Assembly (NCBI RefSeq): GCF_947498175.1 | Contig: NZ_CANMJB010000001.1 | Span: forward strand, 372,001-436,000 | Source of the DNA: an uncultured Algimonas sp. | Lineage (GTDB): Bacteria > Pseudomonadota > Alphaproteobacteria > Caulobacterales > Maricaulaceae | Direction: 5' to 3' | Length of the DNA stretch: 64,000 nt | Shown here: in pieces, positions 1-64,000 of the stretch | Layout of the letters: each line of letters begins with the position of its first letter | How positions within the stretch are numbered: position 1 is the stretch's first letter | Notes under the pieces: generated by a model | The model's input: the letters and a program-made list of their open reading frames with translations, nothing else | Database searches by the model: none | What the model was told of the DNA's origin: nothing | Program-made: the position numbers and the translations under genes

Positions 1-95
1 GGGAGCAAGCGGAGATCGAACTGGCGCGCGTGCGTGAGCTGTTCGATGCCGCCACGGCGAACCGCATCCTAGAAAGCGCGGATTGGGAAGAATAG
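1..95 (+). CDS. C-terminal fragment of an unidentified protein
   Basis: The window opens inside a gene. Reading codons from base 3 gives about 30 residues ending in ILESADWEE and a TAG stop at 93-95. The fragment is acidic and helical-looking, with alternating Glu/Ala/Arg residues, and has no recognisable domain. It lies 79 bp upstream of the broken lipoprotein gene on the same strand. Nothing here allows a function to be assigned; the rest of the gene lies outside the window. Confidence 0.5.
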   Translation, partial: EQAEIELARVRELFDAATANRILESADWEE

Positions 96-174
96 AGTTG
101 GGCGAATTGCGGAACCGACAGGGCTGCAGCGGTTTAATCCTCACGACGACACGGATCACCATGGCGGAGCGGAC

Positions 175-848
175 ATGTACAAGCTGATCGGAATAATGGG
201 CGTGCTGGCATTGACGCCGGTCCTCGCCACGGGATGCACGACGGCGAACTATGCCTTGCAGGAGCGGTTTCTCGGCAATGAGAAGCGCGATATTCTCGTG
301 GACCGCGTCTACGACGTGGCGTAATCGCAGGGCGAGGCCAAGGAAGAGTTCGAGGACGCGCTGAGTGCGTTCCGGGCCGTCGTCGATTCGATGCGAGCGA
401 GCTGGAAACTACCTATGACCGTCTGAGCGATACCTATGACCGCGCCGAAGGCCAAGCCAACAATGTCCGGGCGCGCGTGGCATCCGTCAAGCGAGTGGCG
501 CGCGACCTGTTCCGCGAATGGGAAGGCTAAGTCGATATTTATTAGGACACGGGTCTGCGCCGCGTGTCGGAACGCCAATTGCGCGATATCAAACTGCGTT
601 ACCAAATGCTGGCCGACAAGATGGATGCCGCGACCGCGTCCATGGATCCGGTCCTGACCGTTTTCAACACCGTTTTCAACGACTGCATCCTGTATCTGAA
701 GCACAATCTCAACGCCCGCGCGATCGCGTCACTCGACACCGAAACCGCCAACATAGAAAGCGATGTCGCCCACCTGATCGCCGACATGGAAGAATCCATC
801 GCCGCGGCGGATGCCTTCATCCAGGCCATGGGCGTCGCTAATATATGA
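175..848 (+). pseudogene. Broken DUF2959-type lipoprotein gene (paralog of the gene at 1831-2520)
   Basis: The ATG at 175 opens a lipoprotein signal peptide ending in a lipobox LATGC. It is followed by sequence matching the intact DUF2959 protein at 1831-2520 almost residue for residue (KRDILVDRV, QGEAKEEFEDALSAFRAVVD, KMDAATASMDPVLTVFN, YLKHNLNARAIA, DAFI). The frame is destroyed four times: TAA at 322-324, a one-base loss near 389 that shifts the frame, TAA at 528-530 and TAG at 543-545. The last part reads open from about 546 to the TGA at 846-848. It also carries a 12-bp tandem duplication that doubles the residues TVFN near 660-683. The two copies are convergent, with their 3' ends facing the AT-rich island. 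Clear decayed paralog. Confidence 0.9.
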
Positions 849-872
849 CACTTTACGAAAGTTTGATAGACG

Positions 873-901
873 TTGACAAGATGTAATTGTGTAGATTATG
901 T
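873..901 (+). promoter_or_regulatory. Candidate promoter for the GG-leader peptide gene
   Basis: A perfect TTGACA at 873-878 is followed, 17 bases later, by TTATGT at 896-901, a weak -10. The spacing is right for a sigma-70 type promoter, and it sits 43 bp before the start codon at 944. The surrounding DNA is AT-rich. This is a pattern match only. Confidence 0.35.
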
Positions 902-943
902 ACTAATCGTTGAGCGCTTAGGGCTTTCACTTAGGAGAAAATT

Positions 944-1186
944 ATGAGAAATCTCAGTCTTGCAGAAATGTCATCGGTTTCAGGTGGCGGTGGGTGTTCA
1001 GATTCTGATGGTCTTTTTGAAGCAATGGGTTGTGCGGCTGACAATCCTTTCACTGCAATAGGAGAGGCTATCGATATTGGCATTGAAGCTCTTTCTGATT
1101 GGCATGATGATTGGAATGATATGTTTGACAAAATGATGGGTACCGGCAAGTGGGCTCGCAATGCAGATGAAGATAAATCTGAATAG
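944..1186 (+). CDS. Small secreted-peptide precursor with double-glycine leader (bacteriocin-like)
   Basis: 80 residues. The N-terminus MRNLSLAEMSSVSGG fits the double-glycine leader consensus (L4, S5, E8, M9, V12, then G14-G15). Such leaders direct peptides to ABC exporters with a C39 peptidase domain, which cut after GG. The remaining ~65 residues are unusual: they start GGCSDSD, have two cysteines, are strongly acidic with many Asp/Glu, and contain Trp-rich DWHDDWNDMF. The start is supported by AGGAGA at 933-938, six bases before ATG. Base composition is far more AT-rich than the flanking genome, which suggests transfer. No C39 exporter or modification enzyme lies in the window, so the peptide would depend on machinery elsewhere. 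The leader is fairly sure; antibacterial activity is inference, and a signalling or other exported peptide is possible. Confidence 0.7.
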   Translation: MRNLSLAEMSSVSGGGGCSDSDGLFEAMGCAADNPFTAIGEAIDIGIEALSDWHDDWNDMFDKMMGTGKWARNADEDKSE

Positions 1187-1210
1187 CTTTTTAGGTGATT
1201 AAACTGTAAC

Positions 1211-1738
1211 TTGGGTTCAATGGTTCCCAGGTTACATCTTTGTGTTGTTTTAGCTGACAGAAAAGATTTAAAGTCGTACTACATTATTGCCGCCTTAATA
1301 ACTTTTTTTTACAAGTTATTTCCCATTATTTTTCTTTTATTGTTTGGAAGACTTCAAGAATATACTCATTCATTATTAGATAGTGTTAGTGGTGCAGTTG
1401 CTTTTATCATCAATTTTCTTTTTGTGTCTGTTCTTTTAGCCCCGCTTCTCGAAAACATTGTAATCGCATTAAGCTTTTGGCTCTCATCCTTAGCCTTTCG
1501 CTCCTTTAACATGCAAATACTTATTACGTGTGGTTTATCATTCAGTATCGCATACTTTATTCATGGGTCGAACTTTCTGGGCTTGTATTCAGGGATCTTT
1601 TTTGCCATTATGGCATTCTTTTATGTCATAATCAGCAAACATTACGATTTAAAAGATGCATACGTTCTAAGTGTCTTTATGCACTGCTTCGCTAATATTC
1701 TTACACTAATTTGGCATGTATCAAGGTCATATATGTAG
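1211..1738 (+). CDS. Small multi-pass membrane protein, CPBP-like (possible immunity protein)
   Basis: About 175 residues with roughly five hydrophobic helices. Late motifs resemble the CPBP (CAAX protease/bacteriocin-processing) family: APLLEN near 77-82, weakly like the EExxxR motif, FIH with H118, and a good HxxxN as H158-CFA-N162. The first motif is degenerate (one Glu, no Arg), so protease activity is doubtful. The gene follows the GG-leader peptide by 24 bp on the same strand and shares its AT-rich composition. In Gram-positive bacteriocin loci, CPBP proteins next to the peptide often act as immunity proteins, and the same role is inferred here. Start is uncertain: TTG at 1211 (AGGTGA at 1193-1198) or ATG at 1220, which lacks an obvious ribosome site. 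Confidence 0.6.
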   Translation: MGSMVPRLHLCVVLADRKDLKSYYIIAALITFFYKLFPIIFLLLFGRLQEYTHSLLDSVSGAVAFIINFLFVSVLLAPLLENIVIALSFWLSSLAFRSFNMQILITCGLSFSIAYFIHGSNFLGLYSGIFFAIMAFFYVIISKHYDLKDAYVLSVFMHCFANILTLIWHVSRSYM

Positions 1739-1793
1739 TAAATCAAGAAAATATATTCTCATAATATACATTATCGGATTCTCTCGTGTTAGC

Positions 1794-1808
1794 TTAGGCT
1801 TTGCCTAA
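1794..1808. repeat. Short perfect hairpin between the island and the DUF2959 gene
   Basis: TTAGGC, loop TTT, GCCTAA. It lies just beyond the 3' end of the intact DUF2959 gene and at the junction of AT-rich and normal DNA. There is no T-run on either strand, so a role as intrinsic terminator is weak; it may be a junction scar. Confidence 0.3.
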
Positions 1809-1830
1809 CCCCAAGCTTTGCCGACCCTTC

Positions 1831-2520
1831 CTAGCCCTGCATTTCCAGGATGAAGGCGTCCGCTGCGGCGATAGATTGTTCCATGTCGGCGATGAGGCGG
1901 GCGACGTCGTCTTCCAGGTCGGCGGTTTCCGCATCGAGGGCGGCGATGGCACGGGCATTGAGGTTATGCTTGAGGTAGAGGACGCGATCGTTGAAGACGG
2001 TCAGAACGGGATCCATGGAGGCCGTGGCGGCGTCCATCTTGTCGGTCAGCAGTTGATATCTCAGCTTCGTGCTTCGCAACTGTTCTTCCGAAACGCGGCG
2101 TAGCGTGGGATCGGAGAAATCCGCGAGTTCGCCTTCCCATTCGTTGAACAGATCACGGGCGACGCGTCTGACGGATTTTACACGCGAGCGAACCGCGTTG
2201 GCCCGGTCTTCCGCCCGGTCATAGGCGCGGCTCAGATCGTCATAGGTCGACTCCAGGTCGCCTGCGTTCACATCGACGACGGCCCGGAAGGCGCTCAGTG
2301 CGTCCTCGAATTCCTCTTTCGCCTCGCCTTGCGCCTCGGCGACGTCCCCGACACGGTCCACGAGGATGTCGCGCTTTTCGATCCCCAGCCGTTCCTGGAT
2401 GGAGTAGCCGGCTTGCTGGATCGGGTTGGTGGCCGTCGTGCAAGCTCCGAGCCCTAGAGGTGTCACCGTCATCGCGCTCAACAGAACTGTCATTCGTAAC
2501 GTTCGCATTGTCGTTTCCAT
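1831..2520 (-). CDS. DUF2959 family lipoprotein
   Basis: About 229 residues from the ATG at 2520 (METTMRTLR); a purine-rich AAGGCAAGGG lies just upstream. A hydrophobic signal peptide ends in the lipobox LGAC, so the protein is probably lipid-anchored in the cell envelope. The mature part is highly charged and mostly helical, with long Glu/Asp/Ala/Arg stretches typical of coiled coils, matching the DUF2959 family, whose function is unknown. It is the intact partner of the broken copy at 175-848, in inverted orientation. The two copies flank the AT-rich island. Divergence between them is moderate, so the duplication is old enough for one copy to decay. Confidence 0.8.
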   Translation of the reverse strand: METTMRTLRMTVLLSAMTVTPLGLGACTTATNPIQQAGYSIQERLGIEKRDILVDRVGDVAEAQGEAKEEFEDALSAFRAVVDVNAGDLESTYDDLSRAYDRAEDRANAVRSRVKSVRRVARDLFNEWEGELADFSDPTLRRVSEEQLRSTKLRYQLLTDKMDAATASMDPVLTVFNDRVLYLKHNLNARAIAALDAETADLEDDVARLIADMEQSIAAADAFILEMQG

Positions 2521-2593
2521 ATCCCTTGCCTTCTTTCGCAATCAGTCGCCTGAGGATGAACACGGGCCGTAGAACCCGGTTCCCATCTTCGGC

Positions 2594-3397
2594 TCAAAGA
2601 CTTTCCACGACCATCCCGTCATAGGCCGGTTGCGCGATCGCGGGGAGCTCATCACGCATGACATCGTAATCCATGTCGATATGCAGGTTCGTCAGAATAG
2701 CGCGGCGGGCTTTGACGCGGGCCATCCAGGACAAGGTCTTGTCGGCGTGGGCATGTGTCGGGTGCGAGCTGTATCGTAGGGCGTCGCAGATCCAGCAGTC
2801 GATGTCGGTCAAACGTTCGAGCCGGTCTTCTTCGATTTCCCAGACATCGGGGCTGTAGGCGATCTTGCCGTCGAAGACGAAGAGCAATGTCGGCGTGGGT
2901 CCGTGCGAGGCTTCGACGACATCCACGCTGATCGGACCGCCCGGGCCGTCTATCGTCAGAGACCGGCCATCCTCGACCAAGTCCTGCAATGCGAGGATGG
3001 CCGGATGGACGCGGCCCTCCGGCATTTCGAAGCAATAGTCGAAGCGCGAGACCAGATGCTCCTTGGTGTGCGCGTCCATGTAGACCGGGATCTGGGTGCG
3101 CATGCGGTAGGCGATGGCGCGCAGATCGTCGATGCCGTGGGTTTGATCGGCATGATCGTGCGTGTAGAGCACGGCGTCGAGCCGTTTGACGTCCGCGCGT
3201 AGCAATTGTTCTCGTAGGTCTGGCGAGGTGTCGACCAGGATGCTGGTCGTGCCGCCGTCTGCGTCTTTCTCGACCAGCAGCGAGCACCGCATGCGGCGGT
3301 TTTTCGGCTCGTCCGGGTCGCAGGCGCCCCAGTCGCCGCCGACGCGCGGCACGCCGCCGGAGCTGCCGCATCCGAGGATGGTCGCGCGCAAGGTCAC
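2594..3397 (-). CDS. MBL-fold metallo-hydrolase (PhnP-like)
   Basis: 267 residues. The N-terminus MTLRATILGCGSSGGVPRVG is the usual start of PhnP/RNase Z-like metallo-beta-lactamase-fold hydrolases. The metal motif is THDHADQTHG (H80, H82, D84; Gln where many families have His), followed by DCW and a late HAH-type segment (SHPTHAHAD). Members are Zn/Mn phosphodiesterases, but the substrate here is unknown. Its start overlaps the tatD stop by 4 nt (ATGA-type), so it is the last gene of the tmk-holB-tatD chain. This neighbour set is common in alphaproteobacteria. Confidence 0.85.
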   Translation of the reverse strand: MTLRATILGCGSSGGVPRVGGDWGACDPDEPKNRRMRCSLLVEKDADGGTTSILVDTSPDLREQLLRADVKRLDAVLYTHDHADQTHGIDDLRAIAYRMRTQIPVYMDAHTKEHLVSRFDYCFEMPEGRVHPAILALQDLVEDGRSLTIDGPGGPISVDVVEASHGPTPTLLFVFDGKIAYSPDVWEIEEDRLERLTDIDCWICDALRYSSHPTHAHADKTLSWMARVKARRAILTNLHIDMDYDVMRDELPAIAQPAYDGMVVESL

Positions 3398-4170
3398 CGT
3401 TCGATTTTCTTGAAAAGGCGAAAGAAAGCGTCTGTCGTGCGGCGGGCCGTCTCTTCGAGCGTCCAGCCTTTCACGTCGGCGAGACCCTGCGCGACGTAAG
3501 GCAGGTATGAGGGCTCATTGCGCCGTCCCCGATACGGCACGGGGGCGAGGTAGGGGCAATCGGTTTCCAGCATGATGCGGTCGTCGGGCATGGCCTTTAT
3601 ACGGTCGCGAACGTCATGCGCGTTCTTGAACGTCACGATGCCGGACACGGAGAAGTAGATTCCCTGCTCTGCCGCCCAATCGGCGAGTTCAGCGCCGGAC
3701 GTGTAGCAGTGCAGCAAGGCCGGATAGTCCCGCCCGGCGCCCGTCCGTCGCAGCGTATCGAGCATCAGCGTGTCCGCCTCGCGCGTGTGGACGACCAACG
3801 GCAATTGCGTTTCGTGCGCCGCCTCGATGTGAACCGCGAAATTCGAAATCTGCGCTTCGCGTGACGAATAGCCGTAGTGGAAATCGAAGCCGGTTTCGCC
3901 GATCCCGACGACTTTGGGATGTGCGGCCATATCGATCAGCGTCTGGGCTTTCAGATCGGGGTTGTCCTTGGCATCGTGCGGATGGGTGCCCAGCGTGGCC
4001 CAGATATGATCATGGTCTTCCGCGACTTTCACGACGGCGTCGAAGTCTTTGATGTTGCAGCAGATGTTCAGCATATGGCTGACGCCAGCGTCGGCGGCGC
4101 GCGCGATGACGGCGTCCAGGTCGTCGGCGAAGCGCTCGCCGTGCAGATTGACGTGGCTATCGACGATCAT
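3394..4170 (-). CDS. tatD: TatD family metal-dependent deoxyribonuclease
   Basis: 258 residues from ATG 4170, which overlaps the holB stop by 4 nt; longer upstream readings run into holB and are not needed. TIM-barrel amidohydrolase-fold nuclease of the TatD family: GIGETGFDFHY (metal Glu), VVHTREA (His), LHCYTSG (His) and LETDCPYLAP (Asp) are all present. The N-terminal metal motif reads DSHVNLHGE, that is HxN instead of the usual HxH. TatD enzymes are Mg-dependent 3'-5' DNases linked to DNA repair and peroxide stress. Position next to holB and tmk is classical. Confidence 0.9.
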   Translation of the reverse strand: MIVDSHVNLHGERFADDLDAVIARAADAGVSHMLNICCNIKDFDAVVKVAEDHDHIWATLGTHPHDAKDNPDLKAQTLIDMAAHPKVVGIGETGFDFHYGYSSREAQISNFAVHIEAAHETQLPLVVHTREADTLMLDTLRRTGAGRDYPALLHCYTSGAELADWAAEQGIYFSVSGIVTFKNAHDVRDRIKAMPDDRIMLETDCPYLAPVPYRGRRNEPSYLPYVAQGLADVKGWTLEETARRTTDAFFRLFKKIER

Positions 4171-5234
4171 GCGGCGCGGACATGGCTCAAAAGGTCGAAC
4201 ATGGACGCCGTCTTGTCGAGGTTGATCCCCTCCTCCGCCATGCGCGTGGATTGAGCGCGCTCGGCCAGCGCGACCCATGTGGCAGGCGGTTTGCGTGCGC
4301 CGATCGGTTCGAACGGCCCGGACCATCGGCCGGTGCCGGCATGGACAGCCTGGGCCTGCAACGTGTCGATCAGAGCGTCCCAGAACAGGGCCCGCGCCGT
4401 GGCTTCCTTCGCAACTGCGAGCGTCTTTGCGAGCGTCATGTCGTCCCCCTCGCCTGTCAGGGACTGCATGAGCCGTTTAATCGGCTGCAGAACAGTCTCG
4501 ACATGTTCGACGAGGGCAAGGGCCTTTCCCGGTGCGCCCCGGGACAAGGCGATGGCGGCCTGCTGGAATTCGGGCCGCACATCCGTCCGGGCACCGAGCC
4601 AGCGCGCGATGTCGGCATCGGGAACGGCGCGCAACGGCAGATGCAGGCAGCGTGACCGGATCGTCGGCAACAAAGTGCCGGGCTGGTCGGACAACAACAA
4701 GAACAAGGTTCTGGCCGGAGGCTCTTCAAGCAGTTTCAGAATGCCGTTTTCGGAATTCGCGTTCAGATCGTCGGCCTTGTCGACGATGCAGACCCGCCAG
4801 TCGTCGCTTTCGGATGCCGTGCTCTGGAAGAACTTGGACAGCGCCCTCACCTCGTCGACCGGAATGTCGCGTTTCAGCTTCTTGCTTTTGGGGTCTAAGG
4901 GACGACGCAGGATTGACAGATTGCCGTGCCCCTGGCTTTCGATGCGCTGCGCGACGGGGTCCGTAGGCGGAATGTCGAGGCTTTGGTCGAGCAGGCTCGT
5001 CCCGCCCAACCTGTGACGGGCGATGCGATAGGCCAGCGTCGCCTTGCCGATACCCGGCGGACCCGTGATCAGCCAAGCATGATGGAGGCGGTTCGAGCCT
5101 TGCGCGTCGAGGTAGCGCGCTTCGGCATCGGCATGGCCCAGCAATTCGTAGACTTCGCGCGGATGGGCCGAGCCGAACGAACGGTCCGGTTCGGGAAACG
5201 CGGGGTCGTCACGCGGCACTGAGCTTCCCGGCAA
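4167..5234 (-). CDS. holB: DNA polymerase III delta-prime subunit
   Basis: 355 residues. AAA+ clamp-loader subunit: HAWLITGPPGIGKATLAYRIARH in the P-loop (GKAT, no Thr/Ser directly after Lys, as usual for delta-prime), then VDEVRALSKFFQSTA, VCIVDKADDLNANSENG and LLEEPPARTLFLLLSD with TIRSRC, the sensor and SRC motif regions. It helps load the sliding clamp during replication. The start is either ATG 5234 or GTG 5219; both overlap the end of tmk, so the pair is translationally coupled. The family call is secure. Confidence 0.93.
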   Translation of the reverse strand: MPGSSVPRDDPAFPEPDRSFGSAHPREVYELLGHADAEARYLDAQGSNRLHHAWLITGPPGIGKATLAYRIARHRLGGTSLLDQSLDIPPTDPVAQRIESQGHGNLSILRRPLDPKSKKLKRDIPVDEVRALSKFFQSTASESDDWRVCIVDKADDLNANSENGILKLLEEPPARTLFLLLSDQPGTLLPTIRSRCLHLPLRAVPDADIARWLGARTDVRPEFQQAAIALSRGAPGKALALVEHVETVLQPIKRLMQSLTGEGDDMTLAKTLAVAKEATARALFWDALIDTLQAQAVHAGTGRWSGPFEPIGARKPPATWVALAERAQSTRMAEEGINLDKTASMFDLLSHVRAA

Positions 5235-5871
5235 ATTCCGGATAGCGGGCCGTCAGCGCATTGAGGATGCGCGCATGCACCGCTTGGCGCGAGCCGTCGG
5301 CATCGATGATCTTCACGCGTTGCGGCTCTTTTTCGGCGATATCGAGGAAGGCGTCGCGGATCGTGGTGTGAAACGCCTGTCCGGCCTTGTCGAAACGGGT
5401 CAGATCGGCATCGTCTTGTGCCGCGCGCGTCTCCACCCGTTTCAGCGACAGATAGACATCCATGTCGAAGACGAGTGTCAGGTCCGGGCCGAACCCTTCC
5501 ATGACGACATCGTGCACCGCCCTCACCCGGTCCGGGCCGAGATCGCGCGCATAGCCTTGATAGGCGAGGCTGGAGTCGGAAAACCGGTCGCTGACGACCC
5601 AGGCCCCGCGCTCCAATGCCGGCTTGATGAGCTTCTCGACATGGTCGAGCCGCGCCGCATACATCAGCAGCAATTCCGTCATGCCCGACCACCGGTCGTC
5701 CGTGCCCTCCAACACCAGCTTGCGGATCGACTCCGCGCCGAACGTGCCGCCGGGTTCGCGGGTCAGGATGACTTCAACGCCTTGGGCTTCCAGAGTATCG
5801 GCGAGCATTTTGGCCTGCGTGGTCTTGCCCGCGCCTTCGCCGCCCTCAAAGGTGATAAACTGTCCGGACAC
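5209..5871 (-). CDS. tmk: Thymidylate kinase
   Basis: 220 residues. P-loop FEGGEGAGKTTQ at residues 9-19, LTREPGGTFGAESIR and the DRF motif VVSDRFSDSSLAYQG identify dTMP kinase, which phosphorylates dTMP to dTDP. Normal length for the family. It follows the D-alanyl-D-alanine carboxypeptidase gene by 6 bp and overlaps holB, so it is the middle of a tight minus-strand operon running from rlpA to the MBL hydrolase. Confidence 0.95.
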   Translation of the reverse strand: MSGQFITFEGGEGAGKTTQAKMLADTLEAQGVEVILTREPGGTFGAESIRKLVLEGTDDRWSGMTELLLMYAARLDHVEKLIKPALERGAWVVSDRFSDSSLAYQGYARDLGPDRVRAVHDVVMEGFGPDLTLVFDMDVYLSLKRVETRAAQDDADLTRFDKAGQAFHTTIRDAFLDIAEKEPQRVKIIDADGSRQAVHARILNALTARYPEFAGKLSAA

Positions 5872-5877
5872 AGCGCT

Positions 5878-7008
5878 CTAGCCCCTGATCTTCTGCAGGA
5901 TCGATGCCCCGACGCGGCTGAAAAACCCTTTCCGCGCAACCTTTTCGGCGGCGTAGAGCGGGTAGCGGGCCGTCTCCTGGCCCGACCGCATGACGATCAG
6001 GTCGCCGACCTTGTCGCCTTCCGCGATCGGTGCGGCTGGCATCTGGTAATCGATCCGTGCGGAAATCTCGTCGCCGTCGGCGCGTTCGTAGCTGGCGAAT
6101 ACGTCTTCGCGCAGGACGACGCCGACCGTGTCGCTTTTACCCATATAGACGTCGATGTCGCCCAGCTCCGCACCGCTGGCATACATGTTGAGCACATCGA
6201 AATCGCGGAAGGCCGCTTCCATGATGTCCACGGCGGCCGATGCCCGGTCGCGCTGGCTGTCGAGCCCGTTGATGACGATGACGCGCCGCGCCCCGTCGCG
6301 CTCGGCCGACCCGACCAGACCATAGCCCGACACGCTAGTCGATCCGGTCTTGACCCCGTCCGCACCGGTGAACCGGCCGAGCAGAGGATTGCGATTGCCC
6401 TGGCTTATGCCGTTCCATTCGAAGCTGCGCTCGGAATACAGACCGTAATAATCCGGGAAGCGCTCGATCAGCTCGCTGGCCAACGTGGCGAGATCGGCTG
6501 CGCTGATTTTGTGGTCCTCATGCGGCCAGCCGGTGGAATTGAGGAAGGTCGCACTTTCCAGGCCGAGCTCGCGCGCGCGTTCGGTCATGCGGCGCGCGAA
6601 TGCATCCTCCGACCCGGCCAGCCCTTCGGCCAGCACGATGCAGGCATCGTTGCCCGACTGGATGATGACGCCGCGCAGCAGGTCGATGACCGGGACTTCG
6701 GAGTTGACGTCCAGGAACATGGTGGAGGATCCCGACTTGATGCCGCCGCGCCGCCAGGCCTCTTCGCTGACGGTGAACGTCGTGTCTTCCTGGATGTCGC
6801 CGCGTTCCAGCGCCTCGAACACCATGAAGGCCGTCATGATCTTGGTCATGGAAGCCGGTGGCATGGGTCGGCGCGCATCCTTTTCGTAAAGGACGAGGCC
6901 GGACGCGTGGTCCATGATGATCGCCTGCTTGGCGTCGGTCGTGAACTGCGCCGAAGCGGGCGCGGAGAGCGCAAGAAGCGAGGCGGCGAGGAAATAGGGT
7001 TTGAACAT
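5878..7008 (-). CDS. dacC: D-alanyl-D-alanine carboxypeptidase (penicillin-binding protein 5/6 family)
   Basis: 376 residues from ATG 7008 (MFKPYFLAAS), which opens a clean Sec signal peptide cut after APASA; an upstream in-frame ATG adds a non-signal, Arg-rich stretch and is unlikely. Serine peptidase S11 motifs are complete: S53-MTK56 (SxxK), QSGNDAC (SGN) and DGVKTGST (KTG). The enzyme trims the terminal D-Ala from peptidoglycan stem peptides in the periplasm. The C-terminal beta domain and a hydrophobic/basic tail (FFSRVGASILQKIRG) fit membrane attachment as in PBP5. It lies between rlpA and tmk; the symbol (dacC/dacF) is by family only. Confidence 0.9.
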   Translation of the reverse strand: MFKPYFLAASLLALSAPASAQFTTDAKQAIIMDHASGLVLYEKDARRPMPPASMTKIMTAFMVFEALERGDIQEDTTFTVSEEAWRRGGIKSGSSTMFLDVNSEVPVIDLLRGVIIQSGNDACIVLAEGLAGSEDAFARRMTERARELGLESATFLNSTGWPHEDHKISAADLATLASELIERFPDYYGLYSERSFEWNGISQGNRNPLLGRFTGADGVKTGSTSVSGYGLVGSAERDGARRVIVINGLDSQRDRASAAVDIMEAAFRDFDVLNMYASGAELGDIDVYMGKSDTVGVVLREDVFASYERADGDEISARIDYQMPAAPIAEGDKVGDLIVMRSGQETARYPLYAAEKVARKGFFSRVGASILQKIRG

Positions 7009-7101
7009 GGACCTGCTGAATCGAAAAGGGACGCCGACATGGCGTCCGTCCCGAATGCCCGGAAAGGCGACCCGCCGCAAGGCGGCGAACCGCAAGTTTA
7101 A

Positions 7102-8037
7102 TCACTTCGTCCGGACAGGGCCCGTCAGAAACTCGGGCTTGGCATCCGCACTGCCGGATTTGGCGATATGGATCGGGCCCTTGATCGTCAGCGTCACGTT
7201 GCCGCCGCCCGGCAAGTCCGCCTCCGGAGCGCGGCGCGGTGCCATCGGCGCCGGCAGGGCTGGACGCGGCGCTTCGGCCTGCGGGACCGCCCGTTCGGGC
7301 GCTGTCAGACGCTTGGGCACGATGGGAGCCACGTAAGGGGCGGGCGCCAGGGTCTCGCGCGGCACTTCGGCCAAACGCGGCGCGTTGCGCGGCACGTCGC
7401 GATTCGCGGCCATCGGGTCGGCCGGGCCGATATAGCGGACGCGAACTTTGGCCGTGCCCTTGCGTTTGAAGCCGAGCGCTTCGGCACCGGCCTTGGACAG
7501 ATCGATGATCCGGCCGCCGGTGAACGGGCCGCGATCGTTGAGGCGCACGGTCACGGCGCGGCCATTGTCGAGGTTGGTCACGCGGACCAGAGAATTGAGC
7601 GGCAATGTCGTGTGCGCCGCCGTCAGGGCATGCTGGTCGAATTTCTCTCCGTTGGCGGTCGGCTTGCCGTGGAATTTCGGGCCGTACCAGGACGCGGTGC
7701 CGGTGCGGTCATAATCGGGATCGTGGCGCGGCGTGAAAGTCTGTCCCATGATGGTGTAGCGCTTGCCGACTTTCTGATGGTCGTAGAGGTTGCGGTCCAT
7801 CCGGTCCGGATCGAATACGGGTCCCTGCCCGCCCAGAGGGTCGGTGAAGCGCGGCGTCGCGGCCCGCGGCCCGCGGTTCTCGTAGCTCAACGACGCATAT
7901 TGCGCATTGCCTTGCCCGATCTTGTAGGTGATCGGTGCGACCGACTTGGTCGTCGTCATCTGCGTCGATGCACACCCCGTGGCCATGAGGCCCGCCATGA
8001 GTGTCAGCGTCGCCGCTCTAGCTAATTTGAAATACAT
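7102..8037 (-). CDS. rlpA: Septal ring lytic transglycosylase RlpA family lipoprotein
   Basis: 311 residues. Signal peptide with lipobox ATGC (Cys22) makes it an envelope lipoprotein. The double-psi beta-barrel domain sits in the middle: GTASWYGPKFHGKPTANGEKFD, LPLNSLVRVTNLDNGR, VRLNDRGPF with the catalytic Asp of RlpA proteins. RlpA cleaves peptidoglycan lacking stem peptides, often at the septum. The C-terminal third is Pro/Ala-rich, and no SPOR domain is apparent, unlike E. coli RlpA. A few gene-free bases separate it from the carboxypeptidase gene, which also acts on peptidoglycan. Confidence 0.88.
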   Translation of the reverse strand: MYFKLARAATLTLMAGLMATGCASTQMTTTKSVAPITYKIGQGNAQYASLSYENRGPRAATPRFTDPLGGQGPVFDPDRMDRNLYDHQKVGKRYTIMGQTFTPRHDPDYDRTGTASWYGPKFHGKPTANGEKFDQHALTAAHTTLPLNSLVRVTNLDNGRAVTVRLNDRGPFTGGRIIDLSKAGAEALGFKRKGTAKVRVRYIGPADPMAANRDVPRNAPRLAEVPRETLAPAPYVAPIVPKRLTAPERAVPQAEAPRPALPAPMAPRRAPEADLPGGGNVTLTIKGPIHIAKSGSADAKPEFLTGPVRTK

Positions 8038-8304
8038 CTGGCCTCACAATTCGGTCACTGAACACGACGCCTCCTCAGGCGCCCTCACCTTTTCGTCCCG
8101 AAACTGTCCGGGCTTTCGCCACGCGTTTCGTGTCATTGAGGAACGGATTACAGAAACGATCCTAAGTTGCGGTATGCAAACGTTGCAAACAGATCACCAA
8201 GCTTCATGGTTACGCATCGGTAAAGGCAGTTGCCGGTTGATGTGGCGGAATTGCGTCGTTATTGCGCCCACACTGTAACGACGCGCCACGACACCTCGCG
8301 AAAC

Positions 8305-8394
8305 GGGCGGGTGGCAGAGTGGTTGAATGCACCGGTCTTGAAAACCGGCAAGGGGGCAACCCCTTCGCGGGTTCGAATCCCGCCCCGCCCGCCA
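8305..8394 (+). tRNA. tRNA-Ser (anticodon UGA)
   Basis: 90 bases including encoded CCA at 8392-8394. Acceptor GGGCGGG/CCCGCCC, anticodon stem CCGGT/ACCGG with loop CTTGAAA and anticodon TGA at 8339-8341, long variable arm (AAGGGGGCAACCCCTT), T-arm GCGGG-TTCGAAT-CCCGC. The long variable arm confirms the serine class. Confidence 0.97.
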
Positions 8395-8466
8395 CGGCTC
8401 GACGTCAGTCAAGCAAAGGCTGCGTCTGTTGCGCCCTACTCGTTGATTTCAGGCTTTGTCGAAAGG

Positions 8467-9147
8467 ATGGTCTTCTTGTCGGATGTGTTGACGACAGCCT
8501 TATCCAGCATGGAAACAGGCTTTATCTCGCCTCATCGACATCATGATGCCTACGCGACCCTCGTCCGTTGCGGATCTTATGTGGAAGCCAGCCTCACCGC
8601 CAAGGTGAATGTTCGACGGGGCATGCTGATCGTTCACCCGCATCTCAATCTTCATGTCGACCACATCCACGAGCCGACGTCTGTTTGGAATATCGGTTTG
8701 GGATCTGATTTCGATCTGCCCTGGGCCTGCTATACCGGACGGGCGATCGAAAGGTTGATCGCGAAGGACAATCCGCCCCCTGCCCATTCTGTCCTGGACG
8801 CTCTGGAGACCGCCACGTCCGTTGACCCCGAACGCATGCCACACTGGATTGACGAGCTGGTGCAGTCTGGATTTGACCGGTTCGATGGCGCGCAATCAAT
8901 CTTGAGTAGAGAGCACGCTCACCGGACCTTCAGAGACTATTTTCAGATGACACCGGGTCGCTGGAGACGGGAAAGGCAGATTCAGCACGCCATGACCCTG
9001 ATCGAGTCGGGGCTCGACCTTGCGAGCGTCGCCTATGATGCAGGATTTACGGATCAAAGCCACATGACGAAACGCTTCCGGAAAGCCTTGGGTGTTACGC
9101 CGGGCGACTTTCTGAACCTTACCAAACCTGACAAGCCCCGAACCTGA
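8467..9147 (+). CDS. AraC family transcriptional regulator
   Basis: 226 residues from ATG 8467; any earlier start would read through the tRNA-Ser. The C-terminal ~100 residues form an AraC/XylS DNA-binding domain: FRDYFQMTPGRWRRERQIQHAM, then the second helix-turn-helix SVAYDAGFTDQSHMTKRFRKALGVTPGDF. The N-terminal half carries a short cupin-like sensor with HRHHDAY and VHPHLNLHVDH. The ligand is unknown. It lies 57 bp upstream of the exported HExxH protein gene on the same strand and may regulate it or share its message. Placement right behind a tRNA gene is compatible with acquisition, but composition is not obviously foreign. Confidence 0.85.
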   Translation: MVFLSDVLTTALSSMETGFISPHRHHDAYATLVRCGSYVEASLTAKVNVRRGMLIVHPHLNLHVDHIHEPTSVWNIGLGSDFDLPWACYTGRAIERLIAKDNPPPAHSVLDALETATSVDPERMPHWIDELVQSGFDRFDGAQSILSREHAHRTFRDYFQMTPGRWRRERQIQHAMTLIESGLDLASVAYDAGFTDQSHMTKRFRKALGVTPGDFLNLTKPDKPRT

Positions 9148-9203
9148 TTTACAATATCACAATTATACAAGACGGGTGCGCGGCCAGCCAATAATCGCAA
9201 GGC

Positions 9204-10385
9204 ATGACCCTCTATGACCGCCGTTCTTTTCTCCTGACATCCGGCTTGCTTGCCTCAGCCGCGACCGTGCTTCCCTCCTGCGCCAGACAGGCTATCCAGC
9301 AAGTTCCTCGACCCGTCGGAACGCGTTGGGCAGCCAGCCCTGCCATCGGCCTGGATGCCTGTTTCGCCATCATTATTGCAGCCGCTCCTGACACTGTCCT
9401 CCAAGTCCGGCACAATCTTGATCGGCGGGATACGCTGCGAACGCTTATGGGAGCAAAGGCGCTGAGATCCGCTGAAACCCTCATTCGGGCTTTGGCCGAT
9501 ACGGGACGCGTCAATACACCCGGGGCTTCGTTAGCCCTGATCGCGTCACCGGCACCTTTGACGGATATTGTGCAAACAGCCGGTTTTTTCAACGATCCCG
9601 CGAAGGTTCTGGCAGCGTTCGAAGAGACCGATTTCTTCACAAGCGATGAGAGCAAAGCTGAGCTGCGTCAGCTTGTCGGCCCGTGCGCGGAAGCGCTCCA
9701 TGACATTGCCGAGTCCGATTTCGTGGACTGGTGGCATAACACTTACAAGCTAACCCTAGACCAGAGTGTCCAAGAAATCGGATTGCAGCTGGAACCGATC
9801 GATGTCGTCCGCGAAATCGATCGATACACCACAAAAACTCTAGATCCGAACATCTCGGTTTTTGTCAGCGAACTGACGCGTCCGCACGGTATCAAGATCG
9901 TGGGGCAACGCTTCATCACCAGTCCAACCTGGGACATCATGATCGTCAGACGTAACAGTGTGCACGAGATGCTGCACATTCTTCTGCCTCCGTCCCGACC
10001 GGAAGTTCAGACGATAACCGATCGCTTGTCGGCGGACTCCGGACTGCAATCTGTCATCGAAAAATCCAACTCCACCTTCGGTTATTCATCGATCCGGAGT
10101 TTGGTGGAAGAAGGGGCCGTTCAAGCTCTGGAAGCGGTCATCAATGTTCGACTGGACCAAGCCCGAGACGTCACAGCCTATTGGCGCAAGCAGGATGGCG
10201 GCATGCATATCTTCGCAGCCGCAATGTACAATGCCATGAACCGCACAGGCTTTGCGCAAAGAGGGGGTGATGTTGTGAAGTGGCTTGATGAACACACATC
10301 ATCCGGCGGCCTTCAGAGGCAAAGCCTGGCAAAGGACGCAGCTGCAGTGGTCGGTGAGGCTCATGTGAAGACTTGGCTCGCCTAA
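9204..10385 (+). CDS. Exported protein of unknown function with a gluzincin-like HExxH motif
   Basis: 393 residues. The N-terminus MTLYDRRSFLLTSGLLASAA has twin arginines and a hydrophobic core, followed by LPSC (Cys26), suggesting a Tat- or Sec-exported lipoprotein. A zinc-peptidase-like HEMLH lies at residues 254-258, and about 44 residues later SLVEEGAVQA supplies a candidate third ligand Glu (E302/E303), as in gluzincins. I do not recognise the family. The preceding AraC gene may control it. Possible metallopeptidase of the envelope; activity is inference. Confidence 0.6.
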   Translation: MTLYDRRSFLLTSGLLASAATVLPSCARQAIQQVPRPVGTRWAASPAIGLDACFAIIIAAAPDTVLQVRHNLDRRDTLRTLMGAKALRSAETLIRALADTGRVNTPGASLALIASPAPLTDIVQTAGFFNDPAKVLAAFEETDFFTSDESKAELRQLVGPCAEALHDIAESDFVDWWHNTYKLTLDQSVQEIGLQLEPIDVVREIDRYTTKTLDPNISVFVSELTRPHGIKIVGQRFITSPTWDIMIVRRNSVHEMLHILLPPSRPEVQTITDRLSADSGLQSVIEKSNSTFGYSSIRSLVEEGAVQALEAVINVRLDQARDVTAYWRKQDGGMHIFAAAMYNAMNRTGFAQRGGDVVKWLDEHTSSGGLQRQSLAKDAAAVVGEAHVKTWLA

Positions 10386-10533
10386 TCCACATATGATCGG
10401 TCTTGTCGTCTGTGAGACGTCGCTGGAAATTTTCGGCAAGAGATTTCCGACTGAGCCTACTCTCATACCGACCCGCTTCGGGGAGACGCGACATAGGGAA
10501 GCTTCGTTTTATATAGAACAACAGTATCGACGG

Positions 10534-10572
10534 TTGACCGTGTGTTTTGAAAGCGTATTAGTGCGCTAACAC
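10534..10572 (+). promoter_or_regulatory. Putative his operon promoter with overlapping operator palindrome
   Basis: TTGACC at 10534-10539 and TATTAG at 10556-10561 (spacing 16) form a credible -35/-10 pair, 26 bp before the yerC start. Over the -10 lies an imperfect 18-bp palindrome GTATTAGTGCGCTAACAC (10555-10572), symmetrical at 14 of 18 positions. The first gene encodes a TrpR-like repressor, and TrpR operators are also CTAG-centred palindromes, so autoregulation is a natural guess. Not experimentally known. Confidence 0.45.
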
Positions 10573-10586
10573 ATTCACACGGAACT

Positions 10587-10865
10587 ATGACCGACCTAAC
10601 ACTCGACAATCTCTGCGACGCGCTCGCACGCATAGACGATGCCGACGCCATGCGCGCCGTGCTGGTCGATCTCTGCACGCCTGCGGAAATGCGCGCGCTT
10701 GCCGAGCGCTGGCGGGTGGCGCAGATGCTGGCGGAGGGCGAGATGAGCTACCGCGAGATCAGTGCGGAGACGGGCGTCAGCACGACGACCATCAGCCGCG
10801 TGTCGCGTTTCCTCAAGGAAGAACCCCATGGCGGATATCGCCTCATGCTGGAGCAGATGAAATGA
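10587..10865 (+). CDS. YerC/YecD family TrpR-like DNA-binding protein
   Basis: 92 residues. All helical with a TrpR-type helix-turn-helix: LCTPAEMRALAERWRVAQML, then SYREISAETGVSTTTISRVSRFL. The family is related to the tryptophan repressor and to YerC/YecD proteins. Its stop codon overlaps the hisG start by 4 nt, so it is the first gene of the his operon. That position makes it a likely regulator of histidine synthesis, perhaps binding the palindrome at 10555-10572; the ligand is unknown. Confidence 0.88.
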   Translation: MTDLTLDNLCDALARIDDADAMRAVLVDLCTPAEMRALAERWRVAQMLAEGEMSYREISAETGVSTTTISRVSRFLKEEPHGGYRLMLEQMK

Positions 10866-11755
10866 TCGCCAAACCGTCGGAAGAACGGCTGCTGATCGCT
10901 TTGCAGAAGAAAGGGCGGCTGGCCGATGACAGCTTCGCGCTGCTCAAGGCCTGCGGCCTGCGCTTCGCCATCCGGGGCGGCGGGTTGCTGGCGCGTGTGA
11001 AGAATATGCCGGTGGACCTGTTGCTGGTGCGCGATGACGACATCCCCTCCTTCGTGTCCAATGACGCCGCCGATATCGGCATCGTCGGGGAGAATGTGCT
11101 GGTCGAGGAGCAGCTGACGGGCGAACTGGATGCGCAGATCGCGATGCGGCTCGGCTTCTCGCGCTGCCGTCTGTGCCTGGCCGCCCCGGAACGCGGTACC
11201 GTTCAGTCGGCGGACGATTTGTCTAGCACGCGTATCGCGACGACCTATCCGGGCGTGACGCGGCGCTTCCTGTCCGAACGCGGCATCGACGCCAAGCTGG
11301 TCGAGATGAAAGGAGCGGTCGAGCTGGCCCCGTCCATTGGCGTGGCGGAGAGCATCTGTGATCTGGTCTCCTCCGGCGCGACGCTGGAAGCCAACGGGCT
11401 GGCCGCGTTCGAGACCATTCTGGAGTCCGAGGCCGTGCTGATCCGCAGCACACGCGCCCTTCCCGCCGCGAAGGCGGATCTGCTCGACAAGCTGCTGCGG
11501 CGAATCGAAGGGGTCACCACATCGTCGGGATCGAAATATATCATGCTCAACGCGCCCAAGGCCGAGGTCGATGCGATCAGCGCCCTGCTGCCGGGTTCGG
11601 ACGCTCCGACCGTCATGCCGCTGGCCGGGCGGGACGACATGGTCGCCGTGCAGGCCGTCTGCACCGAGACCGTCTTCTGGGAGACGCTGGAAGACCTCAA
11701 GGCGCTCGGTGCCCGCGCCATTCTGGTCTTGCCGATCGAGAAGTTGATGAGCTGA
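10862..11755 (+). CDS. hisG: ATP phosphoribosyltransferase, long form
   Basis: 297 residues, the length of the self-sufficient long HisG with a C-terminal regulatory ACT-like domain (SGSKYIMLNAPKAEVDAISALLPG and following), so no HisZ partner should be needed. Catalytic core motifs: GRLADDSFALLKACGL, RDDDIPSFVSNDAADIGIVGEN, and the PRPP-binding stretch ESICDLVSSGATLEANGL. It catalyses the first, feedback-inhibited step of histidine synthesis. Start overlaps yerC and stop overlaps hisD by one base (TGATG). Many alphaproteobacteria instead have short HisG plus HisZ, so this form is notable. Confidence 0.95.
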   Translation: MIAKPSEERLLIALQKKGRLADDSFALLKACGLRFAIRGGGLLARVKNMPVDLLLVRDDDIPSFVSNDAADIGIVGENVLVEEQLTGELDAQIAMRLGFSRCRLCLAAPERGTVQSADDLSSTRIATTYPGVTRRFLSERGIDAKLVEMKGAVELAPSIGVAESICDLVSSGATLEANGLAAFETILESEAVLIRSTRALPAAKADLLDKLLRRIEGVTTSSGSKYIMLNAPKAEVDAISALLPGSDAPTVMPLAGRDDMVAVQAVCTETVFWETLEDLKALGARAILVLPIEKLMS

Positions 11756-13053
11756 TGCGCCGCTATGACTGGACAGACATGGATGCGGACGCGCGCACGC
11801 GCGCCCTCGCCCGCCCCGAAGGTGTCTCCGATCCGGCGCTGATGGGGCGCGTGGCCGAGATCCTGTCGGAGGTCAAAGCGCGCGGCGATGCGGCACTGAC
11901 GGAGTATACGCGCCGGTTCGACACGGACGCCGCCGTGACGCTGCGCGTGCCGGACGCGGAACTGGAAGCCGCCTGGAACGCGCTGGATGCGCGCGACCAG
12001 TCGGTGATCGAACATGCGCGCCGCAACGTCAAAGCCTTCCACGCCGCGCAGATGCCCGCGGATGTGGAGGTTGAGACCGAGCCGGGCGTGGTCTGCCGCC
12101 GCGAAGTGCGGGCCATCGAATCCGCCGGGCTTTATGTGCCGGGTGGAACGGCGCCGCTTGTCTCTACTCTCATCATGCTGGCGACCCCGGCCAAAGTGGC
12201 GGGCGTACGCCGCCGCGTTGTCGTCACGCCGCCCGGCAAGGACGGCCGGATCGATCCGGTGATCCTCGCCTGCGCCTGGCGTTGCAAGGTCACGGACGTG
12301 TTCGCCGTGGGTGGGGCGCAGGCCATCGCCGCCCTCGCCTACGGCACGGAGACTATCCCGCGCTGCGACAAGATCTTCGGCCCCGGCAACGCCTATGTCG
12401 CCGCCGCCAAGGCGCTCGTCTCGTCCGCGCCGGGCGGTCCGGCCATCGACATGCCAGCGGGTCCATCCGAGGCCATGGTGATTTGCGACGAGGCGTCCGA
12501 TCCGGCCTTCATCGCGTCCGACCTGCTCAGCCAGGCCGAGCATGACCGGGTCGCGCAGGTGCTGTGTGTGTCCTGTTGCCCGGACGTGGCCGATGCGGTG
12601 GAAGTCGAACTGGATCGTCAACTGGCGCGCCTGAGCCGCCGCGACATCGCCGCCGAGGCGCTCTCTCATGCGCGCCTGATCGTGACGGACGAACGCGCGG
12701 ACATTGTCGACATCGTCAACCGCTACGCGCCCGAACATCTGATCGTGCAGATGGAGCGGCCCGAACTGCTCGTTCCCGCTATCCGCCATGCCGGATCGAT
12801 CTTTCTCGGCCCTTGGACGCCCGAAAGCGTGGGCGACTATGCGTCGGGCACGAACCACACGCTGCCCACCAATGGCGCGGCGCGGGCCTATTCCGGCATC
12901 ACGCTGGACAGCTTTCTGAAGTATGTGTCGGTTCAACAGCTTAGCAAGGCGGGGCTGAAGCGGCTCGGCCCGGTGGTCGAGCGGCTGGCGGAGATGGAAG
13001 GCCTGGACGCGCACCGCAACGCCGTGACACTGCGGCTGGAGGCATTGTCATGA
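11755..13053 (+). CDS. hisD: Histidinol dehydrogenase
   Basis: 432 residues. Typical HisD features: GLYVPGGTAPLVSTLIMLATPAKVAG, VFAVGGAQAIAALAYGTETIPRCDKIFGPGN, DMPAGPSEAMV, DLLSQAEHDRVAQ and the late GTNHTLPTNGAARAYSGI. The Zn enzyme oxidises L-histidinol to L-histidine in two NAD-dependent steps, the last two of the pathway. Length is normal. Overlaps hisG by one base and the next gene by 4 nt. Confidence 0.97.
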   Translation: MRRYDWTDMDADARTRALARPEGVSDPALMGRVAEILSEVKARGDAALTEYTRRFDTDAAVTLRVPDAELEAAWNALDARDQSVIEHARRNVKAFHAAQMPADVEVETEPGVVCRREVRAIESAGLYVPGGTAPLVSTLIMLATPAKVAGVRRRVVVTPPGKDGRIDPVILACAWRCKVTDVFAVGGAQAIAALAYGTETIPRCDKIFGPGNAYVAAAKALVSSAPGGPAIDMPAGPSEAMVICDEASDPAFIASDLLSQAEHDRVAQVLCVSCCPDVADAVEVELDRQLARLSRRDIAAEALSHARLIVTDERADIVDIVNRYAPEHLIVQMERPELLVPAIRHAGSIFLGPWTPESVGDYASGTNHTLPTNGAARAYSGITLDSFLKYVSVQQLSKAGLKRLGPVVERLAEMEGLDAHRNAVTLRLEALS

Positions 13054-14681
13054 ATTGGGCTGAACAGATCGCGCGGCCGAACATCGTCGCCATGACGGCC
13101 TATTCCGCGCGCGGCGAGTCGACGGGCGCGCTACACTTGGATGCCAATGAAAGCCCCTGGGCACCGCCGCCGGGTACCGCCGCGGTTGCGGGCTATAACC
13201 GCTATCCGGGTCAGCAGCCCCCGGCCCTGCGCCAAAGGCTGGCCGACATTTACGGCGTGAAGCCCAGCGAGATCGCCATGGGTCGCGGGGCCGACGAAGC
13301 CATCGATGTGCTGGTGCGGACATTCTGTACGCCAGGACAGGACCGCATTCTGCTGTCTTCCCCCACTTTTTCCTTCTTCAACACCGTTGCCTCGCTCAAC
13401 GATTGCGGCGTCATCGACGTGCCTGGCGGCGATGATTTCCTGCCCGATATGGATGCCGTCGTGGACGCGGTCTCGGGGGAACAGCCGAAGATCATCTTTC
13501 TCTGCTCGCCCAATAACCCGACGGGGCATTCTCTGGACGACGCCGACATTTTGCGCGTCTGCGAGGCGAGCGACGGGCTAGTCGTGCTGGACGAGGCCTA
13601 TATCGAGTTTTCGGACCGTCCGAGCTTTGCCGACCGGCGTCCGCGCAATCTGGTCGTGACCCGGACATTGTCCAAGCTCTACGGCCTTGCGGGCGTGCGT
13701 CTAGGGGCCGCCATTGCGGACAAGTCCGTGATCGAGCTGATGCTCAAGGTCATGCCGCCCTATCCCGTGCCCAAGCCAGTCATCGACACGGCCATGGCGG
13801 CCCTATCCGCCCCGGCCATGGCCGTGATCGAACGCCGCCGCGCCATCCTTATGTCAGAGCGAGACCGCGTCGCCGATTTGCTACCGCGCTCGGAATTCGT
13901 TGCGAAATCATATAATTCGGACGCAAACTTCATCCTGTTCGAGGCGGCGGATGCCAACACCATGTTGGCCAAGCTCGATGCCGCGAACATCCGCATCCGC
14001 GACTTCCGGAGCAAACTGCCCGGCCATTTTCGCCTGTCCATCGGCACGCCGGAGGAGAACGACCTCGCCCTCGCCGCATTTGGCGTCGTGACACCTGCAA
14101 CCCAGCCGCAGCGCATCGGGGAGACCTTCCGCACGACCAAGGAAACCGACGTCGCCATCCGCGTCAATCTGGACGATCCGGGCGAGGTTCGGATCGATAC
14201 GGGCCTGGGCTTCTACGACCACATGTTGGAACAGATCGCCAAACATGGCGGGCTCGGCCTGACCTGCGTGGTCAAAGGCGATCTGGAGATCGACGCCCAC
14301 CACACGGTGGAAGACACGGCGCTGGCGCTCGGCTCGGCCATGAAACAGGCGCTGGGCGACCGCACCGGGATTGGACGCTACGGCTTCGTCATGCCGATGG
14401 ACGAGACGCAGGCGCGTGTCGCCATCGACCTGTCCGGCCGCCCAGCCGCGACCTTCAAGGGCGACTTCCCGACCGACCATGTCGGCGAATTCGCCGTGGA
14501 GATGTGCCCGCACTTCTTCGCCAGTCTGGCGCAGACGCTGGGCGCGGCAATCCAGATCGAGGTCGAGGGCGAGAACAGCCATCACATGATCGAGGCCTGC
14601 TTCAAGGGCGTCGGCCGCGCCCTGCGCCCGGCTCTGGCCGTGTCCGGAACCGACATGCCGTCCACCAAGGGCGTGCTGTAG
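13050..14681 (+). CDS. hisCB: Fused histidinol-phosphate aminotransferase / imidazoleglycerol-phosphate dehydratase
   Basis: One 543-residue reading frame holds two pathway enzymes. Residues 1 to ~347 are HisC: LHLDANESPW, SPNNPTGHS (153-161), VVLDEAYIEF and the PLP lysine in TLSKLYGLAGVRLG (K209). After a short linker, residues ~354-543 are HisB dehydratase: RTTKETDVAIRVNLD, GLGFYDHML, DAHHTVEDT (H417/H418) and the second metal repeat SHHMIEACFKG (H511/H512). No stop or restart lies at the junction near 14100. In E. coli HisB is fused to histidinol-phosphate phosphatase; here the partner is HisC and no phosphatase domain is visible, so a separate phosphatase must be encoded elsewhere. Overlaps hisD by 4 nt. 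Confidence 0.93.
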   Translation: MNWAEQIARPNIVAMTAYSARGESTGALHLDANESPWAPPPGTAAVAGYNRYPGQQPPALRQRLADIYGVKPSEIAMGRGADEAIDVLVRTFCTPGQDRILLSSPTFSFFNTVASLNDCGVIDVPGGDDFLPDMDAVVDAVSGEQPKIIFLCSPNNPTGHSLDDADILRVCEASDGLVVLDEAYIEFSDRPSFADRRPRNLVVTRTLSKLYGLAGVRLGAAIADKSVIELMLKVMPPYPVPKPVIDTAMAALSAPAMAVIERRRAILMSERDRVADLLPRSEFVAKSYNSDANFILFEAADANTMLAKLDAANIRIRDFRSKLPGHFRLSIGTPEENDLALAAFGVVTPATQPQRIGETFRTTKETDVAIRVNLDDPGEVRIDTGLGFYDHMLEQIAKHGGLGLTCVVKGDLEIDAHHTVEDTALALGSAMKQALGDRTGIGRYGFVMPMDETQARVAIDLSGRPAATFKGDFPTDHVGEFAVEMCPHFFASLAQTLGAAIQIEVEGENSHHMIEACFKGVGRALRPALAVSGTDMPSTKGVL

Positions 14682-14683
14682 TC

Positions 14684-15277
14684 ATGTCTGTGCTGATCGT
14701 GGACACCAAATGCGCCAATCTGGCGTCGGTCGGCTTTGCCTTCGACCGGCTCGGCATCACAAGCACGATCAGCGACGACCCCGACCGGATCGCCGCCGCC
14801 GACCGCGTGCTGATCCCCGGCGTCGGCGCGGCCCCCTATGCGATGGAACGGATCGACGCGGCCGGGCTGACCGACACGCTGCGCGCCCTCACCCAGCCCG
14901 TTCTGGGCATCTGCCTGGGTATGCAGCTTCTGTTCGACGATTTGGCCGAAGGCGGCGTCGTCACGAAAGGTCTCGGCTTGATCCCGGGGCGGGTGAGCGC
15001 GCTCGACACGAAGGACCTCCCCTCGCCGCACATGGGTTGGAACCGATTGACCGATATTGCGGACGACTCTCTGACCGCGGAACTGTCCGAGGGCGACCAC
15101 GCCTATTTCGTCCATTCCTATGCTGCGCCGGTCTCCACCCATACTTTGGCCATGACGTCCTACGGTTCGCCCTTTTCCGCGATCGTCCGGCATGGCAATG
15201 TCAGAGGCTGTCAGTTCCACCCGGAGCGCAGCTCCGATGCCGGAGCCGCCATCCTGAAAGCCTTCGCCGCCCTATGA
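14684..15277 (+). CDS. hisH: Imidazole glycerol phosphate synthase, glutaminase subunit
   Basis: 197 residues from ATG 14684, two bases after the hisCB stop. Class I glutamine amidotransferase: LIPGVGAAPYAM, nucleophile elbow LGICLGMQLLFD (Cys77) and GCQFHPERS carrying the His/Glu of the triad. Supplies ammonia to HisF. The stop overlaps the hisA start by 4 nt. Confidence 0.95.
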   Translation: MSVLIVDTKCANLASVGFAFDRLGITSTISDDPDRIAAADRVLIPGVGAAPYAMERIDAAGLTDTLRALTQPVLGICLGMQLLFDDLAEGGVVTKGLGLIPGRVSALDTKDLPSPHMGWNRLTDIADDSLTAELSEGDHAYFVHSYAAPVSTHTLAMTSYGSPFSAIVRHGNVRGCQFHPERSSDAGAAILKAFAAL

Positions 15278-16011
15278 GCTCTTCCGCGATCTTCCCCGCC
15301 ATCGACCTGATGAACGGCCGCTGCGTGCGCCTGCTCAAAGGCCGGTTCGATGCCAAGACGGAGTATGACGCCGATCCGGTGGAGGTCGCGCGGTCCTATG
15401 CCGACGCCGGCGCCCAATGGGTCCATGTCGTCGATCTGGACGGCGCGAAGAACGGCTCCCTCTCGCAGGCCGAGCTTATCGGCCGGATCGCGCGCGATGG
15501 CGGGCTGAAAGTGCAGTCGGGCGGCGGCGTCCGCGATATCGGCATGGTCCGGCGTTTGCTGGACCAGGGCGTGGACCGCGTCGTGATCGGCAGCCTCGCC
15601 GTCACGCAACCGATCATGATCCGCCGCTGGATCAACGAGCTCGGCCCGGACCGCATCGTGCTGGCCTTCGACGTCAATCTGGACGATCGCGGCGTCGCCT
15701 ATCCGGCCATCAAAGGTTGGACTGAAGCGAGCGAAACGCCGTTTTTCGAATTGCTCGACGGCTATTCGGGCTCGGGGCTCAAGACGATCCTCGTCACCGA
15801 CATCGGCCGTGACGGTGCGGAGACCGGTGGCAATACAAAGCTCTACGAGACGATCTTGAGAGATTATCCGACGCTGGACCTGATTACGTCGGGCGGCGTC
15901 GGCACGCTGGACCATGTAAGGGAACTCAAGGCGCTGGACCCTTACGGCATCATCATCGGACGCGCGCTTTACGAGGGCAACTTCACCGTCGGTGAAGCGC
16001 TAGGATGCTAG
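15274..16011 (+). CDS. hisA: Phosphoribosylformimino-5-aminoimidazole carboxamide ribotide isomerase
   Basis: 245 residues from ATG 15274. Half-barrel repeats of the HisA/HisF family are clear: [19 protein letters not shown] with the first catalytic Asp, [27 protein letters not shown] and the second half [15 protein letters not shown], followed by [13 protein letters not shown]. It isomerises ProFAR in histidine synthesis. Coupled to hisH (ATGA overlap) and hisF (7-nt overlap). Confidence 0.95.
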
Positions 16012-16772
16012 CCAAGCGGATCATTCCCTGCCTCGACGTCCGCGACGGCCGTGTCGTGAAAGGCGTGCAGTTCCGCAATCACGAGGATGTCGGCGACATC
16101 GTCGAACTGGCCGCGCGCTACCGCGACGAAGGCGCGGACGAGCTGGTCTTCTACGACATCACCGCCTCCACGGATGACCGGACCGTCGGCACGGACTGGA
16201 TCCGGCGCGTCAGCCGGGAACTCGACATCCCCTTCTGCGTCGCCGGCGGGATCGACGGGGTCGCGGTCGCCGGAGAGCGCCTCGCCGCCGGAGCCGACAA
16301 GATTTCGGTCAACTCCCCGGCCCTGCTCCGTCCCACGCTCATAGACGAGTTGCAGCAGGCCTTCGGCCGCCAATGCATCGTGGCCGGCATCGACACGTTC
16401 GAGCAAGACGGCGCCTACCGCGTCAAGAGCCATACGGGCGACCCGGGCCGAACCCGCGAAACCGGACGGGACACGCTCGATTGGGTGCGCGAAGTGCAAG
16501 ACCGCGGTGCGGGCGAAATCGTCCTAAACTGCATGAACCGCGACGGGGTGCGCAAGGGCTATGACATCGCGCAACTCAAGGCCGTTCGCGGCATATGCGA
16601 TGTGCCGCTGATCGCGTCCGGCGGGGCTGGGGCGACGGACCATTTCGAAGCGGTCTTCAAGCAGGCGGATGTGGACGGAGCCCTGGCCGCCTCCGTTTTC
16701 CACAAGCGGATCATCGCCATTCCCGACCTGAAACGCGATCTGGCCGAGGCGGGCGTGGAGATGCGGCGATGA
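16005..16772 (+). CDS. hisF: Imidazole glycerol phosphate synthase, cyclase subunit
   Basis: 255 residues. [22 protein letters not shown] is the family start, followed by [30 protein letters not shown] and [17 protein letters not shown] (second catalytic Asp), then [12 protein letters not shown]. Forms the HisHF complex that makes IGP and AICAR. Overlaps hisA by 7 nt and the next gene by 4 nt. Confidence 0.96.
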
Positions 16773-17362
16773 GGGTCGACTGGAACAAGGGCGGCGGATT
16801 GGTCCCGGCCGTCGTGCAGGATGCGGACACGCTGCAGGTCCTGATGCTGGGCTACATGAACGAAGCCGCGCTGGCCAAGACACGGGACACCGGGCTCGTC
16901 ACCTTCCATTCGCGCAGCCGCGATGCGCTCTGGACGAAGGGCGAAACGAGCGGGAACACGCTTTCGCTCGTCTCCGTCGAGGTCGATTGCGACGCAGACA
17001 CGCTTCTGGTCAAGGCGCGCCCCGCCGGGCCGACCTGTCACCTCGGCACGACGTCGTGCTTCGGCGAAGGCGGAGCGGAAGGCGCGGGTTTTCTGGCCTA
17101 TCTCGACAAGCTAGTTCGGGAGAGAAAAAACGCCGATCCGTCAGAGAGCTACACGGCGAAGCTCTTGCAAGGCCCGCTCGTCAAGGCCGCACAGAAGGTC
17201 GGCGAAGAGGGCGTGGAAACCGCGCTCGCCGCCGTGGCGGAAGGCGATGACGCATTCCGGGGCGAAGCGGCGGATCTGATCTACCATTTGCTTGTGTTGC
17301 TGGCGGCGAAGGATGTTGCCTTGGCGGAGGTGATAGACGTTCTCCGAGACCGCCACCGCTGA
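16769..17362 (+). CDS. hisIE: Fused phosphoribosyl-AMP cyclohydrolase / phosphoribosyl-ATP pyrophosphatase
   Basis: 197 residues from ATG 16769. The first ~105 residues are His[43 protein letters not shown] and the zinc segment [13 protein letters not shown]. The remainder is His[40 protein letters not shown] and [15 protein letters not shown]. It performs steps 2 and 3 of the pathway. Fused HisIE is usual in gammaproteobacteria and Bacteroidetes, whereas alphaproteobacteria generally have separate genes. Last gene of the operon. Confidence 0.94.
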
Positions 17363-17363
17363 T

Positions 17364-17386
17364 CGTCACCGGCATTCAATGCCGGG
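17364..17386. repeat. Hairpin after hisIE, copy 1 of a small repeated palindrome
   Basis: TCGTC followed by CCGGCAT, loop TCA, ATGCCGG: a perfect 7-bp stem two bases after the hisIE stop. No T-run follows, so it is a weak terminator. A very similar element occurs at 22747-22767. The rest of the gap to cysH (17387-17544) shows nothing recognisable. Confidence 0.45.
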
Positions 17387-17544
17387 TCTGTCAGCGTCGA
17401 CATTCACATGACGAGCGCGGGTCCGCTGGATCGGTCTTGGGGCCGGGCCTCTACAAAGCCCGTCAATATAGCTCGGGACAGACTTGAGCCCATTCGCGAT
17501 CCCGCTTCTAAAACCGCCTGCAATGAAAGCGCGCCGCGCGCCGA

Positions 17545-18243
17545 TCAGAACGCCTCGAACGTCTTCACTTCGCGCCGCACCGGCTGCCATTTTCCGTCCA
17601 CCATGTGGATGCCGCATTCCGTCTTGCCTTGGCCGCGCCACCGGCCGGCGCGAGGGTCTTCGCCTTCGGAGACGCGGGTCGTGCAGGGCTGGCAGCCGAT
17701 GGAGGGGTAACCGAGGGCGAACATGGGATGGGGCGGCAGGTCGTGGCGGCGAATGTAGGCGGTCACGTCTTTCGCCGACCAATAGGCCAGCGGATTGATC
17801 TTCACCATGCCTTCGCCCGCGTCGCGCAGATCCTCGTAGATCGGCATTTCCGCGCGTTCCGGCGTCTGGTAGCGTTTGCGGCCCGTAATCTGCGCTCCGT
17901 AACGCCCGACGGCATGTTTGAGCGGCTCGACCTTGCGCACGGCACAGCACGCGTCGGGCATGGTTTCGTGCAGGTCGCCCGTCGGGTCGACGTCGCGCAA
18001 CTGGTCCGGGTCGGGATGGACGTTGATGAAATTGGTCAGGCCCAGCCGGTCGACCAGCGTGTCGCGATAGGCCAGCGTCTGGCGGAAATGCTTGCCCGTA
18101 TCGAGGAAGTAGATCGGCAGGTCCGGGCGGATGCGGCTGACCATGTGCAGCAGGACGGCGCTGTCCGCGCCCAGCGAACTGGCGAGGAAGATGTCGCCCG
18201 CGTGGGTCTCGATGGCCTTGGCGAGCGCGGCTTCCGCGCTCAG
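17545..18243 (-). CDS. cysH: Adenylyl-sulfate (APS/PAPS) reductase
   Basis: About 232 residues counted from a CTG at 18243. ATP-pyrophosphatase-like core SSLGADSAVLLHMV, YFLDTGKHFRQTLAYRD, then the iron-sulfur cysteines C99-C100 (DACCAVRKVEPL) and C184-x2-C187 (IGCQPCTT), and the catalytic tail ECGIH (C210). The CC...CxxC pattern means a [4Fe-4S] enzyme, so APS is the more likely substrate. It reduces activated sulfate to sulfite for cysteine synthesis. No ATG, GTG or TTG lies near the expected N-terminus in this frame; the nearest ATG (18438) is deep inside the DUF934 gene. A CTG overlapping the DUF934 stop as CTGA is the best start. Last gene of the operon. Confidence 0.9.
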   Translation of the reverse strand: MSAEAALAKAIETHAGDIFLASSLGADSAVLLHMVSRIRPDLPIYFLDTGKHFRQTLAYRDTLVDRLGLTNFINVHPDPDQLRDVDPTGDLHETMPDACCAVRKVEPLKHAVGRYGAQITGRKRYQTPERAEMPIYEDLRDAGEGMVKINPLAYWSAKDVTAYIRRHDLPPHPMFALGYPSIGCQPCTTRVSEGEDPRAGRWRGQGKTECGIHMVDGKWQPVRREVKTFEAF

Positions 18244-18734
18244 ACCGAAAAAGGGTCGGCGGTCTGGCCTGCCTCCATCGCTGTCAGGCGAGCGTCGAAA
18301 ATGTTGGTCGCCGGACCCGCCGCGACGGCATAACCGCGCTGATAGGTCAGGTCGAAGGCGTCCAGCGCGTCGGTCCAGGCCTCCGGCGTGTGGCGCTTCA
18401 ACTCGCCCTCGGCGACGCGCACGGCATCGAACCCGCATTGCAGAGCGAAGGCGAACTGGTCGGGGATCAGCTGTCCGTCCGCCACGAGCAGACCGTCATA
18501 GCCGTAACGCTGGCGCAGGAGGCGGGCGAGACTGAAGCCGCGCCCATCGGTAAAGGCATCGAACGCCACGAAGATCGACTTGATGCGCGGCAGCGCGTCC
18601 TCGATCTGGGACAGATCGGCATCGGGCGGCAGACGCAGCGCCTCGATGTCGTCATTGCGGGATGCGTCGAAATCGAGCGGAAGGGTCGCGTCCGCTTCCA
18701 CGCCCGTCGGGCGGATAAGCTCAAGCGTCGGCAT
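18240..18734 (-). CDS. DUF934 domain protein of the sulfite reduction operon
   Basis: 164 residues. DUF934 proteins occur almost only beside assimilatory sulfite reductase and are sometimes called oxidoreductase-like, but no reaction has been shown. Visible: VAFDAFTDGRGFSLARLLRQRYGYDG, a family signature, and the terminal FDLTYQRGY. Starts 14 nt inside the end of cysI and ends overlapping cysH, so it is translated with both. Probably assists the reductase; role unknown. Confidence 0.85.
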   Translation of the reverse strand: MPTLELIRPTGVEADATLPLDFDASRNDDIEALRLPPDADLSQIEDALPRIKSIFVAFDAFTDGRGFSLARLLRQRYGYDGLLVADGQLIPDQFAFALQCGFDAVRVAEGELKRHTPEAWTDALDAFDLTYQRGYAVAAGPATNIFDARLTAMEAGQTADPFSV

Positions 18735-20367
18735 AAAGCGCCTCCTTGAAAGCCGGGGTGCCGAGGCGGCGGTAGGTGTCGAGGAACCGTTCGCCCTCCG
18801 TCCGCTGGCCCATGTAGAAATCGACGATGCGTTCGATGCCGTCGATCAGCTCGTCCTGAGAGAACCCCGCGCCCATCTTGTCGCCGATGGCCGCCGTTTG
18901 CGTCGCGTCGCCACCCAGCGTGACCTGGTAGAATTCGACGCCCGCCTTTTCTAGCCCCAGAATGCCGATATGGCCGACATGGTGGTGGCCGCACGCATTG
19001 ATGCAGCCGGAGATCTTGATCTGCATTTCGCCGATCGCCTGCTGGCGGGCATGGTCGTTGAACCGTTCGGCGATGGCTTGGCTGACCGGGATGGAACGCG
19101 CCGTCGCCAGCGCGCAGAAATCCATGCCGGGGCAGCAGATGATGTCGCCGATCAGATTTATGTTGGCATCTTCCAGATCGGCCTTGACCAGCCCGTCCCA
19201 GACGGCGCGCAACTCGTCTTGGCGCACATGGGCGAGGACCATGTTCTGCTGATGCGTCGTTCGGATTTCGCCGATGCTGTGCGCGTCGGCCAGATCGGCG
19301 ACGGCGCGCATTTGGTCCGCCGTAATGTCGCCCGGCGCGCGGTCCGGATCCTTCAGGCTGATATTGACGATGGCGTAGCCCGGCTGGATGTGCGGCACGA
19401 CATTGGTGTCGACCCATTTCCGGAACGCTTCGGGTTGAGCGGACAGGTCGAAGGCCTTGATGTCATTGGCATAGTCCGGCGGAGCGAAATAGGCGGCGAT
19501 GCGGTCGCGCTCGGCTTGGCCCACCATGATCTTGCTCGCGGGCAAGGCCTTGAACTCCTCGTCCACCAGGAAGCGGAACTCCTCGATCCCGGTCTCGCGG
19601 ACCAAAATCTTGATCCGGGCCTTGTACTTGTTGTCGCGCCGACCGAAGCGGTTGTAGACCCGCATCGTCGCCTCCAGATAGGGCAGCAATTCGTCCTTGG
19701 GGCAGAAAACGCGCAAGGTTTGGCCGATCACGGGCGTCCGGCCCAAGCCGCCTCCGACGATGATGTGATAGCCGACCTCGCCTTCGACGCCGCGAACCAC
19801 TTCGATGCCGATATCGTGAGCGCGCACCATGGCGCGGTCATGGGTCGGCGCGCCGGTCACGGCGATCTTGAACTTGCGCGGCAGGAACGAAAATTCCGGG
19901 TGCAGCATCGACCATTGGCGCAGCAGCTCGGCGAGCGGGCGAGGGTCTTCGATCTCGTCCGCAGCCGCCCCGGCATAGGGATCGCAGGTCACGTTGCGGA
20001 TGCAATTGCCGCTGGTCTGGATGGCATGCATCTCCACGCTGGCCAGATCCGAGAGCATGTCCGGCACGTCTTCCAGCTTCGGCCAGTTGAATTGCATGTT
20101 CTGACGCGTCGTGACGTGGCCATAGCCTTTGTCATATCTATCAGCGAGATGGGCGAGCATCCTCAACTGGTCCGACCGCAGCGTGCCGTATGGGACGGCG
20201 ACCCGTAACATGTAGGCGTGAAGCTGCAGATAGAGGCCGTTCATCAGGCGCAGCGGGCGGAACTCCGCCTCGGAGAGGCGACCATCGAGACGGCGTTCCA
20301 CTTGACCCCGGAACTGCGCCACGCGGCTTTCCACGAACGTCGCGTCGAATTCGTCGTAGCGGTACAT
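18721..20367 (-). CDS. cysI: Sulfite reductase hemoprotein (nitrite/sulfite reductase family)
   Basis: 548 residues. Siroheme/[4Fe-4S] reductase: GHVTTRQNMQFNWPKL and SGNCIRNVTCDPYAG in the first half, VGGGLGRTPVIG, then the cofactor cysteines in CCPGMDFCALATA and GCINACGHHHVGHIG. Reduces sulfite to sulfide with six electrons. It starts on the last base of the DUF2849 stop. The context with cysG (siroheme) and cysH makes sulfite, not nitrite, the substrate. No flavoprotein CysJ is in the operon, so ferredoxin or another donor is inferred. Confidence 0.93.
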   Translation of the reverse strand: MYRYDEFDATFVESRVAQFRGQVERRLDGRLSEAEFRPLRLMNGLYLQLHAYMLRVAVPYGTLRSDQLRMLAHLADRYDKGYGHVTTRQNMQFNWPKLEDVPDMLSDLASVEMHAIQTSGNCIRNVTCDPYAGAAADEIEDPRPLAELLRQWSMLHPEFSFLPRKFKIAVTGAPTHDRAMVRAHDIGIEVVRGVEGEVGYHIIVGGGLGRTPVIGQTLRVFCPKDELLPYLEATMRVYNRFGRRDNKYKARIKILVRETGIEEFRFLVDEEFKALPASKIMVGQAERDRIAAYFAPPDYANDIKAFDLSAQPEAFRKWVDTNVVPHIQPGYAIVNISLKDPDRAPGDITADQMRAVADLADAHSIGEIRTTHQQNMVLAHVRQDELRAVWDGLVKADLEDANINLIGDIICCPGMDFCALATARSIPVSQAIAERFNDHARQQAIGEMQIKISGCINACGHHHVGHIGILGLEKAGVEFYQVTLGGDATQTAAIGDKMGAGFSQDELIDGIERIVDFYMGQRTEGERFLDTYRRLGTPAFKEALYADA

Positions 20368-20663
20368 TAGATCAGCTCCGCTGTGTCATAAGTTGGACCG
20401 TGGGTGCGGAAGCGTTCGCGGTAACGCGCCGGCTTGCCGTCCACCGTGTCGATGAAATAGGCGCCGACCACGTCGTTGACGAGCTCCGCCGCCCTGGCGA
20501 CTTCGTCCATCCTCTCGATCGTGGCCTCGTCTTCCGTCAGCAGCGCGTCCCGGTAGTCACGCGACCACCCGAAATCCTTCGTCATCCAGACCGATAGGCC
20601 GGACCGAAGCTCATTGGCAGTCATCGCCTGCGGACCTTTTCCCTTGTGTTTCAGCGTGCTCAC
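20367..20663 (-). CDS. DUF2849 domain protein
   Basis: 98 residues, soluble, no signal peptide. DUF2849 genes typically lie between cysG and cysI in alphaproteobacteria, exactly as here. Start overlaps the cysG stop by 4 nt. Recognisable family features: SGLSVWMTKDFGWSRDYRDALL and GAYFIDTVDGKPARYRERFRT. Function unknown; context points to sulfite reductase assembly or electron supply. Confidence 0.85.
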   Translation of the reverse strand: MSTLKHKGKGPQAMTANELRSGLSVWMTKDFGWSRDYRDALLTEDEATIERMDEVARAAELVNDVVGAYFIDTVDGKPARYRERFRTHGPTYDTAELI

Positions 20664-22021
20664 GAGGCCGCCTTCAAGTGAGCTTGGGCGGCGCGGCGCG
20701 CATAGCCGATCATCAGTACGGCTGGGCCGGAGATGCCGTGCGTGACCAGATCGTCGGGCAGGTCGCCCAGCGTGGTCTGCAGCACGACCTCGTCGGGACG
20801 CGACGCGTTCTCCACGACCGCGACCGGTGTGGTCGGACGCGCGCCGTGCAGCATCAAGCGGCCCTGGATGAAGCGGGCGGCGCGCAGACCCATATAGATG
20901 GTCGCCCGCGCGCCCGGCTCGGCCAGCGAGGCCCAGTCCAGCTCCGCAAAGCCGTTTTCGTCATGACCGGTGGCCAGCACGGCGGCGGTGTTCTCCCCGC
21001 GCACGGTCAGGCTGTGCCTGATCGATGCGGCGGCCGCGGCCGCGGCCGTGATGCCGGGATGGATGGTGAAACCGATCCGCGCGGCGTCCAGCGCGGCGAA
21101 TTCCTCCTCCGCGCGGCCGAAGACGAGCGGATCGCCGGATTTCAGCCGGACGACGCGGTAGCCCTCATGCGCTTTCTCGACGAGGATGCGGTTGATTTCG
21201 TCCTGCCGCGTGGACGCTTCGCCCGCTTGCTTGCCGACATAGACGAATTCGGCTTCGCGACGGCAGAGCGACAGGACGGGCTCGCTGACGAGGCGGTCAT
21301 AGACCACGACATCGGCGCTGTGCATAGCGCGTAGCGCTCCGACCGTCAGAAGGTCCGGATCTCCCGGCCCCGCCCCGACGATGTGGACATGGCCCTGACC
21401 GGACGCGGAGCCGGCCCGGACGGCGTCGTAACGCTCGGACACGGCGTCGGCGTTCAGAGAGGTCAGGTCGTTCAGTCCCGCGCCGAGCACGTCGGCCCAG
21501 ACGGCCTGCCGTTTGGCGATATCCGGCTCCTCGACTTTAAGCGTGTCGCGCAGTGCCTTGATATGCCGGGACGTTTGTCCGAGATCGCTGGGCAGGCGCG
21601 CTTCGAGATCGCTCTTGAGGGCGCGCGCCAGTCCCGGCGCCGTGCCTTCCGTGCCGATGGATATGGCGACAGGTGTGCGGTCCACGATGGCCGGCGTGAT
21701 GAAATCGCAACCCGCTGGCTGATCCGCGGCATTGACCGGAATGCGCAACGCCCGCGCCCGCCCGGCGATGCGCAGGTTCTCGGTCTCGTCTTCCGTCGCG
21801 GCATAGACGAGCGTCGCGGTCGCCAGGTCGGCGTCGGCCGATATCTCGATATGTCCCTCTCTGGCCCACAGCGCCATTTCCGTGCTCGGCGTGTCCGCCA
21901 CGGCGACCAAGCGGGCGTCGGTCTTCATCAGCGTGCGCAGCTTGGCTTCGGCGGCCGGGCCGTCTCCGAAGACCAGCACGGTCTTGTCCTTGAGGTCGAT
22001 ATGGATCGGAAGGTACCGCAT
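20660..22021 (-). CDS. cysG: Siroheme synthase (multifunctional CysG)
   Basis: 453 residues. The N-terminal part (~1-200) is precorrin-2 dehydrogenase/ferrochelatase: MRYLPIHIDLKDKTVLVFGDGPAAEAKL with the NAD loop, and SIGTEGTAPGLARALKSDLE. The C-terminal part is uroporphyrinogen-III methyltransferase: VHIVGAGPGDPDLLTVGALRAM, VVYDRLVS, VRLKSGDPLVFGRAEEE and YMGLRAARF. It makes siroheme from uroporphyrinogen III for CysI. First gene of the minus-strand sulfur operon; divergent from the XRE-cupin regulator 87 bp away. Confidence 0.95.
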   Translation of the reverse strand: MRYLPIHIDLKDKTVLVFGDGPAAEAKLRTLMKTDARLVAVADTPSTEMALWAREGHIEISADADLATATLVYAATEDETENLRIAGRARALRIPVNAADQPAGCDFITPAIVDRTPVAISIGTEGTAPGLARALKSDLEARLPSDLGQTSRHIKALRDTLKVEEPDIAKRQAVWADVLGAGLNDLTSLNADAVSERYDAVRAGSASGQGHVHIVGAGPGDPDLLTVGALRAMHSADVVVYDRLVSEPVLSLCRREAEFVYVGKQAGEASTRQDEINRILVEKAHEGYRVVRLKSGDPLVFGRAEEEFAALDAARIGFTIHPGITAAAAAAASIRHSLTVRGENTAAVLATGHDENGFAELDWASLAEPGARATIYMGLRAARFIQGRLMLHGARPTTPVAVVENASRPDEVVLQTTLGDLPDDLVTHGISGPAVLMIGYARRAAQAHLKAAS

Positions 22022-22051
22022 GGCGAAGTCGTTCTCTTGAAAGTTCGTGGC

Positions 22052-22067
22052 GTTCTATATATCGAAC
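22052..22067. promoter_or_regulatory. Putative operator between cysG and its divergent regulator
   Basis: GTTCTATATATCGAAC is symmetrical at 14 of 16 positions with perfect GTTC/GAAC arms and an AT core that could also serve as a -10 box. It is central in the 87-bp divergent gap. The neighbouring regulator has an XRE helix-turn-helix, and such proteins bind short palindromes as dimers. Confidence 0.4.
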
Positions 22068-22108
22068 ACCCTGATGCACTTCCACCCCAAAAACCTCACG
22101 AAGCTGTC

Positions 22109-22729
22109 ATGACCCGCAAAAGCCGCGCCCGCCGCATGCCCTGCCCCGAAACGGACGCTCTGTCCGAAAAGCTGGGCGAGACGATTTCTCGCCTGCGCAA
22201 AGCCGATCAGCTGTCCTTGGGCGAACTCTCCGAGATGTCCGGCGTCGCCAAGTCCATGATCAGCCAGATCGAAAAGAACGAAAGCAATCCGACGGTCGCG
22301 ACCCTTTCGCGCCTGAGCCAGGCCCTCGGCACCAGCGTCGAAGCCATGTTCGCGACCGGTCCGGCGGAAAGCGCCCTCGTCCAGCATGCCCGGATACAGG
22401 ACGTTCCGCGCCTGACGTCCGACGACGGCTTGTGCGAATTGCGCATCATCGGCGCGCTGGAAACGGTCGAATTCGTGCAGGTCTATGATTTCCGGGCCCA
22501 ACCCGGCGGCGAGTTGGCCAGCTCGGCCCACCCGCTCGGTTCGGTCGAGAACCTGACGGTTCTGGCAGGCACATTGGAGGTCCGGATCGGAAACGAGGCT
22601 TGGCGCGCCGTTGAAGGGGAAACATTGCGCTACCGGGCCGACCGGCCACACGGGATCCGCAATGTCGGCGACGTCCCCGCCCATGCGACGATGGTCAACA
22701 TCCTCGCCCACAGTGTCCGGGCGGGATGA
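22109..22729 (+). CDS. XRE family regulator with C-terminal cupin domain
   Basis: 206 residues from ATG 22109. HTH_3 domain near residues 20-75: LGETISRLRKADQLSLGELSEMSGVAKSMISQIEKNESNPTVATLSRLSQAL. The C-terminal half is a cupin: HPLGSVENLTVLAGTLEVRIGNEAWRAVEGETLRYRADRPHGIRNVG. This architecture is common for metabolic repressors/activators whose cupin binds a small effector. Divergent from cysG, so it probably controls the sulfite reduction operon; effector unknown. Confidence 0.88.
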   Translation: MTRKSRARRMPCPETDALSEKLGETISRLRKADQLSLGELSEMSGVAKSMISQIEKNESNPTVATLSRLSQALGTSVEAMFATGPAESALVQHARIQDVPRLTSDDGLCELRIIGALETVEFVQVYDFRAQPGGELASSAHPLGSVENLTVLAGTLEVRIGNEAWRAVEGETLRYRADRPHGIRNVGDVPAHATMVNILAHSVRAG

Positions 22730-22746
22730 TGGCGGTTCAGCTTGTC

Positions 22747-22767
22747 TCGTCCCGGCATTCACTGCCG
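22747..22767. repeat. Hairpin after the XRE gene, copy 2 of a small repeated palindrome
   Basis: TCGTC followed by CGGCA, loop TTCAC, TGCCG. It closely matches the element at 17364-17386 (shared TCGTC and CGGCATTCA). Both sit just after a plus-strand stop codon. Possible dispersed palindromic repeat or weak terminator. Confidence 0.4.
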
Positions 22768-22828
22768 AGGACACCATGGGTGAGGTAAGACTTGCCATCG
22801 CGCCTTTTGGGATTAGTCGGACTTACCC

Positions 22829-24187
22829 ATGCGTTACCACTCACATCTCGACCGCTCCGTCGAAGCGGAATTCCGCGATGCGCTGCTCGCTAGCCTGGCT
22901 CCGGATGGCGGGCTGTGGATGCCCAACAGTCTGCCGCGTTTCACGCCGGAACAGATGGCGACGCTGGGCGCAATGGATTTCGCCGACTGCGCCGCCCAAT
23001 TGGCCGCACATTTCGTGGATGCCGGGTTCGACACGGGCAGCCTGACCGCGCTCTGCCGCGATGCCTATGACTTTGCCGTGCCGATGACGACGTTTTCGGG
23101 CGAACGGCTCGATCCGGCCATGCCGCCCGATGCGGACGACTTCATCCTGGAACTGTTCCACGGACCGACTCTCGCCTTCAAGGATTTCGCCGCCCGCTTC
23201 ATGGGCCGCGCCGCTTCGACGCTGATGATCCGGTCGGGCGAGCGGCGGACGATCCTGGTCGCCACATCCGGCGATACGGGCGGGGCCATCGGCGATGCGT
23301 TCCTGGACCAGGACGGAGTGGACGTCTTCATCCTGTTTCCGATGGGCGGCGTGTCCAAGGTGCAGGAGCGCCAGCTTTGCACGATCGGCGAAGCCGGATC
23401 CAACGTGCGCGCCCTCGCCCTGGACGGCACGTTCGACGATTGCCAGGCGCTGGTGAAGGAAGCTTTCGCCGACGCCGCCTTGACCGGGCGCTTTCAGCTG
23501 ATGAGCGCCAATTCCATCAATGTCGGCCGTGTCGTCCCGCAGAGCTTCTATTACGTCTGGGCCTCGCTGCAGGCCAAGGCGGCCTATCCGATGCGCGATC
23601 TCGTCATCTCCGTGCCGTCGGGCAATCTCGGCAATCTGACCGGCGGGCTTATGGCGCGGCGCATGGGCGCGCCGATCGACCGGTTCGTCGTGTCCCACAA
23701 CGTCAACGATCCGTTCGTGGATTATCTCGCGGACGGCGAATACCGGCCGCGCCCGTCCACGCCGACCTTGTCGAATGCCATGGATATCGGCCGTCCGAAC
23801 AATTTCCCGCGCATTCTCAGCCTGTTCGGCGGCGATGTCGACGCGGTGCGGGAAGCGGTCTGGGGCACGTCGTTCGACGATGCGCAGACGGCCCGCCATA
23901 TTCGCCGCGTGTACCAGGAAACGGGCTATCTGATGTGTCCGCACACGGCAGTGGGCCATCTCGGCCTGCAGGCCTTCCGCGATTATCACGACGAGTCCGA
24001 TGCGACCTGGATCACGGTCGGGACGGCGCATCCGGCCAAGTTCGCCGATAGTTTGGAAGCGATCATCCGGGACGATGTGCCTTTGCCGCCCCCGTTGGCG
24101 AAGGCCATGGCGCAGAAACCGCGCGTGGCGACGCTCGCCCCCACGCTTGGAGCGCTGGCGGATCATCTGGCGTCCGAACTGGAATGA
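22829..24187 (+). CDS. thrC: Threonine synthase
   Basis: 452 residues, the longer threonine synthase type. MRYHSHLDRS start, PLP lysine K118 in HGPTLAFKDFAARFMG, phosphate-binding VATSGDTGGAIGDAF, and VPSGNLGNLTGGLMA. It converts O-phosphohomoserine to threonine. The stop overlaps the following gene by 4 nt. Confidence 0.96.
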   Translation: MRYHSHLDRSVEAEFRDALLASLAPDGGLWMPNSLPRFTPEQMATLGAMDFADCAAQLAAHFVDAGFDTGSLTALCRDAYDFAVPMTTFSGERLDPAMPPDADDFILELFHGPTLAFKDFAARFMGRAASTLMIRSGERRTILVATSGDTGGAIGDAFLDQDGVDVFILFPMGGVSKVQERQLCTIGEAGSNVRALALDGTFDDCQALVKEAFADAALTGRFQLMSANSINVGRVVPQSFYYVWASLQAKAAYPMRDLVISVPSGNLGNLTGGLMARRMGAPIDRFVVSHNVNDPFVDYLADGEYRPRPSTPTLSNAMDIGRPNNFPRILSLFGGDVDAVREAVWGTSFDDAQTARHIRRVYQETGYLMCPHTAVGHLGLQAFRDYHDESDATWITVGTAHPAKFADSLEAIIRDDVPLPPPLAKAMAQKPRVATLAPTLGALADHLASELE

Positions 24188-24822
24188 AACTGACCTGCGA
24201 CGCTTTTAAGGCACGCTATGCGGCCGGAACGCTGAAGCTCGCCCTGATCGGCATGTCGAACATCGGCAAGAGCTATTCGGGCATGCGACTGGCGACGGAT
24301 TACGACTTCACCCTGATCGAAGTGGACCGTCTGATCTGGGACTCGCTCGGCGAGACCGACATGGACGCTTTCGCCGCATGGCAGGGCCAACCCTACAGCG
24401 AAGGCTACGAGGCGCGCGAACGCCGCTCCATCGCCATGGAAACGGACGCGACGCGGCGATGCCTCGACAGAGAGGCGCGCAATCCGCTGCTCGATACGAC
24501 GGGATCGGTGATCTATACGGAGGCCGGTCTGCTGGAGCGGCTGCGCGCGGAGTGGTTCATCGTCTATATCGAAGCAGCGGACGAGCATCTCGACAGACTG
24601 AAAAGCCAGTATTTCGCCCAGCCCAAACCCCTGGCCTGGAATGGGCACTACAAGGAAATGCCAGGGCTGAGCGAAAGGGAGTCGCTAATGGCCTGCTATC
24701 CGGGCCTGCTGGCGTCACGCGCGGAGCGCTACGCCGCTTTGGCCGATAAAACAGTGAGTTCCGCCGACATCCTCACGCCGGATACGGCTGTCCTGTTCGA
24801 CCTAGTCAAGCCAGCCGCATAG
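24184..24822 (+). CDS. P-loop protein, shikimate-kinase-like, function unknown
   Basis: 212 residues. A Walker A motif GMSNIGKS at 23-30 and VDRLIWDSLG, then LDTTGSVIYTE and VYIEAADEHLDRL resemble the shikimate kinase/gluconate kinase fold, but the usual shikimate-binding Asp/Arg signature is not clear. It overlaps thrC by 4 nt and is surely co-translated. Its 3' end overlaps hemH by 21 bp tail to tail. A small-molecule kinase acting near threonine metabolism is a guess only. Confidence 0.7.
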   Translation: MKLTCDAFKARYAAGTLKLALIGMSNIGKSYSGMRLATDYDFTLIEVDRLIWDSLGETDMDAFAAWQGQPYSEGYEARERRSIAMETDATRRCLDREARNPLLDTTGSVIYTEAGLLERLRAEWFIVYIEAADEHLDRLKSQYFAQPKPLAWNGHYKEMPGLSERESLMACYPGLLASRAERYAALADKTVSSADILTPDTAVLFDLVKPAA

Positions 24823-25782
24823 CAAACGCCGCCGCGCGACATCGGCGAACATGTCGAGATGGTCGTCCCGGTCGTTGAGGCACGGCACGGCCGTGAAATG
24901 GGTGCCGCCCGCCTCGTGGAAACTCTCCTCGGCTTCGATCGCGATCTCTTCGAGCGTTTCCAGGCAATCGGCCGAAAATCCGGGCATCATCACGGCGACG
25001 CGCTTGACCCCCTGCTCCGGCAGCGCTTCGAGCGTCTTGTCGGTATAGGGCTGCAACCACGCTTTCGGCCCGAAACGCGATTGGAAGGTCGATTGCAGAA
25101 CGGTGTCGTCATACCCCGTATGCTCCCGCAGCAGATGCGTCGTTTCCAGACATTCGGACTGATAGGGATCGCCCGCATCGACATAGGTTTGCGGCAGGCC
25201 GTGATAGGAACACAGGATCCGGTCCGGTTTCCAGTCCAGCGTCGCCAAATGGTCCGACAGGCTATCGGCCAGCGCTGCGATGAACGCCGGCTCGCGGTAA
25301 TAATCCCTCAGCAGCCTCAGTTCCGGCACGTTCCACTTGCCGAGCAGGGACTTGGCGACATCATCATAGACGGACGCCGTCGTCGCCCCGGCATATTGAG
25401 GATAGAGCGGCAGGACCGCGATGCGGGTGCAGCCTCGGGCCTGCAGCGATTCCAGGCCCGCTCCGATGGAAGGATTGCCGTAGCGCATCGCCGTTTCCAC
25501 GATGACCTCCGGACCCAGCCTCGCCTGCACGCCGGCGACCTGCGCCCGGGTGATGCGGACCAGCGGCGCTTCCGCCTCCTCGCCCCAGATGCTGGCATAG
25601 GCCTTGGCGGACCGGGCAGGCCGGATGCGCAATATGATGCCGTGCAGGATTGGGCACCAGATCCAGCGGCTGGTGTCGACGACGCGGTAATCGTGCAAGA
25701 ACTGCGCGAGATAGCGCCGGGTCGCGTCCGCCGTCGGCGCATCGGGGCTGCCGAGATTGACCATGAGAAGACCGACGGGCAC
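24802..25782 (-). CDS. hemH: Ferrochelatase
   Basis: 326 residues. VGLLMVNLGSPDAPTADATRRYLAQFLHD start, then AMRYGNPSIGAGL, LPLYPQYAGATTASV, and the metal-site SYHGLPQTYVDAGDPY with the conserved His; late AVMMPGFSADCLETLEEI. Inserts Fe2+ into protoporphyrin IX, the last step of heme synthesis. Single-gene unit, convergent with the kinase-like gene and divergent from the M2 peptidase gene. Confidence 0.95.
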   Translation of the reverse strand: MPVGLLMVNLGSPDAPTADATRRYLAQFLHDYRVVDTSRWIWCPILHGIILRIRPARSAKAYASIWGEEAEAPLVRITRAQVAGVQARLGPEVIVETAMRYGNPSIGAGLESLQARGCTRIAVLPLYPQYAGATTASVYDDVAKSLLGKWNVPELRLLRDYYREPAFIAALADSLSDHLATLDWKPDRILCSYHGLPQTYVDAGDPYQSECLETTHLLREHTGYDDTVLQSTFQSRFGPKAWLQPYTDKTLEALPEQGVKRVAVMMPGFSADCLETLEEIAIEAEESFHEAGGTHFTAVPCLNDRDDHLDMFADVARRRLLCGWLD

Positions 25783-25913
25783 GAATTTCTCCGATTTTAT
25801 CAGGTTTAAGGCGAAAAGCGGCGTTGAATCACGCCGTTGCGCTGGTTACGAACGAGACAGCCATGCAGACGGCCGGGCGCGCACGCAAGCCGGTTCTTGA
25901 TCGGAGTAATTAC

Positions 25914-27827
25914 ATGAAACGTTTCTTCCTCGCCACATCCTGTTTCGCCGCCCTTGGCCTCGGTGCCTGCCAGGACGGTCAGATACGCGATGCGGAAACG
26001 ACAACGGAAGAACTGACGGTGGCCGCGACGACCCAGGTCGAGACCCGGCCGACCGTCCAGGATGCGCGCGAGTTCCTCGAAGACGCCGAAGCCGACATCG
26101 TCGCGGCCAGCGAGATCGGCGCACGGGCCGCCTGGATCAATGCCAACTTCGTGACCGAGGACACGAACGCCCTCGTCGCGCAGACCTCGGCGGAAGGCGC
26201 CAAACTGGCGACGCGGCTGGCCAATGAAGCCAAACGGTTCAACGGCGTGTCCCTGCCCGACGACATGCGCCGCAAGATCGACATGCTCAAGCGCGGGTCG
26301 AACTTCCCGGCCCCGATGCGCGACGGCGCGGCGGAAGAACTTTCCGAAATCATGGCCGGGCTGGACGCAACCTACGCGACCGGCACTTTCGCCATCGACA
26401 CGTCGGATCCCGCCATCGTCGCGGTGCTGGGCGAAGTGGAGGGCGACCGGATCGATCTGGGCCAGGCCGTGCGCCTGATGGCGCAACTGCGCGACCCGGC
26501 GCTGCTGCGGCAGGTCTGGGAAGGCTGGCGCACGATCAGCCCGCCGATGCGCGACGATTATGCGCGCATGGTCGAACTGATCAATGAAGGCGCGCAAGAG
26601 TTGGGCTATGCGGATGCCGGAGCGTTGTGGCGCGGCGGTTACGACATGGATGCGGATGCGTTCGCGACCGAAGTCGATCGTCTCTGGGGACAGGTCAATC
26701 CGCTTTATGAACAGCTGCATTGCTATGTGCGCGGCGCGCTGAACGAAACTTACGGCGACGATGTCGTGCCGCTCGATGCGCCGATCCGCGCCGACCTGCT
26801 CGGCAATATGTGGGCGCAGCAATGGGGCAACATCTACGGCTTGGCCGCGCCGGAGGGTGCGGGCGAAGGCGTGGACGTCACGGCCTTGCTGGAAGAGAAT
26901 GACTATGACGCGATGAAGATGGTCCGGACGGCGGACGACTTCTTCGTTTCCATGGGCTTCGATCCCATGCCCGACACGTTCTGGGAACGCTCGCTGATCA
27001 CCAAGCCGCGCGACCGCGACGTGCAATGCCATGCTTCGGCCTGGAATCTGGACGATATCGAAGATGTCCGGATCAAGATGTGCACCGAGGTGACCGGCGA
27101 GGATTTTCAGACCGTTCACCACGAGATCGGCCACAACATCTACCAGCGCGCCTACAAGGATCAGCCGGTCTTCTACAAGACGGGCGCCAATGACGGTTTC
27201 CACGAAGCGATCGGCGACATGATCGCCCTGTCGATCACGCCCGAATATCTGGTCGAGATCGGCCTTCTGGACGCGGCCGACCTGCCTGGAGAGGATGCGG
27301 ACATCGCCTTGCTGATGCAGACGGCGATGAACAAGATCGCCTTCCTGCCCTTCGGTCTGCTGGTCGACAAATGGCGCTGGCAAGTCTTCAACGGCGTGCT
27401 GGAACCGGCCCAGTACAATGACGGCTGGTGGGCGCTGCGCACCGAATACCAGGGCATCCGCCCGCCGTCGGAGCGTCCAGCCGACGCGTTCGATCCGGGC
27501 GCGAAATACCACATTCCCGGCAATACGCCCTATATGCGTTACTTCCTCGCGCATGTGCTGCAATTCCAGTTCCACAAGGCGGCCTGCGAACAGGCCGGCT
27601 TCGAGGGGCCGCTGCACCGCTGTTCGGTCTACGGGAATGAAGAAGTCGGCGAGCGCTTCAACGCCATGCTGGAAATGGGGGCCTCGCAACCCTGGCCGGA
27701 TGCGCTGGAAGCCTTCACCGGCACGCGCGACATGGACGGCTCCGCGATCCTGGAATACTACGCGCCGCTGATCGATTATCTCGAAACGCAGAACCAAGGC
27801 CGGACCTGCGGCTGGAATCGCGATTAG
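25914..27827 (+). CDS. M2 family dipeptidyl carboxypeptidase lipoprotein (ACE-like)
   Basis: 637 residues from ATG 25914 (GGAG nine bases upstream). Lipoprotein signal MKRFFLATSCFAALGLGAC with Cys19 as lipidation site, so it is envelope-anchored. The zinc site HHEIGH (H403-E404...H407), followed by GFHEAIGDM with the third ligand Glu, is the signature of peptidase family M2 (angiotensin-converting enzyme). Also ACE-like: MGFDPMPDTFWERS, CHASAWNL and HIPGNTPYMRYFLAHVLQFQFH. Releases C-terminal dipeptides, probably for peptide uptake in the periplasm. Bacterial ACE homologs are common in marine proteobacteria. Confidence 0.9.
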   Translation: MKRFFLATSCFAALGLGACQDGQIRDAETTTEELTVAATTQVETRPTVQDAREFLEDAEADIVAASEIGARAAWINANFVTEDTNALVAQTSAEGAKLATRLANEAKRFNGVSLPDDMRRKIDMLKRGSNFPAPMRDGAAEELSEIMAGLDATYATGTFAIDTSDPAIVAVLGEVEGDRIDLGQAVRLMAQLRDPALLRQVWEGWRTISPPMRDDYARMVELINEGAQELGYADAGALWRGGYDMDADAFATEVDRLWGQVNPLYEQLHCYVRGALNETYGDDVVPLDAPIRADLLGNMWAQQWGNIYGLAAPEGAGEGVDVTALLEENDYDAMKMVRTADDFFVSMGFDPMPDTFWERSLITKPRDRDVQCHASAWNLDDIEDVRIKMCTEVTGEDFQTVHHEIGHNIYQRAYKDQPVFYKTGANDGFHEAIGDMIALSITPEYLVEIGLLDAADLPGEDADIALLMQTAMNKIAFLPFGLLVDKWRWQVFNGVLEPAQYNDGWWALRTEYQGIRPPSERPADAFDPGAKYHIPGNTPYMRYFLAHVLQFQFHKAACEQAGFEGPLHRCSVYGNEEVGERFNAMLEMGASQPWPDALEAFTGTRDMDGSAILEYYAPLIDYLETQNQGRTCGWNRD

Positions 27828-27869
27828 GGTTAACCGCGCGGAAAGGGCCGGGCCGCTAGGGCTCGGTCC

Positions 27870-29219
27870 ATGCCGATTCCCGCTGCACAGGACAGGACCA
27901 GACCGCCGACCCGCCTGAACCGGCGGGTCTTGGTCGTCACGGACAATGTGGACGGATCCGTCGCCCTGATCGGACATTTGCGGGCGCTGGGCCTGGATGT
28001 CAGTCTGAGCGCCTATGACGGCACTGGCGCCGTGGACCTTCCCGACCGCAGCCCGTCCGCCGCTCTCTGCTTCCTGTCCGACTATGTCGAACACGGCACC
28101 GACATCGTGGCCCGCATCCGCAACGCCTATGCCCCGCGGGACTTCCCGGTCTTGGGACGCCTGATGCGCGAAGCCGGGGACGATCACCCTTATGACTCCG
28201 TCCTGTACGACCCGGTCCATGCCGTGCAGGTCGCGCAGCGTCTCTATTCGCTGATCCGTCTCGGACAGATGGAGGCCGAAATCATCCGGCGCCAAGCCAC
28301 GTTGCGGGACAGTTTCGGGCAGGACTTCGAGCTGGCCGATACGCCCTTGCGCCAGCCGTTCCGCGTTCTCTTCATCGGCAAGGCCGACCCGGCCTATATG
28401 GCGGTCGTGAACGCGTTGCAGGACAAGAACGTCGATGTGATCGCCGCCTTCACCTCGTTTTCCGCTTTCGACTATCTGCACGAAAGTTCGTTCGACGCCG
28501 TCGTCATCAATGCGCGCCATGGCAGCGAGCCGGCCATGACCATCGCGGAAACGATGCGGCGCAACCCGCAACTGTTTCACGTTCCGACGTTGCTGTTGGT
28601 GAACGGCGCCGAGTTCCGCGAGGCCGATGTCGCCTATTCACACGGCATCAAGGACGTGATCGACGCCGAAGCGCCCCTGTTCGAAGTCAGCGGCCGCATC
28701 CTCGAACTCGCGAACGACTGCCGGATTCACCGCCAGCTGAAAGACGAATTCGACCATATGGGCGGGCCGGACTGTTCCGATCCGGAGACGGGCGTGATGA
28801 ACGCCCGGTTCCTGGAACCGCATTTGCGCCGCGTCAGCCATGATTGCCGCAGGCGCGGCGTTCCGCTGGGCATCATGACCCTGAAACTGACCGCGCGGTC
28901 CACGGCCGACCTTCCGGTCGAGACGGTCGCGTCGGCCTATGCGCAGTCGGTCCGCACCGTCTCCGGCGTGGTGCGGATGCAGGACATCGTCGCGCGCATG
29001 GACCGGACCTCGGTCATCATCGCCTTCCCGGAGGAGAACCGGCAGGACGTCGCCCGGATCGCCGCACGCATCAAGGCCCTGATCGAAACGTCCACTTTCC
29101 CGCAGATCGAGGGAGCCGGGCTGCGCATGGGCGCCGAAACGGCGATCATGATGCAAGACGATGCGCAGCATGCCCCTAACCCCAGGCGGGCGCCGGGCGC
29201 GATGACGCTGGCGGTCTAG
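27870..29219 (+). CDS. PopA-like protein: two receiver-like domains plus degenerate GGDEF domain
   Basis: 449 residues. Residues ~19-130 and ~164-270 look like receiver domains (RVLVVTDNVDGSVALIGHL; FRVLFIGKADPAYMAVVNAL). The second has DAVVINA where the phospho-Asp strand should be, so it is probably not phosphorylated. From ~300 a GGDEF domain starts with SDPETGVMNARFLEPHLR. At the catalytic loop, GGDEF is replaced by DRTSV (378-382), so cyclase activity should be lost, but the inhibitory-site motif RxxD is kept as RMQD (369-372) at the right five-residue distance. That combination matches Caulobacter PopA, a c-di-GMP effector for cell-cycle proteolysis. Function here is inference. Confidence 0.75.
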   Translation: MPIPAAQDRTRPPTRLNRRVLVVTDNVDGSVALIGHLRALGLDVSLSAYDGTGAVDLPDRSPSAALCFLSDYVEHGTDIVARIRNAYAPRDFPVLGRLMREAGDDHPYDSVLYDPVHAVQVAQRLYSLIRLGQMEAEIIRRQATLRDSFGQDFELADTPLRQPFRVLFIGKADPAYMAVVNALQDKNVDVIAAFTSFSAFDYLHESSFDAVVINARHGSEPAMTIAETMRRNPQLFHVPTLLLVNGAEFREADVAYSHGIKDVIDAEAPLFEVSGRILELANDCRIHRQLKDEFDHMGGPDCSDPETGVMNARFLEPHLRRVSHDCRRRGVPLGIMTLKLTARSTADLPVETVASAYAQSVRTVSGVVRMQDIVARMDRTSVIIAFPEENRQDVARIAARIKALIETSTFPQIEGAGLRMGAETAIMMQDDAQHAPNPRRAPGAMTLAV

Positions 29220-29255
29220 TCTTGGCGGGTCTAGTCTAAGGCGGGTCTAGTCTAG
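29211..29255. repeat. Three-copy short tandem repeat spanning two stop codons
   Basis: Three near-identical units of 14-16 bp, core GCGGGTCTAGTCTA, run from the end of the PopA-like gene into the end of mfd. Stops of both convergent genes (TAG 29217-29219 and the mfd stop at 29252-29254) lie within it. Looks like slippage expansion of the TCTAG stop region. Confidence 0.7.
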
Positions 29256-32200
29256 GCGACTTCCTTCACATCGCTGTCGACGATGAGCGCCTTGACCGCG
29301 CGTTCGGCACCCTGGACCCGGGCTTTGGGCGTTCCGAAGCTGCCCTGGACGAGAATGGTCTGGTCCGGTCGCAACCGCCAGCCGCTATTCTGCGTGATGG
29401 CGTTCATGACGGCGCTTGGATCGGTCACGTCCTCGTGGCGCATGCTCAGAACGACGCCCTTGGGTCCGGCATCGACCTTCGCTACATGAGCTTTACGGCA
29501 CAAGCGTTTGATCTTCATGACTTTCAACAGCGCATCGACCTCGTCCGGCAACGGTCCGAACCGGTCGATCAGCTCGGCCGCGAGCGCGTCGCTGTCGGTA
29601 TCGGTTTCGAGATCCGAAATGCGGCGGTAGAGCGACAGGCGTAGATTGAGGTCTTCGACGTAATCTTCGGGGATCAGGACCGCGACGCCCAGATTGACCT
29701 GCGGCGTCCAGCTCTGGTCATGGGCCGTGTCGTCGTCCTTCAGCTCCGCGACCGCTTCCTCCAGCATGTGCTGGTAAAGCTCCACGCCCAATTCCTTGAC
29801 GTGACCGGATTGCTCCTCGCCCAGCGGGTTGCCGCCGCCGCGCATGTCCAGATCGTGGCTGGCCAGGGTGAAGCCCGCGCCCAACGTGTCGAGCGATTGC
29901 AGCACTTTGAGCCGCTGCTGCGCACCCGGCGTGGCGACATGTTCGTCCGGCATGGTCAGGTAGGCATAGGCACGCGTCTTGGCCCGGCCGACCCGGCCGC
30001 GCATCTGGTAGAGCTGCGCGAGGCCGAACTTGTCGGCGCGGTTGATGATCATGGTGTTGGCGGTCGGAATGTCGATCCCGCTCTCGATGATCGAAGTCGA
30101 AAGCAACACGTCATATTCGCCGTCATAAAAGGCGCTCATGATGTCGTCGAGCGCGCCCGCCGCCATCTGGCCGTGGGCGATGACATACTTCACTTCCGGC
30201 ACGTTCGTCCGCAGGAACTCTTCCAATCGCGGAATGTCGGCAATGCGCGGCGTGACGTAGTAGCTCTGCCCGCCCCGATACTTCTCGCGCAACAGCGCCT
30301 TTCGGATCGACACTTCGTCGAACGGCAGCACATAGGTCCGCACGGCCAACCGGTCCACGGGCGGCGTTGCGATCAGCGACAGGTCGCGGATGCCCGTCAG
30401 CGCCATCTGCAGGGTGCGTGGGATCGGCGTCGCCGTCAGGGTCAGCATGTGAACATCCGCGCGCAAGGCCTTGAGCCTTTCCTTGTGACGGACGCCGAAA
30501 CGCTGTTCCTCGTCCACCACGACCAGACCAAGGTTCTGGAACGACACCTGCTTGGACAGGACCGCATGGGTGCCGACGACGATATCGATTTCGCCCTTGG
30601 CCAGAGCCTCGCGGGTCAGCTTCGCATCTTTGGCCGGGACCAGCCTCGAGAGCTGCCGCACCTTGACCGGCATGCCGCGGAAGCGCTCGGAAAAGGTCTT
30701 GAAGTGCTGGCGCGCCAGCAAAGTCGTCGGCGCCACGACCGCGACCTGCCGGCCCGTGATCGCCACGGCGAAGGCGGCGCGCAAGGCGACTTCGGTCTTG
30801 CCGAAGCCGACATCGCCGCAGATCAACCGGTCCATCGGCTTGCCGGACGTCAGGTCGCCGAAAACGTCCTTGATCGCGTTCAGCTGATCGTCGGTCTCCG
30901 CATAGGGAAAGCGCGCGGCAAACTCGTTATAGGCACCGTCGTCGATCTCGATGGGTTCGATCGTCTTCATCGCCCGCTTGGCGGCGATCTTGATCAGCTC
31001 CGCCGCCATTTCGCGCAGGCGGCCCTTGGCCTTGGCCTTGCGCGACTGCCACGCCACCCCGCCCAGCCGGTCCAGAACGGCGTTCTCGTTGGCATTGCCG
31101 TAGCGCGACAGCAGTTCGATATTCTCGACCGGGAGGTAGAGTTTCGCGCCCTGAGCGTATTCCAGCTCCAGCGTATCGTGCGGCGCGCCGCCAACGTCCA
31201 GCGTCTTCAGCCCCAGATAGCGCCCGACGCCGTGGTCGATATGGACGACGAGGTCGCTCGGATTGAGCGCGCTGGCTTCGGCGATGAAGTTCTTCGCCCG
31301 TCGCTTGCGTCCCCGATTGACGAGGCGGTCGCCGAGAATGTCCTGCTCGGAGATGACGGCGAGGTCGGCGTCCGGACCCGGCATCACGAAACCCTGCTCC
31401 AGCGGCAGCACGACCGCCCTCACCTCGCCCGGTCCGATGTCGAACGCGGCGCGGCCGTCGCGCGCCATCGGCACGATGACGCCTTGGTCTTCCAGCACGT
31501 TGGTCAGCCGTTCACGCGACCCTTCCGACCAGGCCGCCATCCAGACGCGGTGCTTGGTCTCTCGCAGGGCCTGGACATGCCGCGCGACCGAATCGAAGAC
31601 GTTGACCCCTTCCGTCTGGCGTTCGGCCAGGAAACTACGTCCGGTGCGCGCGCCGAAGTCGACCTTGTCGCCCTCGTCCGGCGCGTCGAATGCCGTGTGC
31701 TGGCGGACCCGTAACGGCGCCGTCAGTTCCGCGAGCTCGGACGGCGGGATGTAGAGCGCGTCGGTCGGCAGCGGCCGGTACAGCCCCGCCGTCTTGGCCG
31801 GGTCGCCAGAGCCTGTGTCGCGGGCGTCCTGGTGCTCGCGCCGCGATGTGTAGAAATCCTCGATCAGCGCCTCGCGTTCCGCCATTGCCTCGTTTGCGAG
31901 GCCGTCGAAGGCGATCAGCGCTTGCGGACCGACATAGTCGAGCACGCTTTCCGCATGGTCGTAGAAAAGCGGCAGATAATGTTCGATGCCTTGCGGCCGA
32001 ATCCCGTCCGTTACGGCCGCATAGACGGGATCGCGGCTCACTCCGCCGCCGAAGGCCGCGATATAGCTCTTGCGGAACTGGCTCATCGTGTCGTCTTCGA
32101 TGAAGACTTCGCTGACCGGTGCGAGCGTCAGGCTCTTCAAGGCGTTCGTCGTGCGTTGCGAGTCCACGTCGAACTCGCGCAACGACTCCAGCTCGTCGCC

Positions 32201-32761
32201 GAAGAAGTCCAGCCGCAAAGGTGCCTTGCGGGTCGGCGGGAATATGTCGATCAGACCCCCGCGCACGGCATAGTCGCCCGGCTCGACAACGGTGGACGCG
32301 CGGACATAGCCGTTGCGCGACAGGTAGTTTTCCAGATCCTCGCGCCGGACATCGTCGCCGACCTTGGCGCGGAAGCCCGCCGCCTTGATGACCTTCCGGG
32401 GCGGCACGCGCTGCAGGATCGCCGCGACCGTCGTCACGACGATCAAAGGTTTGGACGCCTTGACGGCCAACAGGCTGTAGAGCGCCCCGGCCCGTCGTGC
32501 GGCCAGCACGCGACTGGGCGACACGCGATCATAGGGCAAGGCGTCCCAGGCCGGCAGGTTCAGAACCGGCACATCGGGTTGGAAGAAACGGCAGGCCGCG
32601 GTGAAGGACGCCGCCCGGGCATCGTCCCGCGCCACGAACAGCACGCGCCCCGAAGTCCTGACCGCCGCGCGCGTCACGACGAGCGCATCGGCGCCTTCGG
32701 GCAGGCCGGCGGCCGTCAGGCGAAGGTCGGGACCGACATATCGGGAAAGCTGTATCTGCAT
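29252..32761 (-). CDS. mfd: Transcription-repair coupling factor Mfd
   Basis: 1169 residues, normal length. The N-terminal UvrB-like module (VLNLPAWDALPYDRVSPS, DYAVRGGLIDIFPP), RNA-polymerase-interaction region around GVGRYLGLKTLDVGGAPHDTLELEYA, then a RecG-like translocase: FPYAETDDQLNAIKDV, LICGDVGFGKTEVALRAAF, VVDEEQRFGVRHKE, TATPIPRTLQMAL, and the TRG region. It removes stalled RNA polymerase and recruits UvrA. Downstream of sdhE by 144 bp on the same strand. Confidence 0.97.
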   Translation of the reverse strand: MQIQLSRYVGPDLRLTAAGLPEGADALVVTRAAVRTSGRVLFVARDDARAASFTAACRFFQPDVPVLNLPAWDALPYDRVSPSRVLAARRAGALYSLLAVKASKPLIVVTTVAAILQRVPPRKVIKAAGFRAKVGDDVRREDLENYLSRNGYVRASTVVEPGDYAVRGGLIDIFPPTRKAPLRLDFFGDELESLREFDVDSQRTTNALKSLTLAPVSEVFIEDDTMSQFRKSYIAAFGGGVSRDPVYAAVTDGIRPQGIEHYLPLFYDHAESVLDYVGPQALIAFDGLANEAMAEREALIEDFYTSRREHQDARDTGSGDPAKTAGLYRPLPTDALYIPPSELAELTAPLRVRQHTAFDAPDEGDKVDFGARTGRSFLAERQTEGVNVFDSVARHVQALRETKHRVWMAAWSEGSRERLTNVLEDQGVIVPMARDGRAAFDIGPGEVRAVVLPLEQGFVMPGPDADLAVISEQDILGDRLVNRGRKRRAKNFIAEASALNPSDLVVHIDHGVGRYLGLKTLDVGGAPHDTLELEYAQGAKLYLPVENIELLSRYGNANENAVLDRLGGVAWQSRKAKAKGRLREMAAELIKIAAKRAMKTIEPIEIDDGAYNEFAARFPYAETDDQLNAIKDVFGDLTSGKPMDRLICGDVGFGKTEVALRAAFAVAITGRQVAVVAPTTLLARQHFKTFSERFRGMPVKVRQLSRLVPAKDAKLTREALAKGEIDIVVGTHAVLSKQVSFQNLGLVVVDEEQRFGVRHKERLKALRADVHMLTLTATPIPRTLQMALTGIRDLSLIATPPVDRLAVRTYVLPFDEVSIRKALLREKYRGGQSYYVTPRIADIPRLEEFLRTNVPEVKYVIAHGQMAAGALDDIMSAFYDGEYDVLLSTSIIESGIDIPTANTMIINRADKFGLAQLYQMRGRVGRAKTRAYAYLTMPDEHVATPGAQQRLKVLQSLDTLGAGFTLASHDLDMRGGGNPLGEEQSGHVKELGVELYQHMLEEAVAELKDDDTAHDQSWTPQVNLGVAVLIPEDYVEDLNLRLSLYRRISDLETDTDSDALAAELIDRFGPLPDEVDALLKVMKIKRLCRKAHVAKVDAGPKGVVLSMRHEDVTDPSAVMNAITQNSGWRLRPDQTILVQGSFGTPKARVQGAERAVKALIVDSDVKEVA

Positions 32762-32905
32762 GACGGTTACGAAGCGCTTGAGAGGTTCGGCGGTTCCTAT
32801 GAGCGCCTAGCAAGGGCTTCAATAGAAAATGCAGGCCGTTGTTCGACGACGCAGGCCCGTGGAGTCATAACCGGCCATGCATGCCGGGAACGAGGGTTGG
32901 GCCTG

Positions 32906-33193
32906 TCAGCCGACTTTCGGGCGGTAGGTCCGCAAACGCTCCAACAAAGGGGTCTCGTAATTGGCCGGCACGGGCAAAGTTTGGGTGATCCAGGCATAGA
33001 TGTCGTGATCCTTCGCGCCGAGCAGATCCTCGAACATCAGAACTTCGGATTCGCTCAAGCCCGGCCCATGTTCACGCGCGAAACCGCCCAGGATCATGTC
33101 CGCTTCCTTGAAGCCCCGGTAGTGCGCTCGGTGGATCAGCCGCTTGCGGCGCGTTTCCAGGTCGAGGTCGTCTTGCGTGTCCATCGTATCCAT
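32906..33193 (-). CDS. sdhE: FAD assembly factor SdhE
   Basis: 95 residues. RRKRLIHRAHYRGFKEADMILGGFA contains the RGxxE-type motif (here RGFKE) of SdhE/YgfY, the protein that attaches FAD to succinate dehydrogenase flavoprotein. The rest (FEDLLGAKDHDIYAWITQTLPVP) is typical. Neighbouring mfd and divergent recG is the standard alphaproteobacterial arrangement. The 81-bp gap to recG must hold both promoters. Confidence 0.93.
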   Translation of the reverse strand: MDTMDTQDDLDLETRRKRLIHRAHYRGFKEADMILGGFAREHGPGLSESEVLMFEDLLGAKDHDIYAWITQTLPVPANYETPLLERLRTYRPKVG

Positions 33194-33274
33194 GAGCCTC
33201 CCTAGGACGCTAGGACTGGATTGTCACCGCCGCGACGCTTGCGCGCGCGCTCTTGCCGCGCCACATCTGCCGCC

Positions 33275-35377
33275 GTGAGACCGCCTATCCTCAATCCCTG
33301 GTTCGCCGACATCCGCTCGTTGACCGGCGTCGGCGACAAGGTAGCCGACGCGCTGGAGCGGGCCTTCACCGTGCGCGCCCCGGCCCGGCTGCGCGACCTC
33401 CTGCTGACGCCGCCAGCGTCCTTGATCGACCGGTCCAACCGTCCGGGCATTGCGGGCGCGATGCAGGGCGACGTGGCGACTTTCCTCATCACGGTCGGTC
33501 GGCATACGCCGCCATCGACCAAATCGCGACCCTACCGGATCAAGGTCTATGACGATACGGGCGAGATGACGCTGGTCTTCTTCAAGTCCTACGGCTCGAC
33601 GCTGCAACGGCAATTCCCCGAAGGTGCGCAGCGGCTGATCTCCGGCAAGGTCGAGATCTATCAGGCCGAAGCGCAGATGACCCATCCGGACTACATCCTC
33701 GCGCCCGACAAGGCGGACGAACTCCCGACCTATGAGCCCGTCTATCCGCTCACGGCTGGATTGTCGCCGAAGGTGGCGCGCAAGTCGGTCTGGTCCGCCC
33801 TGGAGAAAGTCAGTCTGGGCGAAGCCCTGCCGGAATGGCTCGACCCGGATTTCATCAAGGCCAATGAGTGGCCGGGCTTCAACGAGGCCGTGCTGCGCCT
33901 GCATCAACCCGATCACGTGGTGGATGTGTCGCCCAGCGCCCCGCCCTTGCGTCGTCTTGCCTATGACGAACTGTTCGCCAAACAGCTCGCCATGGCGCTG
34001 GTGCGCGAACGCAACCGCGCGATGAAAGGCGAGGCGCTGGCGGCCAAGGGCGAATATGTGCAGGACGTGTTGGGAGGGTCGCCCTTTCCGCCGACCGGGG
34101 CGCAGAGCCGCGCCTTCGAGGAGATCAAGGCCGACATGCAATCGCCGTCACGCATGGCGCGACTGCTGCAAGGCGATGTCGGCGCAGGCAAGACGTTCGT
34201 CGCCGCCTTGGCCGCCGCCTATGCCTGCGAAGCGGGGGCGCAGGTCGCCGTCATGGCCCCGACGGAAATCCTCGCGCGCCAGCACGCCGACACCCTGTCG
34301 CAGATGCTGGACCCCGCCGGATTGACGGTCGAGGCCCTGACGGGCCGCGACAAAGGCGGGCAGCGCAAGGCGATCAATACCGGCCTCGCCCAAGGCCACA
34401 TCGATGTCGTGGTCGGTACGCACGCCCTGTTCCAGGACGGGGTGGAGTTCGGCCGGCTCGGGCTGGTCGTCATCGACGAACAGCACCGCTTTGGCGTGCG
34501 GGACCGGTTGCGACTGACGGAAAAAGGCGACGCGCCGGACCTGCTGGTCATGACGGCGACGCCGATCCCGCGGACCCTGGCCCTGACCAGCTACGGCGAT
34601 CTTGACATTTCGATCCTGGACGAAAAGCCCGCCGGTCGGCAGCCGATCCAGACGGTCGCCCTGCCCCTGCAGCGCATGGACGACGTCATCGACGCCATCG
34701 GTCGCGCCGTGGAGGCGGGCGACCAGGCCTATTGGGTCTGCCCGCTGGTCGAAGACAGCGACGTCAGCGATCTGGGCAGCGCCGAGGACCGGCACCGCCA
34801 GCTGACGGCCATATTCGGCGAGAAGGTCGGTCTTCTGCACGGCCGCATGAATGCGCTGGAAAAGGAATCGGTCAGTCGCGCCTTCAAGGCGGGGCGCTAC
34901 GACATTCTCGTCGCCACGACCGTCATAGAGGTCGGCGTCGATGCGCCCAACGCCACCGTCATGGTGATCGAACATGCCGAACGGTTCGGTCTGGCCCAGC
35001 TGCACCAATTGCGCGGCCGTGTCGGACGTGGCGACAAGGCCTCATCCTGCATCCTGCTCTACAAGAACCCGCTGTCGCAAAACGGCAAGGAACGGCTCAA
35101 CATCCTGCGGGAGAGCGAAGACGGGTTCCTGATCGCCGAAAAGGATTGGGAGTTGCGCGGGTCCGGCGACCTGCTCGGCGCGGCGCAGTCCGGTCTGCCG
35201 CGCTTCCGCCTCGCCAATCTGGACAAGCACCGCGACCTGCTGGAAACGGCGACGCAGGATGCGCGCCTGCTGGTCGAACGCGATCCCGCTTTGACGAGCG
35301 AGCGGGGACAGGCCGCGCGCGTGCTGCTCTATCTGTTCGAACAGGACCACGGCATCGCCATGATGCGCGCGGGGTGA
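33275..35377 (+). CDS. recG: ATP-dependent DNA helicase RecG
   Basis: 700 residues from GTG 33275 (VRPPILNPWFADI); a longer reading adds an Arg-rich non-family stretch. Wedge domain with OB fold (YRIKVYDDTGEMTLVFFKSYGS), helicase motifs LLQGDVGAGKTFVAALAAAY, VVIDEQHRFGVRDR, MTATPIPRTLAL, VEVGVDAPNATVMVIEHAERFGLAQLHQLRGRVGRG. Remodels stalled replication forks and Holliday junctions. Confidence 0.96.
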   Translation: MRPPILNPWFADIRSLTGVGDKVADALERAFTVRAPARLRDLLLTPPASLIDRSNRPGIAGAMQGDVATFLITVGRHTPPSTKSRPYRIKVYDDTGEMTLVFFKSYGSTLQRQFPEGAQRLISGKVEIYQAEAQMTHPDYILAPDKADELPTYEPVYPLTAGLSPKVARKSVWSALEKVSLGEALPEWLDPDFIKANEWPGFNEAVLRLHQPDHVVDVSPSAPPLRRLAYDELFAKQLAMALVRERNRAMKGEALAAKGEYVQDVLGGSPFPPTGAQSRAFEEIKADMQSPSRMARLLQGDVGAGKTFVAALAAAYACEAGAQVAVMAPTEILARQHADTLSQMLDPAGLTVEALTGRDKGGQRKAINTGLAQGHIDVVVGTHALFQDGVEFGRLGLVVIDEQHRFGVRDRLRLTEKGDAPDLLVMTATPIPRTLALTSYGDLDISILDEKPAGRQPIQTVALPLQRMDDVIDAIGRAVEAGDQAYWVCPLVEDSDVSDLGSAEDRHRQLTAIFGEKVGLLHGRMNALEKESVSRAFKAGRYDILVATTVIEVGVDAPNATVMVIEHAERFGLAQLHQLRGRVGRGDKASSCILLYKNPLSQNGKERLNILRESEDGFLIAEKDWELRGSGDLLGAAQSGLPRFRLANLDKHRDLLETATQDARLLVERDPALTSERGQAARVLLYLFEQDHGIAMMRAG

Positions 35378-35416
35378 TTGGATTTCCTGCACCGCTGAGA
35401 CTCCCAGCGGCTGGCC

Positions 35417-36157
35417 CTAATCCGACAGCGTCTCGTCCGTCAGGGGAACCGTCGGTTGCTTGGCCTTGAATTCCTCCAGCGCTTCATTGGACGAGACCAT
35501 GCCCCCCGAGATGATCATCTTGGCCCCCTCCTCCGGCGTCATGTCCAGCAACTTTATCTCGTCGGTCGGCGCGAACAGAAGAAAGCCGGAAGTCGGATTG
35601 GGCGTGGTCGGCAGGAAGACGCAGACATAGTCCTTGCCGTCCGCCGCCAGCTCGCGTTTCGGCGCCCCGGACAGGTCGGCGGTGACGAACCCGACGGCCC
35701 AGATGCCCTCGCGCGGATATTCGATCAGGCAGACGTCCCGGAAAGCGCGGTCCTTTTGCTGGGCGATCGTGTTCAGGATCTGTTTGATGCCGTTGTAGAT
35801 CGGTGCGACCACGGGCACCTTGGCCAGTGCGGACTCGCCGACCCGCAGGATGCGGGTGCCGATCTGGTTCGACACGAAGATGCCGAACAGGGTCAGACCG
35901 ACCACAGCCAGCACGACCGAAAGCAGCCAGAAAAAGGGGAAGTCGTAATAGTTGGCCGGATCGAGCGCGTCCGGCACGATGGACCAGACCGCATTGTCGA
36001 TGGTCCCGATCAGCTTGCTGAGCAGCCAGAACACGGCCACAATCGGCAGCGCCACCAGGATGCCGGCGATGAACCGGTTGCGAAACCACCGGATCAGCCG
36101 GAAGCGGCCCGCTTTCGGCACCACTTTGATTTCGGGATGACTGCCTGTCATTGCCAT
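35417..36157 (-). CDS. DUF502 family inner membrane protein
   Basis: 246 residues. Two strong transmembrane helices at ~30-50 (FIAGILVALPIVAVFWLLSKL) and ~75-97 (FFWLLSVVLAVVGLTLFGIFV), then a soluble part with the DUF502 hallmark VPVVAPIYNGIKQILNTIAQQ and VFLPTTPNPTSGFLL. Function unknown. Divergent from the DUF3089 gene; convergent with recG. Confidence 0.88.
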   Translation of the reverse strand: MAMTGSHPEIKVVPKAGRFRLIRWFRNRFIAGILVALPIVAVFWLLSKLIGTIDNAVWSIVPDALDPANYYDFPFFWLLSVVLAVVGLTLFGIFVSNQIGTRILRVGESALAKVPVVAPIYNGIKQILNTIAQQKDRAFRDVCLIEYPREGIWAVGFVTADLSGAPKRELAADGKDYVCVFLPTTPNPTSGFLLFAPTDEIKLLDMTPEEGAKMIISGGMVSSNEALEEFKAKQPTVPLTDETLSD

Positions 36158-36242
36158 ATACCTTGTGCGCTTGCCGCTGTGCCCCCCTTGCGCTTATGGC
36201 TGTGATGAACGCCGAAGGAAAGCGAAGAAGCCTATCACGTCA

Positions 36243-37493
36243 ATGCCGCGAACCGACGAAACCGCCAAGCGATTCTCCCTGTGGCGGAAGCTGCTGGGCG
36301 GTGCGTTCCTCGTCTTGGTCCTGGCGGCCGTTCTGGCCTGGACCTACCGCGACGACATCTTCCAGACCATTCAGGACCCCCGCCAACCCTTCCAGACCTA
36401 CGATCCGCCCGAAGCGCCGATCTACAGCGATCCGGAAAGCTGGCTGAGCCAACCCGACCTGGATGTGGATCCGTTCACGTTCGATGCACTCGGCGATGTC
36501 TTCGTGGTGGTGCCGAGCGTCTATCGCGGCGGCGAGCACTACGTCCTGCCGAGCGACGATCTGCGCCGCAAAAGCAAGCTGGAACGGATCGTCAGGCCGA
36601 ACTACGTCACGCCTTACGGCGACGCGGGACGGCTTTTCGCCCCTTTTTATCGCCAAGCGTCGCTCTATAGCTACATGACCACGCGCGAGGATGCGCGCCT
36701 GGCGCAGGACTTCGCCTACCAGGATGTCAAACGCGCCTTCCACACCTTCCTGAAACACAGTCCGCCGGAGCGGCCCATCGTACTGGTCGGGCACAATCAG
36801 GGGGCGGCGCACCTGATCCGCTTGCTGGACGACTTCTTTTCCGGTGAGTCGCCTCTGATCGAACGGCTCGCCGTGGCCTACGTCATCGATTACCCCCTGC
36901 CGCTGGATTTGTTCGAGACCGTGCTTGCGCCGCTGCAGCCTTGCGAGGATGCGGTGGACACGAACTGCGTCGTTGCCTTCGGCACATTCATGCCTGGCGA
37001 GGACGTTATCACGGAGCGCTTCCGGGACCGTCTACTCGTGCATGGCGGGCAGGACTATGAGAGCGTCAGCGGACGCCCGCTGCTCTGCATCAATCCGCTG
37101 ACTTGGCTGCAAAACGGAAACTACGCGCCCGAACGGCTGCATCTGGGCGGCGTGGCGGCCGAAGGGCTGGAACCGGATATCCGGCCGGCCGCTAGTCCGA
37201 ACCAGGTCGGAGCGCGATGCGTGAACGGCACGTTGCAGGTGGACCGCCCGCGGTCGCGCTCGCTGCGCCGCCCGATCCAGGTCGGGGCCAAGTTCAGGAC
37301 GCTGCCGTCGAACCTGTTCTACGAGGATCTGAAGCAGAACGCCGTGGCCAGGGTGGACGCGCTCGTCGCGTCCGGCACCCTGCCCAAACGCGCGCGCAGG
37401 CTGGACGATCTCGACGTCGTGCCGATCCAGGACAGTCCGGTCGTGCCGGCGCAGGACCGGCCCCCGCGTTCACAATTCCCCGACCCGCGATAA
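36243..37493 (+). CDS. DUF3089 family alpha/beta hydrolase-like protein lacking the nucleophile serine
   Basis: 416 residues from ATG 36243. One N-terminal transmembrane helix (~19-34), so it is membrane-anchored with the bulk outside. Family features: VFVVVPSVYRGGEHYV, APFYRQASLYSY, and the nucleophile elbow. In relatives the elbow is GHSQG, but here it reads LVGHNQGAAHLI with Asn185 in place of Ser. The codon is a clean AAT. If correct, the classical triad is broken and the protein is a non-catalytic or altered member. Ends 39 bp before the cysteine synthase gene on the same strand. Confidence 0.8.
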   Translation: MPRTDETAKRFSLWRKLLGGAFLVLVLAAVLAWTYRDDIFQTIQDPRQPFQTYDPPEAPIYSDPESWLSQPDLDVDPFTFDALGDVFVVVPSVYRGGEHYVLPSDDLRRKSKLERIVRPNYVTPYGDAGRLFAPFYRQASLYSYMTTREDARLAQDFAYQDVKRAFHTFLKHSPPERPIVLVGHNQGAAHLIRLLDDFFSGESPLIERLAVAYVIDYPLPLDLFETVLAPLQPCEDAVDTNCVVAFGTFMPGEDVITERFRDRLLVHGGQDYESVSGRPLLCINPLTWLQNGNYAPERLHLGGVAAEGLEPDIRPAASPNQVGARCVNGTLQVDRPRSRSLRRPIQVGAKFRTLPSNLFYEDLKQNAVARVDALVASGTLPKRARRLDDLDVVPIQDSPVVPAQDRPPRSQFPDPR

Positions 37494-37532
37494 ACGCTAG
37501 AAAATGCGGCGCGCGGCTGGCATGGACGCGCC

Positions 37533-38528
37533 ATGATCGCCAATTCCGTCATCGACCTTATCGGCAACACGCCGCTTCTGAAGTTGCAGGACGCCTCCAA
37601 GATGACGGGGTGCAACATCTATGGCAAGGCGGAGTTCCTCAATCCCGGCCAGTCGGTCAAGGACCGCGCGGCGCTCTGGATCGTGCGCGATGCGGAAACG
37701 CGCGGCGCATTGCGACCGGGCGGCGTCGTCGTGGAAGGTACGGCGGGCAATACGGGCATCGGCCTGGCCATGGTCTGTTCCGCCCTGGGCTATCGCTGCA
37801 AGATCGTCATCCCGCGCACGCAGAGCCAGGAAAAGAAGGACGCCATCAAGCTGCTCGGCGCGGAACTGGTCGAAGTTGATGCCGTACCCTACGCCAATCC
37901 GGGGAACTACGTTCACGTTTCGGAACGGCTCGCCAAGGAACTGAACGAAAGCGAACCCAACGGCGCGGTCTGGGCCAACCAGTTCGACAACACCGCCAAC
38001 CGGCAGGCCCATGTCGAAAGCACGGCCGAGGAAGTCTGGGCGCAGACGGACGGCAAGGTGGACGGGTTCGTCTGCGCGGTCGGGTCCGGCGGCACGCTCG
38101 GCGGCATGTCGATCGGGCTGAAGCAGAAGAACCCGGACATCCAGATCGGCGTGGCCGACCCTTACGGCTCCAAGATGTTCGCCTATTACGATCATGGCGA
38201 GCTGGAAACCGAAGGCAATTCCATCACCGAAGGGATCGGCCAGGGACGGATCACCGCCAATCTGCAAGACATCGCCGTCGACCGCGCCTACCGCATCAGC
38301 GACACGGAAGCCCTGCAGATCATCTTCGAGCTCAATCAGCTGGAAGGCATCTGTTTGGGCGGGTCGTCGGGGATCAACATCGCGGGGGCGATCCACATGG
38401 CTCGCGAGCTCGGTCCGGGCCATACCATCGTGACGATCCTGTGCGATTACGGGCAGCGTTACCAATCCAAGGTCTACAATCCGGAATTCCTGCGGGAGCG
38501 TGACCTGCCGGTTCCGTGCTGGCTGTGA
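37533..38528 (+). CDS. cysK: Cysteine synthase
   Basis: 331 residues. IDLIGNTPLLKL start, PLP lysine K43 in NPGQSVKDRAALW, substrate loop EGTAGNTGIGLAM, and phosphate-binding GSGGTLGG. Ends with the typical alphaproteobacterial tail LPVPCWL. Makes cysteine from O-acetylserine and sulfide, using sulfide from the cysI operon. The stop overlaps the next gene by 13 nt. Confidence 0.92.
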   Translation: MIANSVIDLIGNTPLLKLQDASKMTGCNIYGKAEFLNPGQSVKDRAALWIVRDAETRGALRPGGVVVEGTAGNTGIGLAMVCSALGYRCKIVIPRTQSQEKKDAIKLLGAELVEVDAVPYANPGNYVHVSERLAKELNESEPNGAVWANQFDNTANRQAHVESTAEEVWAQTDGKVDGFVCAVGSGGTLGGMSIGLKQKNPDIQIGVADPYGSKMFAYYDHGELETEGNSITEGIGQGRITANLQDIAVDRAYRISDTEALQIIFELNQLEGICLGGSSGINIAGAIHMARELGPGHTIVTILCDYGQRYQSKVYNPEFLRERDLPVPCWL

Positions 38529-39292
38529 CGCTGTCGGTCGACGCCGACCGCCACGCGGATGGCTACGTGCTGGCCGAAGCGAGCTGGGCGATGCCGGGCC
38601 GCGAGGAGCCCTTCGATCCCTATCTGCGCGACACCGCTCTCAGCATCGACACGCAGGCCATCAAGGCCGCGCCGGTGGGCGAGCGTCTGGCCGTCAGCGC
38701 CGCCATGTTCGGCAAGGCCGGACTGGACGGCACCGAACCCGTCGCAGTGTATGACCGGGTCGGATTGTTTTCCGCGCCGTGGATCTGGTGGCTGTTGCGA
38801 TCGCACGGCTGTGACGCTGCTCTGGTCGAAGGATGGGGCGAGACCCGGCTCGACCCGCCGCTCGCGCCGCCAACCCAATTTCTGCCGACCCGTGATGCGG
38901 GCCTGATGAATGCAAATCGTGATGAGGTTCTCGCCGGGATCGGCACCGGTGTGCAGATCGTCGATGCCCGCCCGGCTGGGCGGTTCGCGGGGGAGACGCC
39001 CGAACCGCGGCCCGATTGTCGCGCCGGCCACATCCCCGGCAGCGTGAACGTTCCGTTCGGCCAGCTGAAAAGCGGTCGGCGCTTCCATGCGGCGAACGAT
39101 CTTCGCGCTCTTTTCGACGACAAGACGATCGATCTGTCCCGACCGATCATCACGACGTGCGGATCGGGCGTGACGGCGTCGGGGCTTGCCTTCGCGCTGA
39201 CGCGGTGTGGTGCGAAAAACGTGAAAGTCTATCAGGGATCGTGGGCGGAGTGGGGCGTGGACCCGGACTTGCCTGTCGAAACCGGATCATGA
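38516..39292 (+). CDS. sseA: 3-mercaptopyruvate sulfurtransferase-like rhodanese
   Basis: 258 residues from GTG 38516, inside the end of cysK. Two rhodanese domains; the second carries the active loop TCGSGVTASG (Cys215), with Gly-Ser-Gly-Val-Thr typical of mercaptopyruvate rather than thiosulfate sulfurtransferases, and DARPAGRF / RAGHIPGSVNVPF. The first domain is shorter than usual. Moves sulfur from 3-mercaptopyruvate to acceptors. Stop overlaps metC start by 4 nt. Confidence 0.88.
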   Translation: MLAVTLSVDADRHADGYVLAEASWAMPGREEPFDPYLRDTALSIDTQAIKAAPVGERLAVSAAMFGKAGLDGTEPVAVYDRVGLFSAPWIWWLLRSHGCDAALVEGWGETRLDPPLAPPTQFLPTRDAGLMNANRDEVLAGIGTGVQIVDARPAGRFAGETPEPRPDCRAGHIPGSVNVPFGQLKSGRRFHAANDLRALFDDKTIDLSRPIITTCGSGVTASGLAFALTRCGAKNVKVYQGSWAEWGVDPDLPVETGS

Positions 39293-40434
39293 CGCATCGA
39301 CGCACGCGTTTCGCGCATCTGGGCCGTCCGGAGCCGACACTCGCCACACCGGTCAATCACCCCGTCGAGCGGGCGTCGACGCTGTTGTTCGACAAGTCCG
39401 AAGACCTCTACCGTAGCGATTTGCGCGGTTACGGCCGTCACGGCAGCCAGGTCCACGACGCATTGAAACGCCTCTTCGTCGATTTGGAAGGCGGTGCGAC
39501 GGCGCAGCTCTACCCGTCCGGGGTCATGGCGTGCACTCAGCCGGTCTTGAGTTTCGTGCGTCCCGGCGATCATGTGCTTCTGACGGACAGCGCTTACGGC
39601 CCGACCCGATTCTTCTGCCAGACCTTCCTGAAACAGATGGGTGTCGAAACGGAGCTCTACGATCCGCGCATCGGCGCCGGGATCGAGGCGCTGATCCGGG
39701 ACAATACGGCTGTCGTTCTATTGGAAAGCCCAGGCTCGCTCACTTTCGAGATTCAGGACATCCCGGCGATCAGTGCGGCGGCGCGCAAGCGAGCCGCCGT
39801 GACGATCGTGGACAATACATGGTCGGCCGGGCTGACCTGCAACCCGCTCGCGCTTGGCGCGGACATCACAACTCATTCGGCGACCAAATATTTCGGCGGG
39901 CATGGCGACCTGCTTTACGGCGGCGCGATCTGCGCGTCCGAAGATCACGGTTCGACACTGGCTTTGACGGCGAAGCAGCTCGGTGTCGCCAGTTCGCCGG
40001 ACGACGCCTATCAGGTGCTGCGCGGTTTCCGCTCCGTCTCGGCACGGTTTGCACAGCAGGAGCGCACGGCCGAGGCCTTGGCGCGTTGGCTGGCGGACCG
40101 GGATGAAGTCCGGCAGGTTTTGCATCCCGCTCTGCCCTCCCATCCGGACCATGCACTCTGGCGGCGCGACTTTTCGGGCGGTGCCTGCCTGTTCGGTGCG
40201 GTCCTGGCGCCTGGGCCCGTCGTTCAGGTCGATCGCTTCATCGACGCGCTGCGCCTGTTCGGGGTCGGTTTCTCCTACGGAGGCTTTGAAAGCCTCGCCA
40301 TCCATTGCGATCCGCAACTCAAGCGCAAATTCGGCGAGCCGTTCGAAGGCCCGCTGGTTCGCTTCGCCTGCGGGTTGGAACATCCCGACGACCTGATTGC
40401 CGATCTGGAACAAGCGTTTGCGCAATATTCTTGA
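39289..40434 (+). CDS. metC: Cystathionine beta-lyase
   Basis: 381 residues from ATG 39289. Cys/Met metabolism PLP enzyme: PVERASTLLFDK, YGRHGSQVHDALKRLFVDLEGG, and PLP lysine K200 in THSATKYFGGHGDLLYGG. Sequence style (RYG..G; HSDLMLGG equivalent HGDLLYGG) fits the alphaproteobacterial MetC. Cleaves cystathionine to homocysteine. Third gene of a sulfur-amino-acid operon cysK-sseA-metC. Confidence 0.9.
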   Translation: MTHRRTRFAHLGRPEPTLATPVNHPVERASTLLFDKSEDLYRSDLRGYGRHGSQVHDALKRLFVDLEGGATAQLYPSGVMACTQPVLSFVRPGDHVLLTDSAYGPTRFFCQTFLKQMGVETELYDPRIGAGIEALIRDNTAVVLLESPGSLTFEIQDIPAISAAARKRAAVTIVDNTWSAGLTCNPLALGADITTHSATKYFGGHGDLLYGGAICASEDHGSTLALTAKQLGVASSPDDAYQVLRGFRSVSARFAQQERTAEALARWLADRDEVRQVLHPALPSHPDHALWRRDFSGGACLFGAVLAPGPVVQVDRFIDALRLFGVGFSYGGFESLAIHCDPQLKRKFGEPFEGPLVRFACGLEHPDDLIADLEQAFAQYS

Positions 40435-41629
40435 TGTCGTTTGGACGCTGGCCAAACTGGTCCTGATCGCCGGGCTGATCGCGCTTGGATCCTGCACGAT
40501 GGCGCGGACCCTGTTGAAACAGGCACCAACCGAACTGCCCGAAGGTTGGCAGCCGGACCCGCGCGCGCTACTGCCGGAAGAACTTGCGCGTTCGCTTTTG
40601 CAGACGGAGATCTACGGCGATCTGTCGCTTGTGCCCGGAATCGCCGTCCGGTCCTCCGCCGTCCTGTCCGGCAGCGCGGTCGAGGGTCTGGGCACATTGA
40701 CGCAATGGCAGCTGAAGATCGGATACGGCGCTGCGGAACGCAGGGTGGACCTTGTCCTGGTGATGCCGAACGCCCACCCGTCGGCCCCCGTCATCCTGTC
40801 GCAGAACTTCTGCCCCAATGACGATGTCGTGCCGTTGCCGGGCGTTGCATACCCTTCGGACAGTTCGTTCGATTGTGCCGGCGGCGGCCTGTTCGGATCG
40901 CTCATGACCGGCATATTCGGACGCTATATCGTGACGCCGCCGCTGCAGACCATACTGGAACGCGGTTACGGATTCGCCGCGCTCTACCCGTCCCAACTCA
41001 TCCCGGACAGCGCCGAGGACGGCATGGCTGTGCTGGATGCGATGTTTCCAGCGGCAGACAATCGTCCCGGCGCGCTGGCCGTCTGGTCGCAACTCTTCGG
41101 CATCGCGGCCGAACTGATCGAAGAAGAACAGGGTTCGCGGCCCTTCATCGCCTACGGGCATTCGCGTTTCGCCAAAACGGCGTTGCTGGCAGGCGCTTGG
41201 TCCGACCGGATCGACGGCGTGATCGCGCATCAGAGCGGAACGCTCGGCGCCTCTTCGGTCGACGACGAAGACGGCGAACCGGTCTCGGCTCTCTTATCGT
41301 CCTATCCGCATTGGGCTGGCCCAGGTCTGGAGCGTCATGCCGGCAACCCCTCCGCCTTGCCCGTCGATCCCGCCGATCTTCTGAACATGCTTGGCGACAA
41401 GCCCGTCCTGCTCGGCAATGCGCGGCGCGATGTCTGGTCGGATCCGTGGGGCGCATTCAAGGAAGCCAAACGGGCTTGGGGCGAGGATTTCACCGCCGCG
41501 CGACCCGGCGATTTCGATCCGGCCGCCCGCAAGGCCTATTGGCTGAGGCCGGGAACGCACGGCGTGGTCAAGGAAGACTGGCCGGCCTTTCTCGCTTTCC
41601 TCGACGCGCATTTCGGCAAGGCGCAATAG
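40397..41629 (+). CDS. Alpha/beta hydrolase lipoprotein, glucuronoyl-esterase (CE15)-like
   Basis: 410 residues from TTG 40397, overlapping the metC end by 38 nt; a later ATG (40499) would lose the signal. The N-terminal hydrophobic segment ends in a lipobox-like LGSC (Cys33). The core has PVILSQNFCPND, ALAVWSQLFGIAAEL and the nucleophile motif AYGHSRFAKTALLAGAWSDRIDG (Ser256), very like the GxSR(x)GK motif of CE15 esterases, which cleave lignin-carbohydrate esters. A late PGTHGVVKEDW supplies His388. The substrate is not known; may be an envelope esterase. Unrelated to the preceding sulfur genes. Confidence 0.72.
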   Translation: MPIWNKRLRNILDVVWTLAKLVLIAGLIALGSCTMARTLLKQAPTELPEGWQPDPRALLPEELARSLLQTEIYGDLSLVPGIAVRSSAVLSGSAVEGLGTLTQWQLKIGYGAAERRVDLVLVMPNAHPSAPVILSQNFCPNDDVVPLPGVAYPSDSSFDCAGGGLFGSLMTGIFGRYIVTPPLQTILERGYGFAALYPSQLIPDSAEDGMAVLDAMFPAADNRPGALAVWSQLFGIAAELIEEEQGSRPFIAYGHSRFAKTALLAGAWSDRIDGVIAHQSGTLGASSVDDEDGEPVSALLSSYPHWAGPGLERHAGNPSALPVDPADLLNMLGDKPVLLGNARRDVWSDPWGAFKEAKRAWGEDFTAARPGDFDPAARKAYWLRPGTHGVVKEDWPAFLAFLDAHFGKAQ

Positions 41630-41636
41630 CGGAAGA

Positions 41637-41713
41637 TGGCGACCCCGGGAGGACTTGAACCCCCAACCTGCAGATTAGAAGTCAGCTGCTCTATCCAGTT
41701 GAGCTACGGGGCC
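41637..41713 (-). tRNA. tRNA-Arg (anticodon UCU)
   Basis: 77 bases with encoded CCA. Acceptor GGCCCCG/CGGGGTC, anticodon loop CTTCTAA (TCT), T-arm with GTTCAAG loop. The anticodon stem is GCTGA/TCTGC, with an unpaired T-T at its middle. Lies between the esterase-like gene and the NDUFS4-like gene. Confidence 0.95.
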
Positions 41714-41730
41714 GGTCTTCGCGCGTGCGC

Positions 41731-42036
41731 CTAATGCGTCCAGGGAAGCTTGCGGTCAAAGGAGAAATTGTCGGAATAGGCGCGCGGGATGCGTTTGGGC
41801 TCCTGCGAGCCGTGCACGCGGTGCGGGATGTCGTTGGCCTTGGCATAGGACACGGCCTCTTCCAGCGTGTCGAAGGTCATGCGGATCTGTTCGCGCGTGT
41901 CGGTCGAGACCGCATTGCCGGTCAGCGGATCGATGGCGCGCGGTTCGTCGGTGTCGAATTCCAGGATCCAGTGATGCGTCCGCGCACGGCCCGAGCTCAT
42001 GGCGGATGGGCGGGGCCTGTAGATCTTCGCATACAT
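41731..42036 (-). CDS. NDUFS4-like complex I accessory subunit
   Basis: 101 residues from ATG 42036 (MYAKIYRPRPSAMSSGRA). Family features: RTHHWILEFD, MTFDTLEEAVSYAKANDI, RAYSDNFSF. Equivalent of mitochondrial NDUFS4 (18 kDa), found in bacteria mainly in alphaproteobacteria, where it is a peripheral subunit of NADH:quinone oxidoreductase. Not linked to the nuo operon in this window. A strong taxonomic marker. Confidence 0.9.
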   Translation of the reverse strand: MYAKIYRPRPSAMSSGRARTHHWILEFDTDEPRAIDPLTGNAVSTDTREQIRMTFDTLEEAVSYAKANDIPHRVHGSQEPKRIPRAYSDNFSFDRKLPWTH

Positions 42037-42093
42037 GGACACGGCGATATAGGCGCGGCCGGACCTTCGCAAGACGGCAGTTTCGCGCGCCGC

Positions 42094-44022
42094 TCAATTG
42101 TTGCGGTGGAACGCGTCGTTCAGTTTCTGTTTGACGCTGCGCGGATCGTCCTTGCCGGTTTCGGGCGCGGCAGCGCGCAATTGCGACCGTATCGCTTCGA
42201 AATCCGTCGTGTTGCGTCGTTTGACATCTTTCTGCAGCGAAGGCGCCGCCGCCACTTTCTGGGCGAGCGTCGTCTGGGGCGGCATGGCGGGCGATCCGGC
42301 TCCGCGCGAAGCGGCCGCGATCGGCGTCTTGCTGCGCCAGCGGGCATAGACGGATTTCATCATGTCCGGCGTCGCCTGGTCCTTCGACCAGAGGCCGGTA
42401 AAGGATGCACTGGAACTATGCGGCCGGTACTTCTCCGCCAGCGTGTTGAGCAAGACCCGCATCGGCATGTTGACCGCTTCGCCGAACACCATCGCTTCGG
42501 CCGTTCCGAGCGAGGGCAGGAAGTCGAGCAGGTCCGCCGCGCCTTCCGGGACGGCCGCCTTGACGAAATTCTGGTCGACCTCGTTCGACAGACGCATCGA
42601 GAACACGGTGGAGCATTGCGACAAGGTGCTGGGTTCCAGCTCCGAAGGGCGCTGCGAGATGATGCCCAGCGATACGCCGTATTTCCGGCCTTCCTTGGCG
42701 ATGCGCGATATGATGCGGCGCGTCGCATGAAAGCCCTGGCTCGGATCGCGCGGAATGTACCGGTGCGCCTCTTCGCAGACCAGCAGGATCGGGATCTTGC
42801 GGTTCGACCACATCGCCACTTCGAACGCCAGACGGCTGACGACGGAGACGACGATGTTCAGCATTTCCGACGGGATGGACGAGAAATCGAGGATCGAGAT
42901 CGGCTTGCCGTTGACCGGCAGGCGGAAGATGCGGCCGACGATTTCGTCGATCGGCCGCGGCATCGCCTGGTTGCGGAAGATGAAGGCGTAGCGCGGATCG
43001 CCCATCAGGGTGGCGATCCGGCGGTTCAGCCGTTTGTAGGGCTGGAGATTGGAATTGTTTTCCAGCTTGCCCATCTCGTGGTTGAGGATCTTGAGCACGT
43101 CATGAATGCGGTACGGCACCGGGCTGTCCAGCGTGATGTGCGTGGCGCGTTGCAGTTCCGCTTCCAGATCGTCCAGCTTGACCTGCGCGCTGACGTCGCC
43201 GCTTTGCAACGAACGGTCGTAAAGCCGTTTCGCCGTCAGGATGACATCGTTGAGGATTTCCTCTTCCTCGCGCGAATGGTCTTCGATCTCGGAGGTCAGC
43301 AAGGCGACGGTTTCGACGAAGTCGAACATCCACAGCGGCAGGTCCAGCGTTTCTCCGGTGATGACTTCCGCCCATCGGCCGAAGCTGCGGGAATATTCGT
43401 TGTGCGGGTCGAACAGGACGATATGCCCCGCCGGGTTGGTCTGCAGCACGGCTTGCAGGATCAGGGCGACCGCACAGGACTTGCCCGACCCCGTCGAGCC
43501 GATGATCGCGAAATGCTTGGACAGCATGTCGTCGGTCCGGACGCGCGCGACGATCGACGGATCCTGCTGCATTCGCCCGATCTCGATGGTGGGGACGTTC
43601 TCCTTGCTGAAGATCAGCTGCAGATCGGCCGGCGACATGGTGTAGACGGGCTCGTTCAGCACGGGGAACGTCCGCACGCCCCGGAAGAACTTGGTCTGGC
43701 GCGTGGTCGGGTTGGTGGTGATCTCGCCCAGAATGCTCATCCGGGCCAGGCAACCGTCGCTCATGCCTTCGTCGTCGACAGCTTCGATTTCCAGCGATGT
43801 CACCATGGCGACGACGATCGACGCGCTGGTCAGGATCTTCAGGATCGTGCCGATCTGCGCGAGCTGCAGACGGCCGTCGCGGATCAGGGACTTGTTGATG
43901 GAGATCACGGCTTCCGACGACCCGACCGTGACGATCCGGCCGATTTCGACCTGCGCGACGGACCGCTGAACGTTACCGGCGGGCACGGCCGCCTGCCCCT
44001 GTCCCATATGGTTTGGAATCAT
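42094..44022 (-). CDS. HerA-like hexameric ATPase (DUF87)
   Basis: 642 residues. N-terminal HAS-barrel-like part (GRIVTVGSSEAVISIN), Walker A IIGSTGSGKSCAVALIL at ~175-182, HIVLFDPHNEYSRSF, Walker B ILLVCEEAHRYIP, and an arginine-finger-like IISRIAKEGRKYGVSLGIISQRPSEL. HerA/FtsK-superfamily ATPases pump DNA; HerA usually works with the nuclease NurA in end resection. No NurA, Sir2 or other partner lies next to it, so this is a stand-alone version. It could act in DNA repair or in mobile-element defence with a distant partner. Confidence 0.85.
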   Translation of the reverse strand: MIPNHMGQGQAAVPAGNVQRSVAQVEIGRIVTVGSSEAVISINKSLIRDGRLQLAQIGTILKILTSASIVVAMVTSLEIEAVDDEGMSDGCLARMSILGEITTNPTTRQTKFFRGVRTFPVLNEPVYTMSPADLQLIFSKENVPTIEIGRMQQDPSIVARVRTDDMLSKHFAIIGSTGSGKSCAVALILQAVLQTNPAGHIVLFDPHNEYSRSFGRWAEVITGETLDLPLWMFDFVETVALLTSEIEDHSREEEEILNDVILTAKRLYDRSLQSGDVSAQVKLDDLEAELQRATHITLDSPVPYRIHDVLKILNHEMGKLENNSNLQPYKRLNRRIATLMGDPRYAFIFRNQAMPRPIDEIVGRIFRLPVNGKPISILDFSSIPSEMLNIVVSVVSRLAFEVAMWSNRKIPILLVCEEAHRYIPRDPSQGFHATRRIISRIAKEGRKYGVSLGIISQRPSELEPSTLSQCSTVFSMRLSNEVDQNFVKAAVPEGAADLLDFLPSLGTAEAMVFGEAVNMPMRVLLNTLAEKYRPHSSSASFTGLWSKDQATPDMMKSVYARWRSKTPIAAASRGAGSPAMPPQTTLAQKVAAAPSLQKDVKRRNTTDFEAIRSQLRAAAPETGKDDPRSVKQKLNDAFHRNN

Positions 44023-44092
44023 AGCCTCGCCTCTTCGCGCCAGTGACTAAGACGGAAGGCGTTAAGACGGGCTTACAAGTCGTGATGATGTC

Positions 44093-44169
<77 letters not shown>

Positions 44170-44216
44170 TTCCAGACTGAGCGGCTCATAGCCGCTCGGC
44201 GCACAAGCGCAAGCGT

Positions 44217-44684
44217 CTAACTGCCGAAAAACGGATGCACGACGATGTCGCCCGGCTTGATGCCGAGTTCGAGCGCCCGCCCGCCTTTCAATTCCACCAC
44301 GCTGGCCACCACGGCTTCCGAACTGGCCGAGCGCAATTTGTAGGGTTGCGCCATGTGCTCGATCTTCAGGATCTTGCCGTTGGAGCGCACGAACAGGATG
44401 TCGAGCGGGATTGCCGTATTCTTCATCCAGATGGTGGATATCTTGGGTTCGTCGAACTCGAAGATCATGCCTTCATCGTCGCCCATCGCGTCGCGCCACA
44501 TCATGCCGCGCGCTTGCTGGTCCAGCGTTTTGGCTTCTTCGACCATGAAGACGTGTTCCCCGTTCTCCGACTGGATCGTCAGCGGAACCGGATCGCCGAA
44601 TTCAACCATGTCGTCCTGCGCGGTCTGCGCAAGCGCAGGTGCGGCGGCAAGGGCGAAGATAGCGGTCAGGAACAGGCGTTTCAT
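44217..44684 (-). CDS. DUF192 family exported protein
   Basis: 155 residues. Signal peptide MKRLFLTAIFALAAAPALA. DUF192 core: MVEEAKTLDQQARGMMWRDAMGDDEGMIFEFDEPKISTIWMKNTAIPLDILFVRSNGKI... (R-G-MMWR, FWMKNT-like WMKNTAIPLD, and ELKGGRALELGI). Function unknown; widespread, often periplasmic. Sits between tRNA-Pro and tRNA-Glu. Confidence 0.9.
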   Translation of the reverse strand: MKRLFLTAIFALAAAPALAQTAQDDMVEFGDPVPLTIQSENGEHVFMVEEAKTLDQQARGMMWRDAMGDDEGMIFEFDEPKISTIWMKNTAIPLDILFVRSNGKILKIEHMAQPYKLRSASSEAVVASVVELKGGRALELGIKPGDIVVHPFFGS

Positions 44685-44753
44685 GGCGCAAGCCTGTAGC
44701 CAAGCGGGAGCGGCCTGTCAGGTCGAAATCGCATCAGGGGAAGGAAAAGCAAC

Positions 44754-44828
44754 TGGCAGTCCCTAGGGGAATCGAACCCCTCTTTCCAGGTTGAAAACCT
44801 GGCGTCCTAACCGATAGACGAAGGGACC
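44754..44828 (-). tRNA. tRNA-Glu (anticodon UUC)
   Basis: 75 bases with encoded CCA. Anticodon stem CCAGG/CCTGG, loop TTTTCAA with anticodon TTC, T-arm AGGGG-TTCGATT-CCCCT. Acceptor GGTCCCT/AGGGACT begins with a G-U pair. Confidence 0.96.
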
Positions 44829-44922
44829 ACGCAGTTGCGAGCCGCCATATATGAAAGTGGGTCGGGGCTTTCAAGCGGAAAAAGTCGCCGCGCGCCCGAC
44901 TATTTGCAGCGCGATTGCCGGA

Positions 44923-46680
44923 TCAATCCGCCCACGCCATGTCCGTCAGATGGAAATCGGCGCGGGTCTGGCCCTTGTAGCGATTGCTCTTGACCTGCCC
45001 GAGCAAGTGCACCCGTCGCTCCCCAGCTTCGAGCAAAGCCAGTCCCAGATCGGTTTCGTCGCCCCGAAACAGGATACCCGATAGGCGGTCGCCGCCGCGC
45101 CCTTCGGCCGTGAACCGGACATGGCCGCCATTCAGGCGATTCGCATAGACGATCTTTACACCGGACACGGCGAACGCCGGGCGTGGGTTCATCGGACCAT
45201 AGGGTCCGGCCGCTTCGATCTTGCCGAGCAGATCCGGCGTCACGCCGCCGGCCGACAGCGCCATATCGGCCTTCGCGACCGGTGCGGCGCGAGCCGTCGC
45301 GACATCCGGGGACAAGCGGTCCTCGATCCAGTCGGTGAATCGCGGCAAGGCTTCCCGCCCGATCGTCAGACCGCCCGCCATGGCGTGACCGCCGCCGGAT
45401 GACAGCAATCCCGATTTCTTCGCTTCGACCAGAGCGGACCCCAGATCGACGCCGCGAATGGACCGGCCGGATCCCTTCCCCGTGCCGTCATCGTCGATGC
45501 CGATGACGATGGCGGGCTTTTCGAACCTGTCCTTGAGGCGTCCCGCGACGATGCCGATCACGCCGGGATGCCACCCTTCCATCGACGCCACGATGACGGC
45601 ACGGTTGGCCTGGCGTTCGGCCTGTTCGATGGCGCCACGCAGCATGTCGTCCTGCATGGCGCGGCGATCCCGATTCAGACGGTCTAGCTCGTAGGCGTGG
45701 GCCGTGGCGATCGCCTGATTATCCGTCGAGAGCAGCTCCGCGCCCATTTCGGACCGGCCGATCCGGCCACCGGCATTGATCCGTGGTCCCAGAACGAACC
45801 CGAGATGGTAGGTCGTATAGGGCGGCGCCGTATTGGCGATGGCCGACAAGGCATTCAGCCCTGCGATCCCCTGCCGGTCCATGACCTGCAATCCCCGTTT
45901 GACCAGCAGCCGGTTGAGCCCGGTCATGGGCACCACGTCGCACACCGTGCCAAGGCCGGCCAGGCCGAGCAGTTCGCGGATGTCCAAGCGCGGATCGAGT
46001 CCGCGACGCTTCGCTTCGCGGTTCAGGGCAACCACCAGCATGAAGGTGACGCCGGCCGCCGCCAGATGGCCGAGCCCGCTTGCGTCGTCGGGCCGGTTCG
46101 GATTGACGATCGCGGCCGCCGGCGGCAATCCGTCCATGAGGTGATGATCCACGACCACGACGGGCAGGTCGAGGTCGGCCGCCCCTGCCAGGGCCTCGTG
46201 CGCCGCCGCGCCACAGTCCAAGGTCACGACGAGATCCGTGCCGTCCGCCTTGAGCGTTTCGAACGCCTTGACCGACGGGCCGTAACCGTCGCGGACCCGG
46301 TCGGGCACATGCAGGCCGAACGTGTAATCCAGCCCCCGCCCCCATCGCATCATCTGGGCCGCCGACGTGCCCCCATCGACGTCATAGTCCGAAAACAGGG
46401 TGATCTTCCGGCCAGCCTGCAGAGCATCGAGGATCAACGAAGCGGCCTTGTCCATATCCGTCAGAACGGACGGATCGGGCAGATCGGCCTTGAGCGTCGG
46501 ATTCAGATAACGCTGCGCCGCCTCGCCAGCCACGCCGCGACCGGCCAGAAGCGCGGACACGACACGGTCGCACCCCGACACCTGTTGGAAGGCCTCGATG
46601 GCGGCGTCGTCGGTGCGCGTCTCCCACCGTCGGCCGAGAATGGACCGCTCGACCCCCAGCAAGGGGCGCGGCTCGTTCAT
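44923..46680 (-). CDS. recJ: Single-stranded-DNA-specific 5'-3' exonuclease RecJ
   Basis: 585 residues. DHH phosphoesterase: LFSDYDVDGGTSAAQMMRW, LVVTLDCGAAAHEAL, VVVVDHHLMDGLPPA (DHH), FVLGPRINAGGRIG, and the C-terminal DHHA1 domain with SSGGGHAMAGGLTI. Acts in recombination and mismatch/base-excision repair. Start overlaps the glpX stop by 4 nt. Confidence 0.95.
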   Translation of the reverse strand: MNEPRPLLGVERSILGRRWETRTDDAAIEAFQQVSGCDRVVSALLAGRGVAGEAAQRYLNPTLKADLPDPSVLTDMDKAASLILDALQAGRKITLFSDYDVDGGTSAAQMMRWGRGLDYTFGLHVPDRVRDGYGPSVKAFETLKADGTDLVVTLDCGAAAHEALAGAADLDLPVVVVDHHLMDGLPPAAAIVNPNRPDDASGLGHLAAAGVTFMLVVALNREAKRRGLDPRLDIRELLGLAGLGTVCDVVPMTGLNRLLVKRGLQVMDRQGIAGLNALSAIANTAPPYTTYHLGFVLGPRINAGGRIGRSEMGAELLSTDNQAIATAHAYELDRLNRDRRAMQDDMLRGAIEQAERQANRAVIVASMEGWHPGVIGIVAGRLKDRFEKPAIVIGIDDDGTGKGSGRSIRGVDLGSALVEAKKSGLLSSGGGHAMAGGLTIGREALPRFTDWIEDRLSPDVATARAAPVAKADMALSAGGVTPDLLGKIEAAGPYGPMNPRPAFAVSGVKIVYANRLNGGHVRFTAEGRGGDRLSGILFRGDETDLGLALLEAGERRVHLLGQVKSNRYKGQTRADFHLTDMAWAD

Positions 46681-47648
46681 CCTGTCTCGCCGGGACCGTA
46701 GGGCCGGGACGAGCGGAGCCTCTGCACCGCATTGTCGACGGAATTCATGACGAGCGTGTGCGTTTCGGCACGGCCGTTCCGGATCTTCACCCCATCGAGC
46801 AAGGATCCCTGCGTGACGCCTGTCGCGGAAAAGATGGTCGGACCTGCCGCCAATCCTTCCAGATCGTAGACCGTGTCCAGATCGTCGATGCCGACGCGGC
46901 GCGCCCGCGCGACTTCGTCGTCATTGCGGAAATGCAGGCGGCCCTGCATCTGGCCGCCGATGCAACGCAGGGCGGCCGCGGCGAGAACGCCTTCCGGCGC
47001 GCCGCCTTGGCCGATATACATGTCCGTCTGGGTGTCCGGGTCCGTCGTGCTGATGACGCCCTGCACGTCGCCGTCCGTGATGAGGCGGACACGCGCATCG
47101 ATGTCGCGCAAGCTATCGACGATGTCGGTGTGGCGGGACCGGTCGAGCACGCAGACCGTCACGTCGCTCGGCCGGACGCCCTTGACCTTGGCCAGACGCT
47201 TCACATTGTCTGCCGCGCTGTCGTTGATGTCGATCGTGCCGTCCGGATAGCCTCGGCCGATGGCGATCTTGTCCATATAGACGTCGGGCGCGAACAGCAG
47301 CCCGCCCTTGGGCGCGAACGCCATGACGGCCAGCGCATTGGCCATGGCCTTGGCCGTCAGCGTCGTGCCTTCCAGCGGATCCAGAGCGATGTCGATTTCC
47401 GGCCCTTGGCCGGTGCCGACTTCCTCGCCGATATAGAGCATCGGGGCTTCGTCGCGTTCCCCTTCCCCGATCACGATGCGGCCGCGGATCGCCATGGCGT
47501 TCAGGCCTTGGCGCATGGCATCGACCGCCTTCTGATCGGCGGCCTTTTCACGGCCGCGGCCCACCATCTCGGACGCGGCGATGGCCGCCTGTTCCGTCAC
47601 CAGTGCGGCCTGCACGGCCAGGGCTGCATTGAATTCCATAATCTTCAC
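46677..47648 (-). CDS. glpX: Class II fructose-1,6-bisphosphatase
   Basis: 323 residues. GlpX signatures: QAAIAASEMVGRGREKAADQKAVDAMR, IVIGEGERDEAPMLYIGEEVG, and the metal motif DPLEGTTLTA. Uses metals to dephosphorylate fructose-1,6-bisphosphate in gluconeogenesis. Coupled to recJ, as in many alphaproteobacteria. In several relatives a homoserine dehydrogenase gene lies between the aminotransferase and glpX; here the gap is only 46 bp and none is present. Confidence 0.93.
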   Translation of the reverse strand: MKIMEFNAALAVQAALVTEQAAIAASEMVGRGREKAADQKAVDAMRQGLNAMAIRGRIVIGEGERDEAPMLYIGEEVGTGQGPEIDIALDPLEGTTLTAKAMANALAVMAFAPKGGLLFAPDVYMDKIAIGRGYPDGTIDINDSAADNVKRLAKVKGVRPSDVTVCVLDRSRHTDIVDSLRDIDARVRLITDGDVQGVISTTDPDTQTDMYIGQGGAPEGVLAAAALRCIGGQMQGRLHFRNDDEVARARRVGIDDLDTVYDLEGLAAGPTIFSATGVTQGSLLDGVKIRNGRAETHTLVMNSVDNAVQRLRSSRPYGPGETG

Positions 47649-47694
47649 CGTTCTTCGTATCGTTCCAAGGGATGCCGCGCGGGCGGCAGGTCAT

Positions 47695-48939
47695 TCATGA
47701 TGCGGGCATATTATCCATGGTGCGCAGGGCACCGGCATCGCCTTGCAACATGTGCCTGATGTTGCGCGCGGCCTGCCGGATGCGTTGTTCGTTCTCGACA
47801 AGGGCGATCCGGACATAGCCTTCCCCGTTTTCACCGAAACCGACGCCGGGCGATACCGCCACGGACGCGTCCTGCATCAGTAGTTTCGAGAACGCCAGCG
47901 ACCCCATGGATCGGTAGGCGGGCGGCAGTGGCGCCCAGGCGAACATGGACGCGTCCGGAGCCGGGATCGTCCAGCCCGACCGCCCGAAGCTTTCCACCAG
48001 CACGTCCCGGCGCGCCTTGTAGGTCGCCCGGGCCTGTTCGACCGGATCCTCCGGCCCGTCCAGCGCCGCACAGGCGGCCACCTGTATCGGCGTGAAAGAC
48101 CCGTAGTCGAGATAGGACTTCACCCGGGTCAGCGCGGCGATGAGCCTTTCGCTGCCAACGGCGAAACCCATGCGCCATCCGGCCATGGAATAGGTTTTGG
48201 ACAAGGAGATCGTCTCGACGGCCAGAATGTCGTGTGCCCCGGGCACTTCGAAAACGGACCGCGGCGGGTCGGCAAAGTAGATTTCCGAATAAGCCAAGTC
48301 CGACAAGACGATGATATCGTTGGCTTTCGCGATCGCGACGATTTCCTCGTAGAAGGACAGGTCGCAGGTCATGCCGGTCGGGTTGGACGGGAAGCAGACG
48401 ACGATCGCGAGGGGCGGCGTGTCGGCTTCGGCCAATGCCGCTTTCACGCCGGCCAGATAGTCTTCGGCCGTTATGGCGGGGATGGCCTTGATCTCGGCAC
48501 CCGCGATGATGAAGCCGTAGGCGTGAAGCGGGTAGGATGGATCGGGGGCATAGATGATGTCTCCCGGTGCCGTGATCGCCTGTGCCAGATTGGCGAAGCC
48601 CTCCTTGGATCCCATCGTGGCGATGATCTGCGTCTCCGGGTCGAAACTCACCCCGAACCGGCGTTCGTAATAGCGGCCGCAGGCCTGTCTCAGGCCCTTG
48701 ATGCCGCGCGATGCGGAATAGCCCGTGACCTTGGGCTTGCGCACCGTCTCGACCAGCTTGTCGATGACATGGCCGGGCGTCGGCAGATCGGGATTGCCGA
48801 AGCCGAAATCGATGATGTCCTGCCCCGCGGCGCGCAGTTCGGCCTTCAGCTTGTTGACTTCGGCGAAGACGTAAGGGGGAAGGCGCTGGATGCGATGAAA
48901 TTCGTCCCGAAACACCTTGTCGGGGTTGGGCCAGTTCAT
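47695..48939 (-). CDS. Class I/II PLP aminotransferase (AlaC / LL-DAP aminotransferase type)
   Basis: 414 residues from ATG 48939. IDFGFGNPDLPTPGHVIDKL, YSASRGIKGLRQA, PSYPLHAYGF, CFPSNPTGMTCDL, SDLAYSEIYF and the PLP lysine in SLSKTYSMAGWRMGFAVG. Alphaproteobacterial homologs with this start are annotated as alanine or LL-diaminopimelate aminotransferases; the substrate cannot be settled from sequence. Starts 4 nt inside the upstream small lipoprotein gene. Confidence 0.88.
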   Translation of the reverse strand: MNWPNPDKVFRDEFHRIQRLPPYVFAEVNKLKAELRAAGQDIIDFGFGNPDLPTPGHVIDKLVETVRKPKVTGYSASRGIKGLRQACGRYYERRFGVSFDPETQIIATMGSKEGFANLAQAITAPGDIIYAPDPSYPLHAYGFIIAGAEIKAIPAITAEDYLAGVKAALAEADTPPLAIVVCFPSNPTGMTCDLSFYEEIVAIAKANDIIVLSDLAYSEIYFADPPRSVFEVPGAHDILAVETISLSKTYSMAGWRMGFAVGSERLIAALTRVKSYLDYGSFTPIQVAACAALDGPEDPVEQARATYKARRDVLVESFGRSGWTIPAPDASMFAWAPLPPAYRSMGSLAFSKLLMQDASVAVSPGVGFGENGEGYVRIALVENEQRIRQAARNIRHMLQGDAGALRTMDNMPAS

Positions 48940-49277
48940 TGAGGGTCGTCCGCCTTGTAGGCGCTGGCCGCCGCCTTGGCGCTTTGGAAGCGCCGGTCGA
49001 ATTCGGCCGGGTCCAGCGGCGGAACGCTTTCGGGCGCGTCGTCGAGATCGTAGAGTTCCAGCATGCGGCGCGCCGTGACGTCCCAATCCTGCGCCGTCCT
49101 GACGTCCGTGGGAATGGCCTGCGTTTCGTCGACCCGGGGGAAACTGCGCTCCAACTGCGCGATGTCCTGCTCGAAGTCGGATTCGCCCATGAACTCGACG
49201 TCCGGCAGATCGACGGACGCGCAGGCGCCGAGCGGCGAAAGAAAGGCTGCTATCGCGAAGGCGTACCGGAGTCTCAT
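48936..49277 (-). CDS. Small lipoprotein of unknown function
   Basis: 113 residues from ATG 49277 (MRLRYAFAIAAFLSPLGAC), with lipobox LGAC; an ATG six codons upstream is also possible. Mature part is short, acidic and rich in Asp/Glu/Ala, ending SAKAAASAYKADDPQ. I do not recognise it. Overlaps the aminotransferase start by 4 nt, so the two are co-translated. Confidence 0.7.
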   Translation of the reverse strand: MRLRYAFAIAAFLSPLGACASVDLPDVEFMGESDFEQDIAQLERSFPRVDETQAIPTDVRTAQDWDVTARRMLELYDLDDAPESVPPLDPAEFDRRFQSAKAAASAYKADDPQ

Positions 49278-49330
49278 GGCGGCCGAGTAGCGCATAATGC
49301 CGGGCCAGCCTACCCCGCCCTTGGCTTAAA

Positions 49331-50365
49331 CTATGGAAACAGGGGCGCAGCGCCCAGTCCCAGCGTTTCGTCCCATCCCTGGACCAGATTGTAGTTCTGG
49401 ACCGCCTGGCCGCTCGAGCCCTTGGTGAGGTTGTCGATGACGCAGATCAGGATCGCCCGGCCGGGTGCACGGTCTTCGAACACACCGATCCGGGCCTGGT
49501 TCGAGCCGCGCACATGCCGTGTTTGCGGCACCTCGCCTTCCGTCAGGACATGAATGAAAGGGGCTGATTCGTAACGTTTTTCATAAAGCTTGCGCAGTGC
49601 GGACACAGACATGCCCTCGGCCAGTTCCATGTAACAGGTCGCGATCATGCCGCGGTTCATCGGCAACAGATGCGGCGTGAAGCTGAGAGGCGAGGCGTGA
49701 CCGGACCGGCGCAGTTCCTGCTCCATTTCGGGCGCATGGCGGTGGTTACCCACGCCGTAGGCCTGCGCGCCGTCGGACAGTTCGGAAAAGTGCAGACCTA
49801 GGGTCGCCTTGCGGCCCGCCCCGGTCACCCCTGTCTTTGCATCGACGATGATCGTCCGGTCGAGGAAAGCCCCGGCCTGGACGCCGGGCAGCAAGGCCAG
49901 AAGCGTGCATGTCGGAAAACAGCCGGGACAGGCGATCAGCCGCGCGCCCGGCAATCTGTCCCGGGCAAATTCCGTCAGTCCGTAGACCCGGTCCGATAGA
50001 AGGTCGGGTTGCGTGTGCGGCGACCCGTAGACGGTCTCGAACAGCGCGGGGTCGTCCAGTCGGAAGTCCGCGGACACGTCGATGACCGTCTCCACCTGTT
50101 CCAGCGCCCGCGCGATGGCGGCTTGACCTGTGGAGTGCGGCAGGCAGGAAAAGACCACATCGACTTCCGACAGGTCGATGGCGTCCAGAGTCTGCGTCTC
50201 AGGCAGATCATGGCCGACGAAATTGTCGAAGACGCGGCTGTAGGGCTCGCCCGCACGTCGGTTGGCGGACAGAGCCTTGATGCGGATGTTCGGATGGGAC
50301 TGGAGCAAGCGCACCGCTTCGGCGCCGGTATAGCCGCTTGCTCCGAAAATGGCGGCGTTCTTCAT
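49331..50365 (-). CDS. argC: N-acetyl-gamma-glutamyl-phosphate reductase
   Basis: 344 residues from ATG 50365, supported by GGAGG seven bases upstream. AAIFGASGYTGAEAVRLLQSHP (NADP fold), FSCLPHST, active Cys in IACPGCFPTCTLLALLP, DAKTGVTGAGRKATLGLHFSE. Third enzyme of arginine biosynthesis. Lies beyond the rpsI terminator, a placement common in alphaproteobacteria. Confidence 0.94.
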   Translation of the reverse strand: MKNAAIFGASGYTGAEAVRLLQSHPNIRIKALSANRRAGEPYSRVFDNFVGHDLPETQTLDAIDLSEVDVVFSCLPHSTGQAAIARALEQVETVIDVSADFRLDDPALFETVYGSPHTQPDLLSDRVYGLTEFARDRLPGARLIACPGCFPTCTLLALLPGVQAGAFLDRTIIVDAKTGVTGAGRKATLGLHFSELSDGAQAYGVGNHRHAPEMEQELRRSGHASPLSFTPHLLPMNRGMIATCYMELAEGMSVSALRKLYEKRYESAPFIHVLTEGEVPQTRHVRGSNQARIGVFEDRAPGRAILICVIDNLTKGSSGQAVQNYNLVQGWDETLGLGAAPLFP

Positions 50366-50376
50366 GCGAGCCTCCA

Positions 50377-50412
50377 AACAAAAAGGCGCTCCGGATGATC
50401 CCGAAGCGCCTT
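50377..50412 (-). terminator. Rho-independent terminator after rpsI
   Basis: On the minus strand AAGGCGCTTCGG, loop GATCAT, CCGGAGCGCCTT, followed by a T-rich TTTTGTTT. A strong GC stem with T-tract that ends the rplM-rpsI message before argC. Confidence 0.88.
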
Positions 50413-50437
50413 GAAGAGCCGTAAATGGCCGTCTTGT

Positions 50438-50941
50438 CTAGCGTTTCGAGAACTGGAAGCTCTTGCGCGCTTTCGCCCGGCCATACTTCTTGCGCTCGAC
50501 GACGCGCGAATCGCGCGTGATGAACCCGGCCGCCTTGAGCGGACGACGCAAAGCAGGCTCGTAATAGGTCAGCGCCTTGGTGATACCGTGGCGCACGGCC
50601 CCGGCTTGGCCGGACAGACCGCCACCCTTGACAGTGGCCGTCACGTCGTAGCTATCCACGCGGTCGGCGACCTGGAAGGCCTGAGCGATGATGAGGCGCA
50701 GCACGGGCCGCGCGAAATAGGTTTCCTGATCGCGACCGTTGATCATGATTTTGCCGGAGCCCGGCTTGATCCAGACGCGGGCGATGGAGTTCTTGCGTTT
50801 GCCGGTTGCATAAGAGCGGCCGTGCTCGTCGATCTTGGGATCGGGAAGCGGAATGTCCTGGGCCGCTTCGGCGCCCTGGTCTTCCATGGCGGCCTTGAGG
50901 TCTTCGAGGCTCGTGGCAACGACAGTGTCCTGGTCGGTCAT
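50438..50941 (-). CDS. rpsI: 30S ribosomal protein S9
   Basis: 167 residues from ATG 50941. C-terminal core [69 protein letters not shown] with the conserved basic tail ending SKR that reaches the P-site tRNA. The ~40-residue acidic N-terminal extension is usual in alphaproteobacteria. Four bases after rplM. Confidence 0.97.
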
Positions 50942-50945
50942 TGTC

Positions 50946-51416
50946 TTAGGCTCCCTTGACGTTTTTGCGGTTGGCGGACTTCCAGTCCACCGTGACGGGG
51001 TTTTGCGGTCCGTGCGGATGCTCCGCTCCGGCATAGACGCGCAAGTTGGAGAGTTGCTGGCGCGCGAGGGGCGATTCCTTGGGCAACATGCGCTGCACGG
51101 CCTTGCGCATCACGCGGTCGGGAAAGCGTCCGTCCAGGATCTTGGCCGGGGTGGTTTCCTTCAGCCCGCCCGGGTGACCGGTATGGCGGTAATAGACCTT
51201 GTCCGTGAGCTTGTTGCCCGTGAACTTCACCTTGTCGGCATTGATGATGATGACATTGTCGCCGCAATCGATGTGCGGTGTGTAGTCGGGACGGTGCTTG
51301 CCGCGCAGGCGCAGGGCTACGAAACTGGCGAGACGGCCGACGACGGCGTCTTCGGCGTCCACGACGATCCAGGTCTTTTCGACCTCCGCCGTCTTGAGAA
51401 ATTTAGTCGTCTTCAT
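50946..51416 (-). CDS. rplM: 50S ribosomal protein L13
   Basis: 156 residues from ATG 51416. [56 protein letters not shown], RAVxxMLPK-like [18 protein letters not shown], and [12 protein letters not shown]. First gene of the L13-S9 pair. Confidence 0.97.
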
Positions 51417-51474
51417 GGTGACCTCGGAAATAACGAAAGGCCCGCGCTGTGGCGGACCTTCCGGAAAAAGGATT

Positions 51475-51496
51475 GGGCGCGACCTACAGAGCGCCC
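51475..51496 (-). terminator. Hairpin with T-tract upstream of rplM
   Basis: Minus strand GGGCGC, 10-nt loop, GCGCCC, then AATCCTTTTT. It could end ctaA transcription or act in the rplM leader; L13 operons are autoregulated in other bacteria. The T-tract starts four bases after the stem, so it is a moderate terminator. Confidence 0.5.
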
Positions 51497-51565
51497 ACCG
51501 ACCCGTCAAGACTCGCATGCATGATTCAGGCTTTAAATGTCCATAGCTTTCAATGCATTACAGAA

Positions 51566-51583
51566 ACGGTATTTCAATACCGT
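51566..51583 (-). terminator. Palindrome overlapping the ctaA stop codon
   Basis: ACGGTATT, TC, AATACCGT: a perfect 8-bp inverted repeat that contains the ctaA stop (51574-51576). AT-rich stem, only a short T stretch after it on the minus strand. May protect or end the ctaA transcript. Confidence 0.35.
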
Positions 51584-52602
51584 AACTCTTTGCGACGATA
51601 GAGCATCCAGACCGAAGCGATGAAGACGAGGATCGAACTGAACTGGTGCAACAGCGACAGGTTCAGCGGGGCGACAGCCAGCAAGGTCCAGATGCCGAGC
51701 GCGACCTGCCAGATCAACAGGGCGCCGAGCACGATGACCGGAAGCTGCATGGACGGTTTTCGCAGAAGCCGGAATGCCAGGACCGCGAACACGCCCAGTA
51801 GCAGATAGGCAAGCATACGGTGATTGAACTGGATCGCCGCGGCGTTTTCGAACAGGTTGCGCCAGACTGGCTGCTGGAACCAGTAGCCGGAGGGTATGAG
51901 CCGTCCGTCCATCAACGGCCAACTATTGAAGGTCTTGCCGCTGCCCGTGCCCGCCACGAAGGCCCCGGCGATGATTTGCAGGAAGACCAGACCGAGAAAG
52001 AGGGGCGCGAGCCAACCGGCCCTTCGGCCGACGACCGGACGCCAGCCGCGACGGCCATCCATGAACAGCCAGATCAGCAATCCCAGAATGACGAAGGCCA
52101 TGCCCAGATGCGTGGCGAGCCTGTACTGGCTGACCGACACCATGCCGTCTTGCAGGCCGGAATAGACCATCCACCATCCGATCGCGCCCTGCAGGCCGAT
52201 CAGCAGCAGGACAGCGAACAGATGCAGCCCCCTGCCCCGCGGCAACCGTTTGGACACGAGCAGGATCAGGAACGGCACCGCGAAAGCCATGCCGATGATG
52301 CGGCCGAGCTGCCGGTGCGCCCATTCCCAGAAATAGATGAAGCGGAACCCATTCAGATCCATGCCGGGATGCTCGGCTTCGAATTCGGGAATCTGCTTGT
52401 AGCGTTCGAATTCGGCGATCCAGGCCTCCTGCGACAGGGGCGGCAGCGCGCCGCTAATCGGCGCCCATTCCGTGATTGACAGGCCCGAATTGGTCAGCCG
52501 CGTCGCCCCGCCGATGACGATCATGGCGACGACGAGCGCGATCATGAAACCCAGCCAAGCCGTCACCCATCCAGGCGTCCGATGATCGAAGGAAACTGAC
52601 AT
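51574..52602 (-). CDS. ctaA: Heme A synthase, COX15/CtaA family
   Basis: 342 residues from ATG 52602; a longer reading would run into tRNA-Pro. Eight predicted membrane helices. Conserved heme-binding His regions: FIYFWEWAHRQLGRIIG, RLATHLGMAF, FNHRMLAYLLL and SLLHQFSSIL, and GGATRLTNSGLSITEW. The COX15 type lacks the Cys pair of Bacillus CtaA. Converts heme O to heme A for cytochrome oxidase in the inner membrane. Confidence 0.93.
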   Translation of the reverse strand: MSVSFDHRTPGWVTAWLGFMIALVVAMIVIGGATRLTNSGLSITEWAPISGALPPLSQEAWIAEFERYKQIPEFEAEHPGMDLNGFRFIYFWEWAHRQLGRIIGMAFAVPFLILLVSKRLPRGRGLHLFAVLLLIGLQGAIGWWMVYSGLQDGMVSVSQYRLATHLGMAFVILGLLIWLFMDGRRGWRPVVGRRAGWLAPLFLGLVFLQIIAGAFVAGTGSGKTFNSWPLMDGRLIPSGYWFQQPVWRNLFENAAAIQFNHRMLAYLLLGVFAVLAFRLLRKPSMQLPVIVLGALLIWQVALGIWTLLAVAPLNLSLLHQFSSILVFIASVWMLYRRKELRY

Positions 52603-52678
52603 GGGCCTCATATAGAGGAAGCGGCGGAAAACGGGCTGCGACAATCGCAGCCGGATCGTCGGAAAAATACGATGCGAG

Positions 52679-52755
52679 TGGTCGGAGTAGCAGGATTCGA
52701 ACCTGCGACCCCACGCCCCCCAGGCGTGTGCGCTACCGGACTGCGCCATACTCCG
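52679..52755 (-). tRNA. tRNA-Pro (anticodon GGG)
   Basis: 77 bases with encoded CCA. Acceptor CGGAGTA/TACTCCG, anticodon stem CACGC/GCGTG, loop CTGGGGG with anticodon GGG, T-arm GCAGG-TTCGAAT-CCTGC. Second proline isoacceptor in the window. Confidence 0.97.
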
Positions 52756-52832
52756 TCCGCTCGTGGAGGCGGCCTATACGCAGAGGCGCACGGACCTGCA
52801 AGAGCGCAAACGCGGGGCGAGCATCACGCCCT

Positions 52833-53360
52833 TCAGCCGGATGTATCGAAGTCCGTCCAGCTATCGCGCAGCGATTTCAGCCGTGACAAGGCGCTCTCCA
52901 GCCCTTCCACGTCCGCATCGGACGGCTCGGACGCCTCAGGCTTTTCGGGAACGGGCGGCTTGGGCTTGACGATTTCGGCAACGATCGGCGGAGCGGCTTG
53001 TACGACCTGGGGGGTCTGACCGGTCTCGATCCGGTCCGGTACGAGCGGCATGTCCGTCAGGTCGCGCTCGCGCGACGCCTGCTCGACGGATCGGCCGAGT
53101 TCGATGATCCGCTCGGATCCGCTTTTGGCGATCAGTTTCTGGACATCCTTGATCGGGTGCTTTTCGTCATGCAGCAAGGTCTTGATGCCGCGCAGGAATT
53201 CGATGTCTTCAGGACGGTAGAAACGCCGTCCGCCGCCCCGCTTGATGGGCGTGATCTGCGAGAATTTGGATTCCCAGAAGCGCAAGACGTGCGGCTGGAG
53301 GCCCAGTTCGTCTCCGGCTTCGCTGATGGTCCTGAAGGCGCGTGTCGTCTTGGCTCGCAT
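52833..53360 (-). CDS. MerR family transcriptional regulator
   Basis: 175 residues. N-terminal winged helix: [67 protein letters not shown]. No metal-binding cysteines. The C-terminal half is Pro/Glu-rich and ends in a helix ([12 protein letters not shown]). It follows ihfA, the standard alphaproteobacterial place for this orthologous group; target unknown. Confidence 0.9.
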
Positions 53361-53390
53361 GGATGGGTTCCTGTTGCGAATCAGACCTTA

Positions 53391-53714
53391 TCACCGTTTG
53401 GGGCTAAGTGCCGAATCGACCCTTTCACGCAAGACCTGGCTGGGTTTGAACACGAGGACGCGCCGCGGCGTGATCGCCACTTCGACGCCCGTTTTCGGGT
53501 TGCGTCCCACCCGTTCGTTCTTGTCTCGAAGCAGGAAGGTGCCGAAGCCGGCCAGCTTGACGTTCTCGCCGTCCAGCAGCGCGCCGGATATGTGACCGAT
53601 CACGGATTCGACCAGGTCGGATGAGTCAGAGCGTGACAGACCGATTTCACTATAGACCGCTTCGGCTAGATCGGCGCGCGTGACGGTTCCCCTGTTGACG
53701 GTTTTGCTACCCAT
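53391..53714 (-). CDS. ihfA: Integration host factor subunit alpha
   Basis: 107 residues from ATG 53714. [51 protein letters not shown] and the DNA-bending arm [32 protein letters not shown] with the intercalating Pro. Bends DNA as a heterodimer with IhfB. Between fabH and merR. Confidence 0.95.
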
Positions 53715-53790
53715 GGTGGACCTTAAAGCAAATGGTGACGCGGGATAGCAAGGCGAAAGTTCGATTGATTCGGCGAAAAGGGTTTCACTT

Positions 53791-54759
53791 TCAGTAGCGA
53801 AGCAGGCATGCGCCCCAGGTGAAACCGCCTCCGAAGGCTTCGAGCATGATGCTGTCGCCCCTCTGGATGCGCCCGTCCCGGACCGCCGCATCCCAAGCCA
53901 GAGGCACGCTGGCGGCCGAAGTATTGGCATGCTCGGCTACGGTCGAGACGACCTGTTCGGGGCGCAGTTTCAGCTTTCGGGCCACGGCGACGAGGATGCG
54001 CTGATTGGCCTGGTGCGGAATGAACCAGTCGATCGACGGCACGTCCTGCCCCGCTTCTTCGGCACAAGTGCGGATGATGCCGGCGATGTCGGTCACGGCA
54101 TGCTTGAAAACGGCGTTGCCCAGCATCCGCAGCTTGCCGACCGTCCCGGTCGCGGACGGGCCGCCGTCGACATAAAGCATATCCTTGTGCGCGCCGTTCG
54201 ACCGTATGACGGTGTGGATGATGCCGCGGTCCGGATCGTCTGCGGCCTCCAACACGACCGCCCCCGCCCCGTCGCCGAACAGCACGCAGGTCGAGCGGTC
54301 CTCGAAATCGAGAATGCGTGAAAAGGTTTCGGCGCCGATCAGCAGGATGCGGTCATGCGCGCCAGACCGGATCAGGGCGTTCGCCGTGTGCATGCCGTAG
54401 AGAAACCCGCTGCAGACCGCTTGGACATCGAATGCCGCGCCGTGAGTCATGCCCAGGCGATGCTGGATCATTGTGGCCGTCGACGGAAAAGTCAGGTCGG
54501 GTGTGGATGTCGCGACGAGGACGAGGTCGAGATCGGCCGGGGTCAAGCCTGCGTTTTCAAGGGCTTTGCGCGCGGCCTTGAAGCCAAGATCGCTCGTGGT
54601 TTCGTCATCGGCCGCGAAATGCCGGCGCTTGATGCCTGTGCGTTCGCGGATCCATTCATCGGAGGTTTCAAGGCCCATGCGGTCCGCGAACTCCGCATTC
54701 TCCACGATCCGTTCGGGCAGATGACTGCCGATCCCGGCGATGACGGCGCGTCGTGTCAT
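53791..54759 (-). CDS. fabH: 3-oxoacyl-ACP synthase III
   Basis: 322 residues. Thiolase fold with the active Cys116 in [15 protein letters not shown], then [12 protein letters not shown] (His) and [14 protein letters not shown] (Asn). Starts fatty acid chains from acetyl-CoA and malonyl-ACP. Start overlaps the plsX stop by 4 nt. Confidence 0.95.
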
Positions 54760-55808
54760 GTGATGAACCCGATATTGTCGTCTTCGTCGTGCAGCGCGTC
54801 GAGCCGCGCATCAATGGCGTGCATGAAATCGGTTTCGGCCAGACCGATGGCGATGTTGACCGCGTTGGCGAAACCGACGCGGTCCGTGCCGCCATGGCTC
54901 TTGATGACGATGCCGTTCAGGCCCAGGAAGACGGCCCCGTTGACACGCCGCGGATCGATCCGGTGCTTGAGCTTGAAAAGGGCGTAAGCGTTCAGGCTGG
55001 CCGTGATCTTGGACCAGATATTGCCCTGTAGCGCCTCATTGAAGAAAGTGCCGATCAGCTTTGCCGTGCCCTCGGCCGTCTTGAGCGCAACATTGCCGGT
55101 GAAACCGTCCGTAACGATGACATCCGTGCGACCGGTGGATATGTCGTTGCCTTCGACATAGCCGACATAGTTGAGGCCGAGACGGCTTTGCGAGAGCCGC
55201 TCATGCGCGGCGCGGATCACGGCGTTGCCCTTCTGATCCTCTGTGCCGACGTTCAGCAGCCCGATCGACGGATTCGCCGATTTGTGGATCGCCTTGTAAT
55301 AGGCTTCGCCCATGACGGCGAATTCGGTCAGTTGCGCCGGATCGACGTCGATATTGGCACCCACATCCAGCACGACGCAAACGCCGTCCTGCTTCGGCCA
55401 GGTCGCTGCCAAGGCAGGTCGCTGCACACCCTGTTTCATGCGCAGCTGCAACTTGCTCATGGCCATAAGCGCGCCCGTGTTCCCGGCAGAGACGGCGATT
55501 TCGGCCCGACCGGCCTTGACCGCGGCGATGGTGTTCCACATCGAGCTGTCCTTGCCTCGGCGCAGGGCCTGGGACGGCTTGTCGTCCATCGAGACGACCT
55601 TGTCGGTATGGACGATCTCGCAGCGCTCGCGCGTCTGCGGCGCCTTGGCGAGTATCGGTTTGATCTTGGCGCTGTCGCCATGCAGCAGGAAACGCGCGCG
55701 CCGGCCCTTGCCCGCATGCGTCAGGAAATACTCCAGTCCCTTGACCACCATATCGGGCGCATCGTCGCCGCCCATCGCATCGACCGATATGACCAGACCG
55801 TCCAGCAT
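54756..55808 (-). CDS. plsX: Phosphate acyltransferase PlsX
   Basis: 350 residues. [24 protein letters not shown] start, [44 protein letters not shown] and [18 protein letters not shown]. Makes acyl phosphates from acyl-ACP for phospholipid synthesis. A DUF177 (YceD) gene usually sits directly upstream in alphaproteobacteria, but only 38 bp separate it from the cytochrome chaperone gene. Confidence 0.95.
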
Positions 55809-55846
55809 CCGGCCGCTATAGTCCCCGCATCCCGGCAGTCATAGGG

Positions 55847-56383
55847 TTAAAGCTCTGGAAAATAGAAACGGCCGGATGTGATGTCCTCCAGACGCGTCTG
55901 TTTCAGGTCGCGTGACCATTGCACGGCATAAGCCGCGATCTTCCGGGCGAAATCCTGGTGCGCATCGTCAGTGTCGGTCAAGCGAAGCGATTGCGCCAAC
56001 ACGTCCACCGCATCGGGTCCGGTCAAGGCGTCCGTATAGGTTTTCAGCCGGTCGTAGAAATGGCCGATCATCGGCTTGATGCGCTTCTTGACCCCCGTAT
56101 CGCCGATGGCTTCTTCGCGCAGGGCGATCTCGAAATCGTCCTTCATTTCGTCGAACATCGCTTGCGTCAGCAATCGTCCGTCCTCGCCTTCGGACCTCAG
56201 CCGTTCCATCAGAACCGCCATGTGCAGGCTGATCGCATCGATGCGGCCGTCATAATCGTCGGCGAAGCGGCCGGACCCGAAGAAGCCGGGTTGGCGGGCC
56301 TGTTCCAGCAGGCGGAAATAGATGCGCCTACCGTCGCGCCGCTCCGGCAGGTCCCGGCCCATCAACCGGCCAAAAAGCCCCAT
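55847..56383 (-). CDS. Ubiquinol-cytochrome c chaperone (CBP3-type)
   Basis: 178 residues. RIYFRLLEQARQPGFFGSGRFADDYDGRIDAISLHMAVLMERLRSEG and LTQAMFDEMKDDFEIALREEAIGDTGVKKRIKPM are the family core. Homologous to yeast Cbp3/human UQCC1, which helps assemble cytochrome b of complex III. Divergent from bamE, the usual arrangement. Confidence 0.92.
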   Translation of the reverse strand: MGLFGRLMGRDLPERRDGRRIYFRLLEQARQPGFFGSGRFADDYDGRIDAISLHMAVLMERLRSEGEDGRLLTQAMFDEMKDDFEIALREEAIGDTGVKKRIKPMIGHFYDRLKTYTDALTGPDAVDVLAQSLRLTDTDDAHQDFARKIAAYAVQWSRDLKQTRLEDITSGRFYFPEL

Positions 56384-56496
56384 ATTACGCCTCCGTCATC
56401 TACCGCGCGCCATGCTTGCACCGCGTCGGCGCTTTGGCTAGGGCAACGCGACTTCGGGCGCCCTTCGATTTGAGCGGCCTAAGGGAGAGACGGTCC

Positions 56497-56997
56497 ATGC
56501 GCAATTCGGTTGCAACCATCCTGTTGGCCAGCGGGCTCGTCCTCGCCGGGTGCAATCCCATCCTGAGGACGCATGGCTACGTGCCGACGGCCGACGCCAG
56601 GCCGCAGGCGATCAATCCGGATTCCGACACCAAGGCGAGCGTGCTGGCCGCGCTGGGCAGCCCGTCGGTCCAAGGCACGTTCGACGAGGAAGTCGAGGAA
56701 GACACTTGGTATTACATCAACCAGGTCCGGGAGCGGTACGCCTATCTTCGCCCGCAGATCCAGGACCAGTCCGTCACTGCGATCACCTTCAATCCGGACG
56801 GACAGGTCACGCGCGTGGCCGAATACGGCATCGAGGACCGCCGAATCGTGGACTATAGCGACCGCGAAACGCCCACGCGCGGACGCGAACTGTCGGTGCT
56901 GGAACAGGTCTTCGGGACGATCGGCCGCATCCCGGTCGACCGGATCGGCGGCGGCCAGCAGCAGGATGTCCCGGGCGGCCCAGGCGGTCCGCGCTAG
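56497..56997 (+). CDS. bamE: Outer membrane protein assembly factor BamE
   Basis: 166 residues from ATG 56497 with AAGGGAGAGA ten bases upstream. Lipoprotein signal ending VLAGC. SmpA/OmlA core: SDTKASVLAALGSPSVQGTFDEE, DTWYYINQ, VTAITFNPDGQVTRVAEY. Part of the BAM complex for outer membrane proteins. The C-terminal Gly/Gln/Pro-rich tail (GGGQQQDVPGGPGGPR) is disordered. Stop is 6 bp from the convergent thiL end. Confidence 0.9.
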   Translation: MRNSVATILLASGLVLAGCNPILRTHGYVPTADARPQAINPDSDTKASVLAALGSPSVQGTFDEEVEEDTWYYINQVRERYAYLRPQIQDQSVTAITFNPDGQVTRVAEYGIEDRRIVDYSDRETPTRGRELSVLEQVFGTIGRIPVDRIGGGQQQDVPGGPGGPR

Positions 56998-57003
56998 GGC
57001 GAC

Positions 57004-57903
57004 CTAGTCGAGCTTGTGCGTATAGCCTTGCGGGGCCACCGGTTCGCCGTTCACCCTGATGCCCTCGCCCGCAATGACCTCGCCGCACAGAGTGACCGGC
57101 AATCCGATCGCTTTCGCCGCTTCCCGGACCGGTTTTTCGAAGTCCGGATCCGCCGTGAATAGCAACTCGTAATCGTCGCCGAAGTCCTTGCCTGCGACGC
57201 AGTCCCCTTTCAGGTTCAAGGCCACCCGGCTGGCAGTGGCGATATGGCGCGCATCGATCAGGATGCCGTCCGAAATGTCGGCGCAGGCCGAAGCATAGCG
57301 GCGCAATGGCTTGCGGAATGCAAAACGCGGTTCGGGGCGCAGATAGGCTTCCTCCGCCAGATGCAACAGAGACGGGTCGTGACCGCGCGCGCGGCCTTCG
57401 ACGAATTCCAGGCCTATCTCCGCCAGACCCAGTTCTCCGGTATGCCAGACCTGATGGCCGGGCCGTGCGCCTGAGCGCGTGACCATGTCGCCGGCCGGCA
57501 CGTGCCCGAACACCGTCGCGCTGGCGACCAGCGGCCCCGTTCCAGACGTCGTATCGCCGCCCAGGATCGGGCAATCGAAGGCACACTGCGCATCGCTGAG
57601 ACCCTGCACGAAGCCGCGCAGCCATTTCGGGTCGCGGTCCTTCGGCCAGCTGACGTTGAGCATGTAGCCGACCGGCCGGGCGCCCTTGGCGGCCAGGTCA
57701 GACAGAGCCGTGCGCAGGAGCCGTTCCGAAAAGCCGCCGCCGATCCGGCCCATTGGGAAATGAACGCCTTCGACCATCGTGTCGGATGAAACCACCAGGT
57801 CCTGACCGTCCGGGATCTGCAACAGCGCCGCATCGTCCATGAGGCCAAGCCCGCCAGGACCCGCTAGCGGACGCAGCAGCGCGATGAAGTCCGCCTCGTT
57901 CAA
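57004..57903 (-). CDS. thiL: Thiamine-monophosphate kinase
   Basis: 299 residues. DAALLQIPDGQDLVVSSDTMVEGVHF, LSDLAAKGARPVGYMLNVS, CPILGGDTTSG and ADISDGILIDARHIA give the PurM/SelD-like ATP fold of ThiL. Makes thiamine diphosphate. Start overlaps the nusB stop by 4 nt. Confidence 0.93.
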   Translation of the reverse strand: MNEADFIALLRPLAGPGGLGLMDDAALLQIPDGQDLVVSSDTMVEGVHFPMGRIGGGFSERLLRTALSDLAAKGARPVGYMLNVSWPKDRDPKWLRGFVQGLSDAQCAFDCPILGGDTTSGTGPLVASATVFGHVPAGDMVTRSGARPGHQVWHTGELGLAEIGLEFVEGRARGHDPSLLHLAEEAYLRPEPRFAFRKPLRRYASACADISDGILIDARHIATASRVALNLKGDCVAGKDFGDDYELLFTADPDFEKPVREAAKAIGLPVTLCGEVIAGEGIRVNGEPVAPQGYTHKLD

Positions 57904-58433
57904 GAAGCGGCCTTATCTTCAGGCTTGGGATTTCTCGATCTGGAGCCGTCCGGTCCGGGGCTCTCAAAAGCCGGCAATCCGAACTCGGTTGAGCGCACCG
58001 ATTTGGCGATCCTGTCGAGCACGGCATTGACCATGCCCGGTTCCTTGCCGTCGAAGAAGTCGGACGCGATGGCGACATATTCGTCGATGACGACCAAGCC
58101 GGGCACGTCGGGGCGTTTCAGGGTTTCGTAGACGGCGGCACGCAATAGCGCGCGCAGCGTCATGTCGAGGCGGCGAAGCGGCCACTTTTCAGGGAGTTGC
58201 GCGTCTAACTTCGAGTCGATTTCGGCCTGTTCGCGGATGACCCCGTTGACGACATCCTCGAAAAACGGCTCGTCCGCCGCGACCATGCCGTCTTCGTCCT
58301 CGAAACCGAACCTGTGGTTCAGGAACTCGAAGATAACGGGCTTTGACGTCGCGCCGGTCAGGTCCATCTGGTAGAGGGCCTGCACGGCCGACAGGCGAGC
58401 CTGGCGCCGCAGTTTCGGGGTCGCGCCGCTCAT
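57900..58433 (-). CDS. nusB: Transcription antitermination factor NusB
   Basis: 177 residues. RRQARLSAVQALYQMDLTG, EDVVNGVIREQAEIDSKLDAQLPEKWPLRRLDMTLRALLRAAVYE, VVIDEYVAIASDFFDGKEPGMVNAVLDRIAK. Binds boxA RNA for rRNA antitermination. Overlaps both ribH and thiL ends. Confidence 0.95.
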   Translation of the reverse strand: MSGATPKLRRQARLSAVQALYQMDLTGATSKPVIFEFLNHRFGFEDEDGMVAADEPFFEDVVNGVIREQAEIDSKLDAQLPEKWPLRRLDMTLRALLRAAVYETLKRPDVPGLVVIDEYVAIASDFFDGKEPGMVNAVLDRIAKSVRSTEFGLPAFESPGPDGSRSRNPKPEDKAAS

Positions 58434-58867
58434 TTGACCTGGCCTTTCCGAAGATCGTCGCGCAGGCCGACCATCCTCATTGCCGCACGGGCCGCGAAGC
58501 CGCCCTTGTCTTTTTGCGATCCATCCGCCCGCGCGATGGCTTGGCCTTCATTCTCCACCGTGATGATGCCGTTGCCGATGGCGAGCTTGCGATCCACGGC
58601 CAAATCCATGAGCGCGCGCGCGCTCTCCTGGCAGACATAGTCGTAATGGGTGGTTTCGCCACGGATGACGCAACCCAGCGCGACGTAGGCGTCGAACCCG
58701 GCATCGGCATCTTCGGCGTAGCTGATGACGTGAGGGATTTCGAGCGCTCCCGGCACGGTCATCGTCATGACATCCGCACCGCTGTCTTCGAGGGCGGCCA
58801 TGGCGCCGGCCAGAAGCATGTCGGAAATATGCTCGTAGAAGCGAGCTTCGATGACCAAGACTTTCAT
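58430..58867 (-). CDS. ribH: 6,7-dimethyl-8-ribityllumazine synthase
   Basis: 145 residues. VIEARFYEHISDMLLAGAMAALEDSGAD, VPGALEIPHVISYA, ALGCVIRGETTHYDYVCQESARALMDLA, AIGNGIITVENEGQAIARAD. Penultimate riboflavin step. Lies between ribBA and nusB, tightly spaced. Confidence 0.95.
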   Translation of the reverse strand: MKVLVIEARFYEHISDMLLAGAMAALEDSGADVMTMTVPGALEIPHVISYAEDADAGFDAYVALGCVIRGETTHYDYVCQESARALMDLAVDRKLAIGNGIITVENEGQAIARADGSQKDKGGFAARAAMRMVGLRDDLRKGQVK

Positions 58868-58871
58868 CGGC

Positions 58872-60014
58872 TCAGGTCCGCGTGTTCGCGAGGGGGTGGA
58901 GGCCGACGATCTCCAGATCGTAGGCGTCCAGGCCGATCAGCTTGGGCATGGTGTTGGACAGCAAGGTCATCTGGTGGACGCCCAGATGGGTCAGGATCTG
59001 CGCCCCGACGCCGTATTCGCGCACGGTCTGTTCCTTGCGGTCGATGGTGGATTTGTGCGCGCCAAGCCGTTCCAGCAGCGAATCGATCGAGCCTTCCCGG
59101 ATCAGCACCAGCACGGCGTGGCCGTCATGGTCGGCCAGCACCTTCATCGCGTCCCAGATCAAACCGGAGCGCGGACTGTCCTCGGACAGGATGTCGCCCG
59201 CGAAATCGATCTTGTGGACCCTTACCAGGCTGGGATGTCCGTCGCGCGGTTCACCCCTTGAAAGCGCGACATGCTCCTTGCCGTCGAGCAGGTTGCGGTA
59301 GACGTGGATGCGGAAGTCGTCGCCGCGCTGCGAGGTGAAGTCGGACGTCGCCACATGCTTGACGAAATGGTCGCGTTCCAGCCGGTGCGCGACCAGGCTC
59401 TCGATGGTGCCGATCTTCAGGCCGTGGAATTGCGCGAACTTTACCAGATCGTCGAGCCGCGCCATGGTGCCGTCATCGTTCATGATCTCGCAGATCACGG
59501 CGGACGGGTTCAGCCCGGCCAGGCGGGAGATGTCGACGGACGCCTCGGTGTGGCCCGTGCGGACCAGCACGCCGCCTTCCTTGGCGATGATCGGAAACAT
59601 GTGACCGGGGCTGACGATGTCGTCGGCGCGGCTGTCCGGATCGATGGCGACCTGGATGGTGCGCGCACGGTCGCCGGCGCTGATGCCGGTGGTCACGCCC
59701 TCGCGGGCCTCGATGGATTGGGTGAAGGCGGTCTCGAAGCGCGACGCGTTGTCGACGCTCATGTTCTTGAGGCCGAGTTCGTCGGCCCGCTGCGGCTCCA
59801 TTGCCAGGCAGATCAGGCCGCGGCCGTGCTTGGCCATGAAGTTGATGGCATCGGGCGTGGCGAACTGCGCCGGGACGATGAGGTCGCCTTCGTTCTCCCG
59901 GTCTTCCGCATCGACCAGAATGTACATCTTGCCATTGCGGGCATCGTCGATGATCTCTTCAGGCGTGGCGAGATTGTAGACGTCCTGGAAGGTGGCTTCG
60001 TTCAATTGGGTCAA
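58872..60014 (-). CDS. ribB: 3,4-dihydroxy-2-butanone 4-phosphate synthase with degenerate GTP cyclohydrolase II domain
   Basis: 380 residues from TTG 60014, whose TTGA overlaps the ribE stop by 4 nt (TTG 60005 is a second option). The N-terminal DHBP synthase is intact: DAEDRENEGDLIVPAQF, HGRGLICLAME, TGISAGDRARTI, SPGHMFPIIAKEGGVLVRTGHTEASVDI. The C-terminal half aligns with GTP cyclohydrolase II, but the zinc-cysteine region reads RVHKIDFAGDILSEDSPRSG with no cysteines. So this half is probably inactive or structural, as in other RibBX-type proteins. A real GTP cyclohydrolase II must be encoded elsewhere. Confidence 0.9.
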   Translation of the reverse strand: MTQLNEATFQDVYNLATPEEIIDDARNGKMYILVDAEDRENEGDLIVPAQFATPDAINFMAKHGRGLICLAMEPQRADELGLKNMSVDNASRFETAFTQSIEAREGVTTGISAGDRARTIQVAIDPDSRADDIVSPGHMFPIIAKEGGVLVRTGHTEASVDISRLAGLNPSAVICEIMNDDGTMARLDDLVKFAQFHGLKIGTIESLVAHRLERDHFVKHVATSDFTSQRGDDFRIHVYRNLLDGKEHVALSRGEPRDGHPSLVRVHKIDFAGDILSEDSPRSGLIWDAMKVLADHDGHAVLVLIREGSIDSLLERLGAHKSTIDRKEQTVREYGVGAQILTHLGVHQMTLLSNTMPKLIGLDAYDLEIVGLHPLANTRT

Positions 60015-60625
60015 ACCGCATCTTTCATATGCTTGAGATAGCGGGCGACATAGCGGGCGATCACGTCGATTTCCAGATTTACATCGTCGCCCGGCTGTAA
60101 TGTCCCGAGCGTCGTCATCTCCGCCGTGTGCGGGATGATATTGAGCATGAACGCCCCGTCGCCAACGTCGTTGACCGTCAGGGACACGCCGTCGATGGTT
60201 ATGGAGCCCTTGGGCGCGATGGCGAAAGCGAACGTGTCCGGCACGGCGATCCGGAACTGCACGGATCCGGCGACCGGTTCGCGAGCAAGGCACTGCGCGG
60301 TCGTATCGACATGGCCCGTGACCATATGACCGCCCAGCTCGTCCGCGCCGGTCAGGGCGCGTTCCAGATTGATGCGGTGGCCGACTTTCCAATCGCCCAA
60401 AGTCGTCTTCGACAGGCTTTCGTCGGAGACGTCGAAAGCATACCAGTCCGGGCCTTTCTCCACGACTGTCATGCACGCTCCGGCATGGGCGATGGACGCG
60501 CCGATATCGATCGTGTCCGTGTCATAGGCCGTCTTCACGACCATGCGCGTGTCGCCCCATTCCGAGCCAGAGCCCCGCCTGACATCATGGAGGATGCCGA
60601 TATCGGTAATGATGCCGGTGAACAT
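60011..60625 (-). CDS. ribE: Riboflavin synthase, alpha chain
   Basis: 204 residues. MFTGIITDIGILHDV start, GASIAHAGACMTVVE, INLERALTGADELGGHMVTGHVD and second repeat SITIDGVSLTVNDVGDGAFMLNIIPHT. Two lumazine-binding repeats. Final step of riboflavin synthesis. ribD, which usually lies just upstream in alphaproteobacteria, is absent; nrdR follows directly with a 3-bp gap. Confidence 0.95.
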   Translation of the reverse strand: MFTGIITDIGILHDVRRGSGSEWGDTRMVVKTAYDTDTIDIGASIAHAGACMTVVEKGPDWYAFDVSDESLSKTTLGDWKVGHRINLERALTGADELGGHMVTGHVDTTAQCLAREPVAGSVQFRIAVPDTFAFAIAPKGSITIDGVSLTVNDVGDGAFMLNIIPHTAEMTTLGTLQPGDDVNLEIDVIARYVARYLKHMKDAV

Positions 60626-60628
60626 GGC

Positions 60629-61090
60629 CTAGCTTTCGTCGCCCAGCTTCTCGGATGCGATGAACTGCCCGAAATCCTCGGTCGCACGGAAATCGCGGTA
60701 GACGCTGGCATAGCGGACATAGGCGATCTTATCGAGTTCGGACAGGCCCTCCATCACCAGCTCCCCGATCTGGCTGGACGTGACATCCGCCTGGCCGGAC
60801 GATTCCAACTGCCGCACGATGCCGGACACCATCTGATCGATCCGGTCTTCGTCGATCGGGCGCTTCTGCAGCGCGATACCGACGGACCGCATCAGCTTGT
60901 CCCGATCGAACGGCACGCGTTTCCCGGTATTCTTGATGACCATGAGATCACGGAGCTGAACCCGTTCGAACGTCGTGAAACGCCCGCCGCATTTCACGCA
61001 GAGCCTGCGGCGGCGCACGGCGGTGCCGTCCTCCGCCTGCCGGGAGTCCTTCACTTGGGTATCTTCGCCTGAGCAGAACGGGCAGCGCAT
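60629..61090 (-). CDS. nrdR: Transcriptional repressor NrdR
   Basis: 153 residues. Zinc ribbon [44 protein letters not shown] and ATP-cone domain [29 protein letters not shown]. Represses ribonucleotide reductase genes in response to ATP/dATP. A TATATAA stretch near 61153 on the minus strand could be its -10 region. Confidence 0.95.
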
Positions 61091-61573
61091 GCGCCATCAC
61101 ATAGGGCAAGGCTGTAAAAGTTGCAAAGCCACGAAATTGCGGCGTGTTCGTTATATAAAACGGCGCCGGGCGGCTTCAGAGCAGGACATCAACGAAACTT
61201 ATAAGTGGCTTTGGGCGCCATGCATAAAAGCAAAGGAGCATGAGGCAATAATCTTAGACCATTGAATTATAGGTGTTTTGAGTTGCTGTCATTCACACAG
61301 CAATGGTGGTGCAGCCGTGTAACTTGGCCTGGCAGGAAGGAGAAATGCGCTTCGCTAAAATCGGGCGCGGTTCAGTTTCGCGAACTCCGGTGTGCAGGCG
61401 GCAATGGCAGAGACCGGACGTCAACAGAGCCGCGCGAAGGACCTGTCACCTCCTATATCCGGAACGTGACCAAAGCCGACATAGCCCATTCCGGCCAGCC
61501 CGGGGCATATTGTCGACCTTGACGAAAAGGCTGGAACGCGGCCCCCGGCCCCGACCGATGCCGAAGACGACCC
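61091..61573. other. 483-bp gap between nrdR and glyA without recognisable genes
   Basis: Part of the region (61100-61330) is relatively AT-rich, in contrast to the flanks. Short reading frames on both strands have no ribosome site or family resemblance. It should contain the nrdR promoter and the glyA 3' end. glyA and nrdR are adjacent in many alphaproteobacteria, so this may be the remnant of an insertion. Confidence 0.5.
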
Positions 61574-62887
61574 CTATGCGGAGACGCTCTCGTAGATCGG
61601 GAAGCGCGCCGTGAGCGTCTTGACGCTCTCGCGCACGCTGGCTTCGACCTCGTCATTACCTTTCGGACTGTCGACAAGGGCATCTAGCACTTCGGCCATC
61701 AGCAGGCCGATCTCGCGGAATTCCGCTGGACCGAAGCCGCGCGTCGTCCCGGCCGGGCTGCCGACACGGATGCCGGAGGTAATGGTGAACTTCTCCGGAT
61801 CGTTGGGAATGCCGTTCTTGTTGCAGGTGATGTAGGCCCGGCCGAGCGCCTTCTCGGCCGCCCTGCCCTTTACGCCTTTGGGCGTCAGATCGATCAGGGC
61901 CAGATGGGTGTCGGTCCCGCCGGACACGACGGCGTAGCCTGCCTCGACGAGTGCCCCGGCCATGGCGCGGCAGTTTTCGACGACACGAGCGGAGTAATCC
62001 TTGAATTCCGGCTGCAGGCAATCGCGGAAAGCCACGGCCTTGGCCGCGATGACGTGCATCAGCGGCCCGCCCTGCAGTCCCGGGAAAATGGCCGAGTTGA
62101 ACTTCTTGGCCAGCGCTTCGTCATTGGTCAGGATCATGCCGCCGCGCGGCCCGCGCAAGGTCTTGTGCGTCGTCGTCGTCGCCACGTGGGCATGCGGGAA
62201 AGGACTGGGATGCACGCCGCCCGCGACGAGCCCGGCGAAGTGGGCCATGTCCACGTGCAGGTAAGCCCCGACCTTGTCCGCGATCTCGCGGAAGCGGGCG
62301 AAGTCGATCACGCGGCTATAGGCGGAGCCGCCGCAGATGATGATCTTGGGCTGGTGCTCCACGGCCAGACGCTCGACCTGGTCGTAGTCGATCAGGTGGT
62401 CGTCATCCTTCACGCCGTAGGACACGGCATTGAACCATTTGCCGGACAGGTTGGGCGGCGCGCCGTGGGTCAGGTGCCCACCGGACGCCAGATCCATGCC
62501 GAGGATCGTGTCGCCGGGCTTGATCAGGGCGAGAAAGACCCCCTGATTGGCCTGCGAGCCGCTATTGGGCTGGACGTTGGCATATCCGCAGCCGAACAGC
62601 TTGGTCGCCCGGTCGATGGCCAGCTGCTCCGCCACGTCGACATGCTGGCAGCCCCCATAATAGCGACGCCCCGGATAGCCTTCGGCATATTTGTTGGTCA
62701 GAACGGATCCCTGCGCTTCCATCACCGCGTGAGACACGATGTTCTCCGACGCGATCAGCTCGATTTCCTGCTGCTGGCGCTTGAGCTCGTCCGCCATGGA
62801 CGCGAACAGCTCCGGATCGCGCTCGGCGAGGGATTGGGAGAAGAAACGTTCGACGTATGCGGTCGAGTTCTGTTCGGCGACGGACAT
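61574..62887 (-). CDS. glyA: Serine hydroxymethyltransferase
   Basis: 437 residues from ATG 62887 (GGAG upstream). [64 protein letters not shown] and PLP lysine K242 in [14 protein letters not shown]. Interconverts serine and glycine with folate. Single-gene unit here. Confidence 0.96.
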
Positions 62888-62955
62888 AGGTGCTCCCTGG
62901 TTCGTTACGCCCATAAACGTCCTAGCCGGGCCGAGCAATGCGGCAGAGTCCGGAA

Positions 62956-63243
62956 TTAGAATATTTGGCTTGCGTCCTGTCTGCCGATTACACGGCGTAT
63001 CAAGATAATGCCGGACCCTTCCTTTTCGAAGTAGATGACGTTCGAGCGGAAAACGCTACGACGTAATCCAGCACGTTCCGAACCGACCAAAGGAAACAGC
63101 TCAGGAGACGTGCAAAGAAGGTCTAGATGCGAGAGCAGTTCCGAAACGTAGCGCTCTGCGAGATGCTCACCGAAGCGTTCGATACCGAACGTGAAAATGT
63201 TATCGAGATCCTCGTCGGCTTTCGCGGAAAGCTTAACCGGCAC
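62956..63243 (-). CDS. parE: ParE/RelE-family toxin
   Basis: 95 residues. [41 protein letters not shown], then [36 protein letters not shown]: the ParE beta-sheet end with YF and IxxVIGRQD. ParE toxins poison DNA gyrase. Start overlaps parD end by 11 nt, the usual antitoxin-toxin order. The pair sits between hemA and glyA. Confidence 0.9.
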
Positions 63244-63481
63244 GGCGATGATGCCGAGCCTTTACATCTTCCCAAATTTCGGAGGGTGACCGCTCGCTTA
63301 TTCCGGACTCATATCCCTTATCGAGTTCGGCGCGGATCCAGTCAATTCGACGTTCTCTTCGACGCTCCTGTCTAACGAGGTCATTGATGACATCGCTCTT
63401 ACTCGAATACTCACCTTTCGCGACTTGAGTTTGTAACCACTTGTCGTTGGCATCGGTGAATGTGACACTTTGACGGGACAT
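63233..63481 (-). CDS. parD: ParD-family antitoxin
   Basis: 82 residues from ATG 63481, with AAGGA seven bases upstream. Ribbon-helix-helix start SRQSVTFTDANDKWLQTQVAKGEYSSKSDVINDLVRQERRRERRI, then a toxin-binding C-terminus. Neutralises ParE and should repress its own operon through the palindrome at 63492-63513. Confidence 0.9.
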   Translation of the reverse strand: MSRQSVTFTDANDKWLQTQVAKGEYSSKSDVINDLVRQERRRERRIDWIRAELDKGYESGISERSPSEIWEDVKARHHRRAG

Positions 63482-63491
63482 GAGCACTTCC

Positions 63492-63521
63492 TTTGGTGCG
63501 ACATTGCACCAAAGATGCACC
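63492..63521 (-). promoter_or_regulatory. Putative ParD operator
   Basis: Perfect inverted repeat TTTGGTGC, 6-nt spacer, GCACCAAA at 63492-63513, plus a third half-site TGCACC at 63516-63521, in direct repeat with the second. It lies 10-40 bp upstream of the parD start codon and overlaps its ribosome site region. Multiple half-sites are typical of ribbon-helix-helix antitoxin operators. Confidence 0.65.
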
Positions 63522-63525
63522 ACAT

Positions 63526-64000
63526 TCAAGCCGCCTCGACGTGCTCCAGCTCGAACTCGTCCCACACTTCCGATAGCGCGCTCATCAACTCGTCCATCAT
63601 CGCGTCGGTGTGGAACGGGCTGGGCGTGAAGCGCAAGCGTTCCGTACCGCGAGGGACGGTCGGGAAGTTGATCGGCTGGGCGTAGATGCCGTAATCTTCG
63701 ATCAACCGGTCGCTGACCGCCTGGCACTTGACCGGATCGCCGACCATGAGCGGGACGATATGCGTGTCCCCGTCGATGAAGGGATAGCCGGCGGCGCGGA
63801 ACCGGGCCTTCAAGACATTGGCGCGGTCCTGATGACGGTCGCGCATTTGCGGACTGATCTTGAGCACACGCACGGAGCGAAGAGCGCCCGCGGCCGTGGA
63901 GGGTGGAATGGAGGTGGTGAAGATGAAGCCGGAGGCCAAGCTGCGGATCGCATCGACGATCACCCGGTCGGCCGCGATATAGCCGCCGATCATGCCGAAC
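63526..64000 (-). CDS. hemA: 5-aminolevulinate synthase, C-terminal part
   Basis: Last ~158 residues of the gene, which continues past the window edge (the frame reads FGMIGGYIAADRVIVDAIRS at the edge). FIFTTSIPPSTAAGALRSVRVLK, GYPFIDGDTHIVPLMVGDPVKCQAVSDRLIEDYGIYAQPINFPTVPRGTERLRFTPSPFH are ALAS signatures. Condenses glycine and succinyl-CoA (the C4 heme pathway of alphaproteobacteria). The PLP lysine lies outside the window. 44 bp upstream of parD. Confidence 0.95.
   Translation of the reverse strand, partial: FGMIGGYIAADRVIVDAIRSLASGFIFTTSIPPSTAAGALRSVRVLKISPQMRDRHQDRANVLKARFRAAGYPFIDGDTHIVPLMVGDPVKCQAVSDRLIEDYGIYAQPINFPTVPRGTERLRFTPSPFHTDAMMDELMSALSEVWDEFELEHVEAA

Follow-up and report, generated by a model that had tools for sequence, protein, structure and literature searches.

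A two-gene cassette in the window, the whole 64-kb stretch of DNA analysed here, probably encodes a horizontally acquired, class II microcin-like bacteriocin together with its immunity protein. On the best reading of the comparisons, the cassette has spread horizontally among the Maricaulales, where few relatives carry it, and its peptide would be exported in trans. The leader, the peptide family, the gene pairing and the export genes are established at the level of sequence. If the reading is correct, the Gram-positive pairing of a double-glycine (GG) bacteriocin with a CPBP-like protein would have a Gram-negative counterpart.

The cassette and the island that carries it

The features of the cassette and its borders, in window positions, are:

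about 193-830, + strand: degraded inverted DUF2959 copy with in-frame stops, left border
849-1790, no strand: AT-rich island carrying the cassette, GC minimum 0.345
933-937, + strand: Shine-Dalgarno-like AGGAG by direct reading, six bases 5' of the peptide ATG
944-1186, + strand: ORF of the GG-leader precursor peptide, 80 aa, with homologues in genomes G050, G030 and G254
944-988, + strand: leader of the peptide, 15 aa, MRNLSLAEMSSVSGG, the N-terminal part; the 65-aa core follows
1206-1235, + strand: 10-bp perfect stem with a 10-base loop, T-rich 3' of the stem, overlapping both candidate starts of the membrane gene
1211/1220-1738, + strand: CPBP-like polytopic membrane protein, 175 aa (TTG 1211) or 172 aa (ATG 1220)
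1831-2541, - strand: intact DUF2959 gene (Pfam PF11172, E 4.3e-71), right border

The first-pass annotation of the window had reported an 80-residue GG precursor with a good ribosome site, and both elements were found as described. The leader carries a GG cleavage site as in class II microcins, the cleavage itself being predicted from sequence, and it is kept in the alignment of the peptide homologues. With its 15 residues it is presumably close to the microcin V type. The Gram-negative GG leader motif is quoted in an excerpt of PMC9200625 as M[R/K]ELX3E[I/L]X2[I/V]XG[G/A], which the window leader fits except for N in place of E at position 3 and M in place of I/L at position 9. Within the 64-kb window the peptide is the sole ORF matching the GG-leader pattern, and no ATG ORF of at least 60 aa with such a leader arose in 2000 dinucleotide shuffles of the island. 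The length of the peptide ORF is by itself not distinctive, because 123 of 500 island shuffles contained an ORF of at least 80 aa; none of the 500 contained one of at least 175 aa. Chance ORFs were rejected on these shuffles (0/2000 for a GG-leader ORF and 0/500 for the longer one), and the homologues back both reading frames.

The 65-residue core has a computed pI of 4.05 and a net charge of -12, and lies within the class II microcin size of about 5-10 kDa. The earlier idea that so acidic a core hints at a new class did not hold: most microcins are neutral or anionic according to an excerpt of PMC10233263, and the acidity is therefore no sign of new chemistry. Nor could the two core cysteines be kept as a feature, since their counts in four homologous cores are 2, 0, 0 and 2, at differing positions. 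By eye, the core has no GxxxG repeats and is thus not of the two-protein glycine-zipper type of Cdz. A structure model (pLDDT 48) predicts, with low confidence, a helix over precursor residues 35-64. The peptide gave no match in Pfam, NCBIfam or PHROGs at the limits used, and none with the Pfam model of Microcin V; the same model matched the peptide of G061, one of the relatives described below, weakly and below cut-off (E 0.074). Of the two cassette proteins, PADLOC matched just the peptide, weakly and to DndH (E 0.046), and none of the 124 matches from a pattern search of genome contigs with the window peptide was confirmed.

The polytopic protein with an HxxxN motif that had been placed 24 bp 3' of the peptide is indeed there: this gap separates the peptide stop from TTG 1211, the ORF runs to 1738, and the motif is H158xxxN162, accompanied by APLLEN and H118. 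The start is ambiguous (TTG 1211 or ATG 1220), and a good ribosome site was not seen by eye. The stem across the two candidate starts (fold z -1.84; 8 of 200 shuffles equally stable) is a candidate attenuator or terminator; it was not among the two sites returned by a terminator scan.

CPBP-like elements had also been ascribed to this protein, and here the evidence is divided. In the six membrane-protein sequences compared, the E of P[LI][LI]E[NS] is invariant, as is the His of the second motif, about 37 residues further on (6/6), and HxxxN is in frame in five, the sixth (L042) having it in another frame only. Against this, the EExxxR motif is missing: its second E is replaced by N in four of the six and by S in two, and its R is absent. 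The F of FxxxH is not conserved. In the HMM check the window protein had no Pfam or NCBIfam match at E <= 1, PF02517 (CPBP/Abi, Rce1-like) included, and no PHROGs match; the best PF02517 score among relatives (L005, E 0.019) was 15.6 bits against a Pfam cut-off of 22.4, which was not reached. Alignment with hhalign against 16 Rce1-like domains, all of which pass the Pfam cut-off, gave a probability of 24% and, as a single comparison, an E of 8.5e-4 over 56 columns that take in the H and HxxxN. A looser run extended to 81 columns and included the E as well; longer alignments scored worse (E 0.067 and 0.12). Modelling the structure of this protein gave a poor result (pLDDT 60). Foldseek with the low-confidence model(s) found no match at E <= 0.001, and VIA-align gave mixed folds, all with Z below 7 and with no CPBP entry among the 50 matches listed, a result that excludes nothing. 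Because EExxxR is missing and there is no Pfam match, we label the protein CPBP-like and stop short of calling it a CPBP.

Both genes are markedly more AT-rich than their surroundings, as the first-pass annotation had observed: the GC content of the island is 0.345-0.43 against 0.57-0.66 in the nearby flanks, and GC3, which is 0.61 over the window, drops to 0.30 in the peptide gene and 0.34 in the membrane gene. A feature missed at that stage is that the island is bounded by inverted copies of a DUF2959 gene, which share 74% identity over 548 nt. A recent inverted duplication as the origin of the flanks was rejected, given that the copies are just 74% identical. The intact right-hand copy probably lies outside the cassette. 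DUF2959 is present as a single copy in 11 of the 17 other genomes of the genus, with a different gene context in all eight examined. Further left lie cytochrome c maturation-like genes, named by eye from their translations, and further right are MBL-fold, TatD-like, DNA polymerase III delta'-like and thymidylate kinase-like genes, likewise named by eye.

The MBL gene was detected in 17 of the 18 genomes of the genus, and at the 16 other MBL loci there was no DUF2959, peptide or membrane gene match within the flank examined, whose length was about 1.5 kb except in L122 (about 0.8 kb) and L107 (156 bases). Cassette DNA was detected in one of 40 genomes searched, the own genome; the 40 included 17 further members of the genus, all without a match. 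The peptide profile likewise matched the own genome alone of the 18 in the genus. The cassette thus looks like a species-specific insertion, and the low GC3 and restricted distribution agree with the earlier description of a minimal, transferred cassette in an alphaproteobacterium. A prophage or plasmid origin is unsupported. Searches of viral contigs with A1 and of plasmids with the membrane protein gave nothing; in genome contigs A1 gave two loci only.

Homologues and gene pairing in relatives

The search for homologues with the GG leader, and for the same two genes side by side in relatives, both follow-ups to the first-pass annotation, gave positive results: G050, G030 and G254 each carry a homologous GG peptide with a conserved leader and the shared core motif DNPxxxxG, and each has the pair, as does the window. 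A first peptide profile, built from four partner-linked peptides, matched 15 of the 398 order genomes at E <= 0.05; in nine the match was confined to positions 1-36, the leader region. Its best new match was G030, whose core contains FEAIGTVLDNPFSTGGAIIDW where the window has LFEAMGCAADNPFTAIGEAID. A refined profile matched three of 137 family genomes (own, G030 and G050) and, in a sample of the class, two of 385 (own and one marginal).

Comparison of the cores with their leaders removed, covering 45 pairs, gave scores of 62, 53 and 50 for the window against G030, G050 and G254, none of which was equalled in 1000 shuffles. Scores as high were reached in 2/1000 shuffles for G030 with G050 and in 1/1000 for G030 with G254; G050 with G254 was weak (30/1000). 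An unrelated pair, L020-L071, reached 2/1000, which marks the noise level among 45 pairs. The four DNP-family cores are 65-74 residues long, with pI 4.05-4.43 and net charges of -9 to -13. The G061 core formed no pair with these four at <= 5/1000, and, as no similarity to them was detected, the membrane protein is not strictly tied to one core type.

From the side of the membrane protein, a search matched nine of 199 genomes, own included, three others being good; weak matches (L008-L012, E about 0.005) were left out of the member count. A four-row profile (own, G071, G050 and G061) then gave matches at E <= 0.001 in 14 of the 398 order genomes, the own one among them; five were strong, the fifth, G254, being new. 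A GG-leader gene lies beside the membrane gene in four of these five; in G071 (L018) the membrane gene was found alone, with no GG peptide nearby. In G050 the membrane gene stands between the peptide gene on its 5' side and a HlyD-type gene on its 3' side, and in G061 there is a row of membrane gene, GG peptide, aspartyl protease with PDZ, and HlyD-type gene. G254, from another family of the order, has a HlyD-type gene, a C39 exporter, the GG peptide and the membrane gene together, while in G030 the CPBP-like gene is 3' of the peptide and a HlyD-type gene and C39 exporter are on the other side. The HlyD-type genes near the pair in these four genomes were identified by eye.

All four DNP-core peptide genes (window, G050, G030 and G254) therefore adjoin a related membrane gene. 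The pairing of the first-profile peptides is no test of this, because they were chosen for their position beside the membrane gene. Two independent tests were positive: G254 was recovered by the membrane profile and then found to carry a GG peptide with a DNP core, and G030 was recovered by a peptide profile that did not include it and then found to have a CPBP-like gene 3'. As a control, eight generic CPBP-like loci (L043-L050) were searched by pattern for a GG peptide within 3 kb, and none yielded a convincing one; these and G186 were rejected as members, having weak E-values and no GG peptide nearby. The family offers a testable set in Alphaproteobacteria, with DNPxxxxG in the core and E...H...HxxxN in the partner.

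The CPBP-like genes of G254 (L042 4605-5096) and G030 (L070 6360-6880) appear frame-disrupted, and assembly errors are possible. In G050 the pair (L019) lies between a HlyD-type 5' fragment and the full HlyD-type gene, a direct repeat (551-697 and 2028-2180); the fragment is preceded by an abutting 164-aa ORF, just as the full gene is by the CPBP-like gene. G050 also has another GG-peptide locus (L080), with a different core, where a full Rce1-like protein (2603-3310, Pfam E 1.3e-16) adjoins a C39 exporter; since such a gene occurs nearby there, Rce1-like genes are not restricted to the DNP peptide family. L080 was the one locus of L071-L081 at which an Rce1-like neighbour was noted.

Export genes and a kinase-linked peptide locus

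C39 ABC exporters were sought elsewhere in the genome, as the first-pass annotation had proposed, and three C39-domain matches over the Pfam cut-off were found, two of which (L015 and L016) have the catalytic Cys/His/Asp pattern by eye. The third, L017, is without the Cys and resembles a large-protein type I system; a TolC-like ORF at L017 8106-9527 was recognised by eye only. The loci of the first two are:

L015 10459-12609, contig C3: exporter 1, C39-type, with the Cys, His, Asp pattern by eye
L015 12606-13841, contig C3: HlyD-type adaptor gene directly behind exporter 1, named from its likeness to HlyD-type genes beside other GG peptides
L016 4670-9549, contig C3: exporter 2 locus of the own genome, with C39 exporter, micro GG peptide and large histidine kinase

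Of the seven exporters from the vicinity of GG peptides in relatives that were compared with exporter 1, six share 48-68% identity with it and the seventh, that of G107, 39%. A C39 exporter and a membrane fusion protein are thus present in the genome, on a contig other than that of the window. The description of the peptide as an orphan is correct locally, no exporter adjoining the cassette, but does not extend to the relatives, where a HlyD-type gene is near the pair in G050, G254 and G030 and a C39 exporter in the latter two. Because no exporter lies beside the cassette, we infer that export occurs in trans.

The exporter 1 region also forms a second microcin-like locus of the own genome (L015 9440-9995 and 10459-13841, contig C3), in which a Gly/Ala-rich cationic GG peptide and a 64-aa membrane-type ORF are divergent from the C39 exporter and HlyD-type gene.

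The exporter 2 locus belongs to a wider group, for which loci L148-L177 and L178-L197 were compared. At E <= 1e-150, 62 of the 137 family genomes have exporter-2-like proteins, exporter-1-type paralogues included; 52 of the 137 scored above the own exporter 1 in this search. A micro-ORF lies 3' of the exporter in 27 of the best 30 loci, own included, the count leaving aside L154 and L160 (no peptide in the 3' flank) and L173 (which ends at the stretch end). The micropeptides have 20-45 codons, mostly with the leader MREL[TS]xEE[IL]EVVxGG, and cores of 5-9 residues in 23 of the 27 (YPIIVDF, MPIIIDF, QPIVIWL and others); one core has 11 residues and three of the 27 have tandem repeats. In all 21 loci with a longer flank (20 plus own), a long co-directional ORF begins 55-167 bp after the micro-ORF, and HE[LI]RTP is present in 17 of these ORFs. 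The six scanned with Pfam were all histidine kinases, L191 among them although it is without HE[LI]RTP, with a receiver domain in five and TPR matches below cut-off in two; the long ORFs of L189 (cut by the contig end), L195 and L196 are not confirmed as kinases. A membrane-spanning fragment resembling the HlyD N-terminus, 63-119 aa long, lies 5' of the exporter in 18 of 26 loci by pattern search (own, L016 9286-9549), and its presence without a full adaptor raises the question of export into the periplasm.

The combination of exporter, GG micropeptide and kinase is a candidate Gram-negative peptide pheromone system, with export, signal and sensor, and may be more surprising than the window cassette itself. 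GG-type peptide signals in Gram-negatives were reportedly proposed by Dirix et al. in 2004. HetC of Nostoc is described in an abstract as a candidate signal exporter. Among the literature matches listed, no such exporter/peptide/kinase system in Alphaproteobacteria appeared. A simple 14-mer test detected no upstream motif common to the three GG-peptide genes of the own genome, and hence no link between the kinase-linked locus and the window cassette.

Function and alternative readings

The cassette resembles the class II microcins (microcin V; CvaC/Cvi/CvaB/CvaA) in its acidic core of 5-10 kDa, in the small membrane-protein neighbour, and in a host genome that has a C39 exporter and a HlyD-type adaptor. 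It differs from them in that the core matches no family in Pfam, NCBIfam or PHROGs at the limits used, the exporter is not adjacent, and the host is one of the Maricaulales and not of the Enterobacterales. Enterobacteriaceae or their kin are the source of the validated class II microcins counted in excerpts of PMC9746304 and PMC10233263; the same excerpts describe a five-part layout, which the cassette fits in size, small membrane neighbour and export genes, and immunity proteins that are not findable by sequence likeness. Known microcin immunity proteins are given there (PMC10233263) as 51-216 aa with a median of 82 aa, a range that includes the adjacent CPBP-like polytopic protein, at 172-175 aa above the median, its immunity role being putative.

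Cdz (CdzABCDI) of Caulobacter crescentus, as excerpted from PMC5380434, is likewise alphaproteobacterial: it exports small proteins through a type I system and has a small immunity protein in the inner membrane. However, it has two glycine-zipper proteins, a transporter within the cluster and an immunity protein with three predicted spans, whereas the window has a single acidic core and no glycine zipper; the L015 locus on contig C3 looks closer to Cdz than the window cassette does, its layout being reminiscent. The Nap island of Neisseria gonorrhoeae shares horizontally acquired GG peptides, a C39 peptidase and a Gram-negative host, but the excerpt of PMC11798529 describes Nap peptides as cationic, mediating autolysis and having other partners. 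The one paper listed that joins microcin, double-glycine and CPBP, on Treponema, describes no such pair in the excerpt; the wider literature, among the matches listed in excerpt, deals mainly with Gram-positive bacteria.

The CPBP-like partner also invites comparison with those bacteria. Abi/CPBP bacteriocin immunity proteins of Gram-positive bacteria were reportedly described by Kjos et al. in 2010, a study cited in PMC9298176. As there, the window has a polytopic protein beside a GG peptide, with E, H and HxxxN alignable with Rce1-like proteins; unlike there, it has no Pfam match, lacks the second Glu and the Arg of EExxxR, and is found in a Gram-negative host.

If the microcin-like reading is right, the precursor leader would be recognised by exporter 1 (L015 10459-12609), whose C39 domain would cut after Gly-Gly, and the 65-residue acidic core would leave through the HlyD-type adaptor (L015 12606-13841) and a TolC-type channel. 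The core would then inhibit related cells, acting at or near the inner membrane. In the producer, we infer that the polytopic protein serves immunity rather than processing: placed in the inner membrane, it would act on the peptide or its target, blocking it through binding or cleavage. Several observations go against this reading, among them the distance of the exporter from the cassette, the lack of a GG peptide near the membrane gene of G071, the small number of peptide homologues (four), and the apparently disrupted membrane gene of G254 and G030, which is odd for an immunity gene beside a live toxin.

It is unlikely, but conceivable, that the acidic core is instead an extracellular signal, with the CPBP-like protein either processing this signal or modulating a sensor kinase. 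Roles of CAAX proteins in bacteriocin loci include immunity, processing, receptor and kinase functions in an excerpt of PMC9298176, which lists SilX, SpdC and Abx1 as Gram-positive examples with proposed or shown processing or kinase-modulating roles; such proteins need no catalytic motifs to affect histidine kinases, and a possible task of SilX is to process a signal peptide. Moreover, another C39 exporter of the own genome is accompanied by a histidine kinase and a GG micropeptide. Yet inspection by eye turned up neither a kinase nor a regulator, be it in the cassette or close to the four pairs in relatives, the core length of the DNP family is microcin-like, and the window peptide gene and the kinase-linked peptide gene have no upstream motif in common. 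A role for the membrane protein as the maturation protease of the peptide, with protection coming from elsewhere, seems quite improbable. Bacteriocin processing is reported for CAAX/CPBP proteins in the same excerpt, and hydrolase-type genes neighbour other GG peptides of the order (L020; L071; L072, below cut-off), but the EExxxR motif that PMC9298176 names as required for catalysis is missing, and a C39 exporter would already explain leader removal.

We also regard it as doubtful that the cassette is a decaying remnant of a former bacteriocin locus which has lost its exporter and is kept for nothing, or just for its immunity gene. The missing adjacent exporter and the DUF2959 pseudogene next door would fit such decay, as would the G254 and G030 membrane genes, which look disrupted, the retention of this gene alone in G071 and, in the window, the weak ribosome site (by eye) and the stem across the start of the membrane gene. 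In the window, however, neither reading frame is interrupted, the peptide has a good ribosome site and a GG leader, and a plausible exporter and adaptor are encoded elsewhere in the genome. The microcin-like reading is therefore the one that we prefer.

Streptococci have a dispersed GG-peptide warfare network, and a comparable arrangement in the Maricaulales can be imagined, speculative and of low probability though it is. Swappable cassettes, the window being one, would borrow shared C39 exporters; partners of hydrolase or protease type (CPBP-like, aspartyl-PDZ, S33) would provide proteolytic protection or maturation; and the separate, family-wide locus of exporter, 5-9-residue GG pheromone and sensor kinase would set the timing. 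At the other GG-peptide loci of relatives (L071-L081), where neighbours were judged by eye and with a few Pfam scans, and at L020, the following hydrolase-type and unnamed genes were recorded:

L020 7730-9022: aspartyl protease with PDZ
L071 6618-8036: S33/abhydrolase
L072 7366-9366: S33/abhydrolase, below cut-off
L071 5018-5791, L073 5733-6473, L077 7358-8925 (two members), L079 1633-2403: unnamed 246-273-aa family

The five proteins of the unnamed family, all beside other GG peptides, are related with pairwise E-values down to about 3e-31 and had no Pfam match at E <= 0.05; they have SxGG and CxSxC motifs and are protease-like by eye only. G053 (L071 4043-9966) has an array of five consecutive GG peptide genes close to a single exporter; two of the genes are near-identical copies, which raises the question of cassette gain by duplication.
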